A stretch of DNA of 64,000 nucleotides from Aurantiacibacter luteus (lineage in GTDB: Bacteria; Pseudomonadota; Alphaproteobacteria; Sphingomonadales; Sphingomonadaceae): assembly GCF_001010945.1 (NCBI RefSeq), contig NZ_LBHB01000001.1:186001-250000 (forward strand), written 5' to 3'. The translations under genes were made by a program, and so were the position numbers. Each line of letters starts with the position of its first letter. Positions within the stretch are counted from its first letter, which is position 1. The notes under the pieces were generated by a model that saw nothing but the letters and a program-made list of their open reading frames with translations, did no database searches and was not told where the DNA came from. Below, piece after piece: positions 1-64,000 of the stretch.

Positions 1-2
1 CG

Positions 3-1550
3 GCAAGCGTGCAGTCCGTATTATGCGCCTGGCTGAGCTATCGCACGCTGGGCAGCCGCCTGGGCGTGCCGATGCGCACCATGCAGGTGGTCGGCCTTTT
101 CGGCGGAGCGCTGGCGAGCTGCCTCGTCGGCGCGCTGATCGCCATTCCCTTCCGTGCCGAGCAGACCATGGCGGAGTTCGGGTGGTGGTTCCTCGCCAAC
201 GTCCTCGGCATCCTGATCGCCACGCCCGCGCTGCTGCAACTGCGTGAGCGCCTGACGCGCCGCGGCCTGCAAGCGCTGGTGGCAGTCGACACGGAATACC
301 TGCTCGTGACCATCGGCTGCGCCGTGCTGTGCGGCCTGGCGCTGACCTTGCAGGGCGTGGCACTGATGCCGCTGCTGGTCGCGGCGATGGTCGGGGTGGC
401 GGTGCGATACGGCCATAACGCCATCAGCACGACTCTGCTCAGCTACGTTGCCGTGGCGACCGCGCTGAGCCTGGGTGGCGAGAACCCGGTCCACTACGTC
501 GAGATCGATCGCGGCAACGCCGTGGTTCTCATCCAGTCCTGGCTGCTTACCCTGCTGGCGACGGCCCTGCCGATCTCGGCCATGCTCATGAAGTCCGAGG
601 CGCTGCACCTGCAGCTCATTCGCCGCAATGCCGCGATGCACGAAACCTTGATGATGCTCGACCTGGCGGAAGAACTGGCCGGCATCGGGCGCTGGCGCCT
701 CGACCTCAGGACCGGCGCGCAGGACTGGTCGCAGCGGATGCTCGAACTGCACGGCTTGTCCGCCGATCTTGGTCCCGATCCCGGCGATATCCGGCACTTG
801 CTGCCCGATAGCGGTGCCGAGCTGTTCGACGAGCTGGAGAAGCACGTTCACGATCGCGAGCCGTTCCAGTTCGATTATCGCATCAAGCCGCCCGAGGGAC
901 CTGAGCGCATCCTGCGCATCTCCGTACTCAACGAATTCGACATGGCAGGGCGGCGCACCGCGATATTCGGCGTCGCCATCGACGTGACCGAGCAGACCCA
1001 CCGCGAGCAGGCGCTCGAACTTGCCAAGAGCCGGGCGGTGCGTCTGGCGGCAGAGGCGCAGAAGCTGGCGAACACCGATGCGCTGACCCAGTTGCCCAAT
1101 CGTCGCTGCACTTTCTCGCGGTTGCAAACGATGGTCGACGTGGCGGAGGATACCGGCGGCAAGCTAACCGCGCTGATGTTCGACATCGACCATTTCAAGG
1201 CCGTCAACGATACCTGGGGCCACCAGACCGGGGACGAGGTGATCGTGCAGGTGGCCGAACTCGCCCGGCGGCAGGCGCGGCAGGGCGATGTGGTCGGGCG
1301 CATCGGTGGCGAGGAATTCGTGTGGCTGCTTCCCGGTGTCGATGCGAACACCGCCCGAATGCTGGCGGAACGGCTGCGCGCGGCGGTGGAGAACGGGATC
1401 GAGGGATCGGCGCTGCCCGATGTGACCATAAGCGTGGGTCTGGCGCAGTTCGCTAATGGCGACGACGGGGAGGATCTGCTCGCTAGAGCCGATGCCGCGC
1501 TCTACGAAGCCAAGGCGCTGGGCCGCAACCAGGTGCGCCGCGCCGCCTGA
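3..1550 (+). CDS. MASE1-PAS-GGDEF diguanylate cyclase, 5'-truncated
   Basis: The reading frame is open from the window edge, so the true start lies upstream. What remains begins inside a multi-helix membrane region resembling the MASE1 sensor domain (roughly the first 200 residues). A PAS-like segment follows, whose end carries the usual DVTEQ linker, and then a C-terminal GGDEF domain. The active-site signature is GGEEF within GRIGGEEFVWLLPG, an accepted functional variant, and the DALTQLPNRR and DIDHFKAVND motifs are intact. It should therefore make cyclic di-GMP from two GTP at the inner membrane in response to an unknown signal. The next gene, egtB, is 107 bases downstream and probably has its own promoter. 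The domain order is clear, but the signal sensed is not. Confidence 0.85.
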   Translation, partial: ASVQSVLCAWLSYRTLGSRLGVPMRTMQVVGLFGGALASCLVGALIAIPFRAEQTMAEFGWWFLANVLGILIATPALLQLRERLTRRGLQALVAVDTEYLLVTIGCAVLCGLALTLQGVALMPLLVAAMVGVAVRYGHNAISTTLLSYVAVATALSLGGENPVHYVEIDRGNAVVLIQSWLLTLLATALPISAMLMKSEALHLQLIRRNAAMHETLMMLDLAEELAGIGRWRLDLRTGAQDWSQRMLELHGLSADLGPDPGDIRHLLPDSGAELFDELEKHVHDREPFQFDYRIKPPEGPERILRISVLNEFDMAGRRTAIFGVAIDVTEQTHREQALELAKSRAVRLAAEAQKLANTDALTQLPNRRCTFSRLQTMVDVAEDTGGKLTALMFDIDHFKAVNDTWGHQTGDEVIVQVAELARRQARQGDVVGRIGGEEFVWLLPGVDANTARMLAERLRAAVENGIEGSALPDVTISVGLAQFANGDDGEDLLARADAALYEAKALGRNQVRRAA

Positions 1551-1657
1551 TCGTGCGCTTAACACACATCAATCGACCAAAGGCGGGGGTTTCAATTCCC
1601 CGGCGTTTGCGCCATGCCCGCATCCAGCCCACGATCCGCTGACGACAGGAGAGGGCC

Positions 1658-2917
1658 TTGCCCCAGCCGAGCGAACGCTTCCATCAGGCTCCGGCCGAAG
1701 ACCTGGCCGACCGCTTTCGCCGGACGCGCGCGCTCACCGAAAACCTGCTGGCGCCGCTGAGCGAGGCGGATGCGACCATCCAGTCGATGGACGATGCCTC
1801 TCCCGCCAAATGGCACGCGGCCCACACCACTTGGTTCTGGGAAACCTTCCTGCTGCGCGACCACGTGCCCGGCTATCGCCTGTTCGACGAGCGCTGGCCG
1901 TTCCTGTTCAATTCCTACTACGAGGCGGAGGGAGAGCGCATCGCGCGCGGGCAACGCGGGCTGGTGACGCGGCCGACGCTGGCCGATGCGCTGGACTGGC
2001 GCGCCCATGTGAACGCGGCCATGGAGCCGCTGCTGGACGATCCGCGCGTGGCCGAACTCGTCGCGCTCGGTATCGCTCACGAGGAGCAGCACATCGAACT
2101 GCTGCTGACGGACATCAAGCACGCCTTCTTCAAGAACCCCCTCGGCCCGGCAATGTGGGACAAAGGCGAAACGCATACCGCGAAGCAAGGTGAAGGCTGG
2201 ATCAGCCACCCCGGCGGCATCGCCCGCGTCGGGCACCAGGCGAGCGGCTTCGCCTTCGACAACGAGGGACCGGTACACCGCGTGCTGCTCGAACCGTTCG
2301 CCCTGTCGCGGCGACTGGTGACCAATGGGGAATGGGTCCAGTTCATCGCCGACGGCGGCTATTCCGACCATCGCCTGTGGCTGTCCGATGCCTGGGCATG
2401 GGTCCAGCGCCGGGGCGTGGCCGCGCCGCTTTACTGGCGCGATGGCGAGCACTTCACCCACGCCGGCTGGCAGGAGCGCGACGCGGACGCGCCGGTGTGC
2501 CACATCTCCTTTTTCGAGGCCGATGCCTTTGCCACCTGGGCAGGCGCACGGCTGCCGAGCGAATTCGAGTGGGAGGCCGTGGCCCGCGGGCAGGATGCAC
2601 CCGACAATGCCTCGCGCTTCGCCGCCGACGCGGGCAACCAGCTCGACGCCGCCTGTCCGCCGCTGCCGGTCGGCACGCCAGAACTTTTCGGCGATGTCTG
2701 GCAGTTCACCCGGTCCGCCTATCTGCCCTATCCGCGCTTCCAGCCGGTCGAGGGGGCTGTCGGCGAATACAACGGCAAGTTCATGGCCGGACAATGGGTG
2801 CTGAAAGGCGCCAGCTGTGCCACGGTGCGCGGCCATTCGCGGCCCAGCTACCGCAACTTCTTCTATTCGCAGCAACGCTGGCAATTCACCGGATTGCGGC
2901 TGGCAAAGGACAATTGA
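1658..2917 (+). CDS. egtB: Ergothioneine biosynthesis protein EgtB (sulfoxide synthase)
   Basis: This iron-dependent enzyme joins hercynine (trimethylhistidine) to a thiol donor with oxygen, the committed C-S bond step of ergothioneine synthesis. The 419-residue product has an N-terminal DinB-like domain with iron-ligand histidines in HAAH (53-56) and HEEQH (141-145). It is followed by a formylglycine-generating-enzyme-type domain ending in the typical RPSYRNFFYSQQRWQFTGLRLA region. The start is TTG at 1658, placed by the purine-rich AGGAGAGGG just upstream. The stop overlaps the egtD start by one base (TGATG), so the two are translationally coupled. Whether the thiol donor is gamma-glutamylcysteine or cysteine cannot be told from the sequence alone. 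Confidence 0.93.
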   Translation: MPQPSERFHQAPAEDLADRFRRTRALTENLLAPLSEADATIQSMDDASPAKWHAAHTTWFWETFLLRDHVPGYRLFDERWPFLFNSYYEAEGERIARGQRGLVTRPTLADALDWRAHVNAAMEPLLDDPRVAELVALGIAHEEQHIELLLTDIKHAFFKNPLGPAMWDKGETHTAKQGEGWISHPGGIARVGHQASGFAFDNEGPVHRVLLEPFALSRRLVTNGEWVQFIADGGYSDHRLWLSDAWAWVQRRGVAAPLYWRDGEHFTHAGWQERDADAPVCHISFFEADAFATWAGARLPSEFEWEAVARGQDAPDNASRFAADAGNQLDAACPPLPVGTPELFGDVWQFTRSAYLPYPRFQPVEGAVGEYNGKFMAGQWVLKGASCATVRGHSRPSYRNFFYSQQRWQFTGLRLAKDN

Positions 2918-3903
2918 TGGCAGACGCAGATGGCATCCGCCTCGTCGATCTCGACGAGGACGGCGTGGACCGCGCCTTTCGCGCCGACGTGCTGAAGGGC
3001 CTTTCGCAAGGGCAGAAGGCGATCCCCGCGCGCTGGTTCTACGACGAGCGCGGGTCGCAGCTGTTCGAGGACATCACGCAGGTGGAGGAGTATTACCCCA
3101 CCCGCGCCGAGACCGCGATCCTGCGATCGCAAGGCGAGGCCTTCGCGCGGCTGATCGGGCCGGGCAGGGCGGTCGTGGAGTTCGGCTCGGGTTCGTCGGT
3201 CAAGACGCCGCTTCTGCTCTCGGCCATCGATCCCGCCGCCTACGTTCCGCTGGACATTTCGGGCGATTTCCTGCGCGCCGCCGCCGCCGACCTTGCCGCC
3301 CGCTTCCCGCAGGTGCCGGTCTATCCGGTGGAGGCCGATTTCACCAAGCCGGTTGCGCTGCCCGGCGCGGTGGGGAACCTGCCCAAGCTCGGGTTCTTCC
3401 CCGGCTCGACCATCGGCAACATGGTTCCGCGCACGGCGGTCGACCTGCTGCGCAACATGCGCGCCACGCTCGGCGACGGCTCGCTGCTGCTGATCGGGAT
3501 GGACCTCATCAAGGACCGCGCCGTTCTGGAGGCCGCCTACGACGATGCCGCCGGGGTGACCGCGGCGTTCAACCTCAACCTGCTCACCCGCATCAACCGC
3601 GAGCTTGGCGGCACGATCCCCGTCGATGCCTTCCGCCACGAGGCGCGCTGGGTGGACCTCTACGCCCGTATCGAGATGCACCTCGTCGCCGCGCGCGATG
3701 TTTCCTTCGAGGTGGCCGGTCGCCCATTCGCCATGACGGCGGGGGAGACGATCCATACCGAGAACAGCCACAAGTTCGACGCCCGCAGCAGCAACATGAT
3801 GCTGCTGGCGGGGCACTGGACCCCCGTCGAGCGCTGGACCGACGAGGCGGAGCGCTTCTCGCTCGTCCTCGCGCGCGCCGCTATAGCGCGCAGCGCGCCC
3901 TGA
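2917..3903 (+). CDS. egtD: L-histidine N(alpha)-methyltransferase EgtD
   Basis: EgtD trimethylates the alpha-amino group of histidine with S-adenosylmethionine to give hercynine, the substrate of EgtB. The 328-residue protein matches the usual family length. It shows the early motif PARWFYDERGSQLF (about 37-50) followed by ITQVEEYYPTRAE, and a SAM-binding loop EFGSGSS at 88-94. Its start codon shares one base with the egtB stop, forming a two-gene operon. The partner genes egtA, egtC and egtE are not adjacent, as is usual in proteobacteria that use a shortened pathway. Confidence 0.93.
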   Translation: MADADGIRLVDLDEDGVDRAFRADVLKGLSQGQKAIPARWFYDERGSQLFEDITQVEEYYPTRAETAILRSQGEAFARLIGPGRAVVEFGSGSSVKTPLLLSAIDPAAYVPLDISGDFLRAAAADLAARFPQVPVYPVEADFTKPVALPGAVGNLPKLGFFPGSTIGNMVPRTAVDLLRNMRATLGDGSLLLIGMDLIKDRAVLEAAYDDAAGVTAAFNLNLLTRINRELGGTIPVDAFRHEARWVDLYARIEMHLVAARDVSFEVAGRPFAMTAGETIHTENSHKFDARSSNMMLLAGHWTPVERWTDEAERFSLVLARAAIARSAP

Positions 3904-3949
3904 CGAGGCGGCGCATCGCATTGCGCGAAATCGGAACTATATAAGGCGC

Positions 3950-4624
3950 ATGGACCTCGCCCCCGTCTTCGACCAGCTGGCGCACTCTATCCGCGGGATT
4001 TCGCAGTCGAACCTCCTCATCGCGGCGATGGCAGCGATGCTGATGGGGCTCCTGGGCTCGCTGGTTGTCGGCAAGGTGCCGTGGCTTGGACGGCTGATGC
4101 GGATGGGCAGCACGCTCGCGCTGGTGGGCGTCTTGCTGCTGGTGGTGCTCCAGCTGTCGCGGCTCGACCCGCGCTTCGACCTCGCCGTGCCCGAACTGGG
4201 CCTGCCGGCGCAGGTTGTGGAGGGCGGGGAGACGCGCATTCCGCTGGCGCGCGACGGGCATTTCTGGCTGGAGGCGGAGATCAACGGCCAGCGCGCCGCC
4301 TTCATGGTCGATACCGGGGCTACGCTGACCGCGGTGTCGCAGAGCACCGCCGAGCGTGCCCGGCTGGAGCCGCGCGACGGCGGCCTGCCGATCCAGCTGC
4401 AGACCGCCAACGGCACGGTCGCAGCGCAGCTCGCCACGGTCGATGAACTGCGCTTCGGCAACGTGGCCGCCCGCGGGCTCGACGCGGTGATCGCGCCGGG
4501 GCTGGGCGAAACGAACGTCATCGGCATGAACCTTCTGAGCCGCCTCGCCAGCGTGCGGATCGAGCAGGGCGAACTGATCCTCACGCCCAACCATCCGCAG
4601 CCGCCGCTCGAAACCGCCGAATAA
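3950..4624 (+). CDS. Membrane-anchored retropepsin-like aspartic protease (TIGR02281 type)
   Basis: The 224-residue protein has two N-terminal membrane helices (about 21-41 and 52-70). A periplasmic domain with a single aspartic-protease motif DTGAT at 121-125 follows, in the context FMVDTGATLTAVS. A single D-T-G per chain implies an active dimer, as in retroviral proteases and in the alphaproteobacterial clan AA proteases of this type. A hydrophobic stretch leading to VIGMNLLSRL near the C-terminus fits the second conserved block of the family. The substrate is unknown. The gene starts 46 bases after egtD on the same strand, and there is no obvious functional link to it. Confidence 0.8.
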   Translation: MDLAPVFDQLAHSIRGISQSNLLIAAMAAMLMGLLGSLVVGKVPWLGRLMRMGSTLALVGVLLLVVLQLSRLDPRFDLAVPELGLPAQVVEGGETRIPLARDGHFWLEAEINGQRAAFMVDTGATLTAVSQSTAERARLEPRDGGLPIQLQTANGTVAAQLATVDELRFGNVAARGLDAVIAPGLGETNVIGMNLLSRLASVRIEQGELILTPNHPQPPLETAE

Positions 4625-4699
4625 CCTGACCGCCGGACAGGGGCAAAGCTGCGTATCCAAACTACACCGCGAGCGACCGCGCGGCGGGTCCATGCCCCG

Positions 4700-5098
4700 C
4701 TAGTCGCACTTCGGCTTCTGGTGCACCAGCTCGGCCTCGTGACCCTGCGGGCTGACGAACTTGGCGATCGTCAGCCCCGGTGCGACCTCGGTCGGGGGCA
4801 TCTCGACCTTTGCCCCGGCGGCCACAGCGCGCGCCAGCGCGGCGGGTACATCGTGGGTGACGAAGCCCAACGGGCCGTGGCCGGTGCCGATATCAATCGC
4901 GAGCGGCACCTTCCGCTCGACCAACATCAGGTGCTGTTCCTCCTGCCCCGGCAGCGAGAGAATGTGTTCGAGGAAGTCGTCCTCGTCGAAAGTGTCGCTC
5001 ACCTCGAAACCCATTGCCGCCTGCCAGAAGGCGAGCGCAGGGGCCATCTGCGGCACGTTCAGCTTGATGAAGGCGAGGCGCAGCGCGTGATCGGACAT
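4700..5098 (-). CDS. VOC (glyoxalase/bleomycin-resistance fold) family protein
   Basis: This 132-residue protein has the paired beta-alpha-beta-beta-beta layout of the vicinal oxygen chelate superfamily. It opens with RLAFIKLNVPQMAPALAFW and closes with a PQGHEAELVH segment carrying likely metal ligands. Members include glyoxalase I, extradiol dioxygenases and antibiotic-binding proteins, so the exact reaction cannot be assigned. The start is the ATG at 5098 because AAGGAG sits just upstream. An in-frame start 48 bases further out lacks such a site. The gene is divergent from the flippase that follows. Confidence 0.8.
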   Translation of the reverse strand: MSDHALRLAFIKLNVPQMAPALAFWQAAMGFEVSDTFDEDDFLEHILSLPGQEEQHLMLVERKVPLAIDIGTGHGPLGFVTHDVPAALARAVAAGAKVEMPPTEVAPGLTIAKFVSPQGHEAELVHQKPKCD

Positions 5099-5178
5099 GA
5101 CAGGCTCCTTTGCAGCCAGGTCTATCGCCCCACGCCGCTTTTGCAATTCGCCGCGATTGCGGGCAGGGGCGCTGGCAT

Positions 5179-6408
5179 ATGCTGCGGCGCGCTCTGACCA
5201 ATACCGGCTGGCTGATGGGCGCGCGCGGCGTGAATGCGGTGCTCAGCATCGTCTACCTCGCCATCGCGACGCGGCTGCTCGGGCCCGACGATTTCGGCCT
5301 ATTCGTGATCGCCTTCACCTTCGCCCAGATCGTGGCGGGTTTCTGCAGCTTCCAGACCTGGCAGGCGATCATCCGCTGGGGGCAGGACGAGGGGGGGCGG
5401 CGCACCGCGACCGGGTTCGCCGTGGCCCTCGACTTCGCCGCCATCGCCGCGGGCGTGGTCATCGCGGCGCTGGCGTTGGCGCTGTTTGCGAACACCTTGC
5501 TTCTGCCCGCCGAACTTCGCTGGCCGACCTTCGCCTTCACCGTCGCCTCTCTCTTGGCGATCCGCTCCACGCCCACCGGCCTGCTGCGCCTGCACGACCG
5601 CTACGACCGCGCCGCCTATGCCGACGCGACGACGAGTATGGTCAGGGCCGCAGGCGCAGTGCTGGTGATGTTTCTCGACCCGACGATCCTCAGTTTCCTG
5701 CTCGTCTGGGGGGTGGCCGAGATCGCCACTGCCGTCGTCTACTGGTGGCTCGCCGCTCGGACCGAGCCGATAGACCTCGCGCGCATCAGCCTGACCCGCC
5801 TGCCACGCGAGCATCCGGATGCCTGGGGGTTCGTCTGGGGCACCAGCCTCACCGCCTCGCTCGCGATCGCCAGCCGTCAGTTGCTGGTGCTGCTGGTCGG
5901 CGTGCTGGGCGGTGCGGCGCTGGCGGGCATCTACCGCGTCGCCTCGCAACTGGGCGAGGGGCTGCTGAAGCTGGCGCAGGCCTTGCTGCGCGCCGTCTAT
6001 CCGGAACTGGTACGCAATCCCGACACGGCCAGCGCGCTGGTCGGCAAGATCGTCCGCATCGCGGTGGTGACCGGCGTGGCGGTAGTAATGCTCGGCCTGG
6101 TGCTGGGCGAATGGATCATCATCGTGGTGGCGGGGCGAGAGTTCGTGGCGGCGACGGTGCCGATGATCGTACTGGCGGGCGCGGCCTCGATCGAGCTGGT
6201 TGGCGCGAGCCTCGAGGCCTTGCTGGTCGCGCGCGGGCGGGCCATCGCCAACTTCGTCACCCGCGCCATTCCCCTGACCATCGGCCTGCTGAGCCTGCCC
6301 TGGCTGCTCCAATGGTTCGGCGTGACCGGCGCGGCGCTGGTGATCCTGGGCACGAGCCTGGTGACTGTGACGGCCCTTGCCGTGCTCACCCGGCGGATGC
6401 GCGGTTAG
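5179..6408 (+). CDS. Oligosaccharide flippase family membrane protein (Wzx/MurJ-like)
   Basis: The 409-residue product is almost entirely hydrophobic, with about twelve to fourteen predicted membrane helices. It starts with the family-typical pattern NTGWLMGARGVNAVLSIVYLAIATRLLGPDDFG. Proteins of this polysaccharide-transporter group flip lipid-linked sugars across the inner membrane for O-antigen, capsule or exopolysaccharide. No glycosyltransferase genes lie beside it, so the glycan is unknown. The start was set at the ATG at 5179, just before the conserved N-terminus. An in-frame ATG at 5110 would add 23 residues lacking conserved character. Confidence 0.82.
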   Translation: MLRRALTNTGWLMGARGVNAVLSIVYLAIATRLLGPDDFGLFVIAFTFAQIVAGFCSFQTWQAIIRWGQDEGGRRTATGFAVALDFAAIAAGVVIAALALALFANTLLLPAELRWPTFAFTVASLLAIRSTPTGLLRLHDRYDRAAYADATTSMVRAAGAVLVMFLDPTILSFLLVWGVAEIATAVVYWWLAARTEPIDLARISLTRLPREHPDAWGFVWGTSLTASLAIASRQLLVLLVGVLGGAALAGIYRVASQLGEGLLKLAQALLRAVYPELVRNPDTASALVGKIVRIAVVTGVAVVMLGLVLGEWIIIVVAGREFVAATVPMIVLAGAASIELVGASLEALLVARGRAIANFVTRAIPLTIGLLSLPWLLQWFGVTGAALVILGTSLVTVTALAVLTRRMRG

Positions 6409-6420
6409 TCTCGGAAAGGC

Positions 6421-6495
6421 TGGCTGGGGCGGCAGGGATCGAACCTGCGAATGTCGGTACCAAAAACCGATGCCTTACCACTTGGCTACGCCCCA
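6421..6495 (-). tRNA. tRNA-Gln (TTG anticodon)
   Basis: Read on the minus strand, the 75-base segment folds as a cloverleaf. The 7-bp acceptor stem begins TGGGGCG and pairs with CGCCCCA, and the discriminator G is followed by an encoded CCA. The anticodon arm reads TCGGT-TTTTGGT-ACCGA, giving anticodon TTG. The T arm contains GGTTCGATCC. It matches the bacterial glutamine tRNA layout closely. Confidence 0.95.
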
Positions 6496-6541
6496 GCAGG
6501 CGCGGGCTCCTATAGCGTAACGCGCCGCCGCCGCAACCGGC

Positions 6542-7411
6542 TTAGGAGTCCGCGCGGTGTCGCACCGGCTCGAACAGGCTGCGATCCTCGACCGCGTCGA
6601 AATCGGCGGCCGAATGGCGTTCGGGCATGGCCTTGGAATTCACGATGCGGCCGCGGATGAAACCGGGCCGCGCATCCAGCGCCTTCACCCAGCGACCCAC
6701 ATGCTCATACTCCTCGTGCAACGAGAGGAACCTGTAGGCATTGCTGTAGGCCCCGTGCCACAGCGCGCCGAGCCACGGATAGGCCGCGACATCGGCGATG
6801 TTGAGTTCGCCGGCGAGGTACTCACTCTCCGCCAACCGGTTGTTCGCGACATCGAAGATGCGCTTGGTCTCCATCGCGTAGCGGTTGATGGGGTATTCGT
6901 ATTTCTCCGGCGCATATTCGTAGAAATGGCCGAAGCCGCCGCCGATGAACGGTGCGGAGCCCATCTGCCAGTTCAGCCAGCTGAGCACCTCGGCCCGCGC
7001 CGCTCCGGTCCTGGGCAGCAGGAAATCGAACTTGTCGGCCAGGTGCTGCAGGATCGCCCCGCTCTCGAACACCCGGAACGGCGTCGCGCCCGAGCGATCG
7101 AGAAGGGCCGGGATCTTGCCGTTGGGATTGAGCGCGGTGAAGCCGCTGCCGAACTGTTCGCCGTCGAAAATCTTGATCATCCACGCATCGTACTGCGCCA
7201 GCGGGTGCCCGGCCTCGAGCAGCTCCTCGAACATAATCGTCACCTTTTGCCCGTTCGGCGTCCCGAGCGAATAGAGCTGAAACGGGTGCTCGCCCTGCGG
7301 CAGCTCGGCCTCGTGCCGGGCGCCCGCGGTGGGTCGATTGACGCCGGAGAACTTGCCGCCGTTCTCGCTCGGTTGCCAGACTGCGGGCGGGGTGTAGGTG
7401 GGGTCGGCCAT
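6542..7411 (-). CDS. yghU: Glutathione-dependent disulfide-bond oxidoreductase, YghU-like GST
   Basis: The 289-residue protein has a thioredoxin-fold N-terminal half (about 45-130) with the TPNGQKVTIMFEELLEAG segment. An all-helical glutathione-transferase C-terminal half follows, containing a LNWQMGSAPFIGGGFGHFY stretch characteristic of the Nu-class YghU/YfcG group. Characterised relatives bind two glutathiones and reduce disulfides rather than conjugate substrates. The ATG at 7411 was chosen because GCAGGAGC stands just upstream and the MADPTYTPP beginning fits relatives. An in-frame start 63 bases further out has no support. Its promoter side faces the topoisomerase gene. Confidence 0.88.
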   Translation of the reverse strand: MADPTYTPPAVWQPSENGGKFSGVNRPTAGARHEAELPQGEHPFQLYSLGTPNGQKVTIMFEELLEAGHPLAQYDAWMIKIFDGEQFGSGFTALNPNGKIPALLDRSGATPFRVFESGAILQHLADKFDFLLPRTGAARAEVLSWLNWQMGSAPFIGGGFGHFYEYAPEKYEYPINRYAMETKRIFDVANNRLAESEYLAGELNIADVAAYPWLGALWHGAYSNAYRFLSLHEEYEHVGRWVKALDARPGFIRGRIVNSKAMPERHSAADFDAVEDRSLFEPVRHRADS

Positions 7412-7577
7412 AGGATGCTCCTGCAAGGGTCGGTTGCCGGCGAGATGAAGCTCCCATGCCGGTGCGGCAAGCAAGCGTATGTTTACCAGCCTGCCGGCCG
7501 CGCTTTATCGCAAGACGGCTGGCCTTTGGTCCAGCCTGCGGAACCGCCTGCCAGATCAGGTCGTTACGCCACCTATC

Positions 7578-8594
7578 ATGGCCTCCCGTCCAACCGACAT
7601 CGTCTACGTCGATGATTGCCAGCCCGGCATCACCCGCAAGCGTTCGGGCAAGGGATGGGCTTACTACGACTGCGAGGGCAAGCTGATCCGCAACGCGAAG
7701 GAGCGCAAGCGCCTGAACGCCATCGCCTTGCCGCCCGCCTACCGGAAGGAATGGTTCTGCCCGCAGCCTAACGGTCACATCCTTGCCACCGGCTTCGATG
7801 CGAAGGAGCGCAAGCAATATCGCTACCACCCCGATTTCCGCGCCTGGCGCGAGGGCGAGAAGTTCGACGGCTGCACTGCCTTCGGCCGCGCGCTGCCGGC
7901 GCTGCGCGAGCGGGTGCTAAAGGACATGCGCTCGCCCAAGCTGACGCGCGACCGGGCGGTGGCTGCGGTCGTGAAGCTGCTCGATCTCGGCGCGATCAGG
8001 GTGGGGAACACCTGTTACAGCAAGGCCAACCAGAGTTTCGGGGCGACGACCCTGCAACAGCGCCATGCCGAGGTGACGGGCAAGACGCTGCGCCTGCGCT
8101 TCGTGGGCAAGGGCGGCAAGGACCGCGACGTGAAGTTGTCGGACGCATCGCTGGCGCGCGTGGTGCGCCAGTTGCAGGACCTGAACGAGCAAGAACTGTT
8201 CGCCTGGGTCGGCGACGACGGGGAGCCGCAGGACGTGAACTCCGGCCACGTCAACGCCTACCTGCGCGAAAAGATGGACGGCGCCTTTTCGGCCAAGAAC
8301 TTCCGCACTTGGCACGCCAGCGTCATGGCTTTCCGGATGCTGGCGGAGGCGGAGGAAAAGCTGACGATCAAGGCCGTGCTGCAGCGCGTGGCCGATCACC
8401 TCGGCAACACGCCCGCCGTCACCCGCAAGAGCTACATCCATCCCGCCGTGATCGAACTGGTCGCGCGGCAGGAAGAATGGCGGGCGAACCTGAAGCTGCC
8501 GCGCCCGGAAACGCACCTGAACCAGTACGAGCTCGGCCTGCTGGAAATGCTCGAGCAGGGGCCCGAGGCGTTTCAATACCTGAAGGCGGCCTGA
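7578..8594 (+). CDS. DNA topoisomerase type IB (poxvirus-like bacterial form)
   Basis: The product relaxes supercoiled DNA by transient single-strand cleavage through a 3'-phosphotyrosine. It opens with YVDDCQPGITRKRSGKGWAYYD, typical of bacterial TopIB proteins. The catalytic core shows a conserved basic block RFVGKGGKDR. The nucleophile tyrosine lies in KSYIHP at residue 286, counted from the ATG at 7578. A second possible start at 7479 would add 33 residues poor in conservation, so the inner start was preferred, though neither has a strong ribosome binding site. Bacterial homologues are accessory enzymes, often near DNA repair genes, but none is adjacent here. Confidence 0.87.
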   Translation: MASRPTDIVYVDDCQPGITRKRSGKGWAYYDCEGKLIRNAKERKRLNAIALPPAYRKEWFCPQPNGHILATGFDAKERKQYRYHPDFRAWREGEKFDGCTAFGRALPALRERVLKDMRSPKLTRDRAVAAVVKLLDLGAIRVGNTCYSKANQSFGATTLQQRHAEVTGKTLRLRFVGKGGKDRDVKLSDASLARVVRQLQDLNEQELFAWVGDDGEPQDVNSGHVNAYLREKMDGAFSAKNFRTWHASVMAFRMLAEAEEKLTIKAVLQRVADHLGNTPAVTRKSYIHPAVIELVARQEEWRANLKLPRPETHLNQYELGLLEMLEQGPEAFQYLKAA

Positions 8595-8610
8595 GACCGC
8601 CCGGCTTCAG

Positions 8611-8889
8611 TCAGCCGACCTCGACTAGCGTGCGCTCGGAAAGCTCGCCCATCAGCGTCTGCAATTCTGCGCGGCAAACCGCTTCGTCCACGTCGTAGGC
8701 TTCGCGCATCGCCGCTACCAGGTCGCCGAACCGCGGATTGGCCTCGAGCATTTCCCATGCCGCGCGCCCGGTGTCCTTCAGGCTGTAGAACTGGCCGTTG
8801 ACGATGTGCAGCAGCACCACTTCGTCGTCCACGACAGTCTCCACGAAATTCTCGGTCTTGCTTATCCTGGTATCGTCGTCGATCTGCAC
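8611..8889 (-). CDS. PqqD-family RiPP recognition element (lasso B1-like)
   Basis: The 92-residue protein has the PqqD winged-helix pattern: a start of about ten residues, ENFVETVVDDEVVLLHIVNGQFYSLKDTGRAAWEML, then a helical half. PqqD-type domains bind the leader of a precursor peptide and hand it to modifying enzymes. In lasso systems this part is called B1 or the RRE. It is the last gene of a four-gene minus-strand run that follows the cyclase, kinase and sulfotransferase genes. The start is GTG at 8889, with AGGA nine bases upstream, and the gap from the sulfotransferase stop is 30 bases. The partner leader peptide is not encoded next to it. Confidence 0.85.
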   Translation of the reverse strand: MQIDDDTRISKTENFVETVVDDEVVLLHIVNGQFYSLKDTGRAAWEMLEANPRFGDLVAAMREAYDVDEAVCRAELQTLMGELSERTLVEVG

Positions 8890-8919
8890 GCTGTCATCCT
8901 ATCTCGTCGCGGCTGCCGG

Positions 8920-9816
8920 TCAGGCCCGGTAGCCGAGTTCTTCCATCACATCGCCATTCACGTCGAGCAAGGCCTGGCGCTGCGCCGCGCTCAGGACATT
9001 CCACCCGTCTCCGGCACGCCCCGCGCGGAAGAAGCGACCGGTGGCTTCGGGTCGTTCGCGAAAGCCGTGCTCGTCCTCCTTGGCGCGCAGGCGCTCGAAA
9101 CTGCTCTCGGCCACCGCCTCGGCAATCAACGCGTCGTCCCCGGCCTCGGGGAGGTCAAGGAACTGCGCCATGCGTCGTAGCTCGCCGGCAGTGTCCGCCA
9201 GCATGTCCTCGTACCGGACGGTCAGCACGGGAATTTCGTCCTGGCGTTGCCAGCTGAGGTAGTGACCGCGCCAGCCGAGAGTCCTCTGCCGCAGCTGGGC
9301 CTTGCTGCCGCCGGCCATTATGTGCGCAGGGTCGTTAAGTTGCCGCACGATCCTGTCGTAATCGGTGTGCCCTTGGTGGTTGGCATAGGACACCGCGACG
9401 TCGAAAGGGTGGCGTACAAGGTAGATCGCTCCCGCGCTGCAATCGGCGGGAAACAGCGGCTCGCCGTTGCCACTATCGTGGTAACCATCGTGAACCTTCA
9501 CGAATATCCGGACGAGCGCATCGCGTGACTGTGCACGATAGAACCCCGGCCGCAGCAGGTCGATCTCGTCGTCGGTCAGGTCCGACGAGGGCAGGCCGGA
9601 CGCCTGGTCGAAGGCCGCGCGGTTGGAGGAAATCGAACCGGCAATGCTGACGAAGCGGTCGTTGTCGATCCCTTCGCGCGCGGTCAGGTTGGATAGCAGC
9701 ACGCGCGTCCACGTGTTGCCCGACTTGGGAAAGGAGGTGAGCCAGACGAGGTTTCGGTCGGGCCGCGAATGCGGCACGCCGATATCGCCCCGGTCAGGCC
9801 CGGTCACGGCGCGCAC
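8920..9816 (-). CDS. PAPS-dependent sulfotransferase in RiPP cluster
   Basis: The 298-residue cytosolic-type sulfotransferase carries the PAPS 5'-phosphosulfate loop FPKSGNTW at 29-36 and the 3'-phosphate-binding block RHPFDVAVS at 135-143, both intact. It should transfer sulfate from PAPS to a hydroxyl or amine. The gene overlaps the upstream kinase gene by 23 bases and precedes the PqqD gene, so a role in decorating the cluster's peptide is likely but unproven. The start was taken as GTG at 9816. A GTG at 9777 would avoid the overlap and keep all motifs. Another sulfotransferase-like gene, of a different subtype, lies at 37476-38690. Confidence 0.85.
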   Translation of the reverse strand: MRAVTGPDRGDIGVPHSRPDRNLVWLTSFPKSGNTWTRVLLSNLTAREGIDNDRFVSIAGSISSNRAAFDQASGLPSSDLTDDEIDLLRPGFYRAQSRDALVRIFVKVHDGYHDSGNGEPLFPADCSAGAIYLVRHPFDVAVSYANHQGHTDYDRIVRQLNDPAHIMAGGSKAQLRQRTLGWRGHYLSWQRQDEIPVLTVRYEDMLADTAGELRRMAQFLDLPEAGDDALIAEAVAESSFERLRAKEDEHGFRERPEATGRFFRAGRAGDGWNVLSAAQRQALLDVNGDVMEELGYRA

Positions 9817-10726
9817 CGTCGTCGCGGATCCAGTCGGCCATGAAGGCGGTGCTGCGCTCGAATTCGCGCTTCTTCAACGGCCGATCGAAGGTCCTCACCT
9901 CGACGGCCGCAATCAGTCGGGCCAGCGCGGCAAACAGCGCGGGACGACCCATGATGGCGTTGCCGAAACGGATGCGGTAGACGCTCTCGCGCAGCTTCTT
10001 GAGCGCCTCGGCCCCCGTCACCTGCTCGATCGCCACCGGCTCGCGGTCGCGGCGCGCGTTCTCGTTCTTCAGGATGAACAGGCTGGCGAGGTGCCCGCAG
10101 CCGACCGTCTCGGTCTTGCCGGGGAGGGCGAAGAACTTCTCGAACCCAGGCTCGTCGCGCACCGCGCCCATCTTCTGCGAACCGGTCAGCTCGAGCGCGT
10201 CCGCCCACAGCTTCATGTCCTTCTGCCCGGCATAGCACGGCGCGCTCTCCTGCGAGAGCTCGGCGGGATCGATGATCAGCACGTCGTCGGTGAAGAAATC
10301 CAGCCCACGGTCGGAAAGCGCGGCGGCGAGCGTGGACTTGCCCGCTCCGGACTGGCCGGTGAAGGCGTGGACCCGGCCCTCGTGATAGACCGCGCTGGCG
10401 TGCAGCGGCAACAGGCCGCGCTGGTAGCACAGGGCGCCCCATGCCGATCCCAGCAGGAACAGCGCCACGTCACGGTCGGAGGCGCCGTGGCGGCTATAGG
10501 TTATGCGGCTGCCGTCCTCGACAAGGAAGCTCGCGCCGCCCGGCACGTGCAGCAGGAAGCGACCACCGTCGACCTCGTAGGCGACGCCCCCGTCGCTCGT
10601 ATTCCCGAGGCTGTCGGGCACCGCGCCCTCAGCCACGACCACATCTGCGCCCTCGCCGCGCAGGTAGGGGGCGACGCGGGTGCCGAGATCGAGATCGGCC
10701 GTGACGGTAAAGGGCGTGTCTTTCAC
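9794..10726 (-). CDS. HPr-kinase-like serine kinase, RiPP tailoring type
   Basis: The 310-residue protein has the C-terminal catalytic fold of HPr kinase/phosphorylase. It shows LPLHASAV (about 107-114), the P-loop GQSGAGKS at 124-131 and the acidic pair in FFTDDVL near 147. It lacks a normal HPrK N-terminal domain and is not next to a phosphotransferase operon. Proteins of this class in lasso-peptide clusters, such as the paeninodin kinase, phosphorylate the C-terminal serine of the precursor. The GTG start overlaps the cyclase stop by four bases (GTGA), and the end overlaps the sulfotransferase gene. A peptide-kinase role is therefore inferred from family and context. Confidence 0.82.
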   Translation of the reverse strand: MKDTPFTVTADLDLGTRVAPYLRGEGADVVVAEGAVPDSLGNTSDGGVAYEVDGGRFLLHVPGGASFLVEDGSRITYSRHGASDRDVALFLLGSAWGALCYQRGLLPLHASAVYHEGRVHAFTGQSGAGKSTLAAALSDRGLDFFTDDVLIIDPAELSQESAPCYAGQKDMKLWADALELTGSQKMGAVRDEPGFEKFFALPGKTETVGCGHLASLFILKNENARRDREPVAIEQVTGAEALKKLRESVYRIRFGNAIMGRPALFAALARLIAAVEVRTFDRPLKKREFERSTAFMADWIRDDGARRDRA

Positions 10727-12693
10727 TGGTTCTTTCCATTCGCCCAGTTGATGTATCGCGACATCCCGATCACGCGGCCCAGGCCGACCATCGCGATGAG
10801 GTAATCCGGGTGATCGTTCGCCGTCAGCGGCGTGCGTTCGGGCCAGGTGTCGAACAGGCGGCGCAGGCGCGGGATGTCGAAGCGATGGGCCATCTCGGGA
10901 TCCTCGGCAGCGCGCTCGATCTCATCGCGGTAGCGATCGATATCCTTGGTGAAGCGCGCGTGCCAGTCCGCGGATTGGCGGCCGCGCACCTTGAGATCGA
11001 CGATCTCGGGCGGCAGGCGGTCCTTCATCAGGCGCCGCGCCAGCCAGCGATCGGTGCCCTCGTTGAGGTACTGCTCGTCGGGAATGGCGGCACAGAACTC
11101 CGTGATGCGGCGACATCCCAGCGGATCCCGATGGTCGACCTTGTTCATGCTTTGCCCGGCGAGCATGGCCAGCGCGTTCTGCTCGCGATTGCCGTTGAAG
11201 GTCATCTGGCGGCGCAGTTCCTGCGGGCTGGCGATGGTGGTGTAACTGTCGTCCCAGTCCATCTCGCGCGCGCGCTCGGCGACCTGCATGTCGCTGGCAT
11301 ATGCCGGGTTGATCGCCGAGAAACCCGTGTAACCCGCGTGCGACAGGTCGCCGCGCAGCCGGGCGATCGCCTTGTTCACGCCGGCAGGCATCAGCGGGCT
11401 GAAGACCGCACGGTAATACCGTTTCAGCATCCCCTGCTGCCAGTCGAGCTGGCGCAGGCCCCGGTGCATCTCGCCCCAGCGCAGCTCCTTGAACAGCTTG
11501 GGGAAGACGTTGCGAGCCGTGAACGAGATCGTGCGGTTGCCGCTGGCCCCGCCGAGCAGGACGCTGCGCCCCGCCTCTCGGGTGCGCCGGGCGATTTCCT
11601 GCCCCCAGTGGAGGTTGTTCCAACCGAACGGCGGCATCTCCGAATAGCGGATCATGTCGTCGAGCCCGTGGTCGATCGGCAGCCCCTCGCCATCCACGAA
11701 GGTGACGTCGAACTGCGGATACATCCGGGCCAGCGCGCGGACCGGGCCCGATTCGTCGCCGAGGCGGCCCGCGCCGTAGGTCCGGCCGTCCCAGTCCTTG
11801 CCGGGCACATGGGTGAAGCCCAGCAGCGGCGCGGTAAAGCCGTGTACGCCGCGCCCCAGCGCCTCGAGCGCATAGACCGATACGGTCGAGCTATCGAGCC
11901 CGGCGCTGACCGTGGTGGCCGGCGTGACCCTGGCCCGCATGCCCGCTTCCACGGCATCGCGCATGAGCGCATCGAGCGCTTCGACGTACTCATCGTCGCG
12001 GGCGAAGCGGACGGGTTTGAGATCGTCGAACGAATAGTAGCTCTCGGTGCGCAGGCCCTCTCGGGTCACCTCGAGCCAGTGCCCGGCCCGCAGGTGTCGC
12101 ACGCCCTTGAAGAAGGTGCGCGCGCTATCTTCGTAGTTGAGGATCATCACATCTGCCACGCGCTGCTCGTCGACCTCGCGCGGGATGGCGGGAAGGGCGA
12201 ACAGTCCGCGCGGGGCCGAGGCGATGGCGAACAGCTGCGCGCTCTCGTGATAGACCAGCGGCGGCCCCTGCAACGCGGCCTTGGCGGCGAACAGCTCCTG
12301 CCTGGCAGCATCGAGCACCACGAAGGCCCAGTTCCCCTCGAGGCGCAGCAGGCCGTCGCGGCCCCATCGTTGCCACGCGGCATGGGCCATGGCGCTGTCG
12401 GGCATGGCGCGCGCCTCTTCGCTTGCCAGACCCAGGGCGCGGGCAAGATCGGCGCGGTAATCCAGCCTGCCAGTGAAGAGGAACGCGGTCTCGCCGGCGA
12501 CGATGGGCTGCTCGTCAAAGGAATCTTCCGGCGTGAACTCTGTGCCCTTGGTCCAGCACCCAGCGAGTGCGCCGAGCCGGCGATATCGCTGCTCCAACGG
12601 GCCATGCAGGGCCAGGCCGCCCGCCATGCGCGCGATATCCTCTTCGCCCACCGGCGCGCCGTTTCGCTGGAAGATTGCGCCGATGGCGGACAT
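10723..12693 (-). CDS. Asparagine-synthase-like protein (lasso cyclase-type)
   Basis: The 656-residue product has a class II amidotransferase-like N-terminal domain and an ATP-pyrophosphatase domain whose PP-loop is SAGLDSS at 263-269. True asparagine synthetases start MCGI with a catalytic Cys2. This protein starts MSAIGAIFQR and so lacks the glutaminase nucleophile, as do lasso-peptide cyclases, which activate an Asp or Glu side chain by adenylation to form a macrolactam. Gene context (kinase, sulfotransferase, PqqD, B2 protease, exporter) supports a peptide role. Start choice: ATG at 12693 precedes the first conserved residues. In-frame starts at 12705 and 12825 add non-conserved residues and would remove the divergent promoter space. 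Confidence 0.83.
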   Translation of the reverse strand: MSAIGAIFQRNGAPVGEEDIARMAGGLALHGPLEQRYRRLGALAGCWTKGTEFTPEDSFDEQPIVAGETAFLFTGRLDYRADLARALGLASEEARAMPDSAMAHAAWQRWGRDGLLRLEGNWAFVVLDAARQELFAAKAALQGPPLVYHESAQLFAIASAPRGLFALPAIPREVDEQRVADVMILNYEDSARTFFKGVRHLRAGHWLEVTREGLRTESYYSFDDLKPVRFARDDEYVEALDALMRDAVEAGMRARVTPATTVSAGLDSSTVSVYALEALGRGVHGFTAPLLGFTHVPGKDWDGRTYGAGRLGDESGPVRALARMYPQFDVTFVDGEGLPIDHGLDDMIRYSEMPPFGWNNLHWGQEIARRTREAGRSVLLGGASGNRTISFTARNVFPKLFKELRWGEMHRGLRQLDWQQGMLKRYYRAVFSPLMPAGVNKAIARLRGDLSHAGYTGFSAINPAYASDMQVAERAREMDWDDSYTTIASPQELRRQMTFNGNREQNALAMLAGQSMNKVDHRDPLGCRRITEFCAAIPDEQYLNEGTDRWLARRLMKDRLPPEIVDLKVRGRQSADWHARFTKDIDRYRDEIERAAEDPEMAHRFDIPRLRRLFDTWPERTPLTANDHPDYLIAMVGLGRVIGMSRYINWANGKNQ

Positions 12694-12833
12694 GGCCGCG
12701 CGCATACCCAGACCGGCGCCACCAAGACAAGGGGCATGTCGGCAACTGCGCCTGCTTTCCGCGCCTTGATGCGTGCAGATGAAGAGCGCAATGTTGCCGT
12801 CCGCGCCATTGGCCGTATAGGCCATCGGCTGAC
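12694..12833. promoter_or_regulatory. Divergent intergenic region between RiPP operons
   Basis: These 140 bases separate the minus-strand cyclase operon from the plus-strand protease/exporter operon and must hold both promoters. This is where a lasso precursor gene is usually found, so all six frames were read. None gives a leader with a Y/W-x-x-P-x-L pattern followed by a plausible core. A 33-codon plus-strand frame (12736-12837) that ends in ATGA overlap with the protease start is possible but has no recognisable features. No clear -35/-10 pair could be named. Confidence 0.4.
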
Positions 12834-13331
12834 ATGAGCCCCTATCGAGCCTTTCGCAGAAGCCTGTTCAAACTGGAACTGTGGCTGTCGCTCGCCTTCG
12901 CGCGGTTCCTGATCCGCTTCGTTGCCTTTCGCCGGTGGAAGGCGCTGCTGGGGCCCATCGACGGCGAGCGCAGGCCTGCCGACTGGCCTGAGGTCAGCGC
13001 CGAGCAGATTAAGCAGGCGCAATACATCGGCCGCGATGTCAACCGCGTAGCCGATCGCCTGCGCCTGTTCGAGGCCGTGTGCCTGCCGCGCGCGATGGCG
13101 GGGCGCTGGGCGCTGGCGCGGCGCGGCATCGATTCGCGCATCATCATTGGCTCGCGCCGCGGCGAGCCCGAGGAAGGGCTGCTGTTCCACGCCTGGCTGA
13201 TGGTGGGCGAGGCGGTGATCACCGGCGGTGCGGAGCGCGCCGAGTTCCTCGCCTTCCGCCGCCGCGCCGGCGCTGCCGGCGCTGCCGGCGCTGCCGGCGC
13301 TGCCGACGACGCCCGCGCCCATGCCGGCTGA
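12834..13331 (+). CDS. Lasso peptide biosynthesis B2-type cysteine protease
   Basis: The 165-residue protein fits the transglutaminase-like B2 family that removes leader peptides in lasso biosynthesis. The catalytic cysteine is in FEAVCLPRAM (Cys83) and the histidine in FHAWL (His119), with the usual arginine-rich IGSRRG segment between. It overlaps the downstream ABC gene by 11 bases. Its last 20 or so residues are a low-complexity Ala-Gly tail, created by a 9-base tandem repeat, that relatives would not be expected to share. It should act with the PqqD protein encoded divergently. Together they make the split B1/B2 arrangement common in proteobacteria. Confidence 0.85.
   Translation: MSPYRAFRRSLFKLELWLSLAFARFLIRFVAFRRWKALLGPIDGERRPADWPEVSAEQIKQAQYIGRDVNRVADRLRLFEAVCLPRAMAGRWALARRGIDSRIIIGSRRGEPEEGLLFHAWLMVGEAVITGGAERAEFLAFRRRAGAAGAAGAAGAADDARAHAG
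13266..13301 (+). repeat. Four tandem copies of a 9-base unit
   Basis: The unit GCCGGCGCT is repeated four times without mismatch, with partial copies on both sides. It lies in the last codons of the B2 protease gene and gives an Ala-Ala-Gly repeat. It ends 19 bases before the exporter start at 13321. Since the unit is a multiple of three, copy-number change would keep the frame. Confidence 0.85.
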
Positions 13332-15090
13332 GCCCGCGACAGACCGGGACCGGGGCAGCTTTCGCGACCTGCTGGTGGCTATCTGGAACTATGCCGGCGA
13401 CGGGGTGATCGGGACGCTGACCATCGTCGCGCTCGCCGCCGTGCTCGAAAGCGTGGGGCTGGTGCTGCTGATTCCCGTGGCGGAGACGATTTTCGCCGGC
13501 GATACGGGGGCGCCATCGGGCGTGACCGCATGGCTTTCGGCAAGGATGGAGGGTCTGGGCCTCACCAGCGTGATCGAGCAGCTGGCCGGGATGGGCGTGG
13601 TCTTCACGGTGTTGGTCGCCCTTCGCGCCGTGGTGCTGCTGCGCCGCGACATCCTGCTGATGGAGCTTTCGCAGGGTTTCGTCGACCGCATCCGGCTCGA
13701 TTTCTTCGCCTTGCTGGCCCATGCGGACTGGCCGGTGATCAAGCGCTATCGCAAGGCGGAGCTGCTCAACACCATGACGACCAATGTCGCGCGGCTGGGG
13801 CAAGTCATGCGGTTCCTCACAAGCGGCGTCGTCATGCTGGTGCTGGCGATTGCGTATCTCGCCTCGGCCTTCGTGGTCAGCGTGGAGCTGGGTCTGGCAC
13901 TGATCGTGCTGACGGCGGCCGGCGGACTGGTGGCGGCCGTCTGGGCGCGGCGCAGCCACGGCCTGGGGCGCACGCTCAACCTCGCCAATCGCGGCGTAAT
14001 GCACGAGACGACGACTTTTCTCGACGGCATGAAGGCCGCCAAGGCTGCCCGCGCGGAGGACGAGCTGAGCCGCCGCTTCGCTGCCTCCATCGTCGAAACG
14101 CGTCGCATCTCGGTCGATTTCGTCATGCAGCAGGGGCGACTGCGCAACGCCATCCAGTTCATTGCCTCGGTCGCCGCGCTCGCGGTGCTGCTGCTGGGTT
14201 ACGGGGCCATCGGGCTGGACGGGGGCGAGCTGGTGCTGATGGCGGCCATCGTGCTGCGCCTGGCGCCGAACCTCGTTTCCACGCTCACCGGCATCCAGTC
14301 GCTCGCCCACGCGCTGCCCGCCTTCGAGGCGATCCGGGCGACCGAGGACGAATTGCGTCGCGCGCAAACGGCGGCAACGGTGGGGGAAGACACGACGGCC
14401 AACACGTTCGCCGCGCCGACAGAACCGCTGAGGGCCGAGAACGTGCGCGTCGACGTGGCGAACGAGGCGGGCGAGACGGTAACGTTGGTCCGCGCGGAGG
14501 CGCTGTCGTTCGCTCCGGGCACACTGGTTCACGTGGGCGGGCCGTCCGGTGCGGGCAAGTCCACCCTCGTCGAGCTGCTCGCAGGCCTCCACCTGCCCGC
14601 CGCGGGCACGGTCTCTCGCGGCAATCTGGCGCTCAATGCCGCCACTCGCGCCGCCTGGCAGTCGCGCGTCAGCTTCGCCCCGCAGGAGCCCTTCCTGTTC
14701 GATGCCACGGTGCGCGAGAACCTGCTCTGGCCCAATCTCTCGGCGGACGACGCACGGATGTGGCAGGTGCTGGAGCAGGCCGCGGCGGACGATATCGTGC
14801 GGCGGCTACCCGCCGGCCTCGACGAGCCCCTGCTCGATGGCGGAGCGCGCCTGTCCGGCGGCGAGCGCCAGCGCCTGTGCCTGGCGCGGGCATTGCTGCG
14901 CCCGGCCGATCTCGTCATCCTCGACGAGGCGACCTCGGCGATGGACGCGGAACTGGAGCGCCGCATCGTCGGGCGGCTGAAAGAGGAGATCGGGTCGCGC
15001 GTGGTGCTGCTGGTCTCGCACTCTCTGAATGCCGTCGCCCACGCGGATCAGCGCATAACGGTGAGCGAGGGCGTGGCGCAGATCGCCTGA
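13321..15090 (+). CDS. ABC exporter (membrane domain fused to ATPase), RiPP cluster
   Basis: The 589-residue half-transporter has about six membrane helices in the first 300 residues. An ATPase domain follows with Walker A GGPSGAGKST at 406-415, signature LSGGE at 511-515 and Walker B ILDEATSAMD with its aspartate near 535. It resembles the exporters (often called D) that pump mature lasso peptides out of the cell. There is no N-terminal C39 peptidase domain, in line with a separate B2 protease. The ATG at 13321 was preferred because the upstream frame extension is repeat-derived. It overlaps the B2 gene by 11 bases. Confidence 0.88.
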   Translation: MPAEPATDRDRGSFRDLLVAIWNYAGDGVIGTLTIVALAAVLESVGLVLLIPVAETIFAGDTGAPSGVTAWLSARMEGLGLTSVIEQLAGMGVVFTVLVALRAVVLLRRDILLMELSQGFVDRIRLDFFALLAHADWPVIKRYRKAELLNTMTTNVARLGQVMRFLTSGVVMLVLAIAYLASAFVVSVELGLALIVLTAAGGLVAAVWARRSHGLGRTLNLANRGVMHETTTFLDGMKAAKAARAEDELSRRFAASIVETRRISVDFVMQQGRLRNAIQFIASVAALAVLLLGYGAIGLDGGELVLMAAIVLRLAPNLVSTLTGIQSLAHALPAFEAIRATEDELRRAQTAATVGEDTTANTFAAPTEPLRAENVRVDVANEAGETVTLVRAEALSFAPGTLVHVGGPSGAGKSTLVELLAGLHLPAAGTVSRGNLALNAATRAAWQSRVSFAPQEPFLFDATVRENLLWPNLSADDARMWQVLEQAAADDIVRRLPAGLDEPLLDGGARLSGGERQRLCLARALLRPADLVILDEATSAMDAELERRIVGRLKEEIGSRVVLLVSHSLNAVAHADQRITVSEGVAQIA

Positions 15091-15132
15091 TCCGCCCTTT
15101 CCCTTGTTGCCAAAACGTTCCCCGACGCTAGA

Positions 15133-15762
15133 TTGGAAGGCGTGAAAGCAGGGATACAGTCAGACACCAGCGCGCAGGTGATGGACCTGATCGCGAGCAA
15201 TCCGGTCGCCTCCGTCGTGAGCGATCCGCGCAAACCCGACAATCCGATCATCGCGGTCAACCAGGCCTTCCTCGACCTGACGGGTTATTCCGAAGAGGAA
15301 GTCGTGGGGCGCAACTGCCGCTTCCTCGCCGGGCCCGGCACCGAGCCCTGGCTGAGCGAGCGGATGCGCCAATGCATTCGCGCCCGCAAGGCGGTGCTGG
15401 TCGAGATCCTGAACTACAAGAAGGACGGCACGCCCTTCCGCAACGCCGTGCTCGTGGCGCCGATCTTCGACGAGGATGGGGAGGTCATGTATTTCCACGG
15501 CTCGCAGGTCGAACTCGACGAGAGCAGCGACAGCCCCGAAATCACGCGCCGCGAGCGGGCCAGCGTGGCCGTGCAGAGCCTTTCGCCCCGCCAGCGCGAG
15601 GTGCTTAAGCTGGTGGCAGGAGGGCTGCGAAACAAGCAGATCGCCTACGAGCTTGGCCTGTCGGAAAAGACCGTGAAGATGCACCGGGGGCTGGCGATGG
15701 AAAAGCTTGGCACGCAGAGCAGCGCCGACATGATCCGCATCGCCGTCGAGGCCGGGCTCTAG
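15133..15762 (+). CDS. LOV-HTH blue-light transcription regulator, EL222-like
   Basis: The 209-residue protein is laid out like EL222 of Erythrobacter litoralis: an N-terminal LOV photosensor (about 20-135) and a C-terminal LuxR-type helix-turn-helix (about 145-205). The flavin-adduct cysteine is Cys62 in [15 protein letters not shown], which keeps the unusual alanine after FL seen in EL222. The HTH shows [35 protein letters not shown]. In the known protein, blue light frees the HTH to dimerise and bind DNA. The gene follows the RiPP exporter by 42 bases on the same strand. Start uncertain: TTG at 15133 or GTG at 15142, neither with a good ribosome binding site. Confidence 0.9.
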
Positions 15763-15844
15763 CGGCTATTCGCTTGGCGCGGGACAGGCGATGCTGACCC
15801 TACGGCCGTATTTTGCTTGAGCACCGTTGCTGTATAGGCAGTAC

Positions 15845-15929
15845 TGCATCGCGACCGGACCGGGGCCAACCTTCCCCCCTCGACAGGTCCCGCATTCTCC
15901 CCTTCTCCATCGATTCCGGTCGCGATGCA
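15845..15929. repeat. 15-base perfect inverted repeat around a 55-base loop
   Basis: TGCATCGCGACCGGA at 15845-15859 is the exact reverse complement of 15915-15929. The arms lie between the convergent EL222-like and esterase genes, the right arm ending 17 bases before the esterase stop. No T-run follows, so it is not a standard intrinsic terminator. It could act as a transcript-end structure for both genes. Confidence 0.6.
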
Positions 15930-15946
15930 CCGCTTCGCGCTGCGCC

Positions 15947-17140
15947 TCAATCGAAAAGGCGGGGCAGGAAATCCGCAAGGTAACGCCGCCAGTTGATCCA
16001 GGTGTGGCCGCCGTCGCTCTCGTTGTAATGCGTCGCAACGCCTGCCTCCGCCAGCATGGCGAGCGTGGGGGCGGCGCTGGCGTAGAGGAAATCGTCGGTG
16101 CCCATCGCGTAATAGACCGGCTCCGCCATCGCGGCACGCGCGGCGAGCGCTTCGGCATTGCGTGCGGCGAAGGCGGAAACTTCGCGCGGATCGTCGAAGC
16201 CCAGCCCCATCGAGAACACGCCGACCTCGCCGAACAGGTCGGGCCGGGTCACACCGAAGTTGAGCGTGTGCGCGCCGCCCATCGACAGGCCGGCCATCGC
16301 CCGGTGATCGGCATCGGGCAGGGTGCGGAAGTTGGCATCTACGAATGGCACGAGGTCTTCGGTCAGGTCGCTGCCGAAGTCGGGGTTCGCCAGCATGGTC
16401 GCTCCCGTCCTCGGCGGGGTATGGCCGAACGGCATGACGATGATCATCGGCACCGCCTCGCCCGCGGCTATCAGGTTGTCGGCGATGTAGTTGGCATGGC
16501 CCACGTTGGTCCAGCTGTCCGCCGAATCGCCCGCGCCGTGGACGAGGTAGAGGACCGGGTAGCTCTCGCTGCCGTTCATGTAGCCGGGCGGCGTGTAGAC
16601 AAAAGCCTCGCGCACGGTGCCGAGGGTGGATGAGACGTACTCCACGCGGCTGACCACGCCGTGCGGCACGTTCTCGCGGAAGGTCTGGAACGCGCCCGCT
16701 TCGCCCGGCACCTCGAGCACGGAATTCACGCCCGTGCGCTCGCGGCTGAAGGTGAAGGCCATGGGGTCGGGCACCTTGGCGCCGTCGATCTCGAAGTTGT
16801 AGCGATAGGTGTCGGCGGGGACGGGCAAGGCGGTCGTCACGCTCCACAGGCCGCTGGCATCGCGCACCATCGGCAGGCCGCGCTGGCCGCCGGTGAAGCC
16901 CGCGGGCACCCACGGGTCGAGATCGTTGCTGACGACCTTCACCGCGCTCGCATCCGGCGCGCAGAGGCGAAAGGTGACGCGGCCATCATCTTGCGGCTCG
17001 ACCGAGCGGTAGGTCATCGGCTGGAACGGCGCGGTGTCGCGGCAGCTGCGGGGCGCGGCCTCGTCCTGAGCGGCGGCAGGAGCGACCGCGACCAGCGCGA
17101 GCAATGCGGCGGCCAAGGCTGGCGACTGGCGAAGTGACAT
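15947..17140 (-). CDS. Secreted esterase (PF00756-type) with N-terminal early-set domain
   Basis: The 397-residue protein begins with a signal peptide (about 1-24, ending APAAAQ). A carbohydrate-binding-like early-set domain follows (about 45-135), then an alpha/beta-hydrolase of the enterochelin esterase/feruloyl esterase group. The nucleophile serine lies in GLSMGG (Ser286), the aspartate is probably near MGTDDF, and the histidine is in DGGHTW. This architecture occurs in feruloyl and acetyl-xylan esterases and in periplasmic siderophore esterases, so the substrate remains open. The ATG at 17140 has GGGAGGA just upstream. An in-frame ATG 36 bases earlier does not. Confidence 0.85.
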   Translation of the reverse strand: MSLRQSPALAAALLALVAVAPAAAQDEAAPRSCRDTAPFQPMTYRSVEPQDDGRVTFRLCAPDASAVKVVSNDLDPWVPAGFTGGQRGLPMVRDASGLWSVTTALPVPADTYRYNFEIDGAKVPDPMAFTFSRERTGVNSVLEVPGEAGAFQTFRENVPHGVVSRVEYVSSTLGTVREAFVYTPPGYMNGSESYPVLYLVHGAGDSADSWTNVGHANYIADNLIAAGEAVPMIIVMPFGHTPPRTGATMLANPDFGSDLTEDLVPFVDANFRTLPDADHRAMAGLSMGGAHTLNFGVTRPDLFGEVGVFSMGLGFDDPREVSAFAARNAEALAARAAMAEPVYYAMGTDDFLYASAAPTLAMLAEAGVATHYNESDGGHTWINWRRYLADFLPRLFD

Positions 17141-17283
17141 GGGTTCCTCCCTCTTCATGCGGATTTCAGAGCACAACTGGACCCGCCGTCAATAGCTTGA
17201 TGGTCGCCGCCACATCGTGAGCGAGGGCTGGCTGGGCGATCATCGGTGCGTCAGCGGGCGCGTCGCGCGGCGGGAGTGCACCG

Positions 17284-17634
17284 TCACAGGCGCAGCCCGA
17301 AGCGCGGGCCCAGCCAGATCATCCCGAGGTAGAGCAGCGTCGTCAGCGCGCAGCCGAGCGCCAGCGCCGCCCAGAAGCCGACTCCGCTGCGCAACAGCCA
17401 GGGGATGACGAGGAACATCGGCAGCGAGGGCAGGATGAACCAGAAGGTCGTGCCCGACAGCGCGGCCACCCGCTCCACCTCTTGGCTGTCGCGCCACAAC
17501 CAGATCATCGCCAGCACGCTGACCAGCGGCAGCGCCACGATCAGCGCGCCTATCCCCGGCCAGCGGCGGGCGACCTCCGAGGCGACGGCGATGACGATGC
17601 CGGACAGCGCGGCCTTGATGAAGAGATAAAGCAT
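17284..17634 (-). CDS. DUF3147 family small membrane protein
   Basis: The 116-residue protein has four hydrophobic segments covering most of its length, starting MLYLFIKAALSGIVIAVASEVARRWP and ending MIWLGPRFGLRL. It matches the DUF3147 pattern of small four-helix inner-membrane proteins with no known activity. It is followed by 143 bases with no gene before the esterase start. The 67-residue open frame directly upstream may be transcribed with it. Confidence 0.75.
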   Translation of the reverse strand: MLYLFIKAALSGIVIAVASEVARRWPGIGALIVALPLVSVLAMIWLWRDSQEVERVAALSGTTFWFILPSLPMFLVIPWLLRSGVGFWAALALGCALTTLLYLGMIWLGPRFGLRL

Positions 17635-17645
17635 AGATGAAACTC

Positions 17646-17849
17646 TCAGCCGTGGGGCACATTGTCGATGCCGCTGCCTTTGCCGGGCCCGCCGGTAGAC
17701 TTCATCTCTCCCCCGCCCCTTTTCAAATACGCCGGCAAAGCCAGTGTGGCGGCTGCAAGAATGACCATGTCCGCAGCCAACAGTCGCTTCTCCTCTGGGT
17801 CATAGTCATCAACCCGACCCTCTTGCACACCCCCACTGACATTATTCAT
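17646..17849 (-). CDS. Small hypothetical protein with one membrane segment
   Basis: This is a 67-codon frame beginning MNNVSGGVQEG, with one hydrophobic stretch (about 24-42, AADMVILAAATLALPAYL) and a glycine-rich tail. The ribosome binding site is weak. It sits 11 bases upstream of the DUF3147 gene on the same strand, the main reason to think it is real. No family was recognised. Confidence 0.4.
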   Translation of the reverse strand: MNNVSGGVQEGRVDDYDPEEKRLLAADMVILAAATLALPAYLKRGGGEMKSTGGPGKGSGIDNVPHG

Positions 17850-17973
17850 AATTGCTCAGCCAGCGCGAGAGATCGACCTGCCTCAGGGCTGCGACAGAGG
17901 TGTCCGCCGAAAGAGCATCGCAGCTTCGTGCATGCGCTGGCGGCCAGTGGCGAAAGCACCGCAAACAGGGCTG

Positions 17974-18819
17974 TCACAACGGGCGCTGGTCGGGGCCGAT
18001 GGGGATGACGAGGTCGGCGCGCGCGGGCATCGCGTCCAGCATGTGCAGCGTCAGCCGCTCGAAATGGGAGAGGAAGCGATCCACCTCGGCGGGGCTCATC
18101 GGGCCGGGAGCGCCGGGATTGCGGGCGCGAAGCTTTTCCTCTTGAAGCCTGCGGTTGCGGCGGACCTCGGCGAAACTGCCGACCTTCAGCATCAGCAGCA
18201 GGTCGACCTGCGCAAACAGCCGCGCGTAATCCTCGCCCAGAAGGCGATTGACCGTATCGCGCCACGTGCCGTCGACGTCCTCTTCGGCCTCGAGCGCGTT
18301 GACCGGCTCGGCCAGCGCGGCCTCATCCTGCGGAATGGCGCCGAGGCACCAGCCTTCGAACAGCAGCACGTCGACCGGGCCCGGCACCGGCACACTCTCG
18401 GGTGCCCGGTCGTCCATCGCCTTGTCGAAGCGTGGCAGAGTGACGGCACGGCCCGCGCGAATGGCCTCGATCACCTCCATCCCCAGCGCCGGAGAATGCG
18501 TGCCGGGCACCCCGCGCGTGGCGAACAAAGGGTGCACCTGCCGCGCCAGCGCCATGCGCTCGGTGCGGGTGAGGTAGATGTCGTCGATCGAGAGGGTGAC
18601 GGCGCGCAGGCCCCGGCGGCCGAGCAGCAGCTCGAGGAAGCGGCACAGCGTTGTCTTCCCCGATCCCTGTGCGCCGTTGATGCCGACGATCAGCGGCGTA
18701 TGGCCCGCCGCGCGGGTGGCGATCCGGTCGGCGAGCGGCTTCCAGTGGCGCTCGACCACCTCGGCGTAGTCTGCGGGCAGGCCCTCGGCAGCAATGAGGT
18801 CGGCGACCGCGTCGCTCAC
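17974..18819 (-). CDS. P-loop kinase, probable D-glycerate 3-kinase
   Basis: The 281-residue protein has a Walker A loop GAQGSGKTT at 49-57 and resembles the uridine-kinase-like glycerate kinases of plants and cyanobacteria (GLYK) and YggC-type kinases. It has TLSIDDIYLTRTER and LLFEGWCLGA blocks typical of that group. These enzymes make 3-phosphoglycerate from D-glycerate. The GTG start overlaps the stop of the upstream 2-hydroxyacid dehydrogenase by four bases (GTGA), so product hand-over from hydroxypyruvate to glycerate to 3-phosphoglycerate is a sensible reading. A long in-frame extension through the dehydrogenase region is a shadow. Confidence 0.8.
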   Translation of the reverse strand: MSDAVADLIAAEGLPADYAEVVERHWKPLADRIATRAAGHTPLIVGINGAQGSGKTTLCRFLELLLGRRGLRAVTLSIDDIYLTRTERMALARQVHPLFATRGVPGTHSPALGMEVIEAIRAGRAVTLPRFDKAMDDRAPESVPVPGPVDVLLFEGWCLGAIPQDEAALAEPVNALEAEEDVDGTWRDTVNRLLGEDYARLFAQVDLLLMLKVGSFAEVRRNRRLQEEKLRARNPGAPGPMSPAEVDRFLSHFERLTLHMLDAMPARADLVIPIGPDQRPL

Positions 18820-19775
18820 CCTACCTTGTCCGGCAGCGGCTTGCCCGCGGCAAAGGCCTCGATGTTGGCGAGCGCACGCAACCCCATCGCCTCGCGCGCC
18901 TCGGCAGTGGCGCTGCCGAGGTGGGGCAGGAGTACGACGTTTTCCAGCGCGAGGAGGGCGGGGGGCACGCACGGTTCGTCGGGATAGACATCGAGCCCTG
19001 CGCCGGCGAGATGGCCGTTGCGCAGGGCCTCGGCGAGCGCCGCATGATCGACCACGCCGCCGCGGGCGGTATTGACGAGGTAGCTGCCCGGTTTCATCGC
19101 CGCGATGGCGGACGCGTTCACCAGGTTCGCCGTCTCCTCGCCGCCGGGCACGTGCAGGGACACGATGTCCGCCGTGCCGAGAAGATCGATGAGATCGGGG
19201 CAGAACCCTGCCTCCAGCGCCGCCGCCGCCTCGCTTTCGCGGCGGGCATGATAGGCGATGCGCATCCCGAAGCCATGCCTCGCGCGCTCGGCCACGGCCT
19301 GTCCGATGCGACCGAAGCCCACCACGCCCAGCACCTTGCCACGCAGGGCGCTGCCGATCATTTGCGTCGGTCGCCAGCCGCTCCAGTCGCCGCGCCGCAG
19401 TTCGCGCTCGCCTTCGCCGGCGCGCCTTGCGCACATCAGGATCAGCGTCAGCGCGAGGTCGGCGGTGGCATCGGTCAGCACACCGGGCGTGTTCGTCACC
19501 GCAATGCCCCGCGCCCCGGCCGCCGCGAGGTCGATGTGGTCGAAGCCGACACCGTAGTTGGCAATCAGCCGCACCCTGTCGCCGCCCGCGATGACGGCCG
19601 CGTCGATGCGATCGGAAACGGTCGGGCACAGCACGTCGCATTCGCCCATCGCCGCTGCCAGCTCGCCCTGCGACATGGGCGCGTCGCCTTCGCGAAGCAC
19701 CACATCGAACCGGTCGGCGAGCGCGCGCTCGACCGTTTCGGGCCAGCGGCGGGAGAGCAGGAGCCTGAGCGTCAT
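18816..19775 (-). CDS. D-2-hydroxyacid dehydrogenase (glyoxylate/hydroxypyruvate reductase)
   Basis: The 319-residue enzyme has the standard split catalytic domain around an NAD(P)-binding fold with GFGRIGQAVAER (GxGxxG). The substrate arginine lies in NTARGGVVD, and the catalytic histidine in LLPHLGSAT. Family members reduce glyoxylate or hydroxypyruvate with NAD(P)H. The directly coupled glycerate kinase gene favours hydroxypyruvate reduction in glycerate metabolism. An ATG at 19775 gives the full-length beginning MTLRLLLSRR. About 100 bases with no gene separate it from the Nudix gene. Confidence 0.87.
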   Translation of the reverse strand: MTLRLLLSRRWPETVERALADRFDVVLREGDAPMSQGELAAAMGECDVLCPTVSDRIDAAVIAGGDRVRLIANYGVGFDHIDLAAAGARGIAVTNTPGVLTDATADLALTLILMCARRAGEGERELRRGDWSGWRPTQMIGSALRGKVLGVVGFGRIGQAVAERARHGFGMRIAYHARRESEAAAALEAGFCPDLIDLLGTADIVSLHVPGGEETANLVNASAIAAMKPGSYLVNTARGGVVDHAALAEALRNGHLAGAGLDVYPDEPCVPPALLALENVVLLPHLGSATAEAREAMGLRALANIEAFAAGKPLPDKVG

Positions 19776-19878
19776 GCGGGGGTGATGCGCCCGGTTTCGC
19801 TGCGAGTCGAGGCGGGGGCTATCTCAACGGTATCGATATCGCCGGCCAGGATAGCGATCGACAATGCCGGGATTCGCG

Positions 19879-20418
19879 TCAGAGCGCCAGAAGGCCGGGC
19901 GCGAGGAGCAGCGCGACCTTGGCATCGATGGCCCCGCCGCCCGCGCGGAAATCGGCCACGGCCTGCGCGAGACCTGCCAAGGGGACGCGGTGGACGACGA
20001 TGTCCTCGCCCTCAACCCCGCCGCCTTCGCCAACCCGCCTGAGGCCGCTCGCCCTGAGCAGGGTGAAGCTCTCGTCGGTCATGCCGGGGGAGGAATAGAA
20101 TTCGCCGACTTCCTGCCACCGGTCAGCGGCATAGCCGGTTTCCTCTTCGAGCTCGCGTTTGGCGGCGGATAGCGGATCGTCGTTCTCGCCGCCGTCGTCG
20201 TCGCCGATCAGGCCCGCCGGAAGCTCGAGGCAGCGCTTGCCGAGCGGGACGCGGAATTGCTCGACCAGCAGGACATGGCCTTCGTCCACCGCGAGGATAA
20301 CGGCGGCGCTGATCCCGCGCGCGCGGCTGGCGTATTCCCATCGTCCGCGGCGCTTGGCGGCGATGAAGCGGCCTTGCCAGCAGGTCTCCTCTGGCGGCGT
20401 TTCTGGAGAGATGTCCAT
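19879..20418 (-). CDS. Nudix hydrolase, ADP-ribose pyrophosphatase-like
   Basis: The 179-residue protein shows [20 protein letters not shown] followed by a Nudix helix RELEEETGY (about 88-96). The same QFR...ELPAG lead-in is found in ADP-ribose pyrophosphatases. A 6 to 9 residue acidic/glycine insertion (DDDGGENDD) stretches the usual spacing between the box glycine and the RE pair. It probably hydrolyses ADP-ribose or a related nucleoside diphosphate sugar. The start ATG at 20418 leaves only 22 bases to the next minus-strand gene. Confidence 0.82.
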
Positions 20419-20440
20419 GCGCGGGAGGGCTAACCGAGGC

Positions 20441-21118
20441 TCAGACCTCTATCAAGCGGTCGGGCAGCTCGTTCTCGTCGTCCGCGCCGCGCGGGAAATG
20501 CTGGCCCAGCACCTTGCCCACGTCGCGCACGCCAGCTGCGATGCCCTCGGCCACGCGCCCGCGCTTCACCTCGGCGAGCATGTCCGCCATCGCCTCTCCC
20601 CAGACCTCGGCGGGAACGAGATCGGTGATCGAATCGTCGGCAACGATCTCGGCCCGGTGCTCGCGCATCGAGAGGTAGATGAGCACGCCGGTCTTGCCCT
20701 TGGTGCGCCCCTCCGCGCCGACCTTGAAATGGCGCACGGCGCGCTCGAACACGCGCTGGCGCTTGACCGGGCCGGGGACGAACAGGAACTTGAGCGCGTC
20801 CCAGCTAAGCAGCGCCCACACGGCGGCAAATTTGACGAGGCCCAGCCCCACCGCCCAGGCAAGCACCTCGCCAAAGGACCATTCGTGCACCCACCCGCCG
20901 CGCAGCAGGTCGAGCTTGGTGAGGAAGAATTCGGGGAAGGCAGCGAACACGCTCATGGCGGTGAACGCGGCTGCGGCGGCCCAGACGAGGACGACATCGG
21001 TATAGCCGTCGGAACGATCGGCGATGACGGGCACGATCTCTCCGCTGGTGCCGAGCTCCGCCTGCTGCACCGCGTTCGAGACGACCTCGTGATCCGCTTG
21101 GCTCAGGTATCCCATCAC
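20441..21118 (-). CDS. TPM-domain membrane protein
   Basis: The 225-residue protein begins with a short TPM-like segment ([31 protein letters not shown]). Two membrane helices follow (about 48-68 and 86-110), then a cytoplasmic second half containing [21 protein letters not shown], the second conserved TPM block. TPM proteins are linked in other organisms to photosystem II assembly or to membrane stress, but the function of bacterial members is not settled. Its ATG overlaps the upstream TPM gene's stop by four bases. Confidence 0.8.
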
Positions 21119-22020
21119 CAGCCTCCCGACGCGCCGCCGCCGCCGGACATGCCGCCGCCGAAGCCGCCGAAGCCGCCGAAGCCGCCCCCTCCGCCGCCGC
21201 CGCCGAAGCCGCCACCGCCGCCGCCCCAGCCGCCACCGCCGCCGTTATCGTCGAACCCGCGAGCGATGGCCTTGCCCGCTTCCCACAGGATGATGTCGCC
21301 AACCGCGCTGCCCGCGCCATAGCGCCTGCGCCGCCCGCGTCCGCCGCGCAGCATGGGGAGGATGAAGAAGACAAACAGGAAGCCGAGCCAGATCAGCGTG
21401 CCGATGGGAAATCCGCCGTCGCTCTGGCGGTCCTGCTCGGCAGCGGTCTGCGCCGCCTCCTCGATGGCGATGGCATCTTCCGGACTGTTGGCGAGGTGGG
21501 CGATGATGGCATCGACGCCCTGGGTCACGCCGCCATCGAAGTCGCCCGCCTTGAAACGCGGAGTGATGACGTCATTGATGACGCGGCCCGCCATGATGCC
21601 GCCGAAATAACCGTGGAGCCCGTAGCCGACCTCGATTCGCACCTTTCGTTCGTTCGGTGCCACGAGCAACAGCAGGCCGGTGTCGCGCTGCGCTCCACCG
21701 ATCCCCCAGTCGGCATAGAGCGCGGTGGCGTAGGGCTCGATCTCGCTGCCTTCCAGTGAGGGCACCGTGGCGACGATGATCGCGCGGCCTGTCTCGCGGT
21801 TGTAGTCACGAAGCCGCGCGTCGAGGGTTGCCTCGGTGGCGGGCGAGAGGATGTTCGCCCCGTCGTAGACCGGCCCTTCCGGCACGGGCGGCAGGTCGTA
21901 CCGCTGCGCCGCCGTCGATTGCGCCGTGGCGACCTGCGCCAGCGCCAGCAGCACGAGCGCGCCGAGGAAGGCGAACAGCTTGCGCACGGTCAGGGCCAAG
22001 ACCCGCCCGGCGACGATCAA
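21115..22020 (-). CDS. YgcG-type TPM protein with glycine-rich tail
   Basis: The 301-residue protein has a signal sequence (about 12-33, ending VATAQS). A periplasmic TPM domain follows (about 45-180, with VYDGANILSPATEATLDARL and LLLLVAPNERKVRIEVGYGLHG). A membrane helix near 205-225 precedes a very glycine-rich tail of GGGFGG repeats (about the last 60 residues). It starts with TTG at 22020 overlapping the LemA stop (TTGA). A GTG 33 bases further in is an alternative start. It forms a three-gene operon with lemA and the second TPM gene, a combination often seen together. Confidence 0.83.
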   Translation of the reverse strand: MIVAGRVLALTVRKLFAFLGALVLLALAQVATAQSTAAQRYDLPPVPEGPVYDGANILSPATEATLDARLRDYNRETGRAIIVATVPSLEGSEIEPYATALYADWGIGGAQRDTGLLLLVAPNERKVRIEVGYGLHGYFGGIMAGRVINDVITPRFKAGDFDGGVTQGVDAIIAHLANSPEDAIAIEEAAQTAAEQDRQSDGGFPIGTLIWLGFLFVFFILPMLRGGRGRRRRYGAGSAVGDIILWEAGKAIARGFDDNGGGGGWGGGGGGFGGGGGGGGFGGFGGFGGGMSGGGGASGGW

Positions 22021-22694
22021 TTGGCCGCCGCGGCGCGGTCCTGCATGGCGTTGTCGTTGGTGGCCGCGGGGGCCGCGGTGCTGGCGGCCTGGCCGTTGTT
22101 GATCTGGTTGAACTCCACGTTCGGGTTATCGCGCGCGCCCTCGGCCGCCTCGAAGTATTCCATCGGCTCGGACCCGTGGATCACGTTGGCACCGATGCTG
22201 GAGGGGAAGGTGCGGATCTCGGTGTTATAGTCGCGCGCGGCCTCGTTGTAGCGGCCGACCTCGGTGTTGATCATGTTGTTCGATTGCTCAATCTCCACCA
22301 TCAGGTCGGCGAAGCGGGCGTTGCTCTGGAGCTGCGGATAGGCCTCGACGATGGTGCGAAGCTGGCCAAGCGCCTGAGTGAGCTGGTTCTGCGCCTCGTT
22401 GAAGCGCTGGAATTCCTCGGGGTTCGACAGGTCGTCCGTGGTGATGTTGATCGAGGTGGCGCGCGAGCGGGCCTCGATCACGCCGGTCAGAATGTTCTGC
22501 TCGGACACGGCGGCGGCCTGCACGGTGGAGACGAGGTTGGGAATCACGTCGGCGCGGCGCTGCAAGGCGGCTTCCACGTTGCCCCACTGGGCCTTGGCCG
22601 CCTCTTCCTTGGTGGGCACCGAATTGATGCCGCAGGCGGCCAGCGCGAGGCTGCCGATGGCGAGGGTGGCGAGCTGGGCGATACGCTTGAACAT
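22017..22694 (-). CDS. LemA family lipoprotein
   Basis: The 225-residue protein starts with a lipoprotein signal (LALAACGINS, lipid cysteine near residue 21). It then shows the LemA signature: QRRADVIPNLVSTVQ, followed by long helices through YPQLQSNARFADLMVEIEQSNNMI and the RTFPSSI block. LemA proteins are helical membrane-anchored proteins with no agreed function, and their genes travel with TPM proteins. The ATG at 22694 has AGGAGG nine bases upstream. The tail beyond residue 195 is Ala/Asn-rich and likely disordered. Confidence 0.87.
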   Translation of the reverse strand: MFKRIAQLATLAIGSLALAACGINSVPTKEEAAKAQWGNVEAALQRRADVIPNLVSTVQAAAVSEQNILTGVIEARSRATSINITTDDLSNPEEFQRFNEAQNQLTQALGQLRTIVEAYPQLQSNARFADLMVEIEQSNNMINTEVGRYNEAARDYNTEIRTFPSSIGANVIHGSEPMEYFEAAEGARDNPNVEFNQINNGQAASTAAPAATNDNAMQDRAAAAN

Positions 22695-22839
22695 GCGACT
22701 GGTCCTCCTGATCCCCGCGGGGTGTGTTGTCGATATAGCACGGCTGCGCGCTCTTACAAGCCGATGCAGGGGCCTTGCCAAGGCCCATCGGGCTGCCGCA
22801 AGACGGGTACGGATCGCGAAACGGGAAGAGACAGGGACT

Positions 22840-23349
22840 ATGTTCACGGAGTTCAAGAAATTCGTCGCGCGCGGCAATGTGATCGACCTCGCGGCAGGCG
22901 TGGTGATAGGCGCGGCCTTCAGCGGGATCGTCACCCAGCTTACCGAGGCGGTCATCATGCCGATCATCGGCGCGATTTTCGGCGACATCGATTTTTCGAA
23001 CTGGTTCATCCGCCTCGGCAGCGTGCCCGAGGGTTACGAAGGCTCGCTCACTAACTACGAGCAGCTGAAGGAGGCGGGCGTTGCCATGATCGGCTACGGC
23101 GCATTGCTGACGGCCATCATCAATTTTCTTATCGTCGCCTTTGCGCTGTTCCTGCTCGTGCGCAGCGTCAACAAGGTGACCGAGGAGATGCAGCGCAAGG
23201 CGGCGGAGACCGAGGACAGCTCGACCAGCGACGACGTACCGACCAATCCGGAACTCGACGTATTGAAAAAAATTCTTGCCGAACTGCGCCGGGATGCAGC
23301 GCCTACCAGGGCACCCGACTACGCTCCGCAGAACGGCCCGATGGGCTGA
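22840..23349 (+). CDS. mscL: Large-conductance mechanosensitive channel MscL
   Basis: MscL opens under membrane tension to release solutes during osmotic downshock. The 169-residue product starts with the conserved MFTEFKKFVARGNVIDLAAGVVIGAAF, which gives the amphipathic N-helix and pore helix. The second helix is near 75-105 (AMIGYGALLTAIINFLIVAFALFLLV). The C-terminal cytoplasmic helix follows an acidic linker and is longer than in E. coli (136 residues). The gene is divergent from lemA and precedes ssrA. Confidence 0.95.
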   Translation: MFTEFKKFVARGNVIDLAAGVVIGAAFSGIVTQLTEAVIMPIIGAIFGDIDFSNWFIRLGSVPEGYEGSLTNYEQLKEAGVAMIGYGALLTAIINFLIVAFALFLLVRSVNKVTEEMQRKAAETEDSSTSDDVPTNPELDVLKKILAELRRDAAPTRAPDYAPQNGPMG

Positions 23350-23384
23350 GCCACTTCACATTCATCCGCGGCGCGCTATATCGG

Positions 23385-23700
23385 TCCTGCCGGTTTCGGC
23401 CGGCTATGGCGATAAAGTGCGCCGTGAAATAGGTACAATGGACCCGGGGGCAGTACCCGGCGGCTCCACCAAAACCGCAGTGACCTGCGCGTTCTGACGG
23501 GGCCGAACCAGGATCGACATGTGCTGAAAGACGGTGTTTTTGCTCGGGCTGAGTACCCCGTAAAACTGTTCAAAACACACAAGTGCCAACGATAACGAAG
23601 CACTCGCTCTTGCTGCGTAATCTGACGTCCTAACGGACTGATCTTACAAGGCTTAAGCGCGGTTGGACCGACCGGGCAACAGAACGGATTCCGGGGCTCC
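23385..23700 (+). ncRNA. ssrA: Transfer-messenger RNA, circularly permuted two-piece form
   Basis: The acceptor half comes first. It ends at 23471 with ACCCGGCGGCTCCACCA, which includes the 3' CCA. The coding half begins near 23499 with GGGGCCG, which pairs with CGGCTCC of the acceptor half in a seven-pair stem containing one G-U pair. The tag reading frame at 23585-23620 encodes ANDNEALALAA followed by TAA. About 27 bases between the halves would be cut out during maturation. This order is the one known from alphaproteobacteria. The outer limits given are approximate, because the processed ends cannot be read from sequence alone. Confidence 0.93.
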
Positions 23701-23735
23701 GGGGGTAGCTAGCAACAGAAACCCCCACCTTCTCC

Positions 23736-23969
23736 TTAGCTGTGTCTCTTTGCGAAGCGGACTAGCGCCACGATCATGCAAACGAAAAGCACCCATCCGG
23801 CCCGGCCGGGCCACGGGCTGCCCGTCGCGTTTCCGAGCATTTGTCCCGCAAAGACGACGATCAATGCCATGGCGACAAAGCCGAGCATCACTATGCAACC
23901 GTCGCGGTTGGCCGGCATGTAATTGCCGGGCATGTTTTCGTCGAACAGCTTTTGCGGCCTGCGCGCCAC
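23736..23969 (-). CDS. Small two-helix membrane protein, function unknown
   Basis: This 77-residue frame starts with GTG at 23969 and has two hydrophobic stretches (about 26-44 and 56-70) separated by a Gly/Pro-rich turn. The N-terminus MARRPQKLFDENMPGNY is polar. It begins three bases after the stop of the preceding small membrane protein gene, suggesting a co-transcribed pair. No family was recognised. Confidence 0.55.
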   Translation of the reverse strand: MARRPQKLFDENMPGNYMPANRDGCIVMLGFVAMALIVVFAGQMLGNATGSPWPGRAGWVLFVCMIVALVRFAKRHS

Positions 23970-23972
23970 TTA

Positions 23973-24212
23973 TCAGGCTCTTTGTTCCGCCTCGCGCTCC
24001 TTTGCCTCGTACTTGAGGCAGTCGAGGATCTTGGCTCCCGCCAGGAACACGGCGCCGGTGCAGGCGAGGAACAGCAGCTTGCCGCCGACGCCGGGATACT
24101 GCTCGATGTAATGCACGCCTCTGGCACAGGCGCCCAGCGCCAGCGCGTAGATGATCATGTAGGCTTCCCACCGCGTCTTGATGACGAACAGCCTGCCGAT
24201 CTTGCGAAACAT
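23973..24212 (-). CDS. Small two-helix membrane protein, function unknown
   Basis: This 79-residue protein has two membrane segments (about 19-35 and 45-63) and a charged tail KYEAKEREAEQRA. The ATG at 24212 is preceded by AAAGGGC. It is first of a two-gene unit whose second member is another small membrane protein. No known family could be assigned. Confidence 0.6.
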   Translation of the reverse strand: MFRKIGRLFVIKTRWEAYMIIYALALGACARGVHYIEQYPGVGGKLLFLACTGAVFLAGAKILDCLKYEAKEREAEQRA

Positions 24213-24327
24213 CGTTGCCCTTTCTTAACGCACCATAGAGCAAATGCCGTGCCAATGGCGCGGTTCCGTGGCTTTCGTGGTTAACGCCCAGGCCAGGTGT
24301 AAGGCAAGCCGACACCGCGTGGCGCGG

Positions 24328-25578
24328 TCAGGCAAGCTGCGACAAGTCCAGCGTTTCCAGCAGCATGGCGCGCGCATGGCGGATGCGGTCCGCCAGCACC
24401 GGATCGCCGATCTGCGCCGTGTCGATGCTTTCCGGCCAGTGCGCGGAAATCACGCCCTCGATCCGCCGGACCTTTTCTTTGTCGAGCAGGAAGCGCGGGT
24501 CGACCCTCGCCGGGTCCGCCACCACGCGCAGGCGTAGGCACGCCGGACCGCCGCCGTTGGCCATCGACTGGCGCACGTCGACCACCTCGACGTGGCGGAT
24601 CGGGCCGTTGCCCGCGAGCATGGATTGCAGCCAGCCCCAGACCGCGCCGTTCTCGCGGCATTCCTCGGGCACAACCAGCGTCATCTCGCCCGATGGCGGG
24701 GTGAGGAGCTGGGCGTTGAAGAGGTAGGAGGAGATCGCATCGGCGAGGCTGACCGCGCTCGAGGGCACCTCCACCACCTGCGCGCCCGGACAGAGGTCGC
24801 GGATGGCGGCATAGGTGCCCGCCGGATCGGCAAAGGCCTGCTCGTGGCAGAACAAGACCTGTTCGTTGGCGACGGCGACCACGTCGTTGTGAAAGGCGCC
24901 CGCGGCGATGGCTTCGGCCGATTGCTCGACGAACAGGCAGCGCGCGGGATCGAGCCCGTGGCGGCGCGCGACAATGCGGCTCGCCTGCTCGTGCTGGCGC
25001 GCGGGGAAGCGGCCGCCGGGTCTGCCGTAGACGAAGACCTCGAGCCCCGCCTCACCGTGCGCGGGTGCCAGGCGCATGTGATTGGCCGCGCCCTCGTCGC
25101 CGAAGGTCGGCGGGACGGGCTCGTGGACCGCGAACGCCTGCTCGTCGGCAAAGGCGAGGCGCAGCTGCGCCAGCGTGTCGGGCCATTCGTGGCTGCGGTG
25201 CGGCATGGTCACGAGATTGGCGACGGTCAGGTGGCAGCGCCCGTCGGCGGTATCGGGCGCGGGGCTGACGGTCGCGGCATTGGCGGTCCACATGCTCGAG
25301 GCCGACCAGGCGCCCGCAATCAGCGCGGGATCGTTGGCTTCATCCGCCGCCAGCGCATCCAGCCAGCCGGTGTCGGGGCGGGGGAGCGGCACGAAGAAAC
25401 CCTGCGCCAGCCCCGCGTCCATGTTGCGCCGCATCTTGGCGAGGCCCTGCAGCGCCGCTGCGCGCGGGTAGGCAGTCGCGCCCGCGTTCTTCGTCGCCGC
25501 GAGATTGCCGAGGCTGAGGCCGGCGTAGTTGTGGCTCGGCCCGACGATGCCGTCGAAGTTGATTTCCTGGAGCGCCAT
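24328..25578 (-). CDS. astB: N-succinylarginine dihydrolase AstB
   Basis: AstB hydrolyses N2-succinylarginine to N2-succinylornithine, ammonia and CO2, the second step of the arginine succinyltransferase (AST) catabolic pathway. The 416-residue product begins with the family's INFDGIVGPSHNYAGLSLGNLAA. It contains conserved blocks such as SSMWTANAATVSPAPDT and EGAANHMRL, and ends with the cysteine and histidine blocks near NGGGPACLRLRVV. The start is the ATG at 25578, with AAAAGAGA upstream. A repeat hairpin lies in the 112-base gap to astA. astC and astD are not in the window. Confidence 0.95.
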   Translation of the reverse strand: MALQEINFDGIVGPSHNYAGLSLGNLAATKNAGATAYPRAAALQGLAKMRRNMDAGLAQGFFVPLPRPDTGWLDALAADEANDPALIAGAWSASSMWTANAATVSPAPDTADGRCHLTVANLVTMPHRSHEWPDTLAQLRLAFADEQAFAVHEPVPPTFGDEGAANHMRLAPAHGEAGLEVFVYGRPGGRFPARQHEQASRIVARRHGLDPARCLFVEQSAEAIAAGAFHNDVVAVANEQVLFCHEQAFADPAGTYAAIRDLCPGAQVVEVPSSAVSLADAISSYLFNAQLLTPPSGEMTLVVPEECRENGAVWGWLQSMLAGNGPIRHVEVVDVRQSMANGGGPACLRLRVVADPARVDPRFLLDKEKVRRIEGVISAHWPESIDTAQIGDPVLADRIRHARAMLLETLDLSQLA

Positions 25579-25596
25579 TGTCTCTTTTCCGCTCAT

Positions 25597-25673
25597 CCTG
25601 AGCTTGTCGAAGGATCGCTTTTTTTCGTGTTGACCGCAGGTTGAAGGAAGGAAGGCCCTTCGACAAGCTCAGG
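25597..25673. repeat. Paired inverted repeat (REP-like), copy 1
   Basis: CCTGAGCTTGTCGAAGG at 25597-25613 is matched by its exact reverse complement at 25657-25673, enclosing a 43-base loop with a T-run. It fills the astA-astB gap. The same pair of arms occurs at 29327-29400. It looks like a mobile or amplified intergenic palindrome that could form a hairpin in the ast transcript. Confidence 0.85.
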
Positions 25674-25690
25674 GTGAGTGGAGTGGGCAG

Positions 25691-26716
25691 CTAACGGCCG
25701 ACGCTCCACACCGTATCGCCGGGCGAAACCCGCAGCACGTCTGCCGCACGCGCGTCGATCGCCACACCCTCGCCGCGCAATTCGCGCTTGCCATAGCAGC
25801 AGCGGAAGTCGGCCATCGAGCCCGTTGCCAGCAGCGCCTTTTCACCCTTTTCCAGCGCTATGCTCTCGAGTTCGCCGGAATGTGCATCCGCGATACTCTT
25901 CACCCGGTCCGTCTCGGCGAGCATGGTCGGCCCGCCGTCGAAGATGTCGACGTAGTTCTGGAAGCTGAAGCCCTCGTTCTCCAGCATCCGCATGGCTGCG
26001 CGGCCGCTGGGGTGGGGCAGGCCGATGACCTTCTTCGCCGCCTCGTCCAGCATGGCGATGTAGACCGGGTGCTTGGGCATCAGGTCGGCGATGAACTGGT
26101 TGCCGTGGACGGCGTTGAACTCGTCCGCTTCTTGGAAACTCATGCCGAAGAACTTGCCGCCGATGGCGTCCCAGAAGGGCGAGCCGCCCCGCTCGTCAAT
26201 GATGCCGCGAAGTTCCGCCAGGATGCGGTCGCCGAAGCGCCGGCGGTGGGCGGCGATGAACAGATAGCGGCTGCGCGCCAGCAGCAGGCCGAGCCCGCCC
26301 GCCCGCTCGCCGGGGTGGAGGAACAGGCCGCCGACCTCGCTGCAACCGCCAAGGTCGTTGGTGAGGCTCAGCATCTCGGCAGTGACGATGCGGTCGAGCT
26401 CCTGCGAGTGCTGGGTCAGCGTGGTGATGCGATAGGAATAGAAGGGAAAGTTCTGCCCCACGGCGGTGAACACCTGGCAGGTGCCGCGCACCTGTCCGGT
26501 CTCGACGTTCTCCAGCACCAGCACGAAGGTTTCCGGTACGATCTCGTCGCCCGCGCGGGCATAGGCCGCGTCGGAGCGTTCAAGCTTGCGGCTGAGCGAA
26601 TTGCGGTCGGGCGGCAGGTTGGTGAAGCCGCCGCCCGTCAGCTTGGCCATCTCGTAGAGCGGCTGCAGGTCGTCCAGCGTGGCGGCGCGCATCACGTGGG
26701 TGGGTCCGGGCGTCAC
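25691..26716 (-). CDS. astA: Arginine N-succinyltransferase AstA
   Basis: AstA transfers succinyl from succinyl-CoA to the alpha-amino group of arginine, opening the AST pathway. The 341-residue protein has a GNAT-like fold with MRAATLDDLQPLYEMAKLTGGGFTNLP at the start, LFLHPGERAGGLGLLLARSRYLF in the middle and VYIAMLDEAAKKVIGLPHPSGRAAMRMLENEGF later, all typical. The start was set at GTG 26716, because it overlaps the M20 hydrolase stop by four bases. The ATG at 26692 also fits the conserved beginning. It lies upstream of astB in the same operon. Confidence 0.93.
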   Translation of the reverse strand: MTPGPTHVMRAATLDDLQPLYEMAKLTGGGFTNLPPDRNSLSRKLERSDAAYARAGDEIVPETFVLVLENVETGQVRGTCQVFTAVGQNFPFYSYRITTLTQHSQELDRIVTAEMLSLTNDLGGCSEVGGLFLHPGERAGGLGLLLARSRYLFIAAHRRRFGDRILAELRGIIDERGGSPFWDAIGGKFFGMSFQEADEFNAVHGNQFIADLMPKHPVYIAMLDEAAKKVIGLPHPSGRAAMRMLENEGFSFQNYVDIFDGGPTMLAETDRVKSIADAHSGELESIALEKGEKALLATGSMADFRCCYGKRELRGEGVAIDARAADVLRVSPGDTVWSVGR

Positions 26717-27924
26717 AAGGCATCTCCCGTGGCGAGGCGGTGGAGGACAACGGCGGAGAGCCGCGCGCGTTCGGCGAGCGAGGGCACGATCATGTACTCG
26801 TCCGGCGAATGGATCGCCCCGCCGCGCACGCCCATGGTGTCGACCACGGGGACGTGATTGGCGGCGATGTTGTTGCCGTCGCACACGCCGCCGCTCGGTT
26901 GCCAGCCGATGGTCTGGCCGAGCGCAGCGCCGCTATCGCGCACGAGATCGAACAGCTTTTGCGCGGCTGCATCGACGGGCTTGGGCGGCCGGGTAATGCC
27001 GCCGTGGGCATGGATGGAAACCTCGTGCAGCGTCTCGACTTCGGCCAGCATGGCCTTGAGGTCGCGCGCAAAGGCCTCCGCCGCCTCGGTCGTCTTCGGG
27101 CGGATGTTGAAGCGCAGCACGGCATGGTCGGGCACCACGTTGTTGGCCGCGCCACCGTCGATCCTGGCCGGGTTGATGGGCAGGTCGGCATGGCTCATCG
27201 CCTTCAGCCGCAGCACGCAGTCGGCGGCGGCGACCACGGCATTGCGCCCGTCCTGAGGATTGCGCCCGGCGTGGGCGGAGCGACCGGCAAAGGTCAGCGA
27301 ATAGTTGCCGCTGCCGCCGCGCGCATGGGCCAGCGTGCCGTCGGGCAGCGCGCTGGGCTCGTAGGTGAGCGCGGCGAACTTGCCGCGCGCCAGCTCGTCG
27401 ATCAGCGCGGCGGAGGAGAGCGAGCCTGTCTCCTCGTCGGCATTGATCATCACGTCGTAGCCGATCCGCGCGGCCTGGGGCGTGGTCTCCAGCGCCGTCA
27501 GCGCGCCGAGAATGACCGCGAGCCCGCCCTTCATGTCGGCGGTTCCGGGGCCGTTTACCGTGTCGTCGTCCAGCCAGGTGAGCGACTGGAACGGGTGATC
27601 GGCGGGAAAGACCGTGTCCATGTGCCCGGTCAGCAGGAAGCGCCGTTCGGCCTCAGGGCGCACGCTGAGGACGAGATGCTGTCCGTGCGGCAACTCGACC
27701 TCGCGCCCGTCGGCGGCGACGGCGGTGACCGGGGCGGGATCGCGCAGCGTCACCTCCCCCGGCAGCGCGGCAAAGGCATCCGCCAGCGCCGCGGCGACCT
27801 TTGCCAGCCCGTCGAGATTGCGGGTGCCCGAATTGATCGCCGCCCAGTCCAGCGTGTGCGCCAGCATGGGCGCGGGCTCCACGCGCTCGGCCAGCGCCTG
27901 TTCCTGCGGGTTCAGTTGTTTCAT
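26713..27924 (-). CDS. M20 family metallohydrolase in the ast operon
   Basis: The 403-residue protein is an M20 zinc aminoacylase/carboxypeptidase of the glutamate carboxypeptidase type. Metal-site motifs are LLTGHMDTVFP, GPGTADMKGG and NADEETGS, and a dimerisation domain begins near HARGGSGNYSLTFAGRSAHAG. It sits at the head of the astA-astB operon with a four-base overlap. It may remove the succinyl group from a pathway intermediate such as N-succinylglutamate, the job of AstE in other organisms, but this is inference. The start is the ATG at 27924. A TTG six bases earlier is possible. Confidence 0.85.
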   Translation of the reverse strand: MKQLNPQEQALAERVEPAPMLAHTLDWAAINSGTRNLDGLAKVAAALADAFAALPGEVTLRDPAPVTAVAADGREVELPHGQHLVLSVRPEAERRFLLTGHMDTVFPADHPFQSLTWLDDDTVNGPGTADMKGGLAVILGALTALETTPQAARIGYDVMINADEETGSLSSAALIDELARGKFAALTYEPSALPDGTLAHARGGSGNYSLTFAGRSAHAGRNPQDGRNAVVAAADCVLRLKAMSHADLPINPARIDGGAANNVVPDHAVLRFNIRPKTTEAAEAFARDLKAMLAEVETLHEVSIHAHGGITRPPKPVDAAAQKLFDLVRDSGAALGQTIGWQPSGGVCDGNNIAANHVPVVDTMGVRGGAIHSPDEYMIVPSLAERARLSAVVLHRLATGDAL

Positions 27925-28053
27925 CTGCAACCGGCCTTACCCGGCGCGTCCGGCGTGTCAAATGGTGCGCTGCCTGCGCGGCTATGATTAACCGGTGCAT
28001 AAGACATTGCGCCTATTCCGACTGCAAACACCGTCGCAGACAGGAATGGGCCA

Positions 28054-28482
28054 ATGCTGGCCGGCAACGAGAAATCGCGGGTCGATACGCGCCATACCGC
28101 CATGCTCCAGGGTCGCATGCGCGATGCATCGGGCACGCGGCCCGTGCGCGTTTACGATCTCTCCTCCAAGGGTATGCTGGTCGTCAGCGAGCGCCCGCCC
28201 GAACGCGGCGCCATCGTCGATATCCTGATCAACGGTCACCACGTCGCCGGGCAGGTGCGCTGGGTAAGCGGGCGACGCTTCGGCCTGCGCACGCGCGAGC
28301 ACGTGGACGTGGCCGCGCTGGTTTCGGGTCGGCGCGCGAGCAAGCACATCGCGGGCAAGAAGATCGAGCCGGTGAACGATCCCGATGCGTGGTCGCCGCA
28401 AAAGCTGCTGATTGCCTACGGCGTGCTGGGCGTGACCGCACTGGCGACCGCCTACCTGCTGGTGACCTGGCTCATCCTCTGA
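28054..28482 (+). CDS. PilZ-domain protein with C-terminal membrane helix
   Basis: The 142-residue protein binds cyclic di-GMP by its PilZ motifs, RxxxR at 9-13 (RVDTR) and DLSSKG at 35-40, both intact. A single hydrophobic helix at about 119-140 would anchor it in the inner membrane. It could read the cyclic di-GMP made by the GGDEF proteins at both ends of the window. It is convergent with rsmA and overlaps its end by 31 bases. The start ATG at 28054 follows a weak purine stretch. Confidence 0.82.
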   Translation: MLAGNEKSRVDTRHTAMLQGRMRDASGTRPVRVYDLSSKGMLVVSERPPERGAIVDILINGHHVAGQVRWVSGRRFGLRTREHVDVAALVSGRRASKHIAGKKIEPVNDPDAWSPQKLLIAYGVLGVTALATAYLLVTWLIL

Positions 28483-29300
28483 TCGAGTGCGCGCGCGAGC
28501 GCGACGAATTCGTCGACCGTCAGCGTCTCGGCGCGCCGTGTCGAATCCATTCCCAGTTCGTCCAGCGCCGCGAGCGCGCCATCGACGCCCTTCAGGCTCT
28601 GGCGCAGCATCTTGCGCCGCTGGCCAAAAGCGGCCTCGGTGACCCGCTCGAGCGTTGCGATGCGCACGCCTTGAGGGGCCTCGGCAGGCGTGACGTGGAC
28701 GATCGCGCTCATCACCTTGGGCGGCGGGGTAAAGGCACTGCGGTGGACCTTCATCGCCAGCTTCGCGCGGCTGCGCCACTGGGCGAGCACCGCCAGCCGA
28801 CCGAATTCCGACGAACCCGGCGCGGCGACCACGCGGCGGGCGACCTCCTGCTGGAACATCAGAGTCAGGCTGGTCCAGGCCGGCGGCCAGTCGGGCACGG
28901 CGAGCCAGCGGGTGAAGAGCAGGGTGCCGATGTTGTAGGGGAGGTTGGCGACGACCGCGAAGGGCTCGCCCATCAGCTCGGCGTGGTCGATGGCGAGGGC
29001 ATCGTTCTCTACGACACGCAGCTTGCCGGGAAAGGCCTCCTGCAAGTCGGCAAGCGCGGGGATGCAGCGCGCGTCGCGCTCGATGGCGGTGACGCGAGCC
29101 TCGGCGCGCAGCAGGGCGCGGGTGAGGCCGCCGGGGCCGGGACCGATCTCGAGCACGGCGCGGTCCGCAAGGTCGCCGGGAATGGCGGCGATGCGATCGA
29201 GCAGCTGCTCGTCGAGCAGGAAGTTCTGTCCCAGCGCCTTGGACGCGGAGAGGCCATGGGCGGCGATGACTTCGCGCAAGGGGGGGAGTGACTTGCTCAT
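28452..29300 (-). CDS. rsmA: 16S rRNA dimethyladenosine transferase RsmA (KsgA)
   Basis: RsmA dimethylates two adjacent adenines in the 3'-terminal helix of 16S rRNA and checks small-subunit assembly. The 282-residue protein has the SAM motif LEIGPGPGGLTRALL and the catalytic NLPYN. It begins SKALGQNFLLDEQLLDRI, as the family does. The gene is the last of lptD-surA-pdxA-rsmA, a conserved order in proteobacteria. The gap from pdxA holds a repeat hairpin, and the end overlaps the convergent PilZ gene. Confidence 0.95.
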   Translation of the reverse strand: MSKSLPPLREVIAAHGLSASKALGQNFLLDEQLLDRIAAIPGDLADRAVLEIGPGPGGLTRALLRAEARVTAIERDARCIPALADLQEAFPGKLRVVENDALAIDHAELMGEPFAVVANLPYNIGTLLFTRWLAVPDWPPAWTSLTLMFQQEVARRVVAAPGSSEFGRLAVLAQWRSRAKLAMKVHRSAFTPPPKVMSAIVHVTPAEAPQGVRIATLERVTEAAFGQRRKMLRQSLKGVDGALAALDELGMDSTRRAETLTVDEFVALARALDQRMSQVTSR

Positions 29301-29326
29301 TTCCGCCGTGCCCTTAACCCGCTCAC

Positions 29327-29400
29327 CCTGAGCTTGTCGAAGGGTTGTCCTCAACTTCTCATCGCGGGGAGAAGAAAAGCAGCCCTTCGACAAGCTCAGG
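29327..29400. repeat. Paired inverted repeat (REP-like), copy 2
   Basis: The same 17-base arms as copy 1 (CCTGAGCTTGTCGAAGG at 29327-29343 and its reverse complement at 29384-29400) enclose a 40-base loop. The element fills the pdxA-rsmA gap. Its right arm supplies the pdxA stop codon, since pdxA ends TCC TGA inside the arm. Confidence 0.85.
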
Positions 29401-30304
29401 ATGAACGGTAGTGAATACGCCGTGCCGCCATCTCCGCCGCCATACGCAGCGCGGCGATCGTCGCGTCCGGGCGCGCCAGCCCCTTGCCGGCGATGTCGAA
29501 GGCGGTGCCGTGGTCGGGGCTTGTGCGCACGATCGGCAGGCCGAGCGTGACGTTCACCCCCTCGTCGAAGTCGAGCGCCTTCAGCGGCACGAGCGCCTGG
29601 TCGTGGTACATGGCCACGGCCGCGTCGTAGGTTGCGCGCCTGTGCGGGGCGAACAGGGTGTCGGCCGGGTGTGGGCCGGTCGCGTCGATGCCTTCGGCGC
29701 GAAGTTGCGCCACGGCAGGCGCAATCGTCTCGATCTCCTCGCGTCCCATGCGCCCGTCCTCGCCCGCGTGGGGGTTGAGCCCGGCGATGGCTATGCGCGG
29801 AGAGGCGATGCCGAAATCGGTTTTCAGCGCATCCGCCACGATGCGCGTGCGGCGCACGATGAGCTCCTTCGTCAATCGCGAAGGGACGTTTGCCAATGCG
29901 CAGTGCACCGTCATCGGGACGGTGCGCAGGCTCGGCCCGGCGAGCATCATCACCGCGTCCTCGCGCGGGAGGCTGCAGGCATCGGCGAGAAACTCCGTCT
30001 GGCCGACGAAATCGGGGGCAAAAGCGGCGATGGCGGACTTGGCGACGGGGCCGGTGACCACGCCGCTGCATTCGCCGCGCTGCACCATGGCGACCGCCTC
30101 GCGCAGCGCCGCCAGCCCGATCTCGGCGCTGGCGCGAGAGGGTTCACCCGGACGCGCAGCGGACAGGTCGCCGACGATCCCGAAGGGCGGCAGGCCCAAC
30201 TCGTCGCGCCGCGCATCGAGCACGGCGGCGATTTCCGCCCCGACCCCCGCCGCATCACCGATGGTCAGCGCGAGCGGAGCGGGGAGGCGTACGGCGTCAG
30301 TTAT
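29396..30304 (-). CDS. pdxA: 4-hydroxythreonine-4-phosphate dehydrogenase PdxA, non-standard start
   Basis: PdxA oxidises 4-phosphohydroxy-L-threonine in vitamin B6 synthesis. Conserved blocks include VTGPVAKSAI, QTEFLADAC, GLNPHAGEDGRMGREE and AMYHDQALVPLKAL. The conserved nucleotide-binding N-terminus LTIGDAAGVGAEI is present and in frame, but the first ATG, GTG or TTG codon (GTG at 30223) lies after it. The frame stays open upstream to a TGA at 30313-30311. The most likely beginning is ATA at 30304 (reading I-T-D-A where relatives commonly read M-T-D), overlapping the surA end. This gives 302 residues. A base-calling error changing ATG to ATA is an alternative. Confidence 0.85.
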   Translation of the reverse strand: MTDAVRLPAPLALTIGDAAGVGAEIAAVLDARRDELGLPPFGIVGDLSAARPGEPSRASAEIGLAALREAVAMVQRGECSGVVTGPVAKSAIAAFAPDFVGQTEFLADACSLPREDAVMMLAGPSLRTVPMTVHCALANVPSRLTKELIVRRTRIVADALKTDFGIASPRIAIAGLNPHAGEDGRMGREEIETIAPAVAQLRAEGIDATGPHPADTLFAPHRRATYDAAVAMYHDQALVPLKALDFDEGVNVTLGLPIVRTSPDHGTAFDIAGKGLARPDATIAALRMAAEMAARRIHYRSS

Positions 30305-31670
30305 ACTCGATCACCGCGTCGCGGCGCAGGTCGCGACGATAGCGCTGGGCGCGGCGGTTGATGCGGTCTTCCTCGAGCGAGGCCATGATGTCCTGCACGC
30401 TCGGCCCGCCGGTCTGTTCCGGATCGTCGCGGCCGCACAGCATCAGCACGCGGATGTCGCTCGGCAGCTCGCCGAAGGGCGGGGTGACCTGGCCTACGTT
30501 GAGCTGCAGCAGCAGGTTCTGGAAGGCCTCGGGAAGCTGGCGCACCTGGATGGCGTCGTTGTCCACGGTGCTCGCCCCGATGGCGGCGGCGGCGGCATCG
30601 GCATCGCCGCAGCCGCGCATGGCCTGAACGGTGGACATGAACTCGGCGGCACGTCGCTCGATTTCAGGGCCGGGCGTGCCGGGCGCGAATTCCAGCGAGA
30701 TCTGCTTCAGGCTGAGCACCGCGTCGCGCGGATCGGCCATGCCTAGGGTACGCTGGTCGATCATGAGAAGGATCGAATAGCCGCCCGGAATTTCCAGCGG
30801 GCCGACGAGCTGGCCGGGCTGCATCTGCTGCACGGCAGCCTCCAGCGTGGGCTGCTGGAGCTGGGCAACCTGCAGCCAGCCAAGGTCGCCGCCCTGCACC
30901 GCGCTCGATGCCTGCGAGTACTGGCGGGCATAGGCGACGAAGCTGCCGCCGGCGCGCAATTGTTCGATGATCTGGTTGGCGTTGGCGCGCACCTGCTCGG
31001 CATTGGCCGGGGTGGCGGCGAGGAAGATCTCGCCGATGCGATACTCGGTCGTTCCGCGCGATGCCTGCAGGCGCTGGTAGAGCTCGTTCACTTCGCCCTC
31101 CGACACGTTGACGAAGGGCGCGACGTTGCGGCGCAGCAGGCGATCCCAGGCGAGCTCGCCCTTGATCTGCCGCTTGATCGACCCGGCGCTCGACCCGATC
31201 GAGGCGAGATAGGCATCCATCTCGGAAACGCTCATGCCGCGCGCCTCGGCGGCGTAGCGGGCGTAGGACTGGTTCACCTCCTCGTCGGTGACGGCCATTT
31301 CCTGCGCCTCGGCTTCCTGCACCTGCAAGGTCTCGTCGATGAGGTTGCGCAGCACCTGCAGCCGCAGGCGAGAAATTTCCTCCGGGCTGACCTGCACGTT
31401 CGCGTCCTGCGCCGCCAAGATCAGCGCCACGCGGTGATCGACGTCGGTGCCGGTGATGATGCTGCCGTTCACCCGCGCGGTGGCGCGGCGCACGTTCGGG
31501 TCGAGCGGCGCGAGGATGAACGACACGTCCTCGGGCAGGTTGAAGGAATCGCTGCCCGAAACCGTCTGGGCCTGCGCCGGTGCCACGGCCGCGGCGCCTA
31601 GCGCCAATGCGCCCAGCGCGGCCAGAGTGTGGGAAAGGGATGTCTTCGCCAGTGCAATCACGTCGGTCAC
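30297..31670 (-). CDS. surA: Periplasmic peptidyl-prolyl isomerase/chaperone SurA
   Basis: SurA escorts outer-membrane proteins through the periplasm. The 457-residue precursor has a signal peptide (about 1-36, ending APAQA). An N-terminal chaperone domain follows with LRNLIDETLQVQEAEAQ, then a parvulin-like isomerase domain containing GGDLGWLQVAQLQQPTLE and GGYSILLMID. A second, shorter rotamase-like part ends near PFGELPSDIRVLMLCGR. It lies between lptD and pdxA in the usual order, and LptD is a known client. The start is GTG at 31670. A GTG at 31661 also fits. Confidence 0.9.
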   Translation of the reverse strand: MTDVIALAKTSLSHTLAALGALALGAAAVAPAQAQTVSGSDSFNLPEDVSFILAPLDPNVRRATARVNGSIITGTDVDHRVALILAAQDANVQVSPEEISRLRLQVLRNLIDETLQVQEAEAQEMAVTDEEVNQSYARYAAEARGMSVSEMDAYLASIGSSAGSIKRQIKGELAWDRLLRRNVAPFVNVSEGEVNELYQRLQASRGTTEYRIGEIFLAATPANAEQVRANANQIIEQLRAGGSFVAYARQYSQASSAVQGGDLGWLQVAQLQQPTLEAAVQQMQPGQLVGPLEIPGGYSILLMIDQRTLGMADPRDAVLSLKQISLEFAPGTPGPEIERRAAEFMSTVQAMRGCGDADAAAAAIGASTVDNDAIQVRQLPEAFQNLLLQLNVGQVTPPFGELPSDIRVLMLCGRDDPEQTGGPSVQDIMASLEEDRINRRAQRYRRDLRRDAVIEYN

Positions 31671-31806
31671 AATCCTGTTGGGGGCGCATTGGAAGAAGGC
31701 GCCCGGTCTGCCCGGCCGGATGTCGCAATCCGGCTTAACCGTAGCTGAGCCGTGCGCCCTAGCCGAACTGCGCGGCGCTGCCAATCGCCCGCGAGGGCGG
31801 TGGCGC

Positions 31807-34179
31807 CTACAGCCCGATGTTCCTCAGCGCGAAGGTCAGGCGGAAGCTGTTGCCGTTCTGCGAATCCGCAAGGCTGATGTAGTCGCGCCGCCAGGTGAAG
31901 CCGAATTCCAGGCAATCGTCGGCATAGGCGATGCCGAGACGCGTGCGCAGGGGTTCGAAGCCGTCGGCGGCGAACGAGGGGTCCTCGTCGCGGTTGGTCA
32001 GGTTGACGACCGCGCTGCCGAACACCGACCAGTAGCGGGCGAAGGCCACCCGTCCCGCGGCGCGCAGCTCCTCGCGGTCCTGCAGGTCCTCGAATGCGAG
32101 GTCGATGTCGCGGTTGAGGCGCAGGTAGCCAAGCTCGAGATAAGTGCGGTCAGAGCCGACGGTCGCGTCGATCTCGTTGCGGCGCACGGCGAAGTTGTCC
32201 TTGTCCAGCCGGTAACGGTGGGTGAACTTGACGAAGTCGCGGTAGCGCACCTGCGTGCGGCCGACGAAATCGGAGAACTGTTCGTTCAGGCCGGTGCCGT
32301 CGGGGAACAGGGTGGGCTCGTCGCTGAGGCGATAGGACTGGCCGATGGTGGCCTCCAGCCGCCAGCCTGGCAGGGTGAACTGCCAGTCCGCCCCGTAAGT
32401 CACGCGCACGCCGTCCTCCACCCGGTCGTAGCCGGGGAAGCGGTTGAGCGCGAAAAGGTTGGAATCCTCGAGGTCGATCGCTCGCGAATCCTCATTCGGG
32501 ATGGCCATGTTGCGGATCGGCGGCGAGGCGACGAGTTGCACGCGCGGGGTGAGCGTCTGCGTGCCGCCCGCAAAGGCGCCGACGAAGGGCCACTGCACGT
32601 CCACCGCCGCCGTCGCGATGCCGCGCGCCTGCCAGCCGGAAAGGCCGCGATAGCTGGGCGTGGGCGACAGCTCGTTCTGGTTCGAGTGGTAGACGTCGCC
32701 GCGCACCAGCGCGGTAAAGGTCACCTGCTGGCCCCAGTCGGTGATGCGCCTGAGATCCCACCGCGCGCGGGCAAAGGCGCGCTGGGTGTCCTGCCCCTCG
32801 CTGCGGGTGATGGCGAGCGTGTTGGCCTGCAGCTCCACCGTGCCGCCGAGCAGCGGGTCCTGCAACCGGTAGCGCGCGTCGATCAGCGGCGCGGCGAGCG
32901 GCACCTGCCCCTGCGGCGTATCGACCAGCAGCGCCTGCGTGGCCCAGCCGGCGATGGAGAGGTAGGAATTGGCGTCGATCCGCTCGGCCTGCACCACGGA
33001 ACGGATGCGGTCCTCGCGGCTGATGTCGTAGCGGCGCAGGAAGGTGCGGTCGCTGGCGAGCCGCACCGATCCGTTGAAGCTCCAGTTCGGATCGAGCTGG
33101 AAGCGCCCGTTGGCGAACAGGTAGCCGCGGAAATCCCGCTCCCTGCCCGCACCGCCGTCGTTCAACGGGATACGCGAGCCGTAGGTGGCGTAGCCGGTCA
33201 CCTGATAGGCGCCGTTCGAGGTCAGCTGCCGGTATTGGGCGGAGACCATCGGTGCGGCCTCCGTATAGATGTAGCCGGACAGCAGCAGGTCGCGGTTCTC
33301 GGCCAGGCGCAGGTAATAGCTGTCGGTGATCTCGATGCCGTTGGACGCGGTCAGGCCGATGTCGGGCACTAAAAGGCCGGAGGTGGCGCTGCCGTCGGCG
33401 CGGATGGTGAGGCCGGGAAGCGGCAGCAGGCGCGCGCCGAACAGTTCGAGATAGGCGCCGGAGAAGCGGATGCGTTCGGTCTGCGCGTCGTACCACACCC
33501 GCTCCGCGGTGATGCGCCAGCTCGGCGTCTTGTCGCAGCCTTCGGGGTCGACCACGGCGCAGCCCGAATAGGCTGCGCGTTCGAGCAGGATGTCGCCGTC
33601 GGCGGTGCGCTGGCCGTTGGCGGCGGCGAGGCGGCCCCCCTGGCGGAAGGCGAGGAGCAGGTTCTCCATCGCGCCCGCCTCGAGCTCGTCGGTCAGCGTC
33701 AGGCGGTCGGTGAAGAGCTGGTTGCCGTCGGCGTCCACCAGCCGCACGTCGCCGGTGGCGACGATTTCGCCGCTCTGCCGGTCCCAGGTGACCAGGTCGG
33801 CGCGCAGCGACTGGTCGCCCGAGCGCAGGATGACATCGCCGCCGGCGGTGACGGTATCGGTATCCTGATCGTAGCGCAGTTCGCTCGCCTCGAAACCGAT
33901 CTGCCGTTCGCCCGCGGCGTTGCGTTCAGGGATGGGCGGGCCGGTATCGATGGCGGGCGGCAGGCCGGCATCCTGCTGCGGTTCTTCGTCTTCGTCGTCC
34001 TGCCGATCGGCCGCCAGTTCCTGCGCGGTATCGACGCCCGGCGCTTCGCCGCTCTGCGCAAAGGCCTGCGCCGGGGCCATCGCCCACAGCATGGCGAGCG
34101 CCGCGGCGCTCCACGGGTGGAAGGCATCCGGCAGGCGGGGCAGGGCGTAGCGCGGCGCGGAGTGCTGGCCGGGGAGCAT
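31807..34179 (-). CDS. lptD: LPS-assembly protein LptD
   Basis: LptD forms, with LptE, the outer-membrane gate that inserts lipopolysaccharide. The 790-residue protein has a signal sequence (about 15-40). An OstA/LptA-like beta-jellyroll domain follows (about 95-200, with LRYDQDTDTVTAGGDVILRSGDQSLRADLV). The rest is a 26-strand barrel ending in an aromatic-hydrophobic strand. Two cysteines in GCAVVDPEGC may form a disulfide. An acidic low-complexity stretch (ADRQDDEDEEPQQD) precedes the jellyroll. The ATG at 34179 was preferred over one 60 bases earlier, because the earlier residues lack a signal-peptide character. Confidence 0.92.
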   Translation of the reverse strand: MLPGQHSAPRYALPRLPDAFHPWSAAALAMLWAMAPAQAFAQSGEAPGVDTAQELAADRQDDEDEEPQQDAGLPPAIDTGPPIPERNAAGERQIGFEASELRYDQDTDTVTAGGDVILRSGDQSLRADLVTWDRQSGEIVATGDVRLVDADGNQLFTDRLTLTDELEAGAMENLLLAFRQGGRLAAANGQRTADGDILLERAAYSGCAVVDPEGCDKTPSWRITAERVWYDAQTERIRFSGAYLELFGARLLPLPGLTIRADGSATSGLLVPDIGLTASNGIEITDSYYLRLAENRDLLLSGYIYTEAAPMVSAQYRQLTSNGAYQVTGYATYGSRIPLNDGGAGRERDFRGYLFANGRFQLDPNWSFNGSVRLASDRTFLRRYDISREDRIRSVVQAERIDANSYLSIAGWATQALLVDTPQGQVPLAAPLIDARYRLQDPLLGGTVELQANTLAITRSEGQDTQRAFARARWDLRRITDWGQQVTFTALVRGDVYHSNQNELSPTPSYRGLSGWQARGIATAAVDVQWPFVGAFAGGTQTLTPRVQLVASPPIRNMAIPNEDSRAIDLEDSNLFALNRFPGYDRVEDGVRVTYGADWQFTLPGWRLEATIGQSYRLSDEPTLFPDGTGLNEQFSDFVGRTQVRYRDFVKFTHRYRLDKDNFAVRRNEIDATVGSDRTYLELGYLRLNRDIDLAFEDLQDREELRAAGRVAFARYWSVFGSAVVNLTNRDEDPSFAADGFEPLRTRLGIAYADDCLEFGFTWRRDYISLADSQNGNSFRLTFALRNIGL

Positions 34180-34277
34180 GGCTTGCCTATTGCAGCACTC
34201 GTGCCTAATCGCAACGCCAGCTTTGGCCTCGCACGACAAGATGCGTGCCGGCCCCTCTCATTCCCGCTGGAGCAGCC

Positions 34278-35735
34278 ATGAACGTTACCTTCGCCGCCGC
34301 CAACCATGATGCCTCGACCCCGCGCCTGCTGGCGCGCGTGGTGGAACAGGACAAGCTGCCCGCGGGCCTGCCGCGCGCCGTGAGCGAGGGCGCGGCCGCA
34401 TCGCGCTTTTCCGGCAAGGCGGGGCAGGTGTTCGACGGGTTCCAGGAAGTTGACGGCACCGTGCAGCGGCTGGCGCTGGCGGGCGCGGGCAAGGGCGACG
34501 AGGCGCGCCTCCCCGCGCTGGAGAAGGCCGGCGGCGCGCTGACGGCAAAGTATCTTGTCAGCGGCGAGAAGGAACTGGCGCTCGATACTGCCGGTCTCTC
34601 CGCCGAGGAAGTCGCCGCAGTGCTGCTGGGGATGCGCCTGCGCGCATGGCGCTGGGACGAATACCGCACAAAGCTGCGCGACGAACAGAAGCCCACGCTC
34701 GCCACGGTCGTGGTGCTGAACGCACCCGACGGGGCCGAGGCCGCCTGGCAGGACGCGAGCGCGCTGGCAGCGGGCGTCGAGTTCACCCGCGAGCTGGTGG
34801 CCGAGCCGCCGAACGTGATCTACCCCGCCAGCTTCGCCGAGCGCGCCCGGGAGCGGTTCGAAGGCACCGGCGCCAAGGTCCGCGTGCTGGACGAGGCGGA
34901 GATGGACGCGCTGGGCATGGGCGCGCTGCTCGGCGTGGGGCAGGGTTCCGCGCGCGATTCGCGCCTGCTCGTCATCGAGTGGATGGGCGGGAACGAGGGC
35001 GAGGCGCCCGTGGCTTTCGTCGGCAAGGGCGTCACTTTCGATACCGGCGGCATCTCACTGAAGCCCGGCGCGGGCATGGATGAGATGAAGTGGGACATGG
35101 GCGGTGCGGGCGCCGTGGCGGGCGCGATGCTGGCATTGGCGAAGCGCAAGGCCAAGGCCAACGTCATCGGCGTCTGCGGCCTCGTCGAGAACATGCCCGA
35201 CGGCAACGCCATCCGCCCCGGCGACGTGCTCACCAGCATGAGCGGGCAGACCATCGAGGTGCTCAACACCGACGCCGAGGGCCGCCTCGTGCTGTGCGAC
35301 GCGCTGTGCTGGGTGCAGCGCGAGTACAAGCCGGCGCGGATCGTCGATCTCGCCACGCTGACCGGCGCCATGGTGATCGCGCTCGGCCAAGAGCACGCCG
35401 GCCTGTTCGCCAACGACGAGAGCCTCGCCGACGACCTGCTGGCGGCGGGCAAGGCGAGCGGCGACAAGCTTTGGCGCTTCCCGCTCGCGCCCGAATACGA
35501 CAAGCTGATCGACAGCCCCATCGCCGACATGAAGAACGTGGGCCCCCGCTGGGCGGGCTCGATCACCGCGGCGCAGTTCCTCCAGCGCTTCATCGAAAAC
35601 GATACGCCTTGGGCGCATTTGGACATCGCCGGCATGGCCTGGGCGGAAAAGCCCGGTGCCACCTTCGACAAGGGCGCGACCGGATACGGCGTGCGCCTGC
35701 TCGACACCTTCGTGCGCGAAACCGCCGAAGGCTGA
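34278..35735 (+). CDS. pepA: Leucyl aminopeptidase PepA
   Basis: PepA is a hexameric two-metal aminopeptidase (M17) that removes N-terminal residues. It is also a DNA-binding regulator in some bacteria. The 485-residue product contains the metal site region [31 protein letters not shown] and the family signature NTDAEGRL, followed by a conserved [10 protein letters not shown] block. The start is ATG 34278, with GGAG upstream. It is divergent from lptD, with about 100 bases between the starts. Confidence 0.95.
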
Positions 35736-35754
35736 TCCGAAGGAGCCGCGGGCT

Positions 35755-35904
<150 letters not shown>

Positions 35905-35981
35905 CCCCTCTTGCGGGCATGGGCGGCGAGCGCTAGGGCGCGCGCCAATTCCATCCCCCACATCCTGCAAGGACAACAGCC

Positions 35982-36404
35982 ATGGCGGTTACCCGCACCT
36001 TTTCGATCATCAAGCCCGATGCCACCCGCCGCAACCTGACCGGCGCGGTCACCAAGATGCTGGAGGACGCCGGCCTGCGCGTCGTCGCCTCCAAGCGTAT
36101 CCAGATGACCCGCGAGCAGGCCGAGGGCTTTTACGCCGTGCACAAGGAACGCCCCTTCTTCGGCGAACTGTGCGACTTCATGACCAGCGGCCCGGTGGTC
36201 GTGCAGGTGCTCGAGGGCGAGGACGCGGTGAAGCGCAACCGCGACGTCATGGGCGCGACCAATCCCGCCGATGCCGCCGACGGCACCATCCGCAAGACCT
36301 TTGCCGAGGGCATCGAGGCGAACTCCGTCCACGGTTCGGACAGCGATGAGAATGCCGCGATCGAGATCGATTATTTCTTCGACGAGAACGAAATCGTCGG
36401 GTAA
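35982..36404 (+). CDS. ndk: Nucleoside diphosphate kinase
   Basis: Ndk balances nucleoside triphosphate pools by passing the gamma phosphate through a histidine. The 140-residue protein is the standard size. It starts [20 protein letters not shown] and carries the active-site histidine in NSVHGSDS at residue 117. The substrate loop [19 protein letters not shown] is conserved. The start ATG at 35982 is 77 bases after the DUF2256 gene. Confidence 0.97.
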
Positions 36405-36548
36405 GCCGAACACACTGTAAACATTGATGAACGGTGTCGCCCGCGCGACGCTTTCGTGCTATGCGAGTCGCACGAAGGCGGCGGGCGGCACGGTCCTGCC
36501 CCTTCGTCCGACGCCGACAGCGTCACGAGGTCGCAAGGGGGCAGCGCA

Positions 36549-36950
36549 ATGTTCCGATCGCATCGAGGCAGTCCGGTCAGCGAGGCGCTGGCTTTCGTGG
36601 CGGCATGCAACAGCCGCGATGCCCATGCGCTCGAGCGATTGCTGGCGCCCCAGTTCACCTTTACCGACAGCCGCGGCGGCGTGATCGAGGGCGTGCCCGC
36701 CATGCTGGAGGCGCTGCGCGCGGTACGCGCCGTCGCGCCGGACCTGCGCGTCGAGATAGAGCGGCACTCCTCGCGCGGTGACACGGCGCTGCTCTCCGGC
36801 CGTTCGCTGACCGAGAACGCGGACCTCGCCTGCGACACCCAGTGGCGGGCGGTGGTGAGGGATGGCAAGCTCGTCGAATGGCAGGCCTACGGCGCGCCGT
36901 CCGAGGGTTCGCTGGTAGGACTGCTCTCGGCTCTGGTGGACGCACGGTAG
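36549..36950 (+). CDS. SnoaL/NTF2-like domain protein, copy 1
   Basis: The 133-residue protein folds as an NTF2-like cone: EALAFVAACNSRDAHALERLLAPQFTFTDSRGGVIEGVPAMLEAL is the usual helix-turn-strand start. The family includes small isomerases, hydrolases and ligand-binding proteins, so no reaction is given. The start is ATG 36549, with AAGGGGG upstream. The neighbour at 37049 has the same fold and length, and the two look like an old tandem duplication. In this copy FTDSRG stands where copy 2 has LVDSAG. Confidence 0.72.
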   Translation: MFRSHRGSPVSEALAFVAACNSRDAHALERLLAPQFTFTDSRGGVIEGVPAMLEALRAVRAVAPDLRVEIERHSSRGDTALLSGRSLTENADLACDTQWRAVVRDGKLVEWQAYGAPSEGSLVGLLSALVDAR

Positions 36951-37048
36951 AAGCCCGGCAGAAGCAAGCCCGTTTCGCTTGCGTGCGATCCGTGCTAAAC
37001 CTCGGATCGAGCCTGCGCGTCCGCTTGCAGGCGAAGAGAGTGTTTCCC

Positions 37049-37459
37049 ATGCGGCAATGGTTTTCCCGTGCGCCGGTTCGCACCGTCCAGGCCTATGTGG
37101 CCGCGATGAACGCGCGCGACCTCGAAAGCATGGCGACGTTGATGGGCGAGAACATGGTGCTGGTGGACAGCGCGGGACAGGAGCTCGAAGGCCGGTTGAC
37201 TGCCCAGGCCGTTTTTTCCAGGCTGTTTTCGGAGGCGAACACGTTCGAGCTTCGTATCGATCGCTATTCCTACAGTCGCGGCCAGGTGCTGATGTCGGGG
37301 CATCTCGAAAGCGATCACCCCGCTATCTCCAATTCGACGCACTTCCGTGCCCGTGCGGACGAGAAATTCGTTCACGAGTGGCAATCGTACGCTAGCCATC
37401 CGGTGCAATCGCTCGCGCGGATCATGCGCGATACCGGTCGTCCTCGACCGCCTAGCTAA
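37049..37459 (+). CDS. SnoaL/NTF2-like domain protein, copy 2
   Basis: This 136-residue paralogue of the preceding gene has the same layout, TVQAYVAAMNARDLESMATLMGENMVLVDSAGQELEGRLTAQAVF. It lies 98 bases downstream on the same strand. Both end in a WQ-Y/S-YA pattern (WQAYGAPS in copy 1, WQSYASHP in copy 2), supporting common descent. The ATG at 37049 was chosen from the match with copy 1. Function is unknown. Confidence 0.72.
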   Translation: MRQWFSRAPVRTVQAYVAAMNARDLESMATLMGENMVLVDSAGQELEGRLTAQAVFSRLFSEANTFELRIDRYSYSRGQVLMSGHLESDHPAISNSTHFRARADEKFVHEWQSYASHPVQSLARIMRDTGRPRPPS

Positions 37460-37475
37460 CCTTCAGGTTGTCTCC

Positions 37476-38690
37476 CTAGCGCGCATATTGCCGCGAGTGG
37501 ACGCGGTGCGCCCCTTTCTGCGAACGGGTGCTCTCGATCTCTATTCCGATCCGCGCCTCTTTCGACAGCGGAATGCCGAGCTCGCTGTAGACGCGCGACA
37601 TGACCGGTTCCCAGCCATCATCGAACGCGGTGAAGTCCACCACCGCCATCGGTCCGGAAAAGTCGGCCAGCGCGCTCTCAACCCGCGCCTTCCGCAAGGC
37701 GATCTTGCGCGCCACCTCGCGCTCGATCCACGACAGGTCCGCCGCGTCAGACTGAATCGCCATCTGGTTGGCGAACATCGACACCATGCTCGGGCCGATC
37801 TCGCGCTCGTCCCGCCGGGTGACGACGATACGCGCCTCGGGAAATGCCGCGATGAGGCTCGGCAGGTTCTCGGTGAATTCGGGCACCTTCATCACGCGCG
37901 CGCGATGCGCGTTTCCATGAAAGGCGGCATCGGTTCGCAGGATTCGGGCGAATTCGCGGTAGAGCGCGCCGGCATCGCGTCCCTCGCTGAAGGCGCTGTA
38001 TGACGGGATGTGCCACTGCGCCTCATAGGTGCTCGCTCCCAGCGCGGCAGCCAGCCAGCCGAGCTCCTCGTCGACCTGGCGCGGCGCGGTCGGGTGGATG
38101 GTCTGCAGCCAGGGGTTGATCCACTGCCCCAGCCTCAGCGACAGCCAGCTCCAGAAAGGCCGCAGGTCGGGGCGGCGAGGGACCGGGTTCCAGCTGTCGC
38201 AGAAAGGCGTCGCGACGAATGCGGGATCGGCGGCGAGCAGGCGATGGACCCGCGTCGTGCCGCTGCGCTGCTGACCGACCACGAGGATCGGCGGGGCGAG
38301 CGGCGTCTCGAGGAGGTCGGGGCGCTGTCGCCACAGCCGGCCCAGTTGCAGGCGCTGGAAGACCACCCGCTGCAACTGGCCGTGCGCCATCGTGCGCCCG
38401 AGCGGGTTGAGCCGCGCCTCCTCCCGCGCGGCGGAGCAGAGCCGCTGCAGCCGCTCGCGGAAATCGGCCACGTCCTGTGCGCTGCGACCGCCCACTTCGT
38501 CCGCGAGGTCGTGCTTCGCCAGCGCCTTTACCCACATTTCCTCCGGGTCGAGCGACGGCGGCGGCGCATAGCCCTTGCGCCACAAGGTCTCGAGCCAGCC
38601 GTTCAGCCTGTCGACATTGGGCGAGCGGGCGAGGAGATGGGGGCGCGGCGGTGGCAGGCGCATCGAGTCAGAACTGGTCGGCCGCGTCAT
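37476..38690 (-). CDS. Sulfotransferase family protein, large subtype
   Basis: The 404-residue protein has a PAPS-binding P-loop-like motif VVGQQRSGTTRVHRLL (about 137-152). A later VVTRRDEREIGPSMVSMF block corresponds to the 3'-phosphate site. It belongs to the broad group of stand-alone sulfotransferases found in marine sphingomonads, with unknown acceptors. The start overlaps purN by 23 bases if ATG 38690 is used. ATG 38663 avoids the overlap and begins MRLPPPRP. It is unlike the smaller sulfotransferase in the RiPP cluster. Confidence 0.78.
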   Translation of the reverse strand: MTRPTSSDSMRLPPPRPHLLARSPNVDRLNGWLETLWRKGYAPPPSLDPEEMWVKALAKHDLADEVGGRSAQDVADFRERLQRLCSAAREEARLNPLGRTMAHGQLQRVVFQRLQLGRLWRQRPDLLETPLAPPILVVGQQRSGTTRVHRLLAADPAFVATPFCDSWNPVPRRPDLRPFWSWLSLRLGQWINPWLQTIHPTAPRQVDEELGWLAAALGASTYEAQWHIPSYSAFSEGRDAGALYREFARILRTDAAFHGNAHRARVMKVPEFTENLPSLIAAFPEARIVVTRRDEREIGPSMVSMFANQMAIQSDAADLSWIEREVARKIALRKARVESALADFSGPMAVVDFTAFDDGWEPVMSRVYSELGIPLSKEARIGIEIESTRSQKGAHRVHSRQYAR

Positions 38691-39627
38691 GCAGCCGCGT
38701 GAGCCGCGAAGGCGCGGCCATGCGCCAGCTGCGCGCCAGCCACTCGCCGACCTGGTCCCAGTCCAGGCCCGGTCGGTTGAGGATCAGCCCGACCCAGCCG
38801 CTCGCGCCGTAATAAGCGGGCTTGAAGTAAGTCTCCGGCGCAGTCTCGGCCAGCGCCTCCACCTCGTCCACGCCGCCGGTCTTCACCAGCAGGGCGACGT
38901 TGGGCGTGCCGTGATGCTGGTCGGCGAAATAGGCGAAATACTTGCCGCTCTTCCCCCCGGTGCGCCAGCCGGGCGAGCCGTGGCTCTCGCGCTCCTCGGC
39001 CTCGGGCAGGTCCATCGCCAGCGCGCGCACGCGGCCAAGCAGCCAGTCGGGAGAGGTCTCGCGGGTGACGAAATCGGCGAGCATCCGCGGGTAGAGCTGG
39101 TATTCGGCGAGGATGACGCGGGAAGCGAGGCTGTCCGCGGTATCGTCCGGAAGGATGGCAACCGGCAGCTGTCCCAGCAGCGGCCCGCCGTCGAGCTCGG
39201 GCGTCACCACGTGGACCGAGCAGCCACCGTGCGCATCGTTCGCGGCGATGGCCCGGGCGTGGGTGTCGAGACCCTTGTACTTGGGCAGCAGGCTGGGGTG
39301 GGTGTTGACCATGCGGCCTTCCCACCTGGCCACGAAGTCCTCCGTCAGCACGCGCATGTAGCCGCATAGCGCGAGATACTCGGCGCCGCTGTCGCGCAGG
39401 GCGGCATCCATGATCGCCTCGTGCGCGCGGCGATCCATTCCGCGATGGTCGTGGGCGAAGGTCGCAATGCCCTCGGCCTCGGCGATGCTCAGGCCCGGCG
39501 CACCGGGCACGTTGCTGGCGACCAGCACGATCTCGTAGGGGCAATCGGGCAGGCGCGACTGGAACAGCAGCGCCGACATGGTCGTGCCCTTGCCCGACAG
39601 CAGGCAGGCGACCTTTGCCTTACGCAT
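38668..39627 (-). CDS. purN: Phosphoribosylglycinamide formyltransferase PurN fused to MmcQ/YjbR-like domain
   Basis: The first 200 residues are a normal PurN, adding formyl from 10-formyl-THF in purine synthesis, with [19 protein letters not shown] (Asn108, His110) and ELDGGP (Asp146). The remaining 119 residues contain [29 protein letters not shown] and [24 protein letters not shown]. This matches the small CyaY-fold MmcQ/YjbR domain, normally a separate protein thought to bind DNA. The total of 319 residues is about 50 per cent longer than usual PurN. The gene overlaps purM by eight bases. Confidence 0.88.
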
Positions 39628-40717
39628 CGTGCGAGGCGGACCAGTCGGCCTTGCCGCTCCAGGTGCCCTGCGACCCGCGCACCTCGCAGCCGCGATGGCC
39701 GGCGACGATCTCGCCTAGCCGGAAGACCGTCTCACCCGCTTCGACGAGCTCCGCGGTGACGGAACCGACGTGCTCTGGCAGCACGGCCAGCACCATGCCC
39801 ACGCCGCAATTGAAGGTTCGCGCCATCTCGCCGGGCTCGATATTGCCCTGCGCCTGGAGGAAGGCCATCAGCCCCGGCTGCGCCCAGGCATCGGCGTCGA
39901 CCACGGCGCGCGCGCCTTCGGGCAGGACGCGGGGGATGTTCTCCAGCAGGCCGCCGCCGGTGATGTGCGCCAGCGCGTCCACCTTCCCCGACCTGACGAC
40001 GGGCAGCAGGCTCTTTACGTAGATGCGCGTCGGCTCCATCAGCGTCTCGATCAGCAGGCGGTCCTGGTCGAACAGGGCGGGGCGATCGAGCCGCCAGCCC
40101 TTGTCCTCGGCCAGTCGCCGCACGAGCGAGAAACCGTTGGAATGGACGCCAGAGCTGGCGAGGCCGAGCAGCACGTGGCCCGGCGCCACGCGCTCGCCCG
40201 TCAGCTGCTCGCCGCGCTCCACAGCGCCGACGCAGAAGCCGGCAAGGTCGTAGTCGCCTTCAGCATACATCCCCGGCATTTCCGCCGTCTCGCCGCCGAT
40301 CAGCGCGCAGCCCGCCAGCTTGCAGCCCTCGGCGATGCCCGCGATAACCGTCTCGGCGATGCCGTTCTCCAGCTTGCCGGTGGCGAAGTAGTCGAGGAAG
40401 AACAGCGGCTCCGCGCCCTGCACGATCAGGTCGTTCACGCACATGGCGACGAGGTCGATGCCGACGGTCTCGTGCCGGCCGCTGTCGATGGCGAGCTTCA
40501 GCTTGGTGCCCACGCCGTCGTTGCCGGCTACCAGCAGCGGGTCCTTGTAGCCCGCCGCGCGCGGATCGAAGAAACCGCCGAAGCCGCCGATCTCGCCGTC
40601 CGCGCCGGGGCGGCGGGTGGCCTTGACCAGCGGTCCGATCGCCTTGACCAGCGCGTTGCCCGCCGCGATCGAGACCCCGGCTTGTTCGTAGGTGTAGGAT
40701 GGCTTGTCGTCGCTCAT
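39620..40717 (-). CDS. purM: Phosphoribosylformylglycinamidine cyclo-ligase PurM
   Basis: PurM closes the imidazole ring to make aminoimidazole ribotide in purine synthesis. The 365-residue protein has the family's [15 protein letters not shown] start. [40 protein letters not shown] and the [16 protein letters not shown] block follow. The ATG at 40717 fits the conserved start better than one 42 bases earlier. The stop lies within the purN start, so the two are coupled as in most bacteria. Confidence 0.96.
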
Positions 40718-40786
40718 GCACCCCCGCATAGCCTTTCGTGCTTGGAATCCAATCCGCACCTTGGCAAAAGGCGCGCGAATTCCCCG

Positions 40787-42076
40787 ATGATGACGAACGC
40801 TCTCTCCCTGGCCCGGACCCCTGCTGGCCGAAACCCGTCCCTCGTCGTGGCGGCCGTGCTGGCGTTGCTGGCGCTGGCGGCGACGGGCGCGGCGCTATGG
40901 GCGCAGGTGTCGGGCGAGCGCGGCATCGCCCCCGTCGCCAGCAGCAGCGACATCTCCGTCGGCGGGATCGAGGTCGACGTGAGCGGCGACAACGCCGAGG
41001 ACGCGCGCGAGAACGGCTGGCGCGAGGCGCAGCGCAAGGCGTGGGAAAAGATCGACGGGCCGGACATTCCGGACAGCCAGCTCGAATCGCTCGTGTCCGC
41101 TATCGTGGTCGAGGAAGAGCACATCGGCCCGCGCCGCTACATCGCCAGGCTTGGCGTGGTGTTCGATCGCCAGCGCGCGGGCGCGTTGCTGGGCGCGGGC
41201 GGCCAGCGTGCGCGCTCGGCCCCGATGCTGACGCTGCCGGTGATGATCTCGGGCGGCACGGCCACGATGTTCGAGACGCGCAACCCGTGGCAGCGCGCCT
41301 GGGCGGAATATCAGTTCGGCTCCAGTGCCATCGACTACGTCCGCCCCAACGGCGCGGGCGGCGAATCGCTGTTGCTGACCTATGGCCAGACCGGCCGCCG
41401 CAGCCGCGCGTGGTGGACCAACATCCTCGACCAGTTCGGCGCCGCCGACGTGATCATGCCGATTGCCGAGCTCAGCTACGAGTATCCGGGCGGACCGGTG
41501 AACGGGCGCTTCGTGGCGCGGTACGGCCCCGACAACCGGTACATCGACAGCTTCAGCCTTCGCGCGGAAAGCTCGGCCCAGCTTCCGGCCATGCTGACGC
41601 AGGCGGTGGCGCGCTTCGACCGCATCTTCACCGAGGCGCTGTCCTCGGGCCGCCTCAGCCCAGATCCGACGCTCACGCTGGAGAATATCGAGGTGAGCCC
41701 CGCCGTGCGCGCGATCCTCGATGAGGCCGAGCGGCTGGAGGCGGAGGACCGCGCCATAGCCGCCGATCGGGTTCGCGCCCGCGATGCCGTGCGCGCCACG
41801 CCCGATGCGGAACCGACGCCGGAGCCGACTGCCGCGGTCAGCCAGGTCTTCGCCATCCAGGTCGCCACCCCCGATGCCGCGGCCTACGACAACGCGCTGT
41901 CGCTCATTCGCGGCACGCCGGGCATCACCAGCGCCAACTATACCAGCACCGCGGTCGGCGGGAACTCGGTCATGCGCGTGTGGTACACGGGCGAACTGGA
42001 GGAGCTGGCCGCCGCGCTGCGCTCGCGCGGGTGGGGCGTGAACGTGGGCCAGCAGGCGCTCGGCATCTCCCGCTAG
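40787..42076 (+). CDS. Membrane-anchored protein with DUF2066-like domain
   Basis: The 429-residue protein has one N-terminal membrane helix (about 18-38) and a periplasmic part. It starts [31 protein letters not shown], resembling DUF2066. A middle domain follows ([31 protein letters not shown]), and the C-terminal module [28 protein letters not shown] has a ferredoxin-like fold similar to heavy-metal-associated domains but without a CxxC. Function is unknown. It lies just upstream of hdaA, and such neighbours are common in sphingomonads. The start is ATG 40787, with a second ATG next to it. Confidence 0.75.
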
Positions 42077-42090
42077 GGGCGGGCGCTGCG

Positions 42091-42696
42091 ATGGAGCAGA
42101 TCGCCCTTCCGCTGAAGGCCGGGCGCGGCCCTGCGCGCATTGTGGTGGGCGAGGGCAATGCCCACGTCGCCGAGGCCCTCGTCGCGCCCGCCGCCTGGCC
42201 CTTTCGCACCGCCGTCCTCACCGGACCGCCGCGATCGGGCAAGTCGCTGTTCGCCCGCTGGTTCGCCGAGAGCGGCGCGGGCGAGGCTCTCGACGATGCC
42301 GCCGCCTTGCCCGAGGATGCGCTGTTCCACCGCTGGAACCGGGCGCAGGAGAGCGGCACGGCGCTGCTGATCGTCGGGGCGGAGCCGCCGTGGGAAATCG
42401 CCCTGCCGGACCTGCGCTCGCGGCTCGGCGGTTCGCTGCAGCTCGCCATCGGCCACCCGGACGACGACATGGCGCGCGACCTGCTGCTCGGCATGGCCGA
42501 GGAGCGCGGCCTGCCGCTGCGCGCCGATGCCGCCGACTACCTCGTGCCCCGCGCCCCGCGCTCGGCAGCGGAGCTGGAACGGCTGGTCGAGACCATCGAC
42601 CGCTTGTCGCTGGAGCGAAAGTCCCCACCTAACCTCGGCATCTGGCGCGCCGCGCTGGAGGCGCTGCACGGCCCGGACGAGCCGCGCTTGCTTTGA
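42091..42696 (+). CDS. hdaA: DnaA-related regulatory protein HdaA
   Basis: HdaA drives hydrolysis of ATP on DnaA once the replication clamp is loaded, limiting re-initiation. The 201-residue protein starts with the clamp-binding motif QIALPL (3-8). A DnaA-like AAA+ domain follows with P-loop TGPPRSGKSLFARWF, but there is no DNA-binding domain, as expected. The acidic DDAAALPEDALFHRWN segment stands in the Walker B area. It is 14 bases downstream of the previous gene and 31 bases upstream of the cysE gene. Confidence 0.88.
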   Translation: MEQIALPLKAGRGPARIVVGEGNAHVAEALVAPAAWPFRTAVLTGPPRSGKSLFARWFAESGAGEALDDAAALPEDALFHRWNRAQESGTALLIVGAEPPWEIALPDLRSRLGGSLQLAIGHPDDDMARDLLLGMAEERGLPLRADAADYLVPRAPRSAAELERLVETIDRLSLERKSPPNLGIWRAALEALHGPDEPRLL

Positions 42697-42727
42697 TGCC
42701 GGTTTTGATGGAAAACTCTTTGCTGCC

Positions 42728-43456
42728 ATGCTCGATCGCCTGATCGCCTATCTGGACTCGATCCATGCGCGCGACCCGGCGCCGCGCTCGCGCTGGGAAA
42801 TCCTGTTCTACCCAGGCGTCATCGCGCTCGGTCTGCACCGCGTGGCGCATTGGCTGTTCGAGGCGGAGATGTTCCTGCTGGCGCGGCTGGTGAACCACTT
42901 CAGCCGTTTTCTTACCGCCATCGACATCCATCCCGGCGCGACCATCGGCAAGAACTTCTTCATCGACCACGGCTTCACCGTGATCGGGGAAACGGCGCAC
43001 ATCGGCGACAACGTGACGATCTACCAGTGCGTGACGCTGGGCGGCACCAATCCGACCAACGGGGTGGGCGGCAAGCGCCATCCCACCCTGCTGGACAACG
43101 TCATCATCGGTTCGGGCGCACAGGTGATCGGCCCGATCACGGTGGGCGAGCGGGCACGCGTGGGCGCCAATGCCGTGGTGACGGACGACGTGCCCGAGGG
43201 CGCGACGATGATCGGCCTCAAGGCCCGCTCCACGCTGGTGCCCGCCGAGGAATGGGTGAAGGAGTTCATCCCTTACGGCACGCCCTGCGACGATCCTTGC
43301 CAGGAGGAGGCGGGTCGCAGCTCGCGGGACTGCGTGGAAAGGCTCGAGGCCGAGATCAAGGCCCTGCGCGCCGAAATGGACGAGCTTCGGCGAGCGCTCC
43401 CGGCTCCGGCCACGGCTTCCGCGCCCAAGCGCAAGAGCGGCTCCAAGGTTTCATGA
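42728..43456 (+). CDS. cysE: Serine O-acetyltransferase (CysE/EpsC type)
   Basis: The enzyme makes O-acetylserine from serine and acetyl-CoA, the carbon skeleton for cysteine. The 242-residue product has a helical N-terminal part and a left-handed beta-helix from about 68. It contains the conserved DIHPGATIGKNFFIDHGFTVIGETAHIGDNVTIYQCVTLGG and KRHPTLLDNVIIGSGAQVIGPI blocks. The tail after about 185 is a charged coiled-coil-like extension (SRDCVERLEAEIKALRAEMDELRRAL). Its stop overlaps the next gene by four bases. Confidence 0.93.
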   Translation: MLDRLIAYLDSIHARDPAPRSRWEILFYPGVIALGLHRVAHWLFEAEMFLLARLVNHFSRFLTAIDIHPGATIGKNFFIDHGFTVIGETAHIGDNVTIYQCVTLGGTNPTNGVGGKRHPTLLDNVIIGSGAQVIGPITVGERARVGANAVVTDDVPEGATMIGLKARSTLVPAEEWVKEFIPYGTPCDDPCQEEAGRSSRDCVERLEAEIKALRAEMDELRRALPAPATASAPKRKSGSKVS

Positions 43457-43809
43457 CCACGCCCACGGGCCTGCCCAACATCATCGCCTTTCCCGGTCAG
43501 CGCCCGCCCTCGCAGGTCGGCTTCGACCGGGCCGAGCTGCTGCGCATCCTCGACCTCTACGGCCGCATGGTCGCCGCGGGCGAGTGGCGCGACTACGCGA
43601 TGGATTTCGACCGGCACTGCGCCACCTTTGCCGCCTTCCGCCGCGCCGCCGAGGTCCCGCAGATGCGGCTGGAGAAGCGGCCCGCCCTGCGCGCGCGGCA
43701 GGGCATGTGGACGCTGTTCGGCGAAGCCGGGCAGGTGCTCAAGCGTGGGCACGAACTCGCCAGCGTCCTCGCGCCGGTGGAACGCCGGCTGCTGAAGGCG
43801 ATCGACTAG
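43453..43809 (+). CDS. DUF2794 family protein
   Basis: The 118-residue protein matches DUF2794, a family confined to alphaproteobacteria: FDRAELLRILDLYGRMVAAGEWRDYAMDF near the start and RPALRARQGMWTLFGEAGQVLKRGHELASVLAPVERRLLKAID at the end. No activity is known. Its ATG overlaps the cysE stop (ATGA), so it is co-translated. It ends convergently with the DUF4328 gene at a shared CTAGCTAG. Confidence 0.85.
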   Translation: MTTPTGLPNIIAFPGQRPPSQVGFDRAELLRILDLYGRMVAAGEWRDYAMDFDRHCATFAAFRRAAEVPQMRLEKRPALRARQGMWTLFGEAGQVLKRGHELASVLAPVERRLLKAID

Positions 43810-44463
43810 CTAGTCGAAGGTGTCGGCAGCGCCGAGGTGCAGGCCGGAGGCCTGCGCGCCCGTCACCTTGCCCACGATCCGGAGCAGGAACCAGGCCGAG
43901 CCCGCCAGCAGCACGTAAATCAGCGCCAGCAGCAGGAACCAGGCGAACGGCGGCAGGATGACATAGACGCCCGGAATCGCGTTCACTCCGAAATAGCCCA
44001 GCGCCACCACGCTTACCACCAGCGCGCCCCAGTTGCAGGCGTACCAGCTCGTCACGTCGCCTACCGGCGATGCCCTGTGCCAGTCGCTCTCGCCTTGGCT
44101 GCGGTTGAACAGCTCGCGCGTGGAGGCGTAGGGCACATAGAGATTGGCGAACGGCACGAAGAACGAGGCGCTTGCCCATGCGGGGCTGTAGGTCAGGCCC
44201 TGCAATCCCGCCTCGTGAAGGTTGGCATGGGCGCGGTGGATCCACAGGGGAACCGTCACGACGCAGATGACGAAGGCGACCAGCCAGATCAGCGAGACCA
44301 GCCCGGTGCTCAGGCCTACCAGCACGCCTCCCGCGCCGCCGCCGATCGGCAGCAGCACCATGGTCGCGGCCAGCAGCGTCAGCACGCAGCCGGCCACGAA
44401 GGTGACGAGCGCCACCCGCGCCACGACCGCCAGCGAAGAAAGGGTGCGAACCCCGCTTGTCAT
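43810..44463 (-). CDS. DUF4328 membrane protein
   Basis: The 217-residue protein has about five membrane helices and a cytosolic loop, FVPFANLYVPYASTRELFNRSQ, typical of the DUF4328 family. HRAHANLHEAGLQGLTYSPAWASASFFVP precedes it. Function is unknown. The start ATG at 44463 leaves 92 bases to the end of the next minus-strand gene, in which no feature was seen. Confidence 0.8.
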   Translation of the reverse strand: MTSGVRTLSSLAVVARVALVTFVAGCVLTLLAATMVLLPIGGGAGGVLVGLSTGLVSLIWLVAFVICVVTVPLWIHRAHANLHEAGLQGLTYSPAWASASFFVPFANLYVPYASTRELFNRSQGESDWHRASPVGDVTSWYACNWGALVVSVVALGYFGVNAIPGVYVILPPFAWFLLLALIYVLLAGSAWFLLRIVGKVTGAQASGLHLGAADTFD

Positions 44464-44555
44464 GCAAATGGCCCCCTGCCGAATATGCGCCGTTTGTGCC
44501 GCCGGGCGGGTCCGGTGCCAAGCTCCATCGACGCACTATCGACAGGAGGGCGGGT

Positions 44556-45638
44556 TCAGGCGGGCAGCGGCACCGGACCGGCGGCCGGGACGCGCGCCTG
44601 CACCGTGCCCGGCAGCGCCTCCACCACGCGTGCGCGGATGGGGGCCCAGAAGGCCGAGAGCGTCAGCAGGGCCGAACCGATGACCAGTGCCGTCAGGGCA
44701 AAGGTCAGCTCGACGGCGCCGAACCGGTCGAACAGGAAGGTCAGCGCCACCAGCACGTAGGCGAGCGCGGAGACGAGCAGCGCCCGCCGGTCCACCGCCA
44801 GGGCGATGAGTCCGAAGGCCACGTAAACCGCCAGCACGGCGACGGCAGAGCCGACGCCGATGGCATCGTTGTCCATCACCCCGATGAGGGCGAACACGGG
44901 GTGCGCGATCATCGGCGCGGCAAGCAGGTGCAGCCAGAAGGCGACGTCGCTGCGCCGCGTCCTGCGTTCGCGGTCGCTGGTGTCCCACCGCATGGCGAAT
45001 GCGAAGACGGCGAGCCCGGCGATGAAGACCAGCGGCAGGATCATATTTTCCAGCGCCTCGCTCTCGGGCCCGATCGCGGCGACGATGAGGGCTATGACTG
45101 TTGCCGCGACGGCGGCAGCGCCGGCCGCGACCGTGATCGGCACCATGAAGCGCCGCCAGTGGAGCCATGCAGCGCCCGCCGTCAGCAGCGCCGATGCCGC
45201 GACCAGCACGATGGCGAGCGTCTCGCCGGAATTTGCGGGATCGTCTCCCACCAGCGTTATCGATAGGCCAAGGAAGGTGGCAAAGGTACCGCCGACGAAG
45301 GCGAGCAGCAGCACGATGCTGGGCAGGGCCATGCGCCGGGCGCGGGTGAAGACCTCGGCCAGCATCCACGCGGTGGCCGCTACCAGCACTGCGGAGAGCG
45401 GCGAAGGGCCGGACACGCTCGGCAGCAAGGCCTCGCCGATGGCGCCCATGGCCACCAGCATGATGACCGCGCCGATAGTGACGAAGATGTCGTTGAAGCT
45501 ATTGACGAGGCGGAAATTCTCCTCATCGATGACGGGCATGTGGCGCAGCACGGCCACGTGCGCGCGCAAGGCCTCGGCGGCCTCGGCGCTGATCGCGCCC
45601 CCGGCCACCGCATCGCGCAGGTCCTGTTCCGAATACAT
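44556..45638 (-). CDS. Multi-pass membrane protein, function unknown
   Basis: The 360-residue protein has a soluble N-terminal 45 residues (MYSEQDLRDAVAGGAISAEAAEALRAHV). About ten to eleven membrane helices follow, broken by a basic loop (DTSDRERRTRRSD). The layout resembles DUF2157- or DUF4401-type bacterial membrane proteins, but no motif decides between them. The start ATG at 45638 lies about 52 bases downstream of a TATAAT (minus strand, 45691-45696) that may be its -10 box. Confidence 0.7.
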   Translation of the reverse strand: MYSEQDLRDAVAGGAISAEAAEALRAHVAVLRHMPVIDEENFRLVNSFNDIFVTIGAVIMLVAMGAIGEALLPSVSGPSPLSAVLVAATAWMLAEVFTRARRMALPSIVLLLAFVGGTFATFLGLSITLVGDDPANSGETLAIVLVAASALLTAGAAWLHWRRFMVPITVAAGAAAVAATVIALIVAAIGPESEALENMILPLVFIAGLAVFAFAMRWDTSDRERRTRRSDVAFWLHLLAAPMIAHPVFALIGVMDNDAIGVGSAVAVLAVYVAFGLIALAVDRRALLVSALAYVLVALTFLFDRFGAVELTFALTALVIGSALLTLSAFWAPIRARVVEALPGTVQARVPAAGPVPLPA

Positions 45639-45711
45639 CGCTTGTCTCCCCCGGAAAGACGTGTCCCGCCGCGGAGGTTAGGCCAGTGTATTATAAAGTC
45701 AATACAGTCAG

Positions 45712-46386
45712 TCAGGCGAGTGAGCGCAGGACGCCGACCAGCTCATCGAAACCGTCGATCGTGGCATCCCCGCCCAATTCGGCGGCGGGCACGTCGTGGT
45801 AACCGAAGGCGCAGGTGACGACCGGCAGTCCCGCCGCGTGCCCTGCGCGCACGTCGTAGGTCGAATCGCCCACCATCGCGGCCCGTCCCCCTCCGCAATC
45901 GGCAACCGCGGCATGGAGCATGGCGGGCAGCGGCTTGGCATTCTCGCGCCCCAGCGTGTCTCCGCCATAGATGAAGGCGAACCGGTCCGTCATGCCCAGC
46001 GCCGCCAGCAGTTCGCGCGCGGGCTTTTCCGCCTTGTTCGTCACCACCGCCAGCTTGCAGCCGAGCGCCGCCAGTTCGTCCAGCGCGGCGAGGCAACCGG
46101 GGTAAGGCACGGTATGGTCCGCGATGTGCGCCCAGTAATGATCGAGCAGCGCCTGGCTGAGCCGGGCGTAGGTCGCCTCGTCCACCGCGCCGCCGGTCGC
46201 CTCCAGCGCACGGGTCAGCATCATGTCGGTGCCGCCGCCGATCATGCTGCGCACCTCGCTCTCGGCCACCGGCGGGCGGCCGATGGCGGCGAGCGCCGCG
46301 TTGACTGCGGGGCCGAGGTCGCGGGCGCTGTCGACCAGCGTGCCGTCGAGGTCGAAAAGGACGGTGTCGAAGGGAAAATCGCTCAT
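45712..46386 (-). CDS. gph: Phosphoglycolate phosphatase
   Basis: The 224-residue HAD-family enzyme dephosphorylates 2-phosphoglycolate, formed for example in DNA repair. HAD motifs are intact: FDLDGTLVDSARDLGPAVN, AVVTNKAEKPA, and MVGDSTYDVRAGHAAGLPVV. Its cap-region helices fit the Gph subgroup rather than a sugar phosphatase. The gene is divergent from glmU, with 61 bases between their starts. Confidence 0.9.
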   Translation of the reverse strand: MSDFPFDTVLFDLDGTLVDSARDLGPAVNAALAAIGRPPVAESEVRSMIGGGTDMMLTRALEATGGAVDEATYARLSQALLDHYWAHIADHTVPYPGCLAALDELAALGCKLAVVTNKAEKPARELLAALGMTDRFAFIYGGDTLGRENAKPLPAMLHAAVADCGGGRAAMVGDSTYDVRAGHAAGLPVVTCAFGYHDVPAAELGGDATIDGFDELVGVLRSLA

Positions 46387-46447
46387 GGCACGGGCCAGAT
46401 AACCTGCGGTGTGGAAACCGCAAACTTTTGCTGGCATGGCGAGCCGC

Positions 46448-47809
46448 ATGAGCCAGACCCGACCGATCGCCGCCATCGTCCTCGCCGCGGGCAAGGGCAC
46501 GCGGATGAAGAGCACCCGGCACAAGGTGCTGCACGAAATCGCCGGACGCTCGATGATCGAACACCTGCTCGCCAGCGTCGAGGAACTGGCGCCCGAGCGC
46601 CTCGTCGCGGTAGTGGGCGAGGCGCGCGAGCAATTGCACGAGGCGCTGGGAGAGCGGGTGCGCTTCGCCGTGCAGGATCCGCAGCTCGGCACCGGCCACG
46701 CGGTGCAGCAGGCCGCCGAGGCCTTGGCCGGGTTCGATGGCGATGTGCTGGTGCTCTACGGCGACGTGCCCTTCGTGCGCGCGGACACCATGCGCCGCAT
46801 GATCGACCGCCTTAACGAACCCGATGCGCCCGCGGCCGTGGTGCTGGGCTTCGAACCCGACGACGCACTGCGCTACGGCCGCGTAATCGCTCAGCAGGGC
46901 CGCATCCTGAAGATGGTCGAGTGGAAGGACGCGAGCGAGGAGGAGCGCGCCTGCACGTTGTGCAATTCGGGCCTGCTCGCCGCCCGCTCGCAAGACCTGT
47001 TTGCCTTGCTGGATCGCGTCTCGAACAAGAACGCGCAGGCCGAGTATTACCTCCCCGACATCGTCAACATCGCCATCGCCGACGGACAGAGCTGCGCGGT
47101 CGTCACCGGCGAGAGCGCCGACGAGGTGGCCGGTATCAACAGCCGCGCCGAACTCGCCCTCGCCGAGCGCCAGTGGCAGGACCTGCGGCGCGAGGAGGCG
47201 ATGGCCGAGGGGGTGACCCTGCGCGCGCCGGAAACCGTGTTCTTCAGCTATGACACGCAGCTCGCCGCCGACGTGGTGGTGGAGCAGAACGTCGTCTTCG
47301 GCCCCGGCGTCAGCGTGGCGAGCGGCGCTACGATCCGCGCCTTCAGCCACCTCGAAGGCGCGAGCGTGGGCGAGGGCTGCGAGGTCGGCCCCTACGCCCG
47401 CCTGCGCCCGGGCGCGGTGCTCGAAAAGGGCAGCAAGGTCGGCAATTTCGTCGAGATCAAGAAAGCGACGATGGGCGAGGGGGCCAAGGCCAATCACCTC
47501 AGCTACATCGGTGACGCGACGGTCGGTGCGCGCGCGAACATCGGTGCGGGCACCATCACCTGCAACTACGACGGCTATTTCAAGCACAGGACGGTCATCG
47601 GCCCCGGTGCCTTCATTGGGTCCAACAGCGCCCTGATCGCCCCCGTCACCATCGGCGCGGATGCCATCGTCGGCGCGGGCAGCGCGGTCAGCCGCGACGT
47701 GGCCGACGGCGAGCTGCGCATGGTCCGCGCCGAGCAACTGGTGAAACCCGGCTGGGCCGACCGATTCCACGACGCGATGAAGCGCAAGAAGGCGGAGACG
47801 AAGAAGTGA
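46448..47809 (+). CDS. glmU: Bifunctional UDP-GlcNAc pyrophosphorylase/GlcN-1-P acetyltransferase GlmU
   Basis: GlmU makes UDP-N-acetylglucosamine for peptidoglycan and lipid A. The 453-residue product has the pyrophosphorylase start IAAIVLAAGKGTRMKSTRHKVLHEIAGR and the LYGDVPF block. A left-handed beta-helix C-terminus follows with KKATMGEGAKANHLSYIGDA and GAGTITCNYDG. The start ATG at 46448 precedes the conserved beginning. An ATG at 46436 is also in frame. GlmS, the preceding step, is encoded two genes downstream. Confidence 0.96.
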   Translation: MSQTRPIAAIVLAAGKGTRMKSTRHKVLHEIAGRSMIEHLLASVEELAPERLVAVVGEAREQLHEALGERVRFAVQDPQLGTGHAVQQAAEALAGFDGDVLVLYGDVPFVRADTMRRMIDRLNEPDAPAAVVLGFEPDDALRYGRVIAQQGRILKMVEWKDASEEERACTLCNSGLLAARSQDLFALLDRVSNKNAQAEYYLPDIVNIAIADGQSCAVVTGESADEVAGINSRAELALAERQWQDLRREEAMAEGVTLRAPETVFFSYDTQLAADVVVEQNVVFGPGVSVASGATIRAFSHLEGASVGEGCEVGPYARLRPGAVLEKGSKVGNFVEIKKATMGEGAKANHLSYIGDATVGARANIGAGTITCNYDGYFKHRTVIGPGAFIGSNSALIAPVTIGADAIVGAGSAVSRDVADGELRMVRAEQLVKPGWADRFHDAMKRKKAETKK

Positions 47810-48435
47810 TGCGCCGCGCCTTGGCGCCTCTAGCCCTCCTGTCGCTGGCGGCGTGCTCCTCCGGCACGGAGCCGCCTGCCGAACCCGATGCGCAAGCAGG
47901 CGAAGCAACCCCGACGCAGCCCGGAGGCGATGCCGTGAGCGAGGCGAGCACGGTCGAGTCTCTGCCCGCCGCTTTCGACTGCGGCCCTTCGCAATCCACG
48001 GTCTTCGCCTGCCGTCTGGAGAACGGCAAGCGTGTGGCGGTCTGCGCCGATCCGGCTGGCGGCAAGGGCGGCACGTACCGCTACGGCGGCTCGGGCGTGG
48101 AGCTCGAGCTCGACGGCGGCGAATACGCCCGCGTCGCCTATTCCGGCGGCGGCGAGAGCCAGGTGGCCTTTGCCAACGAAGGCTATCGCTACATTGCCTT
48201 TTCGCGCGTGGTGCGCACCAATTTCACGCCCGGCGAACCGAACGAACCGGCCATGTCGGACGGGCTGGCGGTGCTGCGCGGCGACGGCCTCGTCGGCCTG
48301 CACTTGTGCGATGCCGGCTTCGACCCGCGGCCGCTGGATGCCGCTCTCGCGAGCACTGCCTGGCAGGAGCAGGGCGATCTGTTTACCTACGAGACCGAGC
48401 GCGCCGATGCGGCGGTGATGGAGAAGCGCCGATGA
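47809..48435 (+). CDS. Predicted lipoprotein, function unknown
   Basis: The 208-residue product has a lipoprotein signal (MRRALAPLALLSLAACSS, lipid cysteine near residue 17), a Pro/Glu/Thr-rich linker and a globular domain with four further cysteines (for example DCGPSQSTVFACRLENGKRVAVCADPAGG). The ATG shares one base with the glmU stop (TGATG), and a GTG three bases earlier is in frame. It sits between glmU and glmS, with the next small gene overlapping its end by four bases. No family was recognised. Confidence 0.7.
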   Translation: MRRALAPLALLSLAACSSGTEPPAEPDAQAGEATPTQPGGDAVSEASTVESLPAAFDCGPSQSTVFACRLENGKRVAVCADPAGGKGGTYRYGGSGVELELDGGEYARVAYSGGGESQVAFANEGYRYIAFSRVVRTNFTPGEPNEPAMSDGLAVLRGDGLVGLHLCDAGFDPRPLDAALASTAWQEQGDLFTYETERADAAVMEKRR

Positions 48436-48743
48436 CCGACCGCTATGCCGACAAGCCCTTCCTGCGCCTTCTGGACAGCTACGTGCTCGATGCCATCGGC
48501 CATCTCGACGCGGCCAACCAGCAGTGGCTGATCAGCGCCGAGCCCAGTTTCCGCCACCAGTTCGGCGGCGAGGGCGGGTGGCGCGAGATCGTGCGCCAGC
48601 GCATGCAGTTTCCCCCCGGGATGGACGCGGCCATCGTGGAAACCTGGGAGAAAGGGCGCGTGCGTTACAGGGAAGGCACGGGCGAGGAGGCCGATCCGGT
48701 CGCCTTTGCAAACACCTTTGTCGACACCAATTTTCCGCACTGA
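48432..48743 (+). CDS. Hypothetical cytosolic protein in glmU-glmS operon
   Basis: The 103-residue protein has no signal or membrane segment. It starts MTDRYADKPFLRLLDSYVLDAIGHLD and is rich in Trp and charged residues. The ATG overlaps the lipoprotein stop by four bases, and glmS follows after 21 bases. The tight spacing on both sides argues that it is real and expressed with the glm genes. No family was recognised. Confidence 0.7.
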   Translation: MTDRYADKPFLRLLDSYVLDAIGHLDAANQQWLISAEPSFRHQFGGEGGWREIVRQRMQFPPGMDAAIVETWEKGRVRYREGTGEEADPVAFANTFVDTNFPH

Positions 48744-48764
48744 GCGGTAGGGACCTTACGAACC

Positions 48765-50588
48765 ATGTGCGGAATTATCGGGATTGTCGGCGAGCGGGAC
48801 GTGGCAGCGCGGCTGGTCGAGGGGCTGCGGCGGATGGAATATCGCGGCTACGACAGCGCGGGCGTCTGTACGATCGATGGCGGCGAACTAGTGCGTCGCC
48901 GGGCGCAGGGCAAGCTCGCCAACCTCGTCGAGGAACTGGCGGCCAACCCCGCGCCGGGCCACACCGGCATCGCCCACACCCGCTGGGCCACTCACGGCGC
49001 ACCGACCGAGAAGAACGCGCACCCCCACGCCACGCCGCTCGTGGCGCTGGTGCACAACGGCATCATCGAGAATTTCAAGGAACTGCGCGACGAATTGCGC
49101 GAAGGCGGCCGCACGTTTGAGAGCGAGACCGATACCGAGGTCGTCGTCCATCTCGTCAGCCGCGAGGTCGAGGCGGGGCGCAGCCCGGAGGAAGCGGTTC
49201 AGGCCGTACTGCCGCGGCTGCGCGGTGCCTTCGCGCTCGCCATCGCTTTCCGCGACTACCCGGACATGCTGATCGGCGCGCGGCTCGGCTCGCCGCTGGT
49301 CGTAGGGCAGGGGGAGGGCGAGATGTTCCTCGGCTCCGACGCGCTGGCGCTCGCCCCGCTGACGCAGGATATCGCCTATCTCGAGGAAGGCGACTGGGTT
49401 GTCATCACCCGCGAAGGCGCGACGATGCGCGACGGGAGCGGGGCCGAGGTGACGCGCGAATTCCGCACCTCGGGCGCGAGCGCCGCGGCGATCGAGAAGG
49501 GCAATTACCGGCATTTCATGCTCAAGGAGATCTACGAGCAGCCGACCGTGGTGGCGCAGACGCTGCGCAGCTACCTGCGCCCGGCCGAAGAGCGCGTGGC
49601 GCTGCCGCAGATCGACTTCGACATCTCCGCCATCGACCGCGTCACCATCGTCGCCTGCGGCACCTCCTACTACGCCGGCATGGTCGCCAAGTACTGGTTC
49701 GAACAGTTCGCTCGCGTGCCGGTCGACATCGATTTCGCGTCCGAGTTCCGTTACCGCGACCCGGTGCTGACGCCGGGCGGCCTCGCCCTATTCATCAGCC
49801 AGAGCGGCGAGACCGCGGACACGCTCGCCGCGCTCAAGCATTGCAAGGCCAACGGCCAGGTCATCGCCGCGGTGGTCAACGTGCCGACGAGTTCCATGGC
49901 GCGCGAGGCGGACCTGCTGCTGCCCACCCATGCCGGGCCCGAGATCGGTGTCGCCTCTACCAAGGCCTTCACCTGCCAGCTTGCCGTGCTCGCCGCGCTC
50001 GCCGCGCATTTCGCGGTGAAGAAGGGCAAGCTGACCCGCGAGGAGGAAGCGGACATCGTCTCGCACCTCTACGAGGCGCCCGCCGCGCTCAATGCCGCGC
50101 TGGATCACGACGATGCGATCGCCGAAATCGCCCCCTTGATCGCCCCGGCGCGCGACGTGCTTTACCTGGGGCGCGGGGCGGACTTTCCGCTGGCGCTCGA
50201 GGGCGCGCTCAAACTGAAGGAAATCAGCTATATTCACGCGGAAGGCTATGCCAGCGGCGAGATGAAGCACGGCCCCATCGCGCTGATCGACGACGCCGTA
50301 CCGGTCATCGTTCTTGCGCCGAGCGGCCCGCTGTTCGAGAAGACCGTCTCCAACATGCAGGAGGTGCAGGCGCGCGGCGGCAAGGTGGTGCTGATATCCG
50401 ATGCGGCTGGCATCGCCGAGGCGGGCGAGGGATGCATGGCGACCATTGAGATGCCGCGCGTCCATCCGCTGATCGCACCGCTGGTCTATGCGGTGCCGGT
50501 GCAAATGCTCGCCTATCACGTCGCCGTGGCCAAGGGCACCGATGTCGACCAGCCGCGCAACCTCGCAAAATCGGTTACCGTCGAGTAA
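48765..50588 (+). CDS. glmS: Glutamine-fructose-6-phosphate aminotransferase GlmS
   Basis: GlmS makes glucosamine-6-phosphate from fructose-6-phosphate and glutamine, the first step to UDP-GlcNAc. The 607-residue product starts MCGIIGIVGERDVA with the catalytic Cys2. It has the glutaminase block RMEYRGYDSAG and two SIS domains (ACGTSYYAGMVAKYWFEQ and LYLGRGADFPLALEGALKLKEISYIHAEGY), and ends in NLAKSVTVE. No glmS ribozyme is expected in this phylum, and none was seen. Confidence 0.97.
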   Translation: MCGIIGIVGERDVAARLVEGLRRMEYRGYDSAGVCTIDGGELVRRRAQGKLANLVEELAANPAPGHTGIAHTRWATHGAPTEKNAHPHATPLVALVHNGIIENFKELRDELREGGRTFESETDTEVVVHLVSREVEAGRSPEEAVQAVLPRLRGAFALAIAFRDYPDMLIGARLGSPLVVGQGEGEMFLGSDALALAPLTQDIAYLEEGDWVVITREGATMRDGSGAEVTREFRTSGASAAAIEKGNYRHFMLKEIYEQPTVVAQTLRSYLRPAEERVALPQIDFDISAIDRVTIVACGTSYYAGMVAKYWFEQFARVPVDIDFASEFRYRDPVLTPGGLALFISQSGETADTLAALKHCKANGQVIAAVVNVPTSSMAREADLLLPTHAGPEIGVASTKAFTCQLAVLAALAAHFAVKKGKLTREEEADIVSHLYEAPAALNAALDHDDAIAEIAPLIAPARDVLYLGRGADFPLALEGALKLKEISYIHAEGYASGEMKHGPIALIDDAVPVIVLAPSGPLFEKTVSNMQEVQARGGKVVLISDAAGIAEAGEGCMATIEMPRVHPLIAPLVYAVPVQMLAYHVAVAKGTDVDQPRNLAKSVTVE

Positions 50589-50659
50589 ACCACCAGTTTA
50601 CTTACGATAAAGCCACGGATTTTACCGGAGCATAACCATTGGCCCCCTAGGGCTGCGGG

Positions 50660-53005
50660 GTGAGCAAGAACGCCAATGGCCTGCCGAAGCTGCCGCTGCG
50701 CCTGTCGCCGCTGCAGATCATCGGTCTCAGGACCCCGTCGCAGGGGGACTGGTCGCGGCTTCGCGCCTTGCAATATTCCGACCTTCACCGTGCGTCGACC
50801 ATCCGCCTCGCCTCGCACGGGCTGGCCGCCATCCTCGCCACCACGCTCTATGCCGGGACGCTGCCGGCATGGCTGCTCGGCGGCTGGCTGGTGATGGTCG
50901 TCGCCTCTCTGGTGCACGTCGGCAAGATCGACCGCACATTTGCCGACATCGCCAAGCGCACGATGACGCAGTACGAGTTCAATCGTCAGGCCGTCGCCGT
51001 GGCGCTGTGCAGCGTGCCCTGGGTGCTGGCGCTGCTGTTTTTTCCGGGGCAGGGCACTGCGGCGCAGCATTTCGGGCTGTGGACGCTGGCCGCCATGCTG
51101 ATCGCCGGGAGCGGCGCGGCAACCAGTGCTGCGCCGATCTCCACGCTGGTTTTCGACCTCGTGGTGGGCGTCACGGGAGCGGCGTCGTTCGTGATCTCGG
51201 GCGACCTGCTTTTTGCCGTGGCCAGCCTCGCCTTCATGCTCACCATCTTCAGCGCTTCGGTCGATTCGGCGCGCACCCACCTTTCGGCCAAGATCGCCGA
51301 GGCGGGCGTGGCCGAGAAGGACGAGGTCGTCTCGCTGCTCCTGCGCGAGTTCGAGGAGAAGGAAAGCGACTGGCTGTGGCAGGTCGACAATAACCGCCGC
51401 CTGCGCGCGGTCAGCCCGCGCTTCGCCTATGCACTCGGCCGCGAGCCGGGCGAGGTGGAGGGTGAGCGTTTCATCCGCCTGATCGCCGGCGACAGCTTCG
51501 AGACCGGCGAGATCTCCCGCAGTCTGCACGACCTTGCCGAGCGACTGAAGCGGCGCGAAAGCTTCTCCAACCTCATGGTGCAGGCGCACGTGGGCGGCCA
51601 GCGGCGCTGGTGGGAGCTGTCGGGCACCCCGATGCGCGACGACAGCGGCAACTACATCGGCTTCCGCGGCGTCGGCTCCGATGTGACCGAACAGCGCGAC
51701 CGCGACGACAAGATCGCCTACCTCGCCCGTTACGATACGCTGACGGGCCTGCCCAACCGGCTGATGCTGACCGAATCGCTGGGCGAGGCGCTGCGCTATT
51801 CGGAACAATGGAAGACCCGCTGCGCCTTCCTGATGATCGACCTCGACCGCTTCAAGGCGGTCAACGATTCGCTGGGCCACCAGGTCGGCGACCAGTTGCT
51901 GGCGCTGGTATCCGAACGCCTGCAATCGATCACCAGCGAGAATGCCCACTGCGGGCGGCTGGGAGGCGACGAATTCGCCGTGGTGATCCGCGACGCGGAC
52001 GACCGCAACTTCGTCGAGCATATCGCCGACACCATCATCCACAAGCTGTCGCACCCTTACGTGGTCGACAACCACACGCTCTACATCGGCGCGAGCGTGG
52101 GCAGCGCCATCGGTCCGCGCGACGGCAACAGCGTGGAAACGCTGATGCGCAACGCCGACCTCGCGCTCTACCGCGCCAAGGACGAGGGCGGCGGGATGCA
52201 TTTCAACTACGTGCCCTCGCTGCACGCCGATGCCGAGGAGCGGCGTACGCTCGAGCTGTCGCTGCGCAACGCCATCGGCAAGAAGGAACTGGAACTGAAC
52301 TTCCAGCCGGTGGTCAACGCCAACAGCGAGGAGGTCGTCAGCTTCGAGGCGCTGCTGCGCTGGAACAGCACCGAACACGGCTTCGTCAGCCCCGGCAAAT
52401 TCATCCCGCTGGCCGAGGATACCCGGCTCATCGTGCCCATCGGTACCTGGGTCCTGCACGAGGCCTGCCGCACTGCGGTGCGCTGGCCGGGCGATATCAA
52501 GGTGGCGGTCAACGTTTCGGGCGAGCAGTTGCTGGAGCGCGATTTCGCCCAGAACGTGGTGCGCGCCCTGGCCGACAGCGGTCTGCCCGCACACCGGCTG
52601 GAGATCGAGGTGACCGAGAGCGTGTTCCTGCGCGACGGACGGCTGGCGAACCAGACGCTGGAGGAAATCCTCGCGCTGGGTTGCTCGATCGCGCTAGACG
52701 ATTTCGGTACGGGCTATTCCTCGCTCGGTTACCTGCGCGACCTCAGGTTCTCGACCATCAAGGTCGACCGCAGCTTCGTCCAGGGCGCGTCGGAGGACAG
52801 CCAGGAGAGCCTCGCCATTATCCGCGCCGTAGTGGCGATGGCGCAAAGCCTCGAGATGACAACCACCGCCGAGGGCGTGGAGACCGCCGAGCAGGCCGCC
52901 ATGATCCGCGACCTCGGCTGCACCAAGATCCAGGGCTATTACTTCGGCCGCCCGATGACGACCGCCGATGCCCATGCGCTGGTGACCAAGCGGCGCGCGG
53001 CGTGA
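50660..53005 (+). CDS. PAS-GGDEF-EAL cyclic di-GMP signalling protein
   Basis: The 781-residue membrane protein has about five membrane helices (within 50-210), a PAS-type domain (about 225-345), a GGDEF domain with the intact GGDEF at 435-439, and an EAL domain with FEALLRWN (EAL at 563-565) and the DDFGTGYSS block. Both catalytic signatures are intact, so it could make and break cyclic di-GMP. In tandem proteins one half is often regulatory. The start is GTG at 50660. It is 71 bases downstream of glmS. Confidence 0.9.
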   Translation: MSKNANGLPKLPLRLSPLQIIGLRTPSQGDWSRLRALQYSDLHRASTIRLASHGLAAILATTLYAGTLPAWLLGGWLVMVVASLVHVGKIDRTFADIAKRTMTQYEFNRQAVAVALCSVPWVLALLFFPGQGTAAQHFGLWTLAAMLIAGSGAATSAAPISTLVFDLVVGVTGAASFVISGDLLFAVASLAFMLTIFSASVDSARTHLSAKIAEAGVAEKDEVVSLLLREFEEKESDWLWQVDNNRRLRAVSPRFAYALGREPGEVEGERFIRLIAGDSFETGEISRSLHDLAERLKRRESFSNLMVQAHVGGQRRWWELSGTPMRDDSGNYIGFRGVGSDVTEQRDRDDKIAYLARYDTLTGLPNRLMLTESLGEALRYSEQWKTRCAFLMIDLDRFKAVNDSLGHQVGDQLLALVSERLQSITSENAHCGRLGGDEFAVVIRDADDRNFVEHIADTIIHKLSHPYVVDNHTLYIGASVGSAIGPRDGNSVETLMRNADLALYRAKDEGGGMHFNYVPSLHADAEERRTLELSLRNAIGKKELELNFQPVVNANSEEVVSFEALLRWNSTEHGFVSPGKFIPLAEDTRLIVPIGTWVLHEACRTAVRWPGDIKVAVNVSGEQLLERDFAQNVVRALADSGLPAHRLEIEVTESVFLRDGRLANQTLEEILALGCSIALDDFGTGYSSLGYLRDLRFSTIKVDRSFVQGASEDSQESLAIIRAVVAMAQSLEMTTTAEGVETAEQAAMIRDLGCTKIQGYYFGRPMTTADAHALVTKRRAA

Positions 53006-53015
53006 TTTGGTTTTT

Positions 53016-53035
53016 GCTCACGCCTACGCGTGAGC
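53016..53035. terminator. Strong short hairpin after the GGDEF-EAL gene
   Basis: GCTCACGC (53016-53023) and GCGTGAGC (53028-53035) form a perfect 8-pair stem with a four-base loop, 11 bases past the stop. A T-run stands on the 5' side and none follows. It resembles a terminator stem without the usual U-tract. It lies in a gap of about 110 bases between two convergent genes. Confidence 0.45.
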
Positions 53036-53115
53036 GTTCTCGCTAGACGCGCTTCGCTTCGCTGCGCGCTTGCTGCGGGCTGGATTTCGGCCGGTTGGTC
53101 GCCGACCTTGGCAGG

Positions 53116-53787
53116 CTATGCGGCGGAGAGGGCTCCGATGGCGCTCTCGAACAACCGGCGGCCGTCGGTGTTGCCATGGGCATCCTCGATGGCGCGTTCG
53201 GGGTGGGGCATCATGCCGAGCACGTTGCCCGCCTCGTTCAGCAGCCCGGCAATGTCGCGCTGCGAGCCGTTGACAGGTTCGAGGTAGCGAAAGGCCACGC
53301 GGCCGTCGCCTTCCAGCCGGTCGAGCGTGTCGGCATCTGCGAAATAGTTGCCGTCGTGGTGCGCCACGGGAAGCCTGATCTCCTCGCCCGCGTCGTAGGC
53401 GCCGGTGAACAGGCTCTGGCTGTTTTCCACGCGCAGGCCCACGGTGCGGCAAGTGAAGGTAAGCTGGGCGTTGCGCATCAGCGCGCCCGGCAGCAGGCCG
53501 CTCTCGGCCAGGATCTGGAAGCCGTTGCACACGCCCAGCACCGGCACGCCGCGCCCAGCCGCGGCGACGACGCTGCGCATGATCGCGCTATTCGCCGCCA
53601 TCGACCCGCAGCGCAGGTAATCGCCGTAGGAGAAGCCGCCGGGCAGGGCGATGAAATCGAGCCCGTCTGGCAGGTCGGCATCGCCGTGCCAGACCTTGAC
53701 CGGATTGCGGCCCGAGACCTCGCGCAGCGCCATCCACATGTCGCGGTCGCAGTTGGAGCCGGGAAAGGTGACGACGGCTGTCTTCAT
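53116..53787 (-). CDS. purQ: Phosphoribosylformylglycinamidine synthase subunit PurQ
   Basis: PurQ is the glutaminase subunit that feeds ammonia to PurL in purine synthesis. The 223-residue class I amidotransferase has [10 protein letters not shown] at the start, the nucleophile cysteine in [11 protein letters not shown] and the histidine/glutamate pair in [11 protein letters not shown]. It follows purS by four bases. purL is not in the window. Confidence 0.96.
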
Positions 53788-53791
53788 GCCA

Positions 53792-54037
53792 TTATTCCTT
53801 TGGGGCCTCGGTCGTCTCGATGCGGTAGTTCTCGATCACGGTGTTGGCGAGCAGCTTCTCGCACATCTGCGCGATGTCGTCCTCGCTGGTGCCGTCGGCC
53901 ACGTCGAGCTCGATCAGGCGTCCCACACGCACGTCCTCGACGCCCGTGAAGCCGAGCCCCTCGAGCGCGTGGTGCACGGCGCGGCCCTGCGGGTCGAGCA
54001 CGCCGGGCTTCAGGGAAACGTGGATGCGGACTTTCAT
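53792..54037 (-). CDS. purS: Phosphoribosylformylglycinamidine synthase subunit PurS
   Basis: PurS is the small structural subunit that bridges PurQ and the short-type PurL. The 81-residue protein reads [40 protein letters not shown], the standard PurS pattern. It is coupled to purQ with a four-base gap. Upstream lies the M16 peptidase gene rather than purC, to which purS is commonly adjacent. Confidence 0.95.
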
Positions 54038-54110
54038 GGGTGCGGCCTCCTTGCCTCTTGCGGCGAGCCTATGGCCCCTGGCCCGGCGCGCCGCAAGAGG
54101 GAGAGGTCGG

Positions 54111-57011
54111 CTAGCCCCCGGTTGCCGCGTCTTCGTCGGGCGTCGGCAAAACGACGAATTCCAGCCGCTCGGCCGGGTCGAGATACCGCAGGGCCAGCGC
54201 GTGGAGGTCTTCGGGCGTGATGGCCCGCACCACGTCGGCCGCCGTCTGGTATCGCTCGATCCGGTCGGGCTCGGTCTGCGCGCGGTCGACCAGCGTCATC
54301 CACCCGGCATTGCTGTCGAGCAGGTTGCCGAGGCCCTCCAGCAGCGGCTGGCGGGCGCGCACCAGCACGTCCTCGTCGAGCGGACCGGCGCGCAGCAGGG
54401 TGATGGCGCGCAGCATGGCCTCGCGCGTCGGCTCGACCTGGCTGACATCGACCTCGGCGGAGATGTCGAAGGTGCCGTAGCCGGGGTAGACCTGCGACAG
54501 GTCGGACCCGGCGCCGGGCGAATAGGCCTGGCCCAGTTCCTCGCGCACGATGTCGGTCAATTCCAGCCGCATGACCCGCTGCAACATGGAGAAGCGCAGC
54601 GATTCGACCGGGTCGCTGTCGTCGCGGGTGGGCCACATCATCTGCACCAGCGCCTGGTTGGGCGCGCCGCCGTGGTAGATCGTGCGCGCCTGCCGCTCGG
54701 CGGTGAAGGTGCGATCGATATTGTCGGCGTAGTCGCGGAACGTGGTCTCACGCTGCGGCAGTGTGCCGAGCGTGCGGGCGACCAGCGCCACGGCCGCGTC
54801 GGCATCGATGTCGCCCACCAGCGCCAGCTCCATCGCGCCGTTCTGCCAGCGATCCATCACGTCCTCGCGCAGCTTGGCGAAGGAAAGCGCAAGGTAGGCG
54901 TCCTCCGGCTGCAGCGTGAAGCGCGGGTCGTTGTCCGACACGATGCCGCCCAGTTCCGACCCCAGCGCGCCACCGGGCGTCGCGCGATACTGGCGGAAGA
55001 AGCTGGTGATGTTGCGGCGGTATTGCGCTTCGGCCGTGGGGCGGAAGGCGGCATCCTGGATGGCCGCTGTCATCAGCTGCAGCTGCAGTTCGAGGTCGCG
55101 CGGCGTCGTGCCGGCATTCCAGCGGAAGGTGTCGTCGGAAGTGCCGACGTTGAAGGCGACCTGCCGCCCGGCGAGGACCGATTGCAGTTCGTCGAAGGTG
55201 TGTTGGCCGAGCCCGCCGCTGGGCAGCGAGCTGAACATGGCGACGGCGAGCGGATTGTCGCGGGTGGCGAGAAGCTGGCCGCCGTCGATGTTCAGCTGCA
55301 CCAGCACGCGGTCGTCCTGCAGCGTGGTGGGCTTCAGGTTCAGCATGAGGCCATTGGCGAAGCGCACCTCGCGGATGCCCAGGTCCTCGCGCACGGTATC
55401 GCTCACAACCTGCCCGGGCGTGCCGAAGTCGGTGTAGGCGAAGGGCGGAGCCTCGACGTTGGTGTTGGCCGCCAGTTCGGCCGCCATGCCGGCGTTCCAC
55501 GCGGTGCGCAGCGCTTCTGCGCCGCCATCAGGCGCGGCAGGTCCGGAGTAGCGGATCAGCGGGTCTTCGAGCGGAATGGCCTCGCGCTGGACGGCGGCGA
55601 GCACGGCTTCCGGCGTGATGGCGGAGGCCAGCGCGTTGAACCGCTCAAGCGTGCTGGCGGGCGTGGTGGGCACGCGCCCATCGCGCAGCAGCGTCACCGC
55701 GCCGCCGACGAAGGTGGCGTTGTTGCGGGTCGCCGCACCAGCGGCATTGGTCTCGACCGCGTTACGGATGGTGGCGACCTGCTCGGCCACCTCGCTCTGG
55801 GTGAAGCCGTAGGCGAGCGCGCGCCGGTACTCCGACTGCGCGGCGGCGAGCCCGCGCTGCCATTCGCCGTCGGCGGCAAGCACGGTCAGCGTGGTCGAGC
55901 GGCCTTCGCGAAAAAAGTCGTTGGTGCCGAAACTTGCACCGCGGAACGGCGGGTCCTCCTCGCGCGACAGGCTCTGCAATCGGCGGTTGACGATGCCGTA
56001 GCCGACCTGCCGCAGCAGCTGGTCGAAACGGCTGGCGTCGGTATCGGGCGGGGTGATGTAGTTACCATTGCGGGCGACAGTGATCTGCTCGGGCAAAGCC
56101 GGATCGGTGTAAATGCGCGTCTCGCCGGCATAGGCCGGATCGACGGGGCCGAACACGGCGGCGGGCGCGGAGGGCGTCGCGCGCCAGTCGCCGAACTTCT
56201 CGCGCACGGCGGCCTCGACCGCGTCGGCATCGAAGTCGCCGACGACGATGATCGCCGTGTTGTCGGGCCGGTAATAGCGGTTGTAGAGGTCGCGCAACTT
56301 GTCGCCGGTAGCAGCCTGCAGGTCCTCGATCTGGCCGATGGGCATCCGCTGGGAGATCCGGCTGCCGGGAAAGCCGAAGCCGAGGCTGTCGACGACGTTA
56401 CGCAGCTGGAAGGTGTCGCGCACCCGCTGCTCGGACAGGACGACGCCCTTCTCGCGATCCACCGCCTCGTTGTCGAAGGTGAGATTGCTCGCCGTCTCGC
56501 GCATGATCATCAGCGCGGTATCGAGCAGGTCCATGTCGTTGCGCGGCAGGTCTAGGCGGTAGAGCGTGGTGTCGAAGCTGGTCGAGGCATTGGTGTCGGC
56601 ACCGAAGGCCAGGCCCTCGCGCTCGAGCAGGCTGATCATCTCGCCTTCGGGGATATTCTCGCTACCGTTGAAGGCCATGTGTTCGATGAAGTGGGCATAG
56701 CCCTCCTCGTCGTCGCTTTCGGAGACCGAGCCGAAGTCGACCCAGAAATAGACCGAACCCTGCTCCGGCGGCGTGGCGTTGGAACGGATGATGTAGCGCA
56801 TGCCGTTGTCGAGCCGACCGACGCGGTAGTCGGTATCGAAGGGCAGGTCGCTGGCCGCGATCTCGGGGAAGATCGCGCCGATCTCCGCGGGCACGCCGAC
56901 GGTGCCTTGCGATTGCGCGACGACAGAGTCCTGCGCGAGGACGGCGACGGGCTGGAGAGTGAGCGGAAGGGCGAGAGCGGTGGTCAGCACCGCGAGCGTG
57001 CGAATTTTCAT
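54111..57011 (-). CDS. Secreted M16 (insulinase-type) zinc metallopeptidase
   Basis: The 966-residue protein has a signal peptide (about 1-27, ending AVLAQ) and two M16 halves. The first half bears the zinc site HFIEH (107-111, in YAHFIEHMAFNGS) and is active. The second half lacks it, as usual in full-length family members. Conserved blocks such as FTDTLYRLDLPR-like and VVGDFDADAV are present. It probably degrades or trims peptides in the periplasm. The gene lies between purC and purS, directly downstream of the 42-residue peptide gene, so it is a candidate leader- or tag-trimming enzyme for that peptide. M16 pairs (PqqF-like) do this in other RiPP systems. Confidence 0.88.
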   Translation of the reverse strand: MKIRTLAVLTTALALPLTLQPVAVLAQDSVVAQSQGTVGVPAEIGAIFPEIAASDLPFDTDYRVGRLDNGMRYIIRSNATPPEQGSVYFWVDFGSVSESDDEEGYAHFIEHMAFNGSENIPEGEMISLLEREGLAFGADTNASTSFDTTLYRLDLPRNDMDLLDTALMIMRETASNLTFDNEAVDREKGVVLSEQRVRDTFQLRNVVDSLGFGFPGSRISQRMPIGQIEDLQAATGDKLRDLYNRYYRPDNTAIIVVGDFDADAVEAAVREKFGDWRATPSAPAAVFGPVDPAYAGETRIYTDPALPEQITVARNGNYITPPDTDASRFDQLLRQVGYGIVNRRLQSLSREEDPPFRGASFGTNDFFREGRSTTLTVLAADGEWQRGLAAAQSEYRRALAYGFTQSEVAEQVATIRNAVETNAAGAATRNNATFVGGAVTLLRDGRVPTTPASTLERFNALASAITPEAVLAAVQREAIPLEDPLIRYSGPAAPDGGAEALRTAWNAGMAAELAANTNVEAPPFAYTDFGTPGQVVSDTVREDLGIREVRFANGLMLNLKPTTLQDDRVLVQLNIDGGQLLATRDNPLAVAMFSSLPSGGLGQHTFDELQSVLAGRQVAFNVGTSDDTFRWNAGTTPRDLELQLQLMTAAIQDAAFRPTAEAQYRRNITSFFRQYRATPGGALGSELGGIVSDNDPRFTLQPEDAYLALSFAKLREDVMDRWQNGAMELALVGDIDADAAVALVARTLGTLPQRETTFRDYADNIDRTFTAERQARTIYHGGAPNQALVQMMWPTRDDSDPVESLRFSMLQRVMRLELTDIVREELGQAYSPGAGSDLSQVYPGYGTFDISAEVDVSQVEPTREAMLRAITLLRAGPLDEDVLVRARQPLLEGLGNLLDSNAGWMTLVDRAQTEPDRIERYQTAADVVRAITPEDLHALALRYLDPAERLEFVVLPTPDEDAATGG

Positions 57012-57056
57012 GCCCGGCACCCTAAGGCGCTGAGATGAAACTGCAATGACTGGTTG

Positions 57057-57185
57057 TCAGCTCGACTGGCTGATAGAACTCGTACCCCCATCGGCACCCG
57101 GTCCGAGAAAAGCAGCGATGTCCGTCGATTTGGCATCCAGTTCGACAAGCTCGGGGCGGGTCCAGGTCTTGGGATCAGTTTCCAT
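57057..57185 (-). CDS. Candidate RiPP precursor peptide, 42 residues
   Basis: The frame encodes 42 residues starting at ATG 57185, with a good ribosome binding site (TAGGAG) ten bases upstream. It lies 11 bases after the purC stop. The N-terminal half, METDPKTWTRPELVELD, has the W-x-x-P-x-L leader pattern (W8, P11, L13) that PqqD-type recognition domains bind. The tail runs IAAFLGPGADGG then TSSISQSS, ending in serine. No standard lasso core with an acidic residue at position 7-9 after a glycine can be marked. The PELVE codons resemble one arm of the repeat at 25597 and 29327, so a repeat-derived origin must be considered. Mass spectrometry would settle expression. Confidence 0.6.
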   Translation of the reverse strand: METDPKTWTRPELVELDAKSTDIAAFLGPGADGGTSSISQSS

Positions 57186-57196
57186 CGTCAGTGCTC

Positions 57197-58003
57197 CTAT
57201 TTCTTGGGCTTGGGGGCCGGCGTGCGCAGGCGCGAGCGGTGGGCATCCATGTCCAGCACTTCGCCCGGGGAATTGTCCTCCCCGTTCAGCAGGCCCATGC
57301 GGCGGGCCACTTCCTGGTAGGCCTCCTCCTCGCCGCCCATGTCGCGGCGGAAGCGGTCCTTGTCGAGTTTCTCGTTGGTGGTGAAGTCCCACAGGCGGCA
57401 GTTGTCGGGGCTGATCTCGTCGGCGAGGATCACCCGGCTGTAGTCGCCGTCGTAGATGCGCCCGAACTCCAGCTTGAAGTCGATCAGGCGGATGCCGATG
57501 GCGGCGAACATGCCGCACATGAAATCGTTCACGCGGATCGCCATGGCGGCGATGTCCTGCATCTCGTCGTGGCCGGCCCAGTTGAAGGCGGCGATGTGCT
57601 CTTCCGCCACCATCGGATCGCCGAGCGCGTCGTCCTTGAGGTAATACTCGATGATGGTGTGCGGCAGCATCTCGCCTTCCTCGATGCCGAGGCGCTTGGC
57701 GATGGAACCGGCGGCGACGTTGCGCACGACCACCTCCAGCGGGATGATCTCCACCTGCCGCACCAGCTGCTCGCGCATGTTCAGGCGGCGAATGAAGTGC
57801 GTGGGAATGCCGATGTGCGCCAGCCGCGTGAAGACGTGCTCGCTGATGCGATTGTTGATCACGCCCTTGCCGTTGATCGTGCCCTTCTTCTGGGCGTTGA
57901 AGGCGGTGGCATCGTCCTTGAAGTACTGGATGATCGTGCCCGGCTCCGGACCTTCGTAGAGGATCTTGGCCTTGCCTTCGTAGATCTGGCGGCGACGGGA
58001 CAT
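57197..58003 (-). CDS. purC: Phosphoribosylaminoimidazolesuccinocarboxamide synthase PurC
   Basis: PurC (SAICAR synthetase) joins aspartate to CAIR in purine synthesis. The 268-residue protein contains [36 protein letters not shown] and [23 protein letters not shown], and the ending PEVL-like block expected of the bacterial form. The ATG at 58003 is preceded by AAAGG. It heads the minus-strand run purC, peptide, M16 peptidase, purS, purQ. Confidence 0.95.
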
Positions 58004-58178
58004 GGGCGGAGCCTTTCGAGCGCTTCAAAAACAGGCGCGCCCCGGCTTGACGAAGCTCGGGGCGCGGACGCGGCGGCCTATACACGGCTGGAGGTGCAAG
58101 GGCAATTCCGCTTCCCGCGACTCAGGCGCACGTGGTATCGCCGCGCCGGGTCGCTCTCGAGGGGGAGCACCCATATCC

Positions 58179-58607
58179 ATGCAAAAAACGATACTGCTCG
58201 CCTGCGCCACCGCCGCCCTGGCATTGGCCGGCTGCGACAACGCCGCCGAGGAAGCGGACGATACCGCTGCCGACACCACCGCCGTAGCGGAACCGGCTGC
58301 CGCGCCCACACCCGCCGCGACGGTTGCCGATGGGGGTCCGCCCAACGGGACCTTCGAGGTGACCCATCCCGACGGCACCAAGAGCACCGAAGTGATCGCC
58401 GAGGACGAAACCTTTACCTTCACCCGCGCCAACGGAGAGACCGGCAACGGCACTTGGCGCATCGACGATGCCGGCAACTGGTGCACCGTGGTCGCGCCCG
58501 AAACCGAGCAGTGCTTCGCCGAGAGCGTCGATGCAAACGGCGTGTGGAACTCGGTCAACACGGCCGATCCGGAAGACACCGGCGTCGTGGTCCGTATGGA
58601 GGGCTAA
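58179..58607 (+). CDS. Predicted lipoprotein, function unknown
   Basis: The 142-residue protein has a lipoprotein signal (MQKTILLACATAALALAGCDN, lipid cysteine near residue 19). An Ala/Pro/Thr linker of about 35 residues follows, then a small beta-rich domain with NGTFEVTHPDGTKSTEVIAEDETFTF. Two cysteines in the domain (WCTVV and QCFAE) may pair. It is divergent from purC. ATG 58179 has GGGGGAG upstream. No family was recognised. Confidence 0.7.
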   Translation: MQKTILLACATAALALAGCDNAAEEADDTAADTTAVAEPAAAPTPAATVADGGPPNGTFEVTHPDGTKSTEVIAEDETFTFTRANGETGNGTWRIDDAGNWCTVVAPETEQCFAESVDANGVWNSVNTADPEDTGVVVRMEG

Positions 58608-58649
58608 CGGGGGCGGGGCAATCCGGCATCCGGAGCGCCCCGAAGCATT

Positions 58650-59963
58650 TCAATGCAGCCCCGCAGGCGCCTCGCCGCCCTTCTCTCCGCTGGCCTCGCC
58701 GCGCCGCACCTTGCCGCGCTCGATCAGCTTGCCGAGCGTCGCGCGCTGAACCAGCACGCTGAACAGCACCGCGCCGAACGTGGCGGCCAGCAGCAGGTCG
58801 CGCACCGGACCTTCCGGCAGCGAGAGCGCCAGCGCGATGGAGATGCCGCCGCGCAGGCCACCCCACCATAGCACGCTCCACGCGCCCGCCGCCTTGGGCC
58901 TCGCGCCCGGCACAAGCCGCGTCGAAACGGTCACCGCCACCGCACGGGCGAGCAAGGTGATGGGAATCGCCGCCAGCGCCAGCAGCGCATGCGGCACGCC
59001 AGGAACCAGCGCGATCATCTCCAGCCCGATCAGCAGGAACAGGACGGAGTTGAGCAATTCGTCCACCACCTCCCAGAACTTGAGCACGTAATCGCGGGTC
59101 ACGTCGCTCATGGCGTAGGTCACGCCGTGATTGCCGATCAGCAGCCCTGCCACCGCCATGGCGAGCGGGCCGGAGACGTGGAGGAAATGGCATAGCGCAT
59201 AGCCGCCCATGACGACCGCCAGGCTGATAGTCACCTCCAGCGCGTATTCGTCCATCGAGCGCATGGCGCGGTAGCCGAGGAACCCCGCGACGAGGCCGAT
59301 GAGGATGCCGCCGCCCGCTTCCATCACGAACAGCCGCGTGCCTTCAGCGATGCTGAAATCCTGCCCCGTCAGCGCCGCGCCGAGCAGGATGGTAAAGACC
59401 ACGATGCCCACACCGTCGTTGAACAGACTCTCGCCCGCGACGCTGGCCTGCAGACCCTCGTCCACCCGCTCTTCCTTCAGCACGCCGAGCACGCTGACGG
59501 GATCGGTCGGGGCGATGAGGGCGCCGAAGACGAAGTACCATATCGGCGCGATGTCGAGGCCGAGCAGGCCGCCGAGACCCCAGGTTATGCCGCCCACCAC
59601 CAGCGTCGAGACGATCACGCCCACGGTCGAGAGCAGCAGCACCGGCACCCAGTCCGCCCGCAGCCGGTCGAGATCGACGTGCAGCGCGCCCGCGAACAGC
59701 AGGAAGCTGAGCATGCCCTGCAGCAGCGTATCGGTGAAGTTCATCTGTTCCAGCAGGCGGGAGACGGTGTCGTCCAGCGTCACGGCGGGAATGAACTGGT
59801 TGGCCAGCAGCAACCCGATTGCGGCGACCGCGCCCATGACCGTCAGCCCGATGACATGCGGCAGCTTGAAGACGTGGTGGTTGAGCGTTCCCAGCACTGC
59901 GGAAGCGACCACCAGGATGGCGGCGAGATCGAAGGGCGAAATGGCCGAAGCGGTTTCGTGCAT
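58650..59963 (-). CDS. CPA1-type sodium/proton antiporter
   Basis: The 437-residue membrane protein has about twelve helices and belongs to the CPA1 cation/proton antiporters. The signature APTDPVSVLGVLKE is in a central helix, with ESLFNDGVGIVVF following, both part of the ion site. It likely exchanges cytosolic Na+ or K+ for external H+. The ATG at 59963 fits the conserved beginning. An ATG 36 bases earlier lacks support. The cytosolic tail is short and glycine/charge-rich. Confidence 0.9.
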   Translation of the reverse strand: MHETASAISPFDLAAILVVASAVLGTLNHHVFKLPHVIGLTVMGAVAAIGLLLANQFIPAVTLDDTVSRLLEQMNFTDTLLQGMLSFLLFAGALHVDLDRLRADWVPVLLLSTVGVIVSTLVVGGITWGLGGLLGLDIAPIWYFVFGALIAPTDPVSVLGVLKEERVDEGLQASVAGESLFNDGVGIVVFTILLGAALTGQDFSIAEGTRLFVMEAGGGILIGLVAGFLGYRAMRSMDEYALEVTISLAVVMGGYALCHFLHVSGPLAMAVAGLLIGNHGVTYAMSDVTRDYVLKFWEVVDELLNSVLFLLIGLEMIALVPGVPHALLALAAIPITLLARAVAVTVSTRLVPGARPKAAGAWSVLWWGGLRGGISIALALSLPEGPVRDLLLAATFGAVLFSVLVQRATLGKLIERGKVRRGEASGEKGGEAPAGLH

Positions 59964-60038
59964 AGGACGAAGCGATAGCGGGGCAGGCTGGCAAGGCAAG
60001 GCGCGGTGCCTATTTACTCCTGCAAAGGAGACGACCCA

Positions 60039-60785
60039 ATGAAGACCACAGGCAACACAATCCTAGTGACCGGCGGCGGCAGCGGCATCGGTCAGGCGCT
60101 GGCTTGGCAGTTCGCCGAGCGGGGCAATACCGTGATCGTAGCGGGCCGCACGGAGGAGAGCCTGCGCGAGACCGCCGAGGGGCGCGAGGGCATCCATACG
60201 CAGGTGCTCGACGTGGCGGACAATGCCTCCGTCGCCGAGTGCGCAGCGCGCATGACGCGCGATTTTCCCGAGCTCAACGTGCTGATCCACGCCGCCGGCA
60301 TCATGTCCTATGACGAGCAGCACGATATCGCGCTCGCCGAGAAGATCATCGACATCAATCTCGTCGGCACGATGCGGATCTGCGAGGCGCTGATCCCGCA
60401 GCTTTCCGGCAAGCCAAACGCGGCGATCTGCACCACCAGCAGCGGGCTAGCCTTCGTGCCGTTCCCGGTCGCCCCGGCCTACAGCGCCAGCAAGGCGGGC
60501 GTGCATTCGTACTCGCTGAATCTGCGCCAGCGGCTGAAGGGCGATATCGAGGTGATCGAGATCGCCCCGCCGGGCGTGCAGACCGGCCTGACCGAGGGGC
60601 AGGAAACGCGCGAGGGCTATCTGCCGCTGAAGGACTATATCGAGCAGACCATGGCGAATTTCGAACAGGAGCCGACGCCGCCGGAAAATCTCGTCCCCAA
60701 CGTGCTGGCGCTGCGCAACGCCGAGCGCGAGGGTCGGGTGGAAGAGGTGCAGGAGATGCTCGCGCGGGCCGTCGCCAACCGCTGA
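60039..60785 (+). CDS. Short-chain dehydrogenase/reductase, DltE-like
   Basis: The 248-residue classical SDR has a TGGGSGIGQ cofactor loop, NVLIHAAGI and the catalytic YSASK with a preceding serine. The C-terminal part (PPGVQTGLTEGQETREGYLPLKDYIEQ) matches DltE-like oxidoreductases. Substrate unknown. The ATG at 60039 has AAAGGAG a few bases upstream. It stands alone between the antiporter and the Rrf2 gene. Confidence 0.85.
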   Translation: MKTTGNTILVTGGGSGIGQALAWQFAERGNTVIVAGRTEESLRETAEGREGIHTQVLDVADNASVAECAARMTRDFPELNVLIHAAGIMSYDEQHDIALAEKIIDINLVGTMRICEALIPQLSGKPNAAICTTSSGLAFVPFPVAPAYSASKAGVHSYSLNLRQRLKGDIEVIEIAPPGVQTGLTEGQETREGYLPLKDYIEQTMANFEQEPTPPENLVPNVLALRNAEREGRVEEVQEMLARAVANR

Positions 60786-60848
60786 GGCGGTGGCCTGCGC
60801 TCGATTACCGGCCTTGCCGTGCGCGCCTGCCAGGCGCAATGTCGGCTC

Positions 60849-61289
60849 ATGCTGTCGCAGAAGACACGATACGCGATCCGGGCTATGCAGCACCTGGCCG
60901 ACATGCACGGCAAGGGGCCGGTGCAAATGGTGGAAATCGCTACCGTGCAGCGCATTCCGGTCACCTTTCTCGCCACCATCCTTTCCGAGCTGTCGCGCGC
61001 GGGGCTGGTACATTCGCAGCGCGGAAAGGACGGCGGTTACCGGCTGGCGCTGTCGCCGATCGACATCAGTTATGGCGATCTCATCCGCGTAATGCGCGGG
61101 TCGCTTGCGCTTGTGCCCTGCGCCAGCCGTTTCGCCCACGAACCGTGCAAGAACTGCTTGGACGAGCAGGACTGCCGCCTGCGCGCCTTGATGCTCGAGG
61201 TGCGCGACCGGACCGCTGCCGTGCTTGACGGGGTGCGCCTGTCCGACCCCATCGACCCAGTTCCGCTCGTTAGCGGCGATAGCAGTTAA
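60849..61289 (+). CDS. Rrf2-family transcription regulator
   Basis: The 146-residue protein has the Rrf2 winged-helix N-terminus LSQKTRYAIRAMQHLADMH with recognition helix FLATILSELSRAGLVHSQRGKDGGYRLA. A cysteine cluster follows (C91, C100, C103, C109) able to bind an iron-sulfur cluster or sense redox state, as in IscR and other Rrf2 members. It may repress the downstream genes through the palindrome at 61342-61358. Family members control sulfur metabolism, Fe-S assembly or nitrosative stress, and the target here is inferred only. Confidence 0.88.
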   Translation: MLSQKTRYAIRAMQHLADMHGKGPVQMVEIATVQRIPVTFLATILSELSRAGLVHSQRGKDGGYRLALSPIDISYGDLIRVMRGSLALVPCASRFAHEPCKNCLDEQDCRLRALMLEVRDRTAAVLDGVRLSDPIDPVPLVSGDSS

Positions 61290-61338
61290 TGGCACGGCGC
61301 AAATAGCTTGCAACTGGACGCCGAAGCGCAAAAAGCTA

Positions 61339-61366
61339 TTGTCAACTAAATCAGTTGAGTTAAGAC
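61339..61366 (+). promoter_or_regulatory. Putative promoter with palindromic operator
   Basis: TCAACT-AAATC-AGTTGA (61342-61358) is a perfect 6-base inverted repeat with a five-base spacer. It resembles sites of IscR/Rrf2 proteins in shape. It falls between a TTGTCA (-35-like, 61339-61344) and a TAAGAC (-10-like, 61361-61366) spaced by 16 bases. It lies 42 bases upstream of the YezD start, between it and the Rrf2 gene. Confidence 0.5.
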
Positions 61367-61408
61367 GGGGGCGCGGCAATTGGGTCGCGTGCGATAAGGA
61401 GTTGTGCA

Positions 61409-61582
61409 GTGAAGGCTGCTTCGATGGACACCATGTCGGCCGACGATCTGGCACGATCCGCGCCTTTCCGGCCCATCGCCGAGGCGCTCCAGTCGCTGCG
61501 CTTCGGCACGATCCAGATTACCGTGCACGACGGCAAGATGCTGCAGGTCGACGTGACCGAACGGCATCGCTTCACCGCCTGA
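61409..61582 (+). CDS. YezD family (DUF2292) small protein
   Basis: The 57-residue protein matches DUF2292/YezD: PIAEALQSLRFGTIQITVHDGKMLQVDVTERHRF. Members lie in sulfur-assimilation operons of many bacteria and have no known activity. The start is GTG 61409, with AAGGAG eight bases upstream. It lies between the Rrf2 gene and the TonB receptor, so the three may form a regulated sulfur or metal unit. Confidence 0.85.
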   Translation: MKAASMDTMSADDLARSAPFRPIAEALQSLRFGTIQITVHDGKMLQVDVTERHRFTA

Positions 61583-61665
61583 CCCCGTTTTCGCCTCCCA
61601 CCCCATGAACCGCGCGATCAGACCGGACCACCGGATGCTCTCGACCTTGTGCAAGGACAGAGACA

Positions 61666-64000
61666 ATGCATCCCAAGATCCTCTGGTCGCTGCTGGCGAC
61701 CGGTTGCAGCGCCGTGGCCGTCGCGCCCGCGTTGGCGCAAGACACCAGTCAGCCGGCTGACCAGGCCGCCGAAGGCGGTACCCCGCCTGACGCAGCGGAG
61801 AACTCCGAAACCGGCGCCATCATCGTCACCGCGCGCCGCCGCGAGGAGGACCTAAGCGACGTTCCCATCGCGATCTCCATCGTTACGGGCGAGCAAATCG
61901 ACGCCAGCGGCAGCTTCAACGTCGGGCGGCTCCAGCAGTTGCAGCCATCGCTGCGCTTCTATTCGTCCAATCCGCGCAACACTGCGGTCAACATCCGCGG
62001 CATCGGCGCGCCGTTCGGGCTGACCAACGACGGCATCGAGCAGGGCGTGGGTATCTACATCGACGACGTCTACTACGCCCGCGTCGCCGCATCGACCTTC
62101 GACTTCCTCGATGTCGAGCGGATCGAGGTGCTGCGCGGACCGCAGGGCACACTCTATGGCAAGAACACCACGGCGGGCGCCCTCAACATCACCACCCGCC
62201 AGCCGACCTTCGATTTCGAAGGCAGCCTGCAACTCTCGTTCGGCAACCTGGGCTACCTGCAGGGCAAGGGCGCGATCTCCGGCCCGCTAAGCGAGAGGGT
62301 CGCCGCGCGCCTCGTCGCCTCGGCCACCAGCCGCGACGGGATGCTGACGAACGTGACCACCGGCAACGACGTCAACCAGCTCGACAACTTTGGCGCGCGG
62401 GCGCAGGTGTTGTGGGACATCTCCCATGCCGTCTCGCTCACGCTGGCGGGCGACTACAACCGCCAGAACCCCGAATGCTGCGGCCAGACGTTCGTGCGCG
62501 TGGCGCCGACCCTGCGCCCGGCCTCACGTCAGTTCGAAGCCTTGGCCGACTATTTCGGCTACGAACCCGCCAGCCGCGATGCGTTCGACCGCCTGATCGA
62601 TCACGATACGCCGCTCGCCGCACGGCAGGAATTCGGCGGCGTCTCCGCCCGGCTTAACGCTGAGGTCGGGCCAGGTGACTTCACCAGCGTGACGAGCTGG
62701 CGCATCTGGGACTGGCAGCCGTCTAACGATCGTGACTATACCGAGCTGCCGATCACCACCGTGTCCGCCAACCCCTCGCGGCAGGACCAGTGGACGCAGG
62801 AGCTGCGTTATTCGGGCCCGGCGTTCGACGACGTCGAGTTTACCGCCGGCCTGTTTCTGTTCCGCCAGCATATCGTCTCGATCGGCTTGCAGGAGCAGGG
62901 CAGCGCGGCGAGCTACTGGCTGCTCGGACCCGGTGCGGGCAACAACCCGGCCTTGCTGAACGGTCTGCGGCAGACGACGGATATCGACTATCGCAACGAC
63001 AGCGCGGCGCTGTTCGGCCGCGCTGTATGGCAGGTGACCGACACGCTGCGCATCGAGCCGGGCTTGCGGCTGAACTTCGATGCCAAGCATGCCGACTACG
63101 TCGCCGTCGCTAGCGGCGGTTTGCAGACGAGCGATTCGGTCCTGCGCGCGCGACAGAACGGCGTGTTGCAGAGCCAGTCCTACGTCGCCGACTTCAGCGA
63201 CTGGAACCTTTCCGGCGACCTGACCGTGGCTTGGGAGTCAACGCCGGACTGGCTGCTCTACGCCACCTACGCCCGCTCGTTCAAATCGGGCGGGGTGAAC
63301 CTGTCGGGCCTGCCCAACCGCGCCGACGGCTCGCCCGCTGTGGAACTGGCGACGGTCGCGCCCGAACGGGTCGACCATTTCGAGCTAGGCGCCAAGGCCA
63401 CGCTGTGGGACGGTGGCGCGGATCTGGCGTTGTCGTTGTTCCGCACCGACATCGCCGACTACCAGGCCACGGTGGTCAACGGCGCGATCGGTGTGCTGCG
63501 CGGCTATCTCGCCAATGTCGACGAGGTCCGCACGCAGGGGTTGGAGTTGGAGGCTGCGCTACGTCCGGCGCGCGGCCTGACGTTGAACGGGTCGCTGGCC
63601 TATACCGATGCGACTTACGTGACGTTCACCGACGCGCCGCCGCCGCTCGAACTGTCGGGCGGGGCGATCCAGGTCGTCGACATCTCGGGCGCTCCGCTGC
63701 CCGGCGTGTCGCGCTGGGCGGCCAGCCTCTCCGGCGAATACTTCGTGCCGACTACGCTGCTCGGCGCGCCGGGAGAGGTCTATGCCGCCTTCGATGGCAG
63801 CTGGCGGTCGCGGTTCTCCTCCAGCCCCAGCCCGTCGGAATACATGTGGGTCGATGGCTACGCGCTGGTGAACCTGCGCGCAGGATTTCGCGCCGATGCT
63901 GGGTGGGACGTGTTCGCCTGGGTGCGCAATGCGACTGATGCCGAGTATTTCGACTTTCTCACCGCGCAATCGGGCAGTACCGGGCTGGTGGTCGGCCAGC
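61666..64000 (+). CDS. TonB-dependent outer-membrane receptor, 3'-truncated
   Basis: The frame starts at ATG 61666 with AAGGA upstream and runs off the window, giving 778 residues. A signal peptide (about 1-25, ending ALAQ) is followed by the plug start IIVTARRREEDLSDVPIAISIVTGEQI. The plug contains VNIRGIGAP and IDDVYYARVAASTFDFLDVERIEVLRGPQGTLYGKNTTAGALNI. A long beta-barrel follows. It imports a bound ligand using TonB energy. Sphingomonads use many such receptors for sugars, siderophores or sulfur compounds, and the substrate cannot be told. Position after Rrf2 and YezD hints at sulfur-linked uptake. Confidence 0.9.
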   Translation, partial: MHPKILWSLLATGCSAVAVAPALAQDTSQPADQAAEGGTPPDAAENSETGAIIVTARRREEDLSDVPIAISIVTGEQIDASGSFNVGRLQQLQPSLRFYSSNPRNTAVNIRGIGAPFGLTNDGIEQGVGIYIDDVYYARVAASTFDFLDVERIEVLRGPQGTLYGKNTTAGALNITTRQPTFDFEGSLQLSFGNLGYLQGKGAISGPLSERVAARLVASATSRDGMLTNVTTGNDVNQLDNFGARAQVLWDISHAVSLTLAGDYNRQNPECCGQTFVRVAPTLRPASRQFEALADYFGYEPASRDAFDRLIDHDTPLAARQEFGGVSARLNAEVGPGDFTSVTSWRIWDWQPSNDRDYTELPITTVSANPSRQDQWTQELRYSGPAFDDVEFTAGLFLFRQHIVSIGLQEQGSAASYWLLGPGAGNNPALLNGLRQTTDIDYRNDSAALFGRAVWQVTDTLRIEPGLRLNFDAKHADYVAVASGGLQTSDSVLRARQNGVLQSQSYVADFSDWNLSGDLTVAWESTPDWLLYATYARSFKSGGVNLSGLPNRADGSPAVELATVAPERVDHFELGAKATLWDGGADLALSLFRTDIADYQATVVNGAIGVLRGYLANVDEVRTQGLELEAALRPARGLTLNGSLAYTDATYVTFTDAPPPLELSGGAIQVVDISGAPLPGVSRWAASLSGEYFVPTTLLGAPGEVYAAFDGSWRSRFSSSPSPSEYMWVDGYALVNLRAGFRADAGWDVFAWVRNATDAEYFDFLTAQSGSTGLVVGQ

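Follow-up and report, generated by a model that had tools for sequence, protein, structure and literature searches.

The 42-codon reading frame behind purC in the genome of Aurantiacibacter luteus encodes, with high probability, a lasso peptide precursor, being one of at least nine precursors that are scattered over this genome and share one single enzyme block. From its sequence, the product is predicted to consist of the core AFLGPGADGGTSSISQSS, closed by an Ala1–Asp8 lactam, phosphorylated and perhaps sulfated. The window referred to in the following is the whole analyzed stretch of 64,000 nucleotides; further genomes, contigs and stretches are denoted by G, C and L numbers, respectively, with G000 being the genome of the window.

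The peptide gene in the purC operon

On the minus strand, the genes are arranged in the order purC, 42-codon frame, M16 peptidase and purS-like gene (Table 1), the first of which we take to be purC (SAICAR synthase) and the last presumably purS. The ATG of the peptide lies at 57185 and its stop codon at 57057–57059, with 11 bases between purC and the ATG. The preliminary description proved exact for this locus: the ATG with TAGGAG and the M16 gene, its ATG 45 bases downstream of the peptide stop codon, were reproduced on the minus strand, and W8, P11, L13, the Gly-rich middle and the terminal Ser are all as stated. The reading frame of the peptide stays open over 354 codons.

Scanning the whole window for [YWF]xxPx[LIVM] followed by a short tail returned the peptide as the sole candidate of convincing form. 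No match to the peptide was found among NCBIfam (E ≤ 1) and Pfam (E ≤ 0.01) models, and the paeninodin family model NF033524 did not match it either. In a search of 10,585 frames, a profile built without this genome (37 sequences) recovered the peptide with E = 2.5e-10, and the frame of the window ranking next scored 7.1; with a profile built without the whole genus (26 sequences), the two values were 1.1e-9 and 8.2. The earlier assignment as a RiPP-precursor-like peptide is thus upheld, more precisely as a lasso precursor. A chance frame or a decaying, untranslated orphan would fit the facts that the peptide is known at this place from one genome only and that the GC content of its codon positions is nearly flat (0.56/0.58/0.60). 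This explanation is, however, hardly credible in view of the genus-free profile match, the good ribosome-binding site and the retention of W(-17), P(-14), L(-12), I(-2), Asp8 and the final Ser.

Among 20 related genomes, an M16 match follows purC in 14 (within about 260 bases in 13 of them and 1.1 kb on in the other), and a precursor-like frame was found within 700 bases after purC in none. In this genome, the peptide is therefore an insertion, next to an M16 gene that is an old neighbour of purC. The preliminary description had proposed an inserted module of peptide and peptidase and had named a lack of conservation of the frame in genomes keeping purC and M16 as evidence against it. Taken literally, the latter is what was found, the peptide being absent there rather than decayed; the insertion behind purC holds, and the partnership with M16 is not supported. 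Location on the same strand at a distance of 45 bases would suit a two-gene module, but the counts from the relatives speak against it, and all-against-all BLAST showed no M16 relative among the listed neighbours of the other precursors, leaving this reading a very small residual probability.

Table 1. Coordinates of the features discussed. Positions refer to the window unless a contig (C) or stretch (L) is named.
Feature	Position	Strand	Basis or remark
B1, PqqD-like RiPP recognition element	8611..8889	-	PF05402 57 bits, cut-off 23.4
Sulfotransferase	8920..9816	-	PF00685 65.8 bits, cut-off 22; PKSGNTW and RHPFDVAVSYANH stretches
HprK-like kinase	9794..10726	-	TIGR04355 38.5 bits, PF07475 16.8 bits, both below cut-offs
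C, putative lasso cyclase (asparagine-synthase type)	10723..12825, likely start 12693	-	NF033535 216.7 bits, cut-off 525
B2, leader peptidase, transglutaminase-like	12834..13331	+	NF033537 56.3 bits, cut-off 33
ABC exporter	13228..15090	+	PF00005, PF00664
PAS (LOV-like) + LuxR-type HTH regulator	15133..15762	+	42 bases after exporter
purS-like gene	53792-54037	-	after M16 gene in strand order
M16 peptidase	54111..57020, probable ATG 57011	-	PF00675, PF05193; common purC neighbour, outside lasso system
Probable lasso precursor peptide, 42 aa	57057..57185	-	product METDPKTWTRPELVELDAKSTDIAAFLGPGADGGTSSISQSS
Predicted core AFLGPGADGGTSSISQSS	57060..57113	-	predicted ring Ala1–Asp8; C-terminal Ser
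Predicted leader METDPKTWTRPELVELDAKSTDIA	57114..57185	-	Trp(-17), Pro(-14), Leu(-12), Ile(-2); Trp-anchored comparison of 46 precursors
TAGGAG, Shine-Dalgarno-like	57194..57199	-	overlaps purC stop codon
purC (presumed SAICAR synthase)	57197..58003	-	host operon, outside lasso system
Precursors on C1	243,057 (window's), 425,836, 516,658, 869,437		lower ends of open frames
Precursors on C11	141,383 and 263,514		lower ends of open frames
Precursors on C17	6,033 and 173,821		lower ends of open frames
Precursor on C18	179,736		lower end of open frame
Tail Collar proteins	L052 4784-5431; L141 3792-5031; L142 3515-4754; L143 11760-13061; L145 7380-8704		PF07484 match for a single protein each in L052 and L141; assigned by similarity in G338 and G169, by eye otherwise
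1100-aa protein	L141 9580-12885; L142 9309-12614; L145 3525-6839; L147 4407-7703; L232		in L141: FG-GAP, ASPIC/UnbV, permease-like part

The enzyme block at 8.6–15.1 kb

The proteins encoded at 8.6–15.1 kb constitute a lasso-peptide block. The solved chain nearest to B1 by sequence is TbiB1 (5v1u, E = 5.6e-9), and a genome-wide search at E ≤ 0.001 gave B1 as the sole PqqD match. The peptide had been put forward as the missing substrate of this block; given this single PqqD match, it is very probably a substrate, but with eight more precursors in the genome it is not the sole one. For the cyclase C, NF033535 was the best NCBIfam match, yet below its cut-off, and PF00733 scored above cut-off. 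A second lasso block was not confirmed, since the other strong NF033535 match in the genome is an XrtA/PEP-CTERM amidotransferase (961.5 bits, cut-off 816.9); a further weak cyclase-like match is a frame of 200 aa (E = 6.1e-5). Neither the leader-pattern scan nor the profile detected a precursor of the respective type within the block.

The solved chains nearest to the sulfotransferase are StaL and Teg12, and its two stretches listed in Table 1 presumably bind PAPS. Sulfotransferase homologues in related blocks are 45–73% identical, with PKSGNTW and RxPxDVxxSxxxH being invariant in 8 of 8 aligned sequences. Likewise, His109, Lys130, Asp147 and Asp148 of the kinase and Cys83 and His119 of B2 are invariant in all eight sequences aligned. 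The four kinase residues are taken to be the His-Lys-Asp-Asp set of those lasso HprK-like kinases that, in the available part of the source, phosphorylate the conserved C-terminal Ser, as the paeninodin kinase does with the last Ser of its precursor (PMC9266682). Binding of WxxPxL by B1 is known from solved B1–leader complexes (PMC13381572, as far as accessible; 5v1u/5v1v by sequence). The pocket of B1 showed no clean agreement with the published Trp-type positions: aligned to 9x90_B, taken as PbaB1 from its numbering, it features Lys/Ser/Thr at PbaB1 G42 and Glu/Asp/His at Q79, the paeninodin-type Trp-selective state being Gly at G42 and no Asp at Q79.

By means of tblastn, B1, sulfotransferase, kinase, C, B2 and exporter were all found in eight relatives, namely G338 (Aurantiacibacter marinus KCTC 23554), G213, G087, G151, G023, Erythrobacter sp. 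UBA3075, Aurantiacibacter sediminis and Sphingomonas canadensis. A 4-kb contig of G330 carries B1, sulfotransferase, kinase and C. In the stretches examined by the same approach, B2 and exporter were not found in G169 and G359, B1 not in one of the two G359 stretches, and the sulfotransferase not in G228 and G363.

Besides the window, four relatives (stretches L139, L140, L196 and L197) have the PAS/LuxR regulator next to the exporter; it was not found in the G087, G151 and G023 stretches, which do include the exporter. Blue-light control of the block via this LOV-like HTH protein is possible in this clade. Furthermore, an NTP_transf_5 nucleotidyltransferase is encoded between C and B2 in G338 (L139 10627-11739) and beside C in G023 (L144 478-1578); the gap between C and B2 in the window is too small for such a gene.

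Dispersed precursors and their co-occurrence with the cyclase

A search of the genome with the window peptide returned four more peptides of the same build, and the profile of these five peptides yielded the nine precursors listed in Table 1. The cyclase is located at C1:196,726-198,825, the nearest precursor being that of the window, 44 kb off; none of the nine resides inside the enzyme cluster or within 40 kb of the cyclase. A location beside the enzymes is usual for lasso systems and not mechanistically required.

In total, 46 precursors were compiled as frames at E < 0.05 from the window and 38 stretches of 11 genomes, these being taken from 16 cyclase-bearing genomes (the other five, G316, G285, G178, G116 and G321, had no hit better than E = 0.1). 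Start codons were set by rule, positions were numbered from the Trp, and frames with WxxP, WxxL or WxxA were kept, none being dropped. Nine precursors each originate from G000 and G169, eight from G023, seven, all of them unlinked, from G338, five from G330, two each from G213 and G359, and one each from G087, G151, G228 and G363; two further weak hits in G169 are outside the 46. Of the 46, 11 are located within 10 kb of a cyclase, the remaining 35 including the five of G330, which cannot be placed relative to the cyclase because the latter sits on a 4-kb contig.

The block also occurs in A. sediminis and UBA3075, where the stretch around it contains no precursor; if precursors are dispersed, both should therefore carry unlinked ones. 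UBA3075 was found to encode six unlinked precursors on five contigs, all with WxxP and all ending in Ser, and A. sediminis yielded one clear match on another contig (E = 7e-8) and one doubtful match (E = 0.048, frame interrupted). S. canadensis has a linked precursor (E = 1.1e-6) and a weak match (0.018), and in two genomes whose cyclases are more distant (L209, L205), the profile search returned no precursor. Since nine precursors are present here, none of them linked, and unlinked ones also occur in UBA3075 and A. sediminis, one block probably serves dispersed, variable precursors.

With respect to their surroundings, G000 and G338 have one precursor neighbourhood in common, in which a Tail-Collar protein gene precedes the precursor and a virB3-like gene follows it. 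A gene that we take to be aldehyde-dehydrogenase-like (90% identical) adjoins one precursor each in G023 and G169, and a presumably typA-like gene (79%) one precursor each in G338 and G330. The GC content of the nine precursor genes ranges from 0.48 to 0.62 versus 0.677 for the window. Recent transposition with long shared flanks was discarded, BLAST of the nine loci with flanks of 600 bases showing none: the best pair covers 94 bases (E = 1.2e-14), beginning about ten bases upstream of the gene starts, and another, weak match of 122 bases (58%) begins about 60 bases upstream of them. An EM search for upstream motifs, from which the window peptide was omitted due to its position within the purC operon, gave a weak TTGACAGG-like signal exceeding all eight shuffled controls at widths 12 and 26, not at 18, with 25 random starts for the controls versus 40 for the real set.

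Several further observations concern the precursor loci. Two unlinked G000 precursors share an upstream promoter-like TTGACAGG...TACGAA (L053 about 6094-6125; L054 about 5912-5943). Secreted-looking Phage Tail Collar proteins adjoin precursors or sit inside blocks in several genera (Table 1). A protein of 1100 aa is encoded by the next gene after the linked precursors in G087, G151, G169 and G359; it was dismissed as a required partner, as no match (E ≤ 1e-20) was obtained in G000, G338 and G213, nor in A. sediminis, UBA3075, S. canadensis and G228.

To relate precursors to cyclases, 397 genomes of the family were searched, of which 71 have a cyclase at E ≤ 1e-30. The profile of 46 rows matched at E < 1e-7 in 12 genomes, all of them among the 71, and in none of the 326 genomes without cyclase; only the negative side of this comparison is free of bias, because 11 of the 12 strong genomes (all but G290) had contributed profile rows and the row-source genomes had been chosen for their cyclase. 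In these counts, relatives represent non-independent samples. The preliminary description would have been weakened by a lack of co-occurrence between peptide and cyclase block; this was tested with the profile searches reported in this section, and their outcome does not speak against it.

For the positive side, the comparison relies on profiles with fewer rows, applied earlier and with less prior selection. With 119 genomes of the family, the five-row G000 profile reached E < 1e-4 outside its own genome in G087 (4.2e-7) and G023 (5.5e-6) alone; apart from G000, these two are the sole members of that set whose cyclase shows 40% identity or more. G065, which has a distant lasso-type cyclase, followed at 0.0056. 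A 13-row profile (G000, G023, G087) was run on the 16 cyclase-bearing genomes. Among genomes not used for it that have a cyclase of at least 40% identity, it matched in G338 (4.9e-10), G213 (1.2e-6), G151 (1.6e-12), G330 (5.6e-8), G169 (1.8e-8) and G359 (0.002); the seven genomes with more distant cyclases gave 3.5e-9 (G228), 0.003 (G363) and values above 0.1 (five genomes). The sample included 12 genomes of the genus itself. Eight of these lack a close cyclase and showed no match at E ≤ 0.02, with the exception of G285 (0.0017), where the match adjoins that genome's own distant cyclase.

At E ≤ 0.02, the 46-row profile matched in 47 of the 397 genomes, 35 of which have weak matches besides the 12 strong ones. 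In 20 of the 35, a match lies within about 1.5 kb of a cyclase (for example in G342, G361, G321, G227, G255, G060, G333 and G274), which favours a true lasso leader. Six others (G013, G083, G094, G123, G245 and G263) have only frames of at least 248 codons, probably matched by chance. The remaining nine show short frames not beside a detected cyclase; four of these genomes have a cyclase elsewhere (G037, G205, G259, G388) and five have none at E ≤ 1e-30 (G152, G238, G249, G337, G358). Precursor-like short frames of one genus without cyclase at this threshold are located at G249 C8:2936-4781 (a run of five), G358 C19:163369-163864 and G337 C1:689244-689351, raising the question of whether another peptide family uses the same leader.

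Regarding conserved residues, Trp(-17) is present in all 46 precursors, Pro(-14) in 45 and Leu/Val/Ile(-12) in 44. With the Trp as anchor, position -2 is Ile/Val in 35 precursors, Thr in none and neither Ile/Val nor Ala in nine; the window peptide has Ile at this position and thus deviates from the Thr(-2) of lasso leaders. An Asp/Glu occurs at core positions 7–9 in 45 of the 46, 32 of these at position 8 (Asp8 in the window peptide), compared to 12.2 on average and 25 at most for 2000 sets of shuffled cores, and the last residue is Ser in all 46. The Trp, ring-Asp and final-Ser counts are partly selected, because these residues were common to all 13 seed sequences; the six UBA3075 precursors, recovered later, nevertheless show WxxP and the final Ser as well. 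Core position 1 varies (Asn, Ser, Ala, Phe, Leu and others), a Phe/Trp/Tyr plug is present in only 35% of the tails, Ser/Thr account for 43% of tail residues, and Tyr occurs in only nine of the 46 cores. The paeninodin model NF033524 weakly matched one of the 46 precursors (E = 0.0014).

Leader and core differ in their variability. For five paralogue pairs within arrays, 12–15 of the 17 leader positions (-17 to -1) are identical, and the core identities of the same pairs are 1/14, 8/17, 10/17, 3/16 and 3/13. The linked orthologues of G087 and G151 share 15 of 17 leader and 13 of 14 core positions, with 15 synonymous and eight non-synonymous codon differences (raw counts). For the array pairs, the corresponding raw values are 2/13, 4/13, 6/19, 5/22 and 12/23, with 5/20 for the third G023 pairing. 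Absence of constraint gives about three non-synonymous changes per synonymous one, so that relaxed constraint fits equally well as diversifying selection.

Proposed maturation, known systems and implications

As the second gene of the purC operon, the peptide should be made whenever purC is. In the pathway that we infer, B1 would grip the WxxPxL leader, and the HprK-like kinase would add a phosphate to the C-terminal Ser before the precursor is cut, as for paeninodin. The sulfotransferase may add sulfate to Ser/Thr, the target being a guess. B2 would cut after residue 24, one residue past Ile(-2), C would link the Ala1 amine to the Asp8 side chain, forming a ring round the tail, and the ABC protein would export the finished product. 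For the core, the calculated [M+H]+ values are 1620.750 as lactam, 1700.716 with added phosphate, 1700.707 with added sulfate and 1780.673 with both groups. As bulky tail residues are rare, it can be speculated that phosphate or sulfate might act as a lock.

Alternatively, the peptides could be substrates of B1, kinase and sulfotransferase that are released as linear phospho-, sulfo- or otherwise modified products, with the cyclase acting elsewhere. The variable core residue 1, the plug-poor tails and the failure to find B2 in the G169 and G359 stretches examined would agree with this, as would a published RiPP family featuring an RRE, an HprK-like kinase and an NTP-transferase, mostly without lasso enzymes according to the accessible part of the source (PMC13381572). 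We consider linear products improbable, however, because the ring acid is found at core positions 7–9 in 45/46 precursors, all six proteins from B1 to the exporter occur together in eight relatives, and peptides of the same family directly adjoin C in G087 and G151. The lasso precursor assignment is therefore preferred.

Comparisons with known systems refer to the available parts of the cited papers. Paeninodin, pseudomycoidin and SyanA of Sphingobium yanoikuyae are similar in the HprK-like kinase with His-Lys-Asp-Asp and the C-terminal Ser (PMC9266682), and paeninodin-like systems also have a separate B1 and, in their Bacillota members, a Trp leader (PMC13381572). Differences are that the block described here yielded no precursor and nine are unlinked, that the sulfotransferase is conserved, that position -2 is Ile/Val instead of Thr, and that NF033524 misses the window peptide. 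Leaders with Ile/Val(-2) were noted in Sphingomonadales by Duan and colleagues (2023, PMC10368454). The Bradymonadales system bsf shares Ile(-2), a ring predicted on Asp8, an HprK-like kinase and split B1/B2, whereas bsfA lies inside its cluster, its kinase BsfK acts on Ser3 and not on the last residue, and the C-terminus is Asp (PMC10368454). Several precursors can occur within one lasso cluster (PMC13381572). A putative sulfotransferase gene was described for some Firmicutes lasso clusters (Zhu 2016, cited in PMC8498205); it is located at the cluster start there, but between kinase and B1 here in Sphingomonadales. Prochlorosins resemble our case in that a single promiscuous enzyme set (ProcM-type) processes many precursors (PMC10783134); the lanthipeptide chemistry and the other leader family make this an analogy only.

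Accordingly, the predicted chemistry falls within a known type (paeninodin-like, Ile/Val(-2) lasso), and the novelty lies in the dispersed organization: the literature searched contained no description of lasso precursors located apart from their enzymes, which is no proof since subscription journals were thinly covered. Likewise, the available parts of the literature searched reported no sulfated lasso peptide; the kinase together with the conserved sulfotransferase predicts one.

A more far-reaching interpretation, which we offer as a tentative and rather unlikely one, is that the dispersed lassos act as a state-coded signal. The precursor genes, each about 130 bases long, would be placed within or next to unrelated genes (purC in this case, and elsewhere typA-like, aldehyde-dehydrogenase-like or Tail-Collar genes) and each therefore expressed under its neighbour's conditions, one block making distinct phosphorylated, sulfated lassos with fast-changing cores, possibly under blue-light regulation in this clade.

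Lasso mining usually looks for a precursor adjacent to the enzymes. Blocks of the sort described here would be labelled precursor-less and their products overlooked. If the lasso precursor assignment and the shared block are true, a single promiscuous lasso block copes in nature with at least nine widely differing cores, which would provide natural substrate-tolerance data together with a ready library, and the prochlorosin-like plan of one enzyme set for many substrates would extend to the lasso class.
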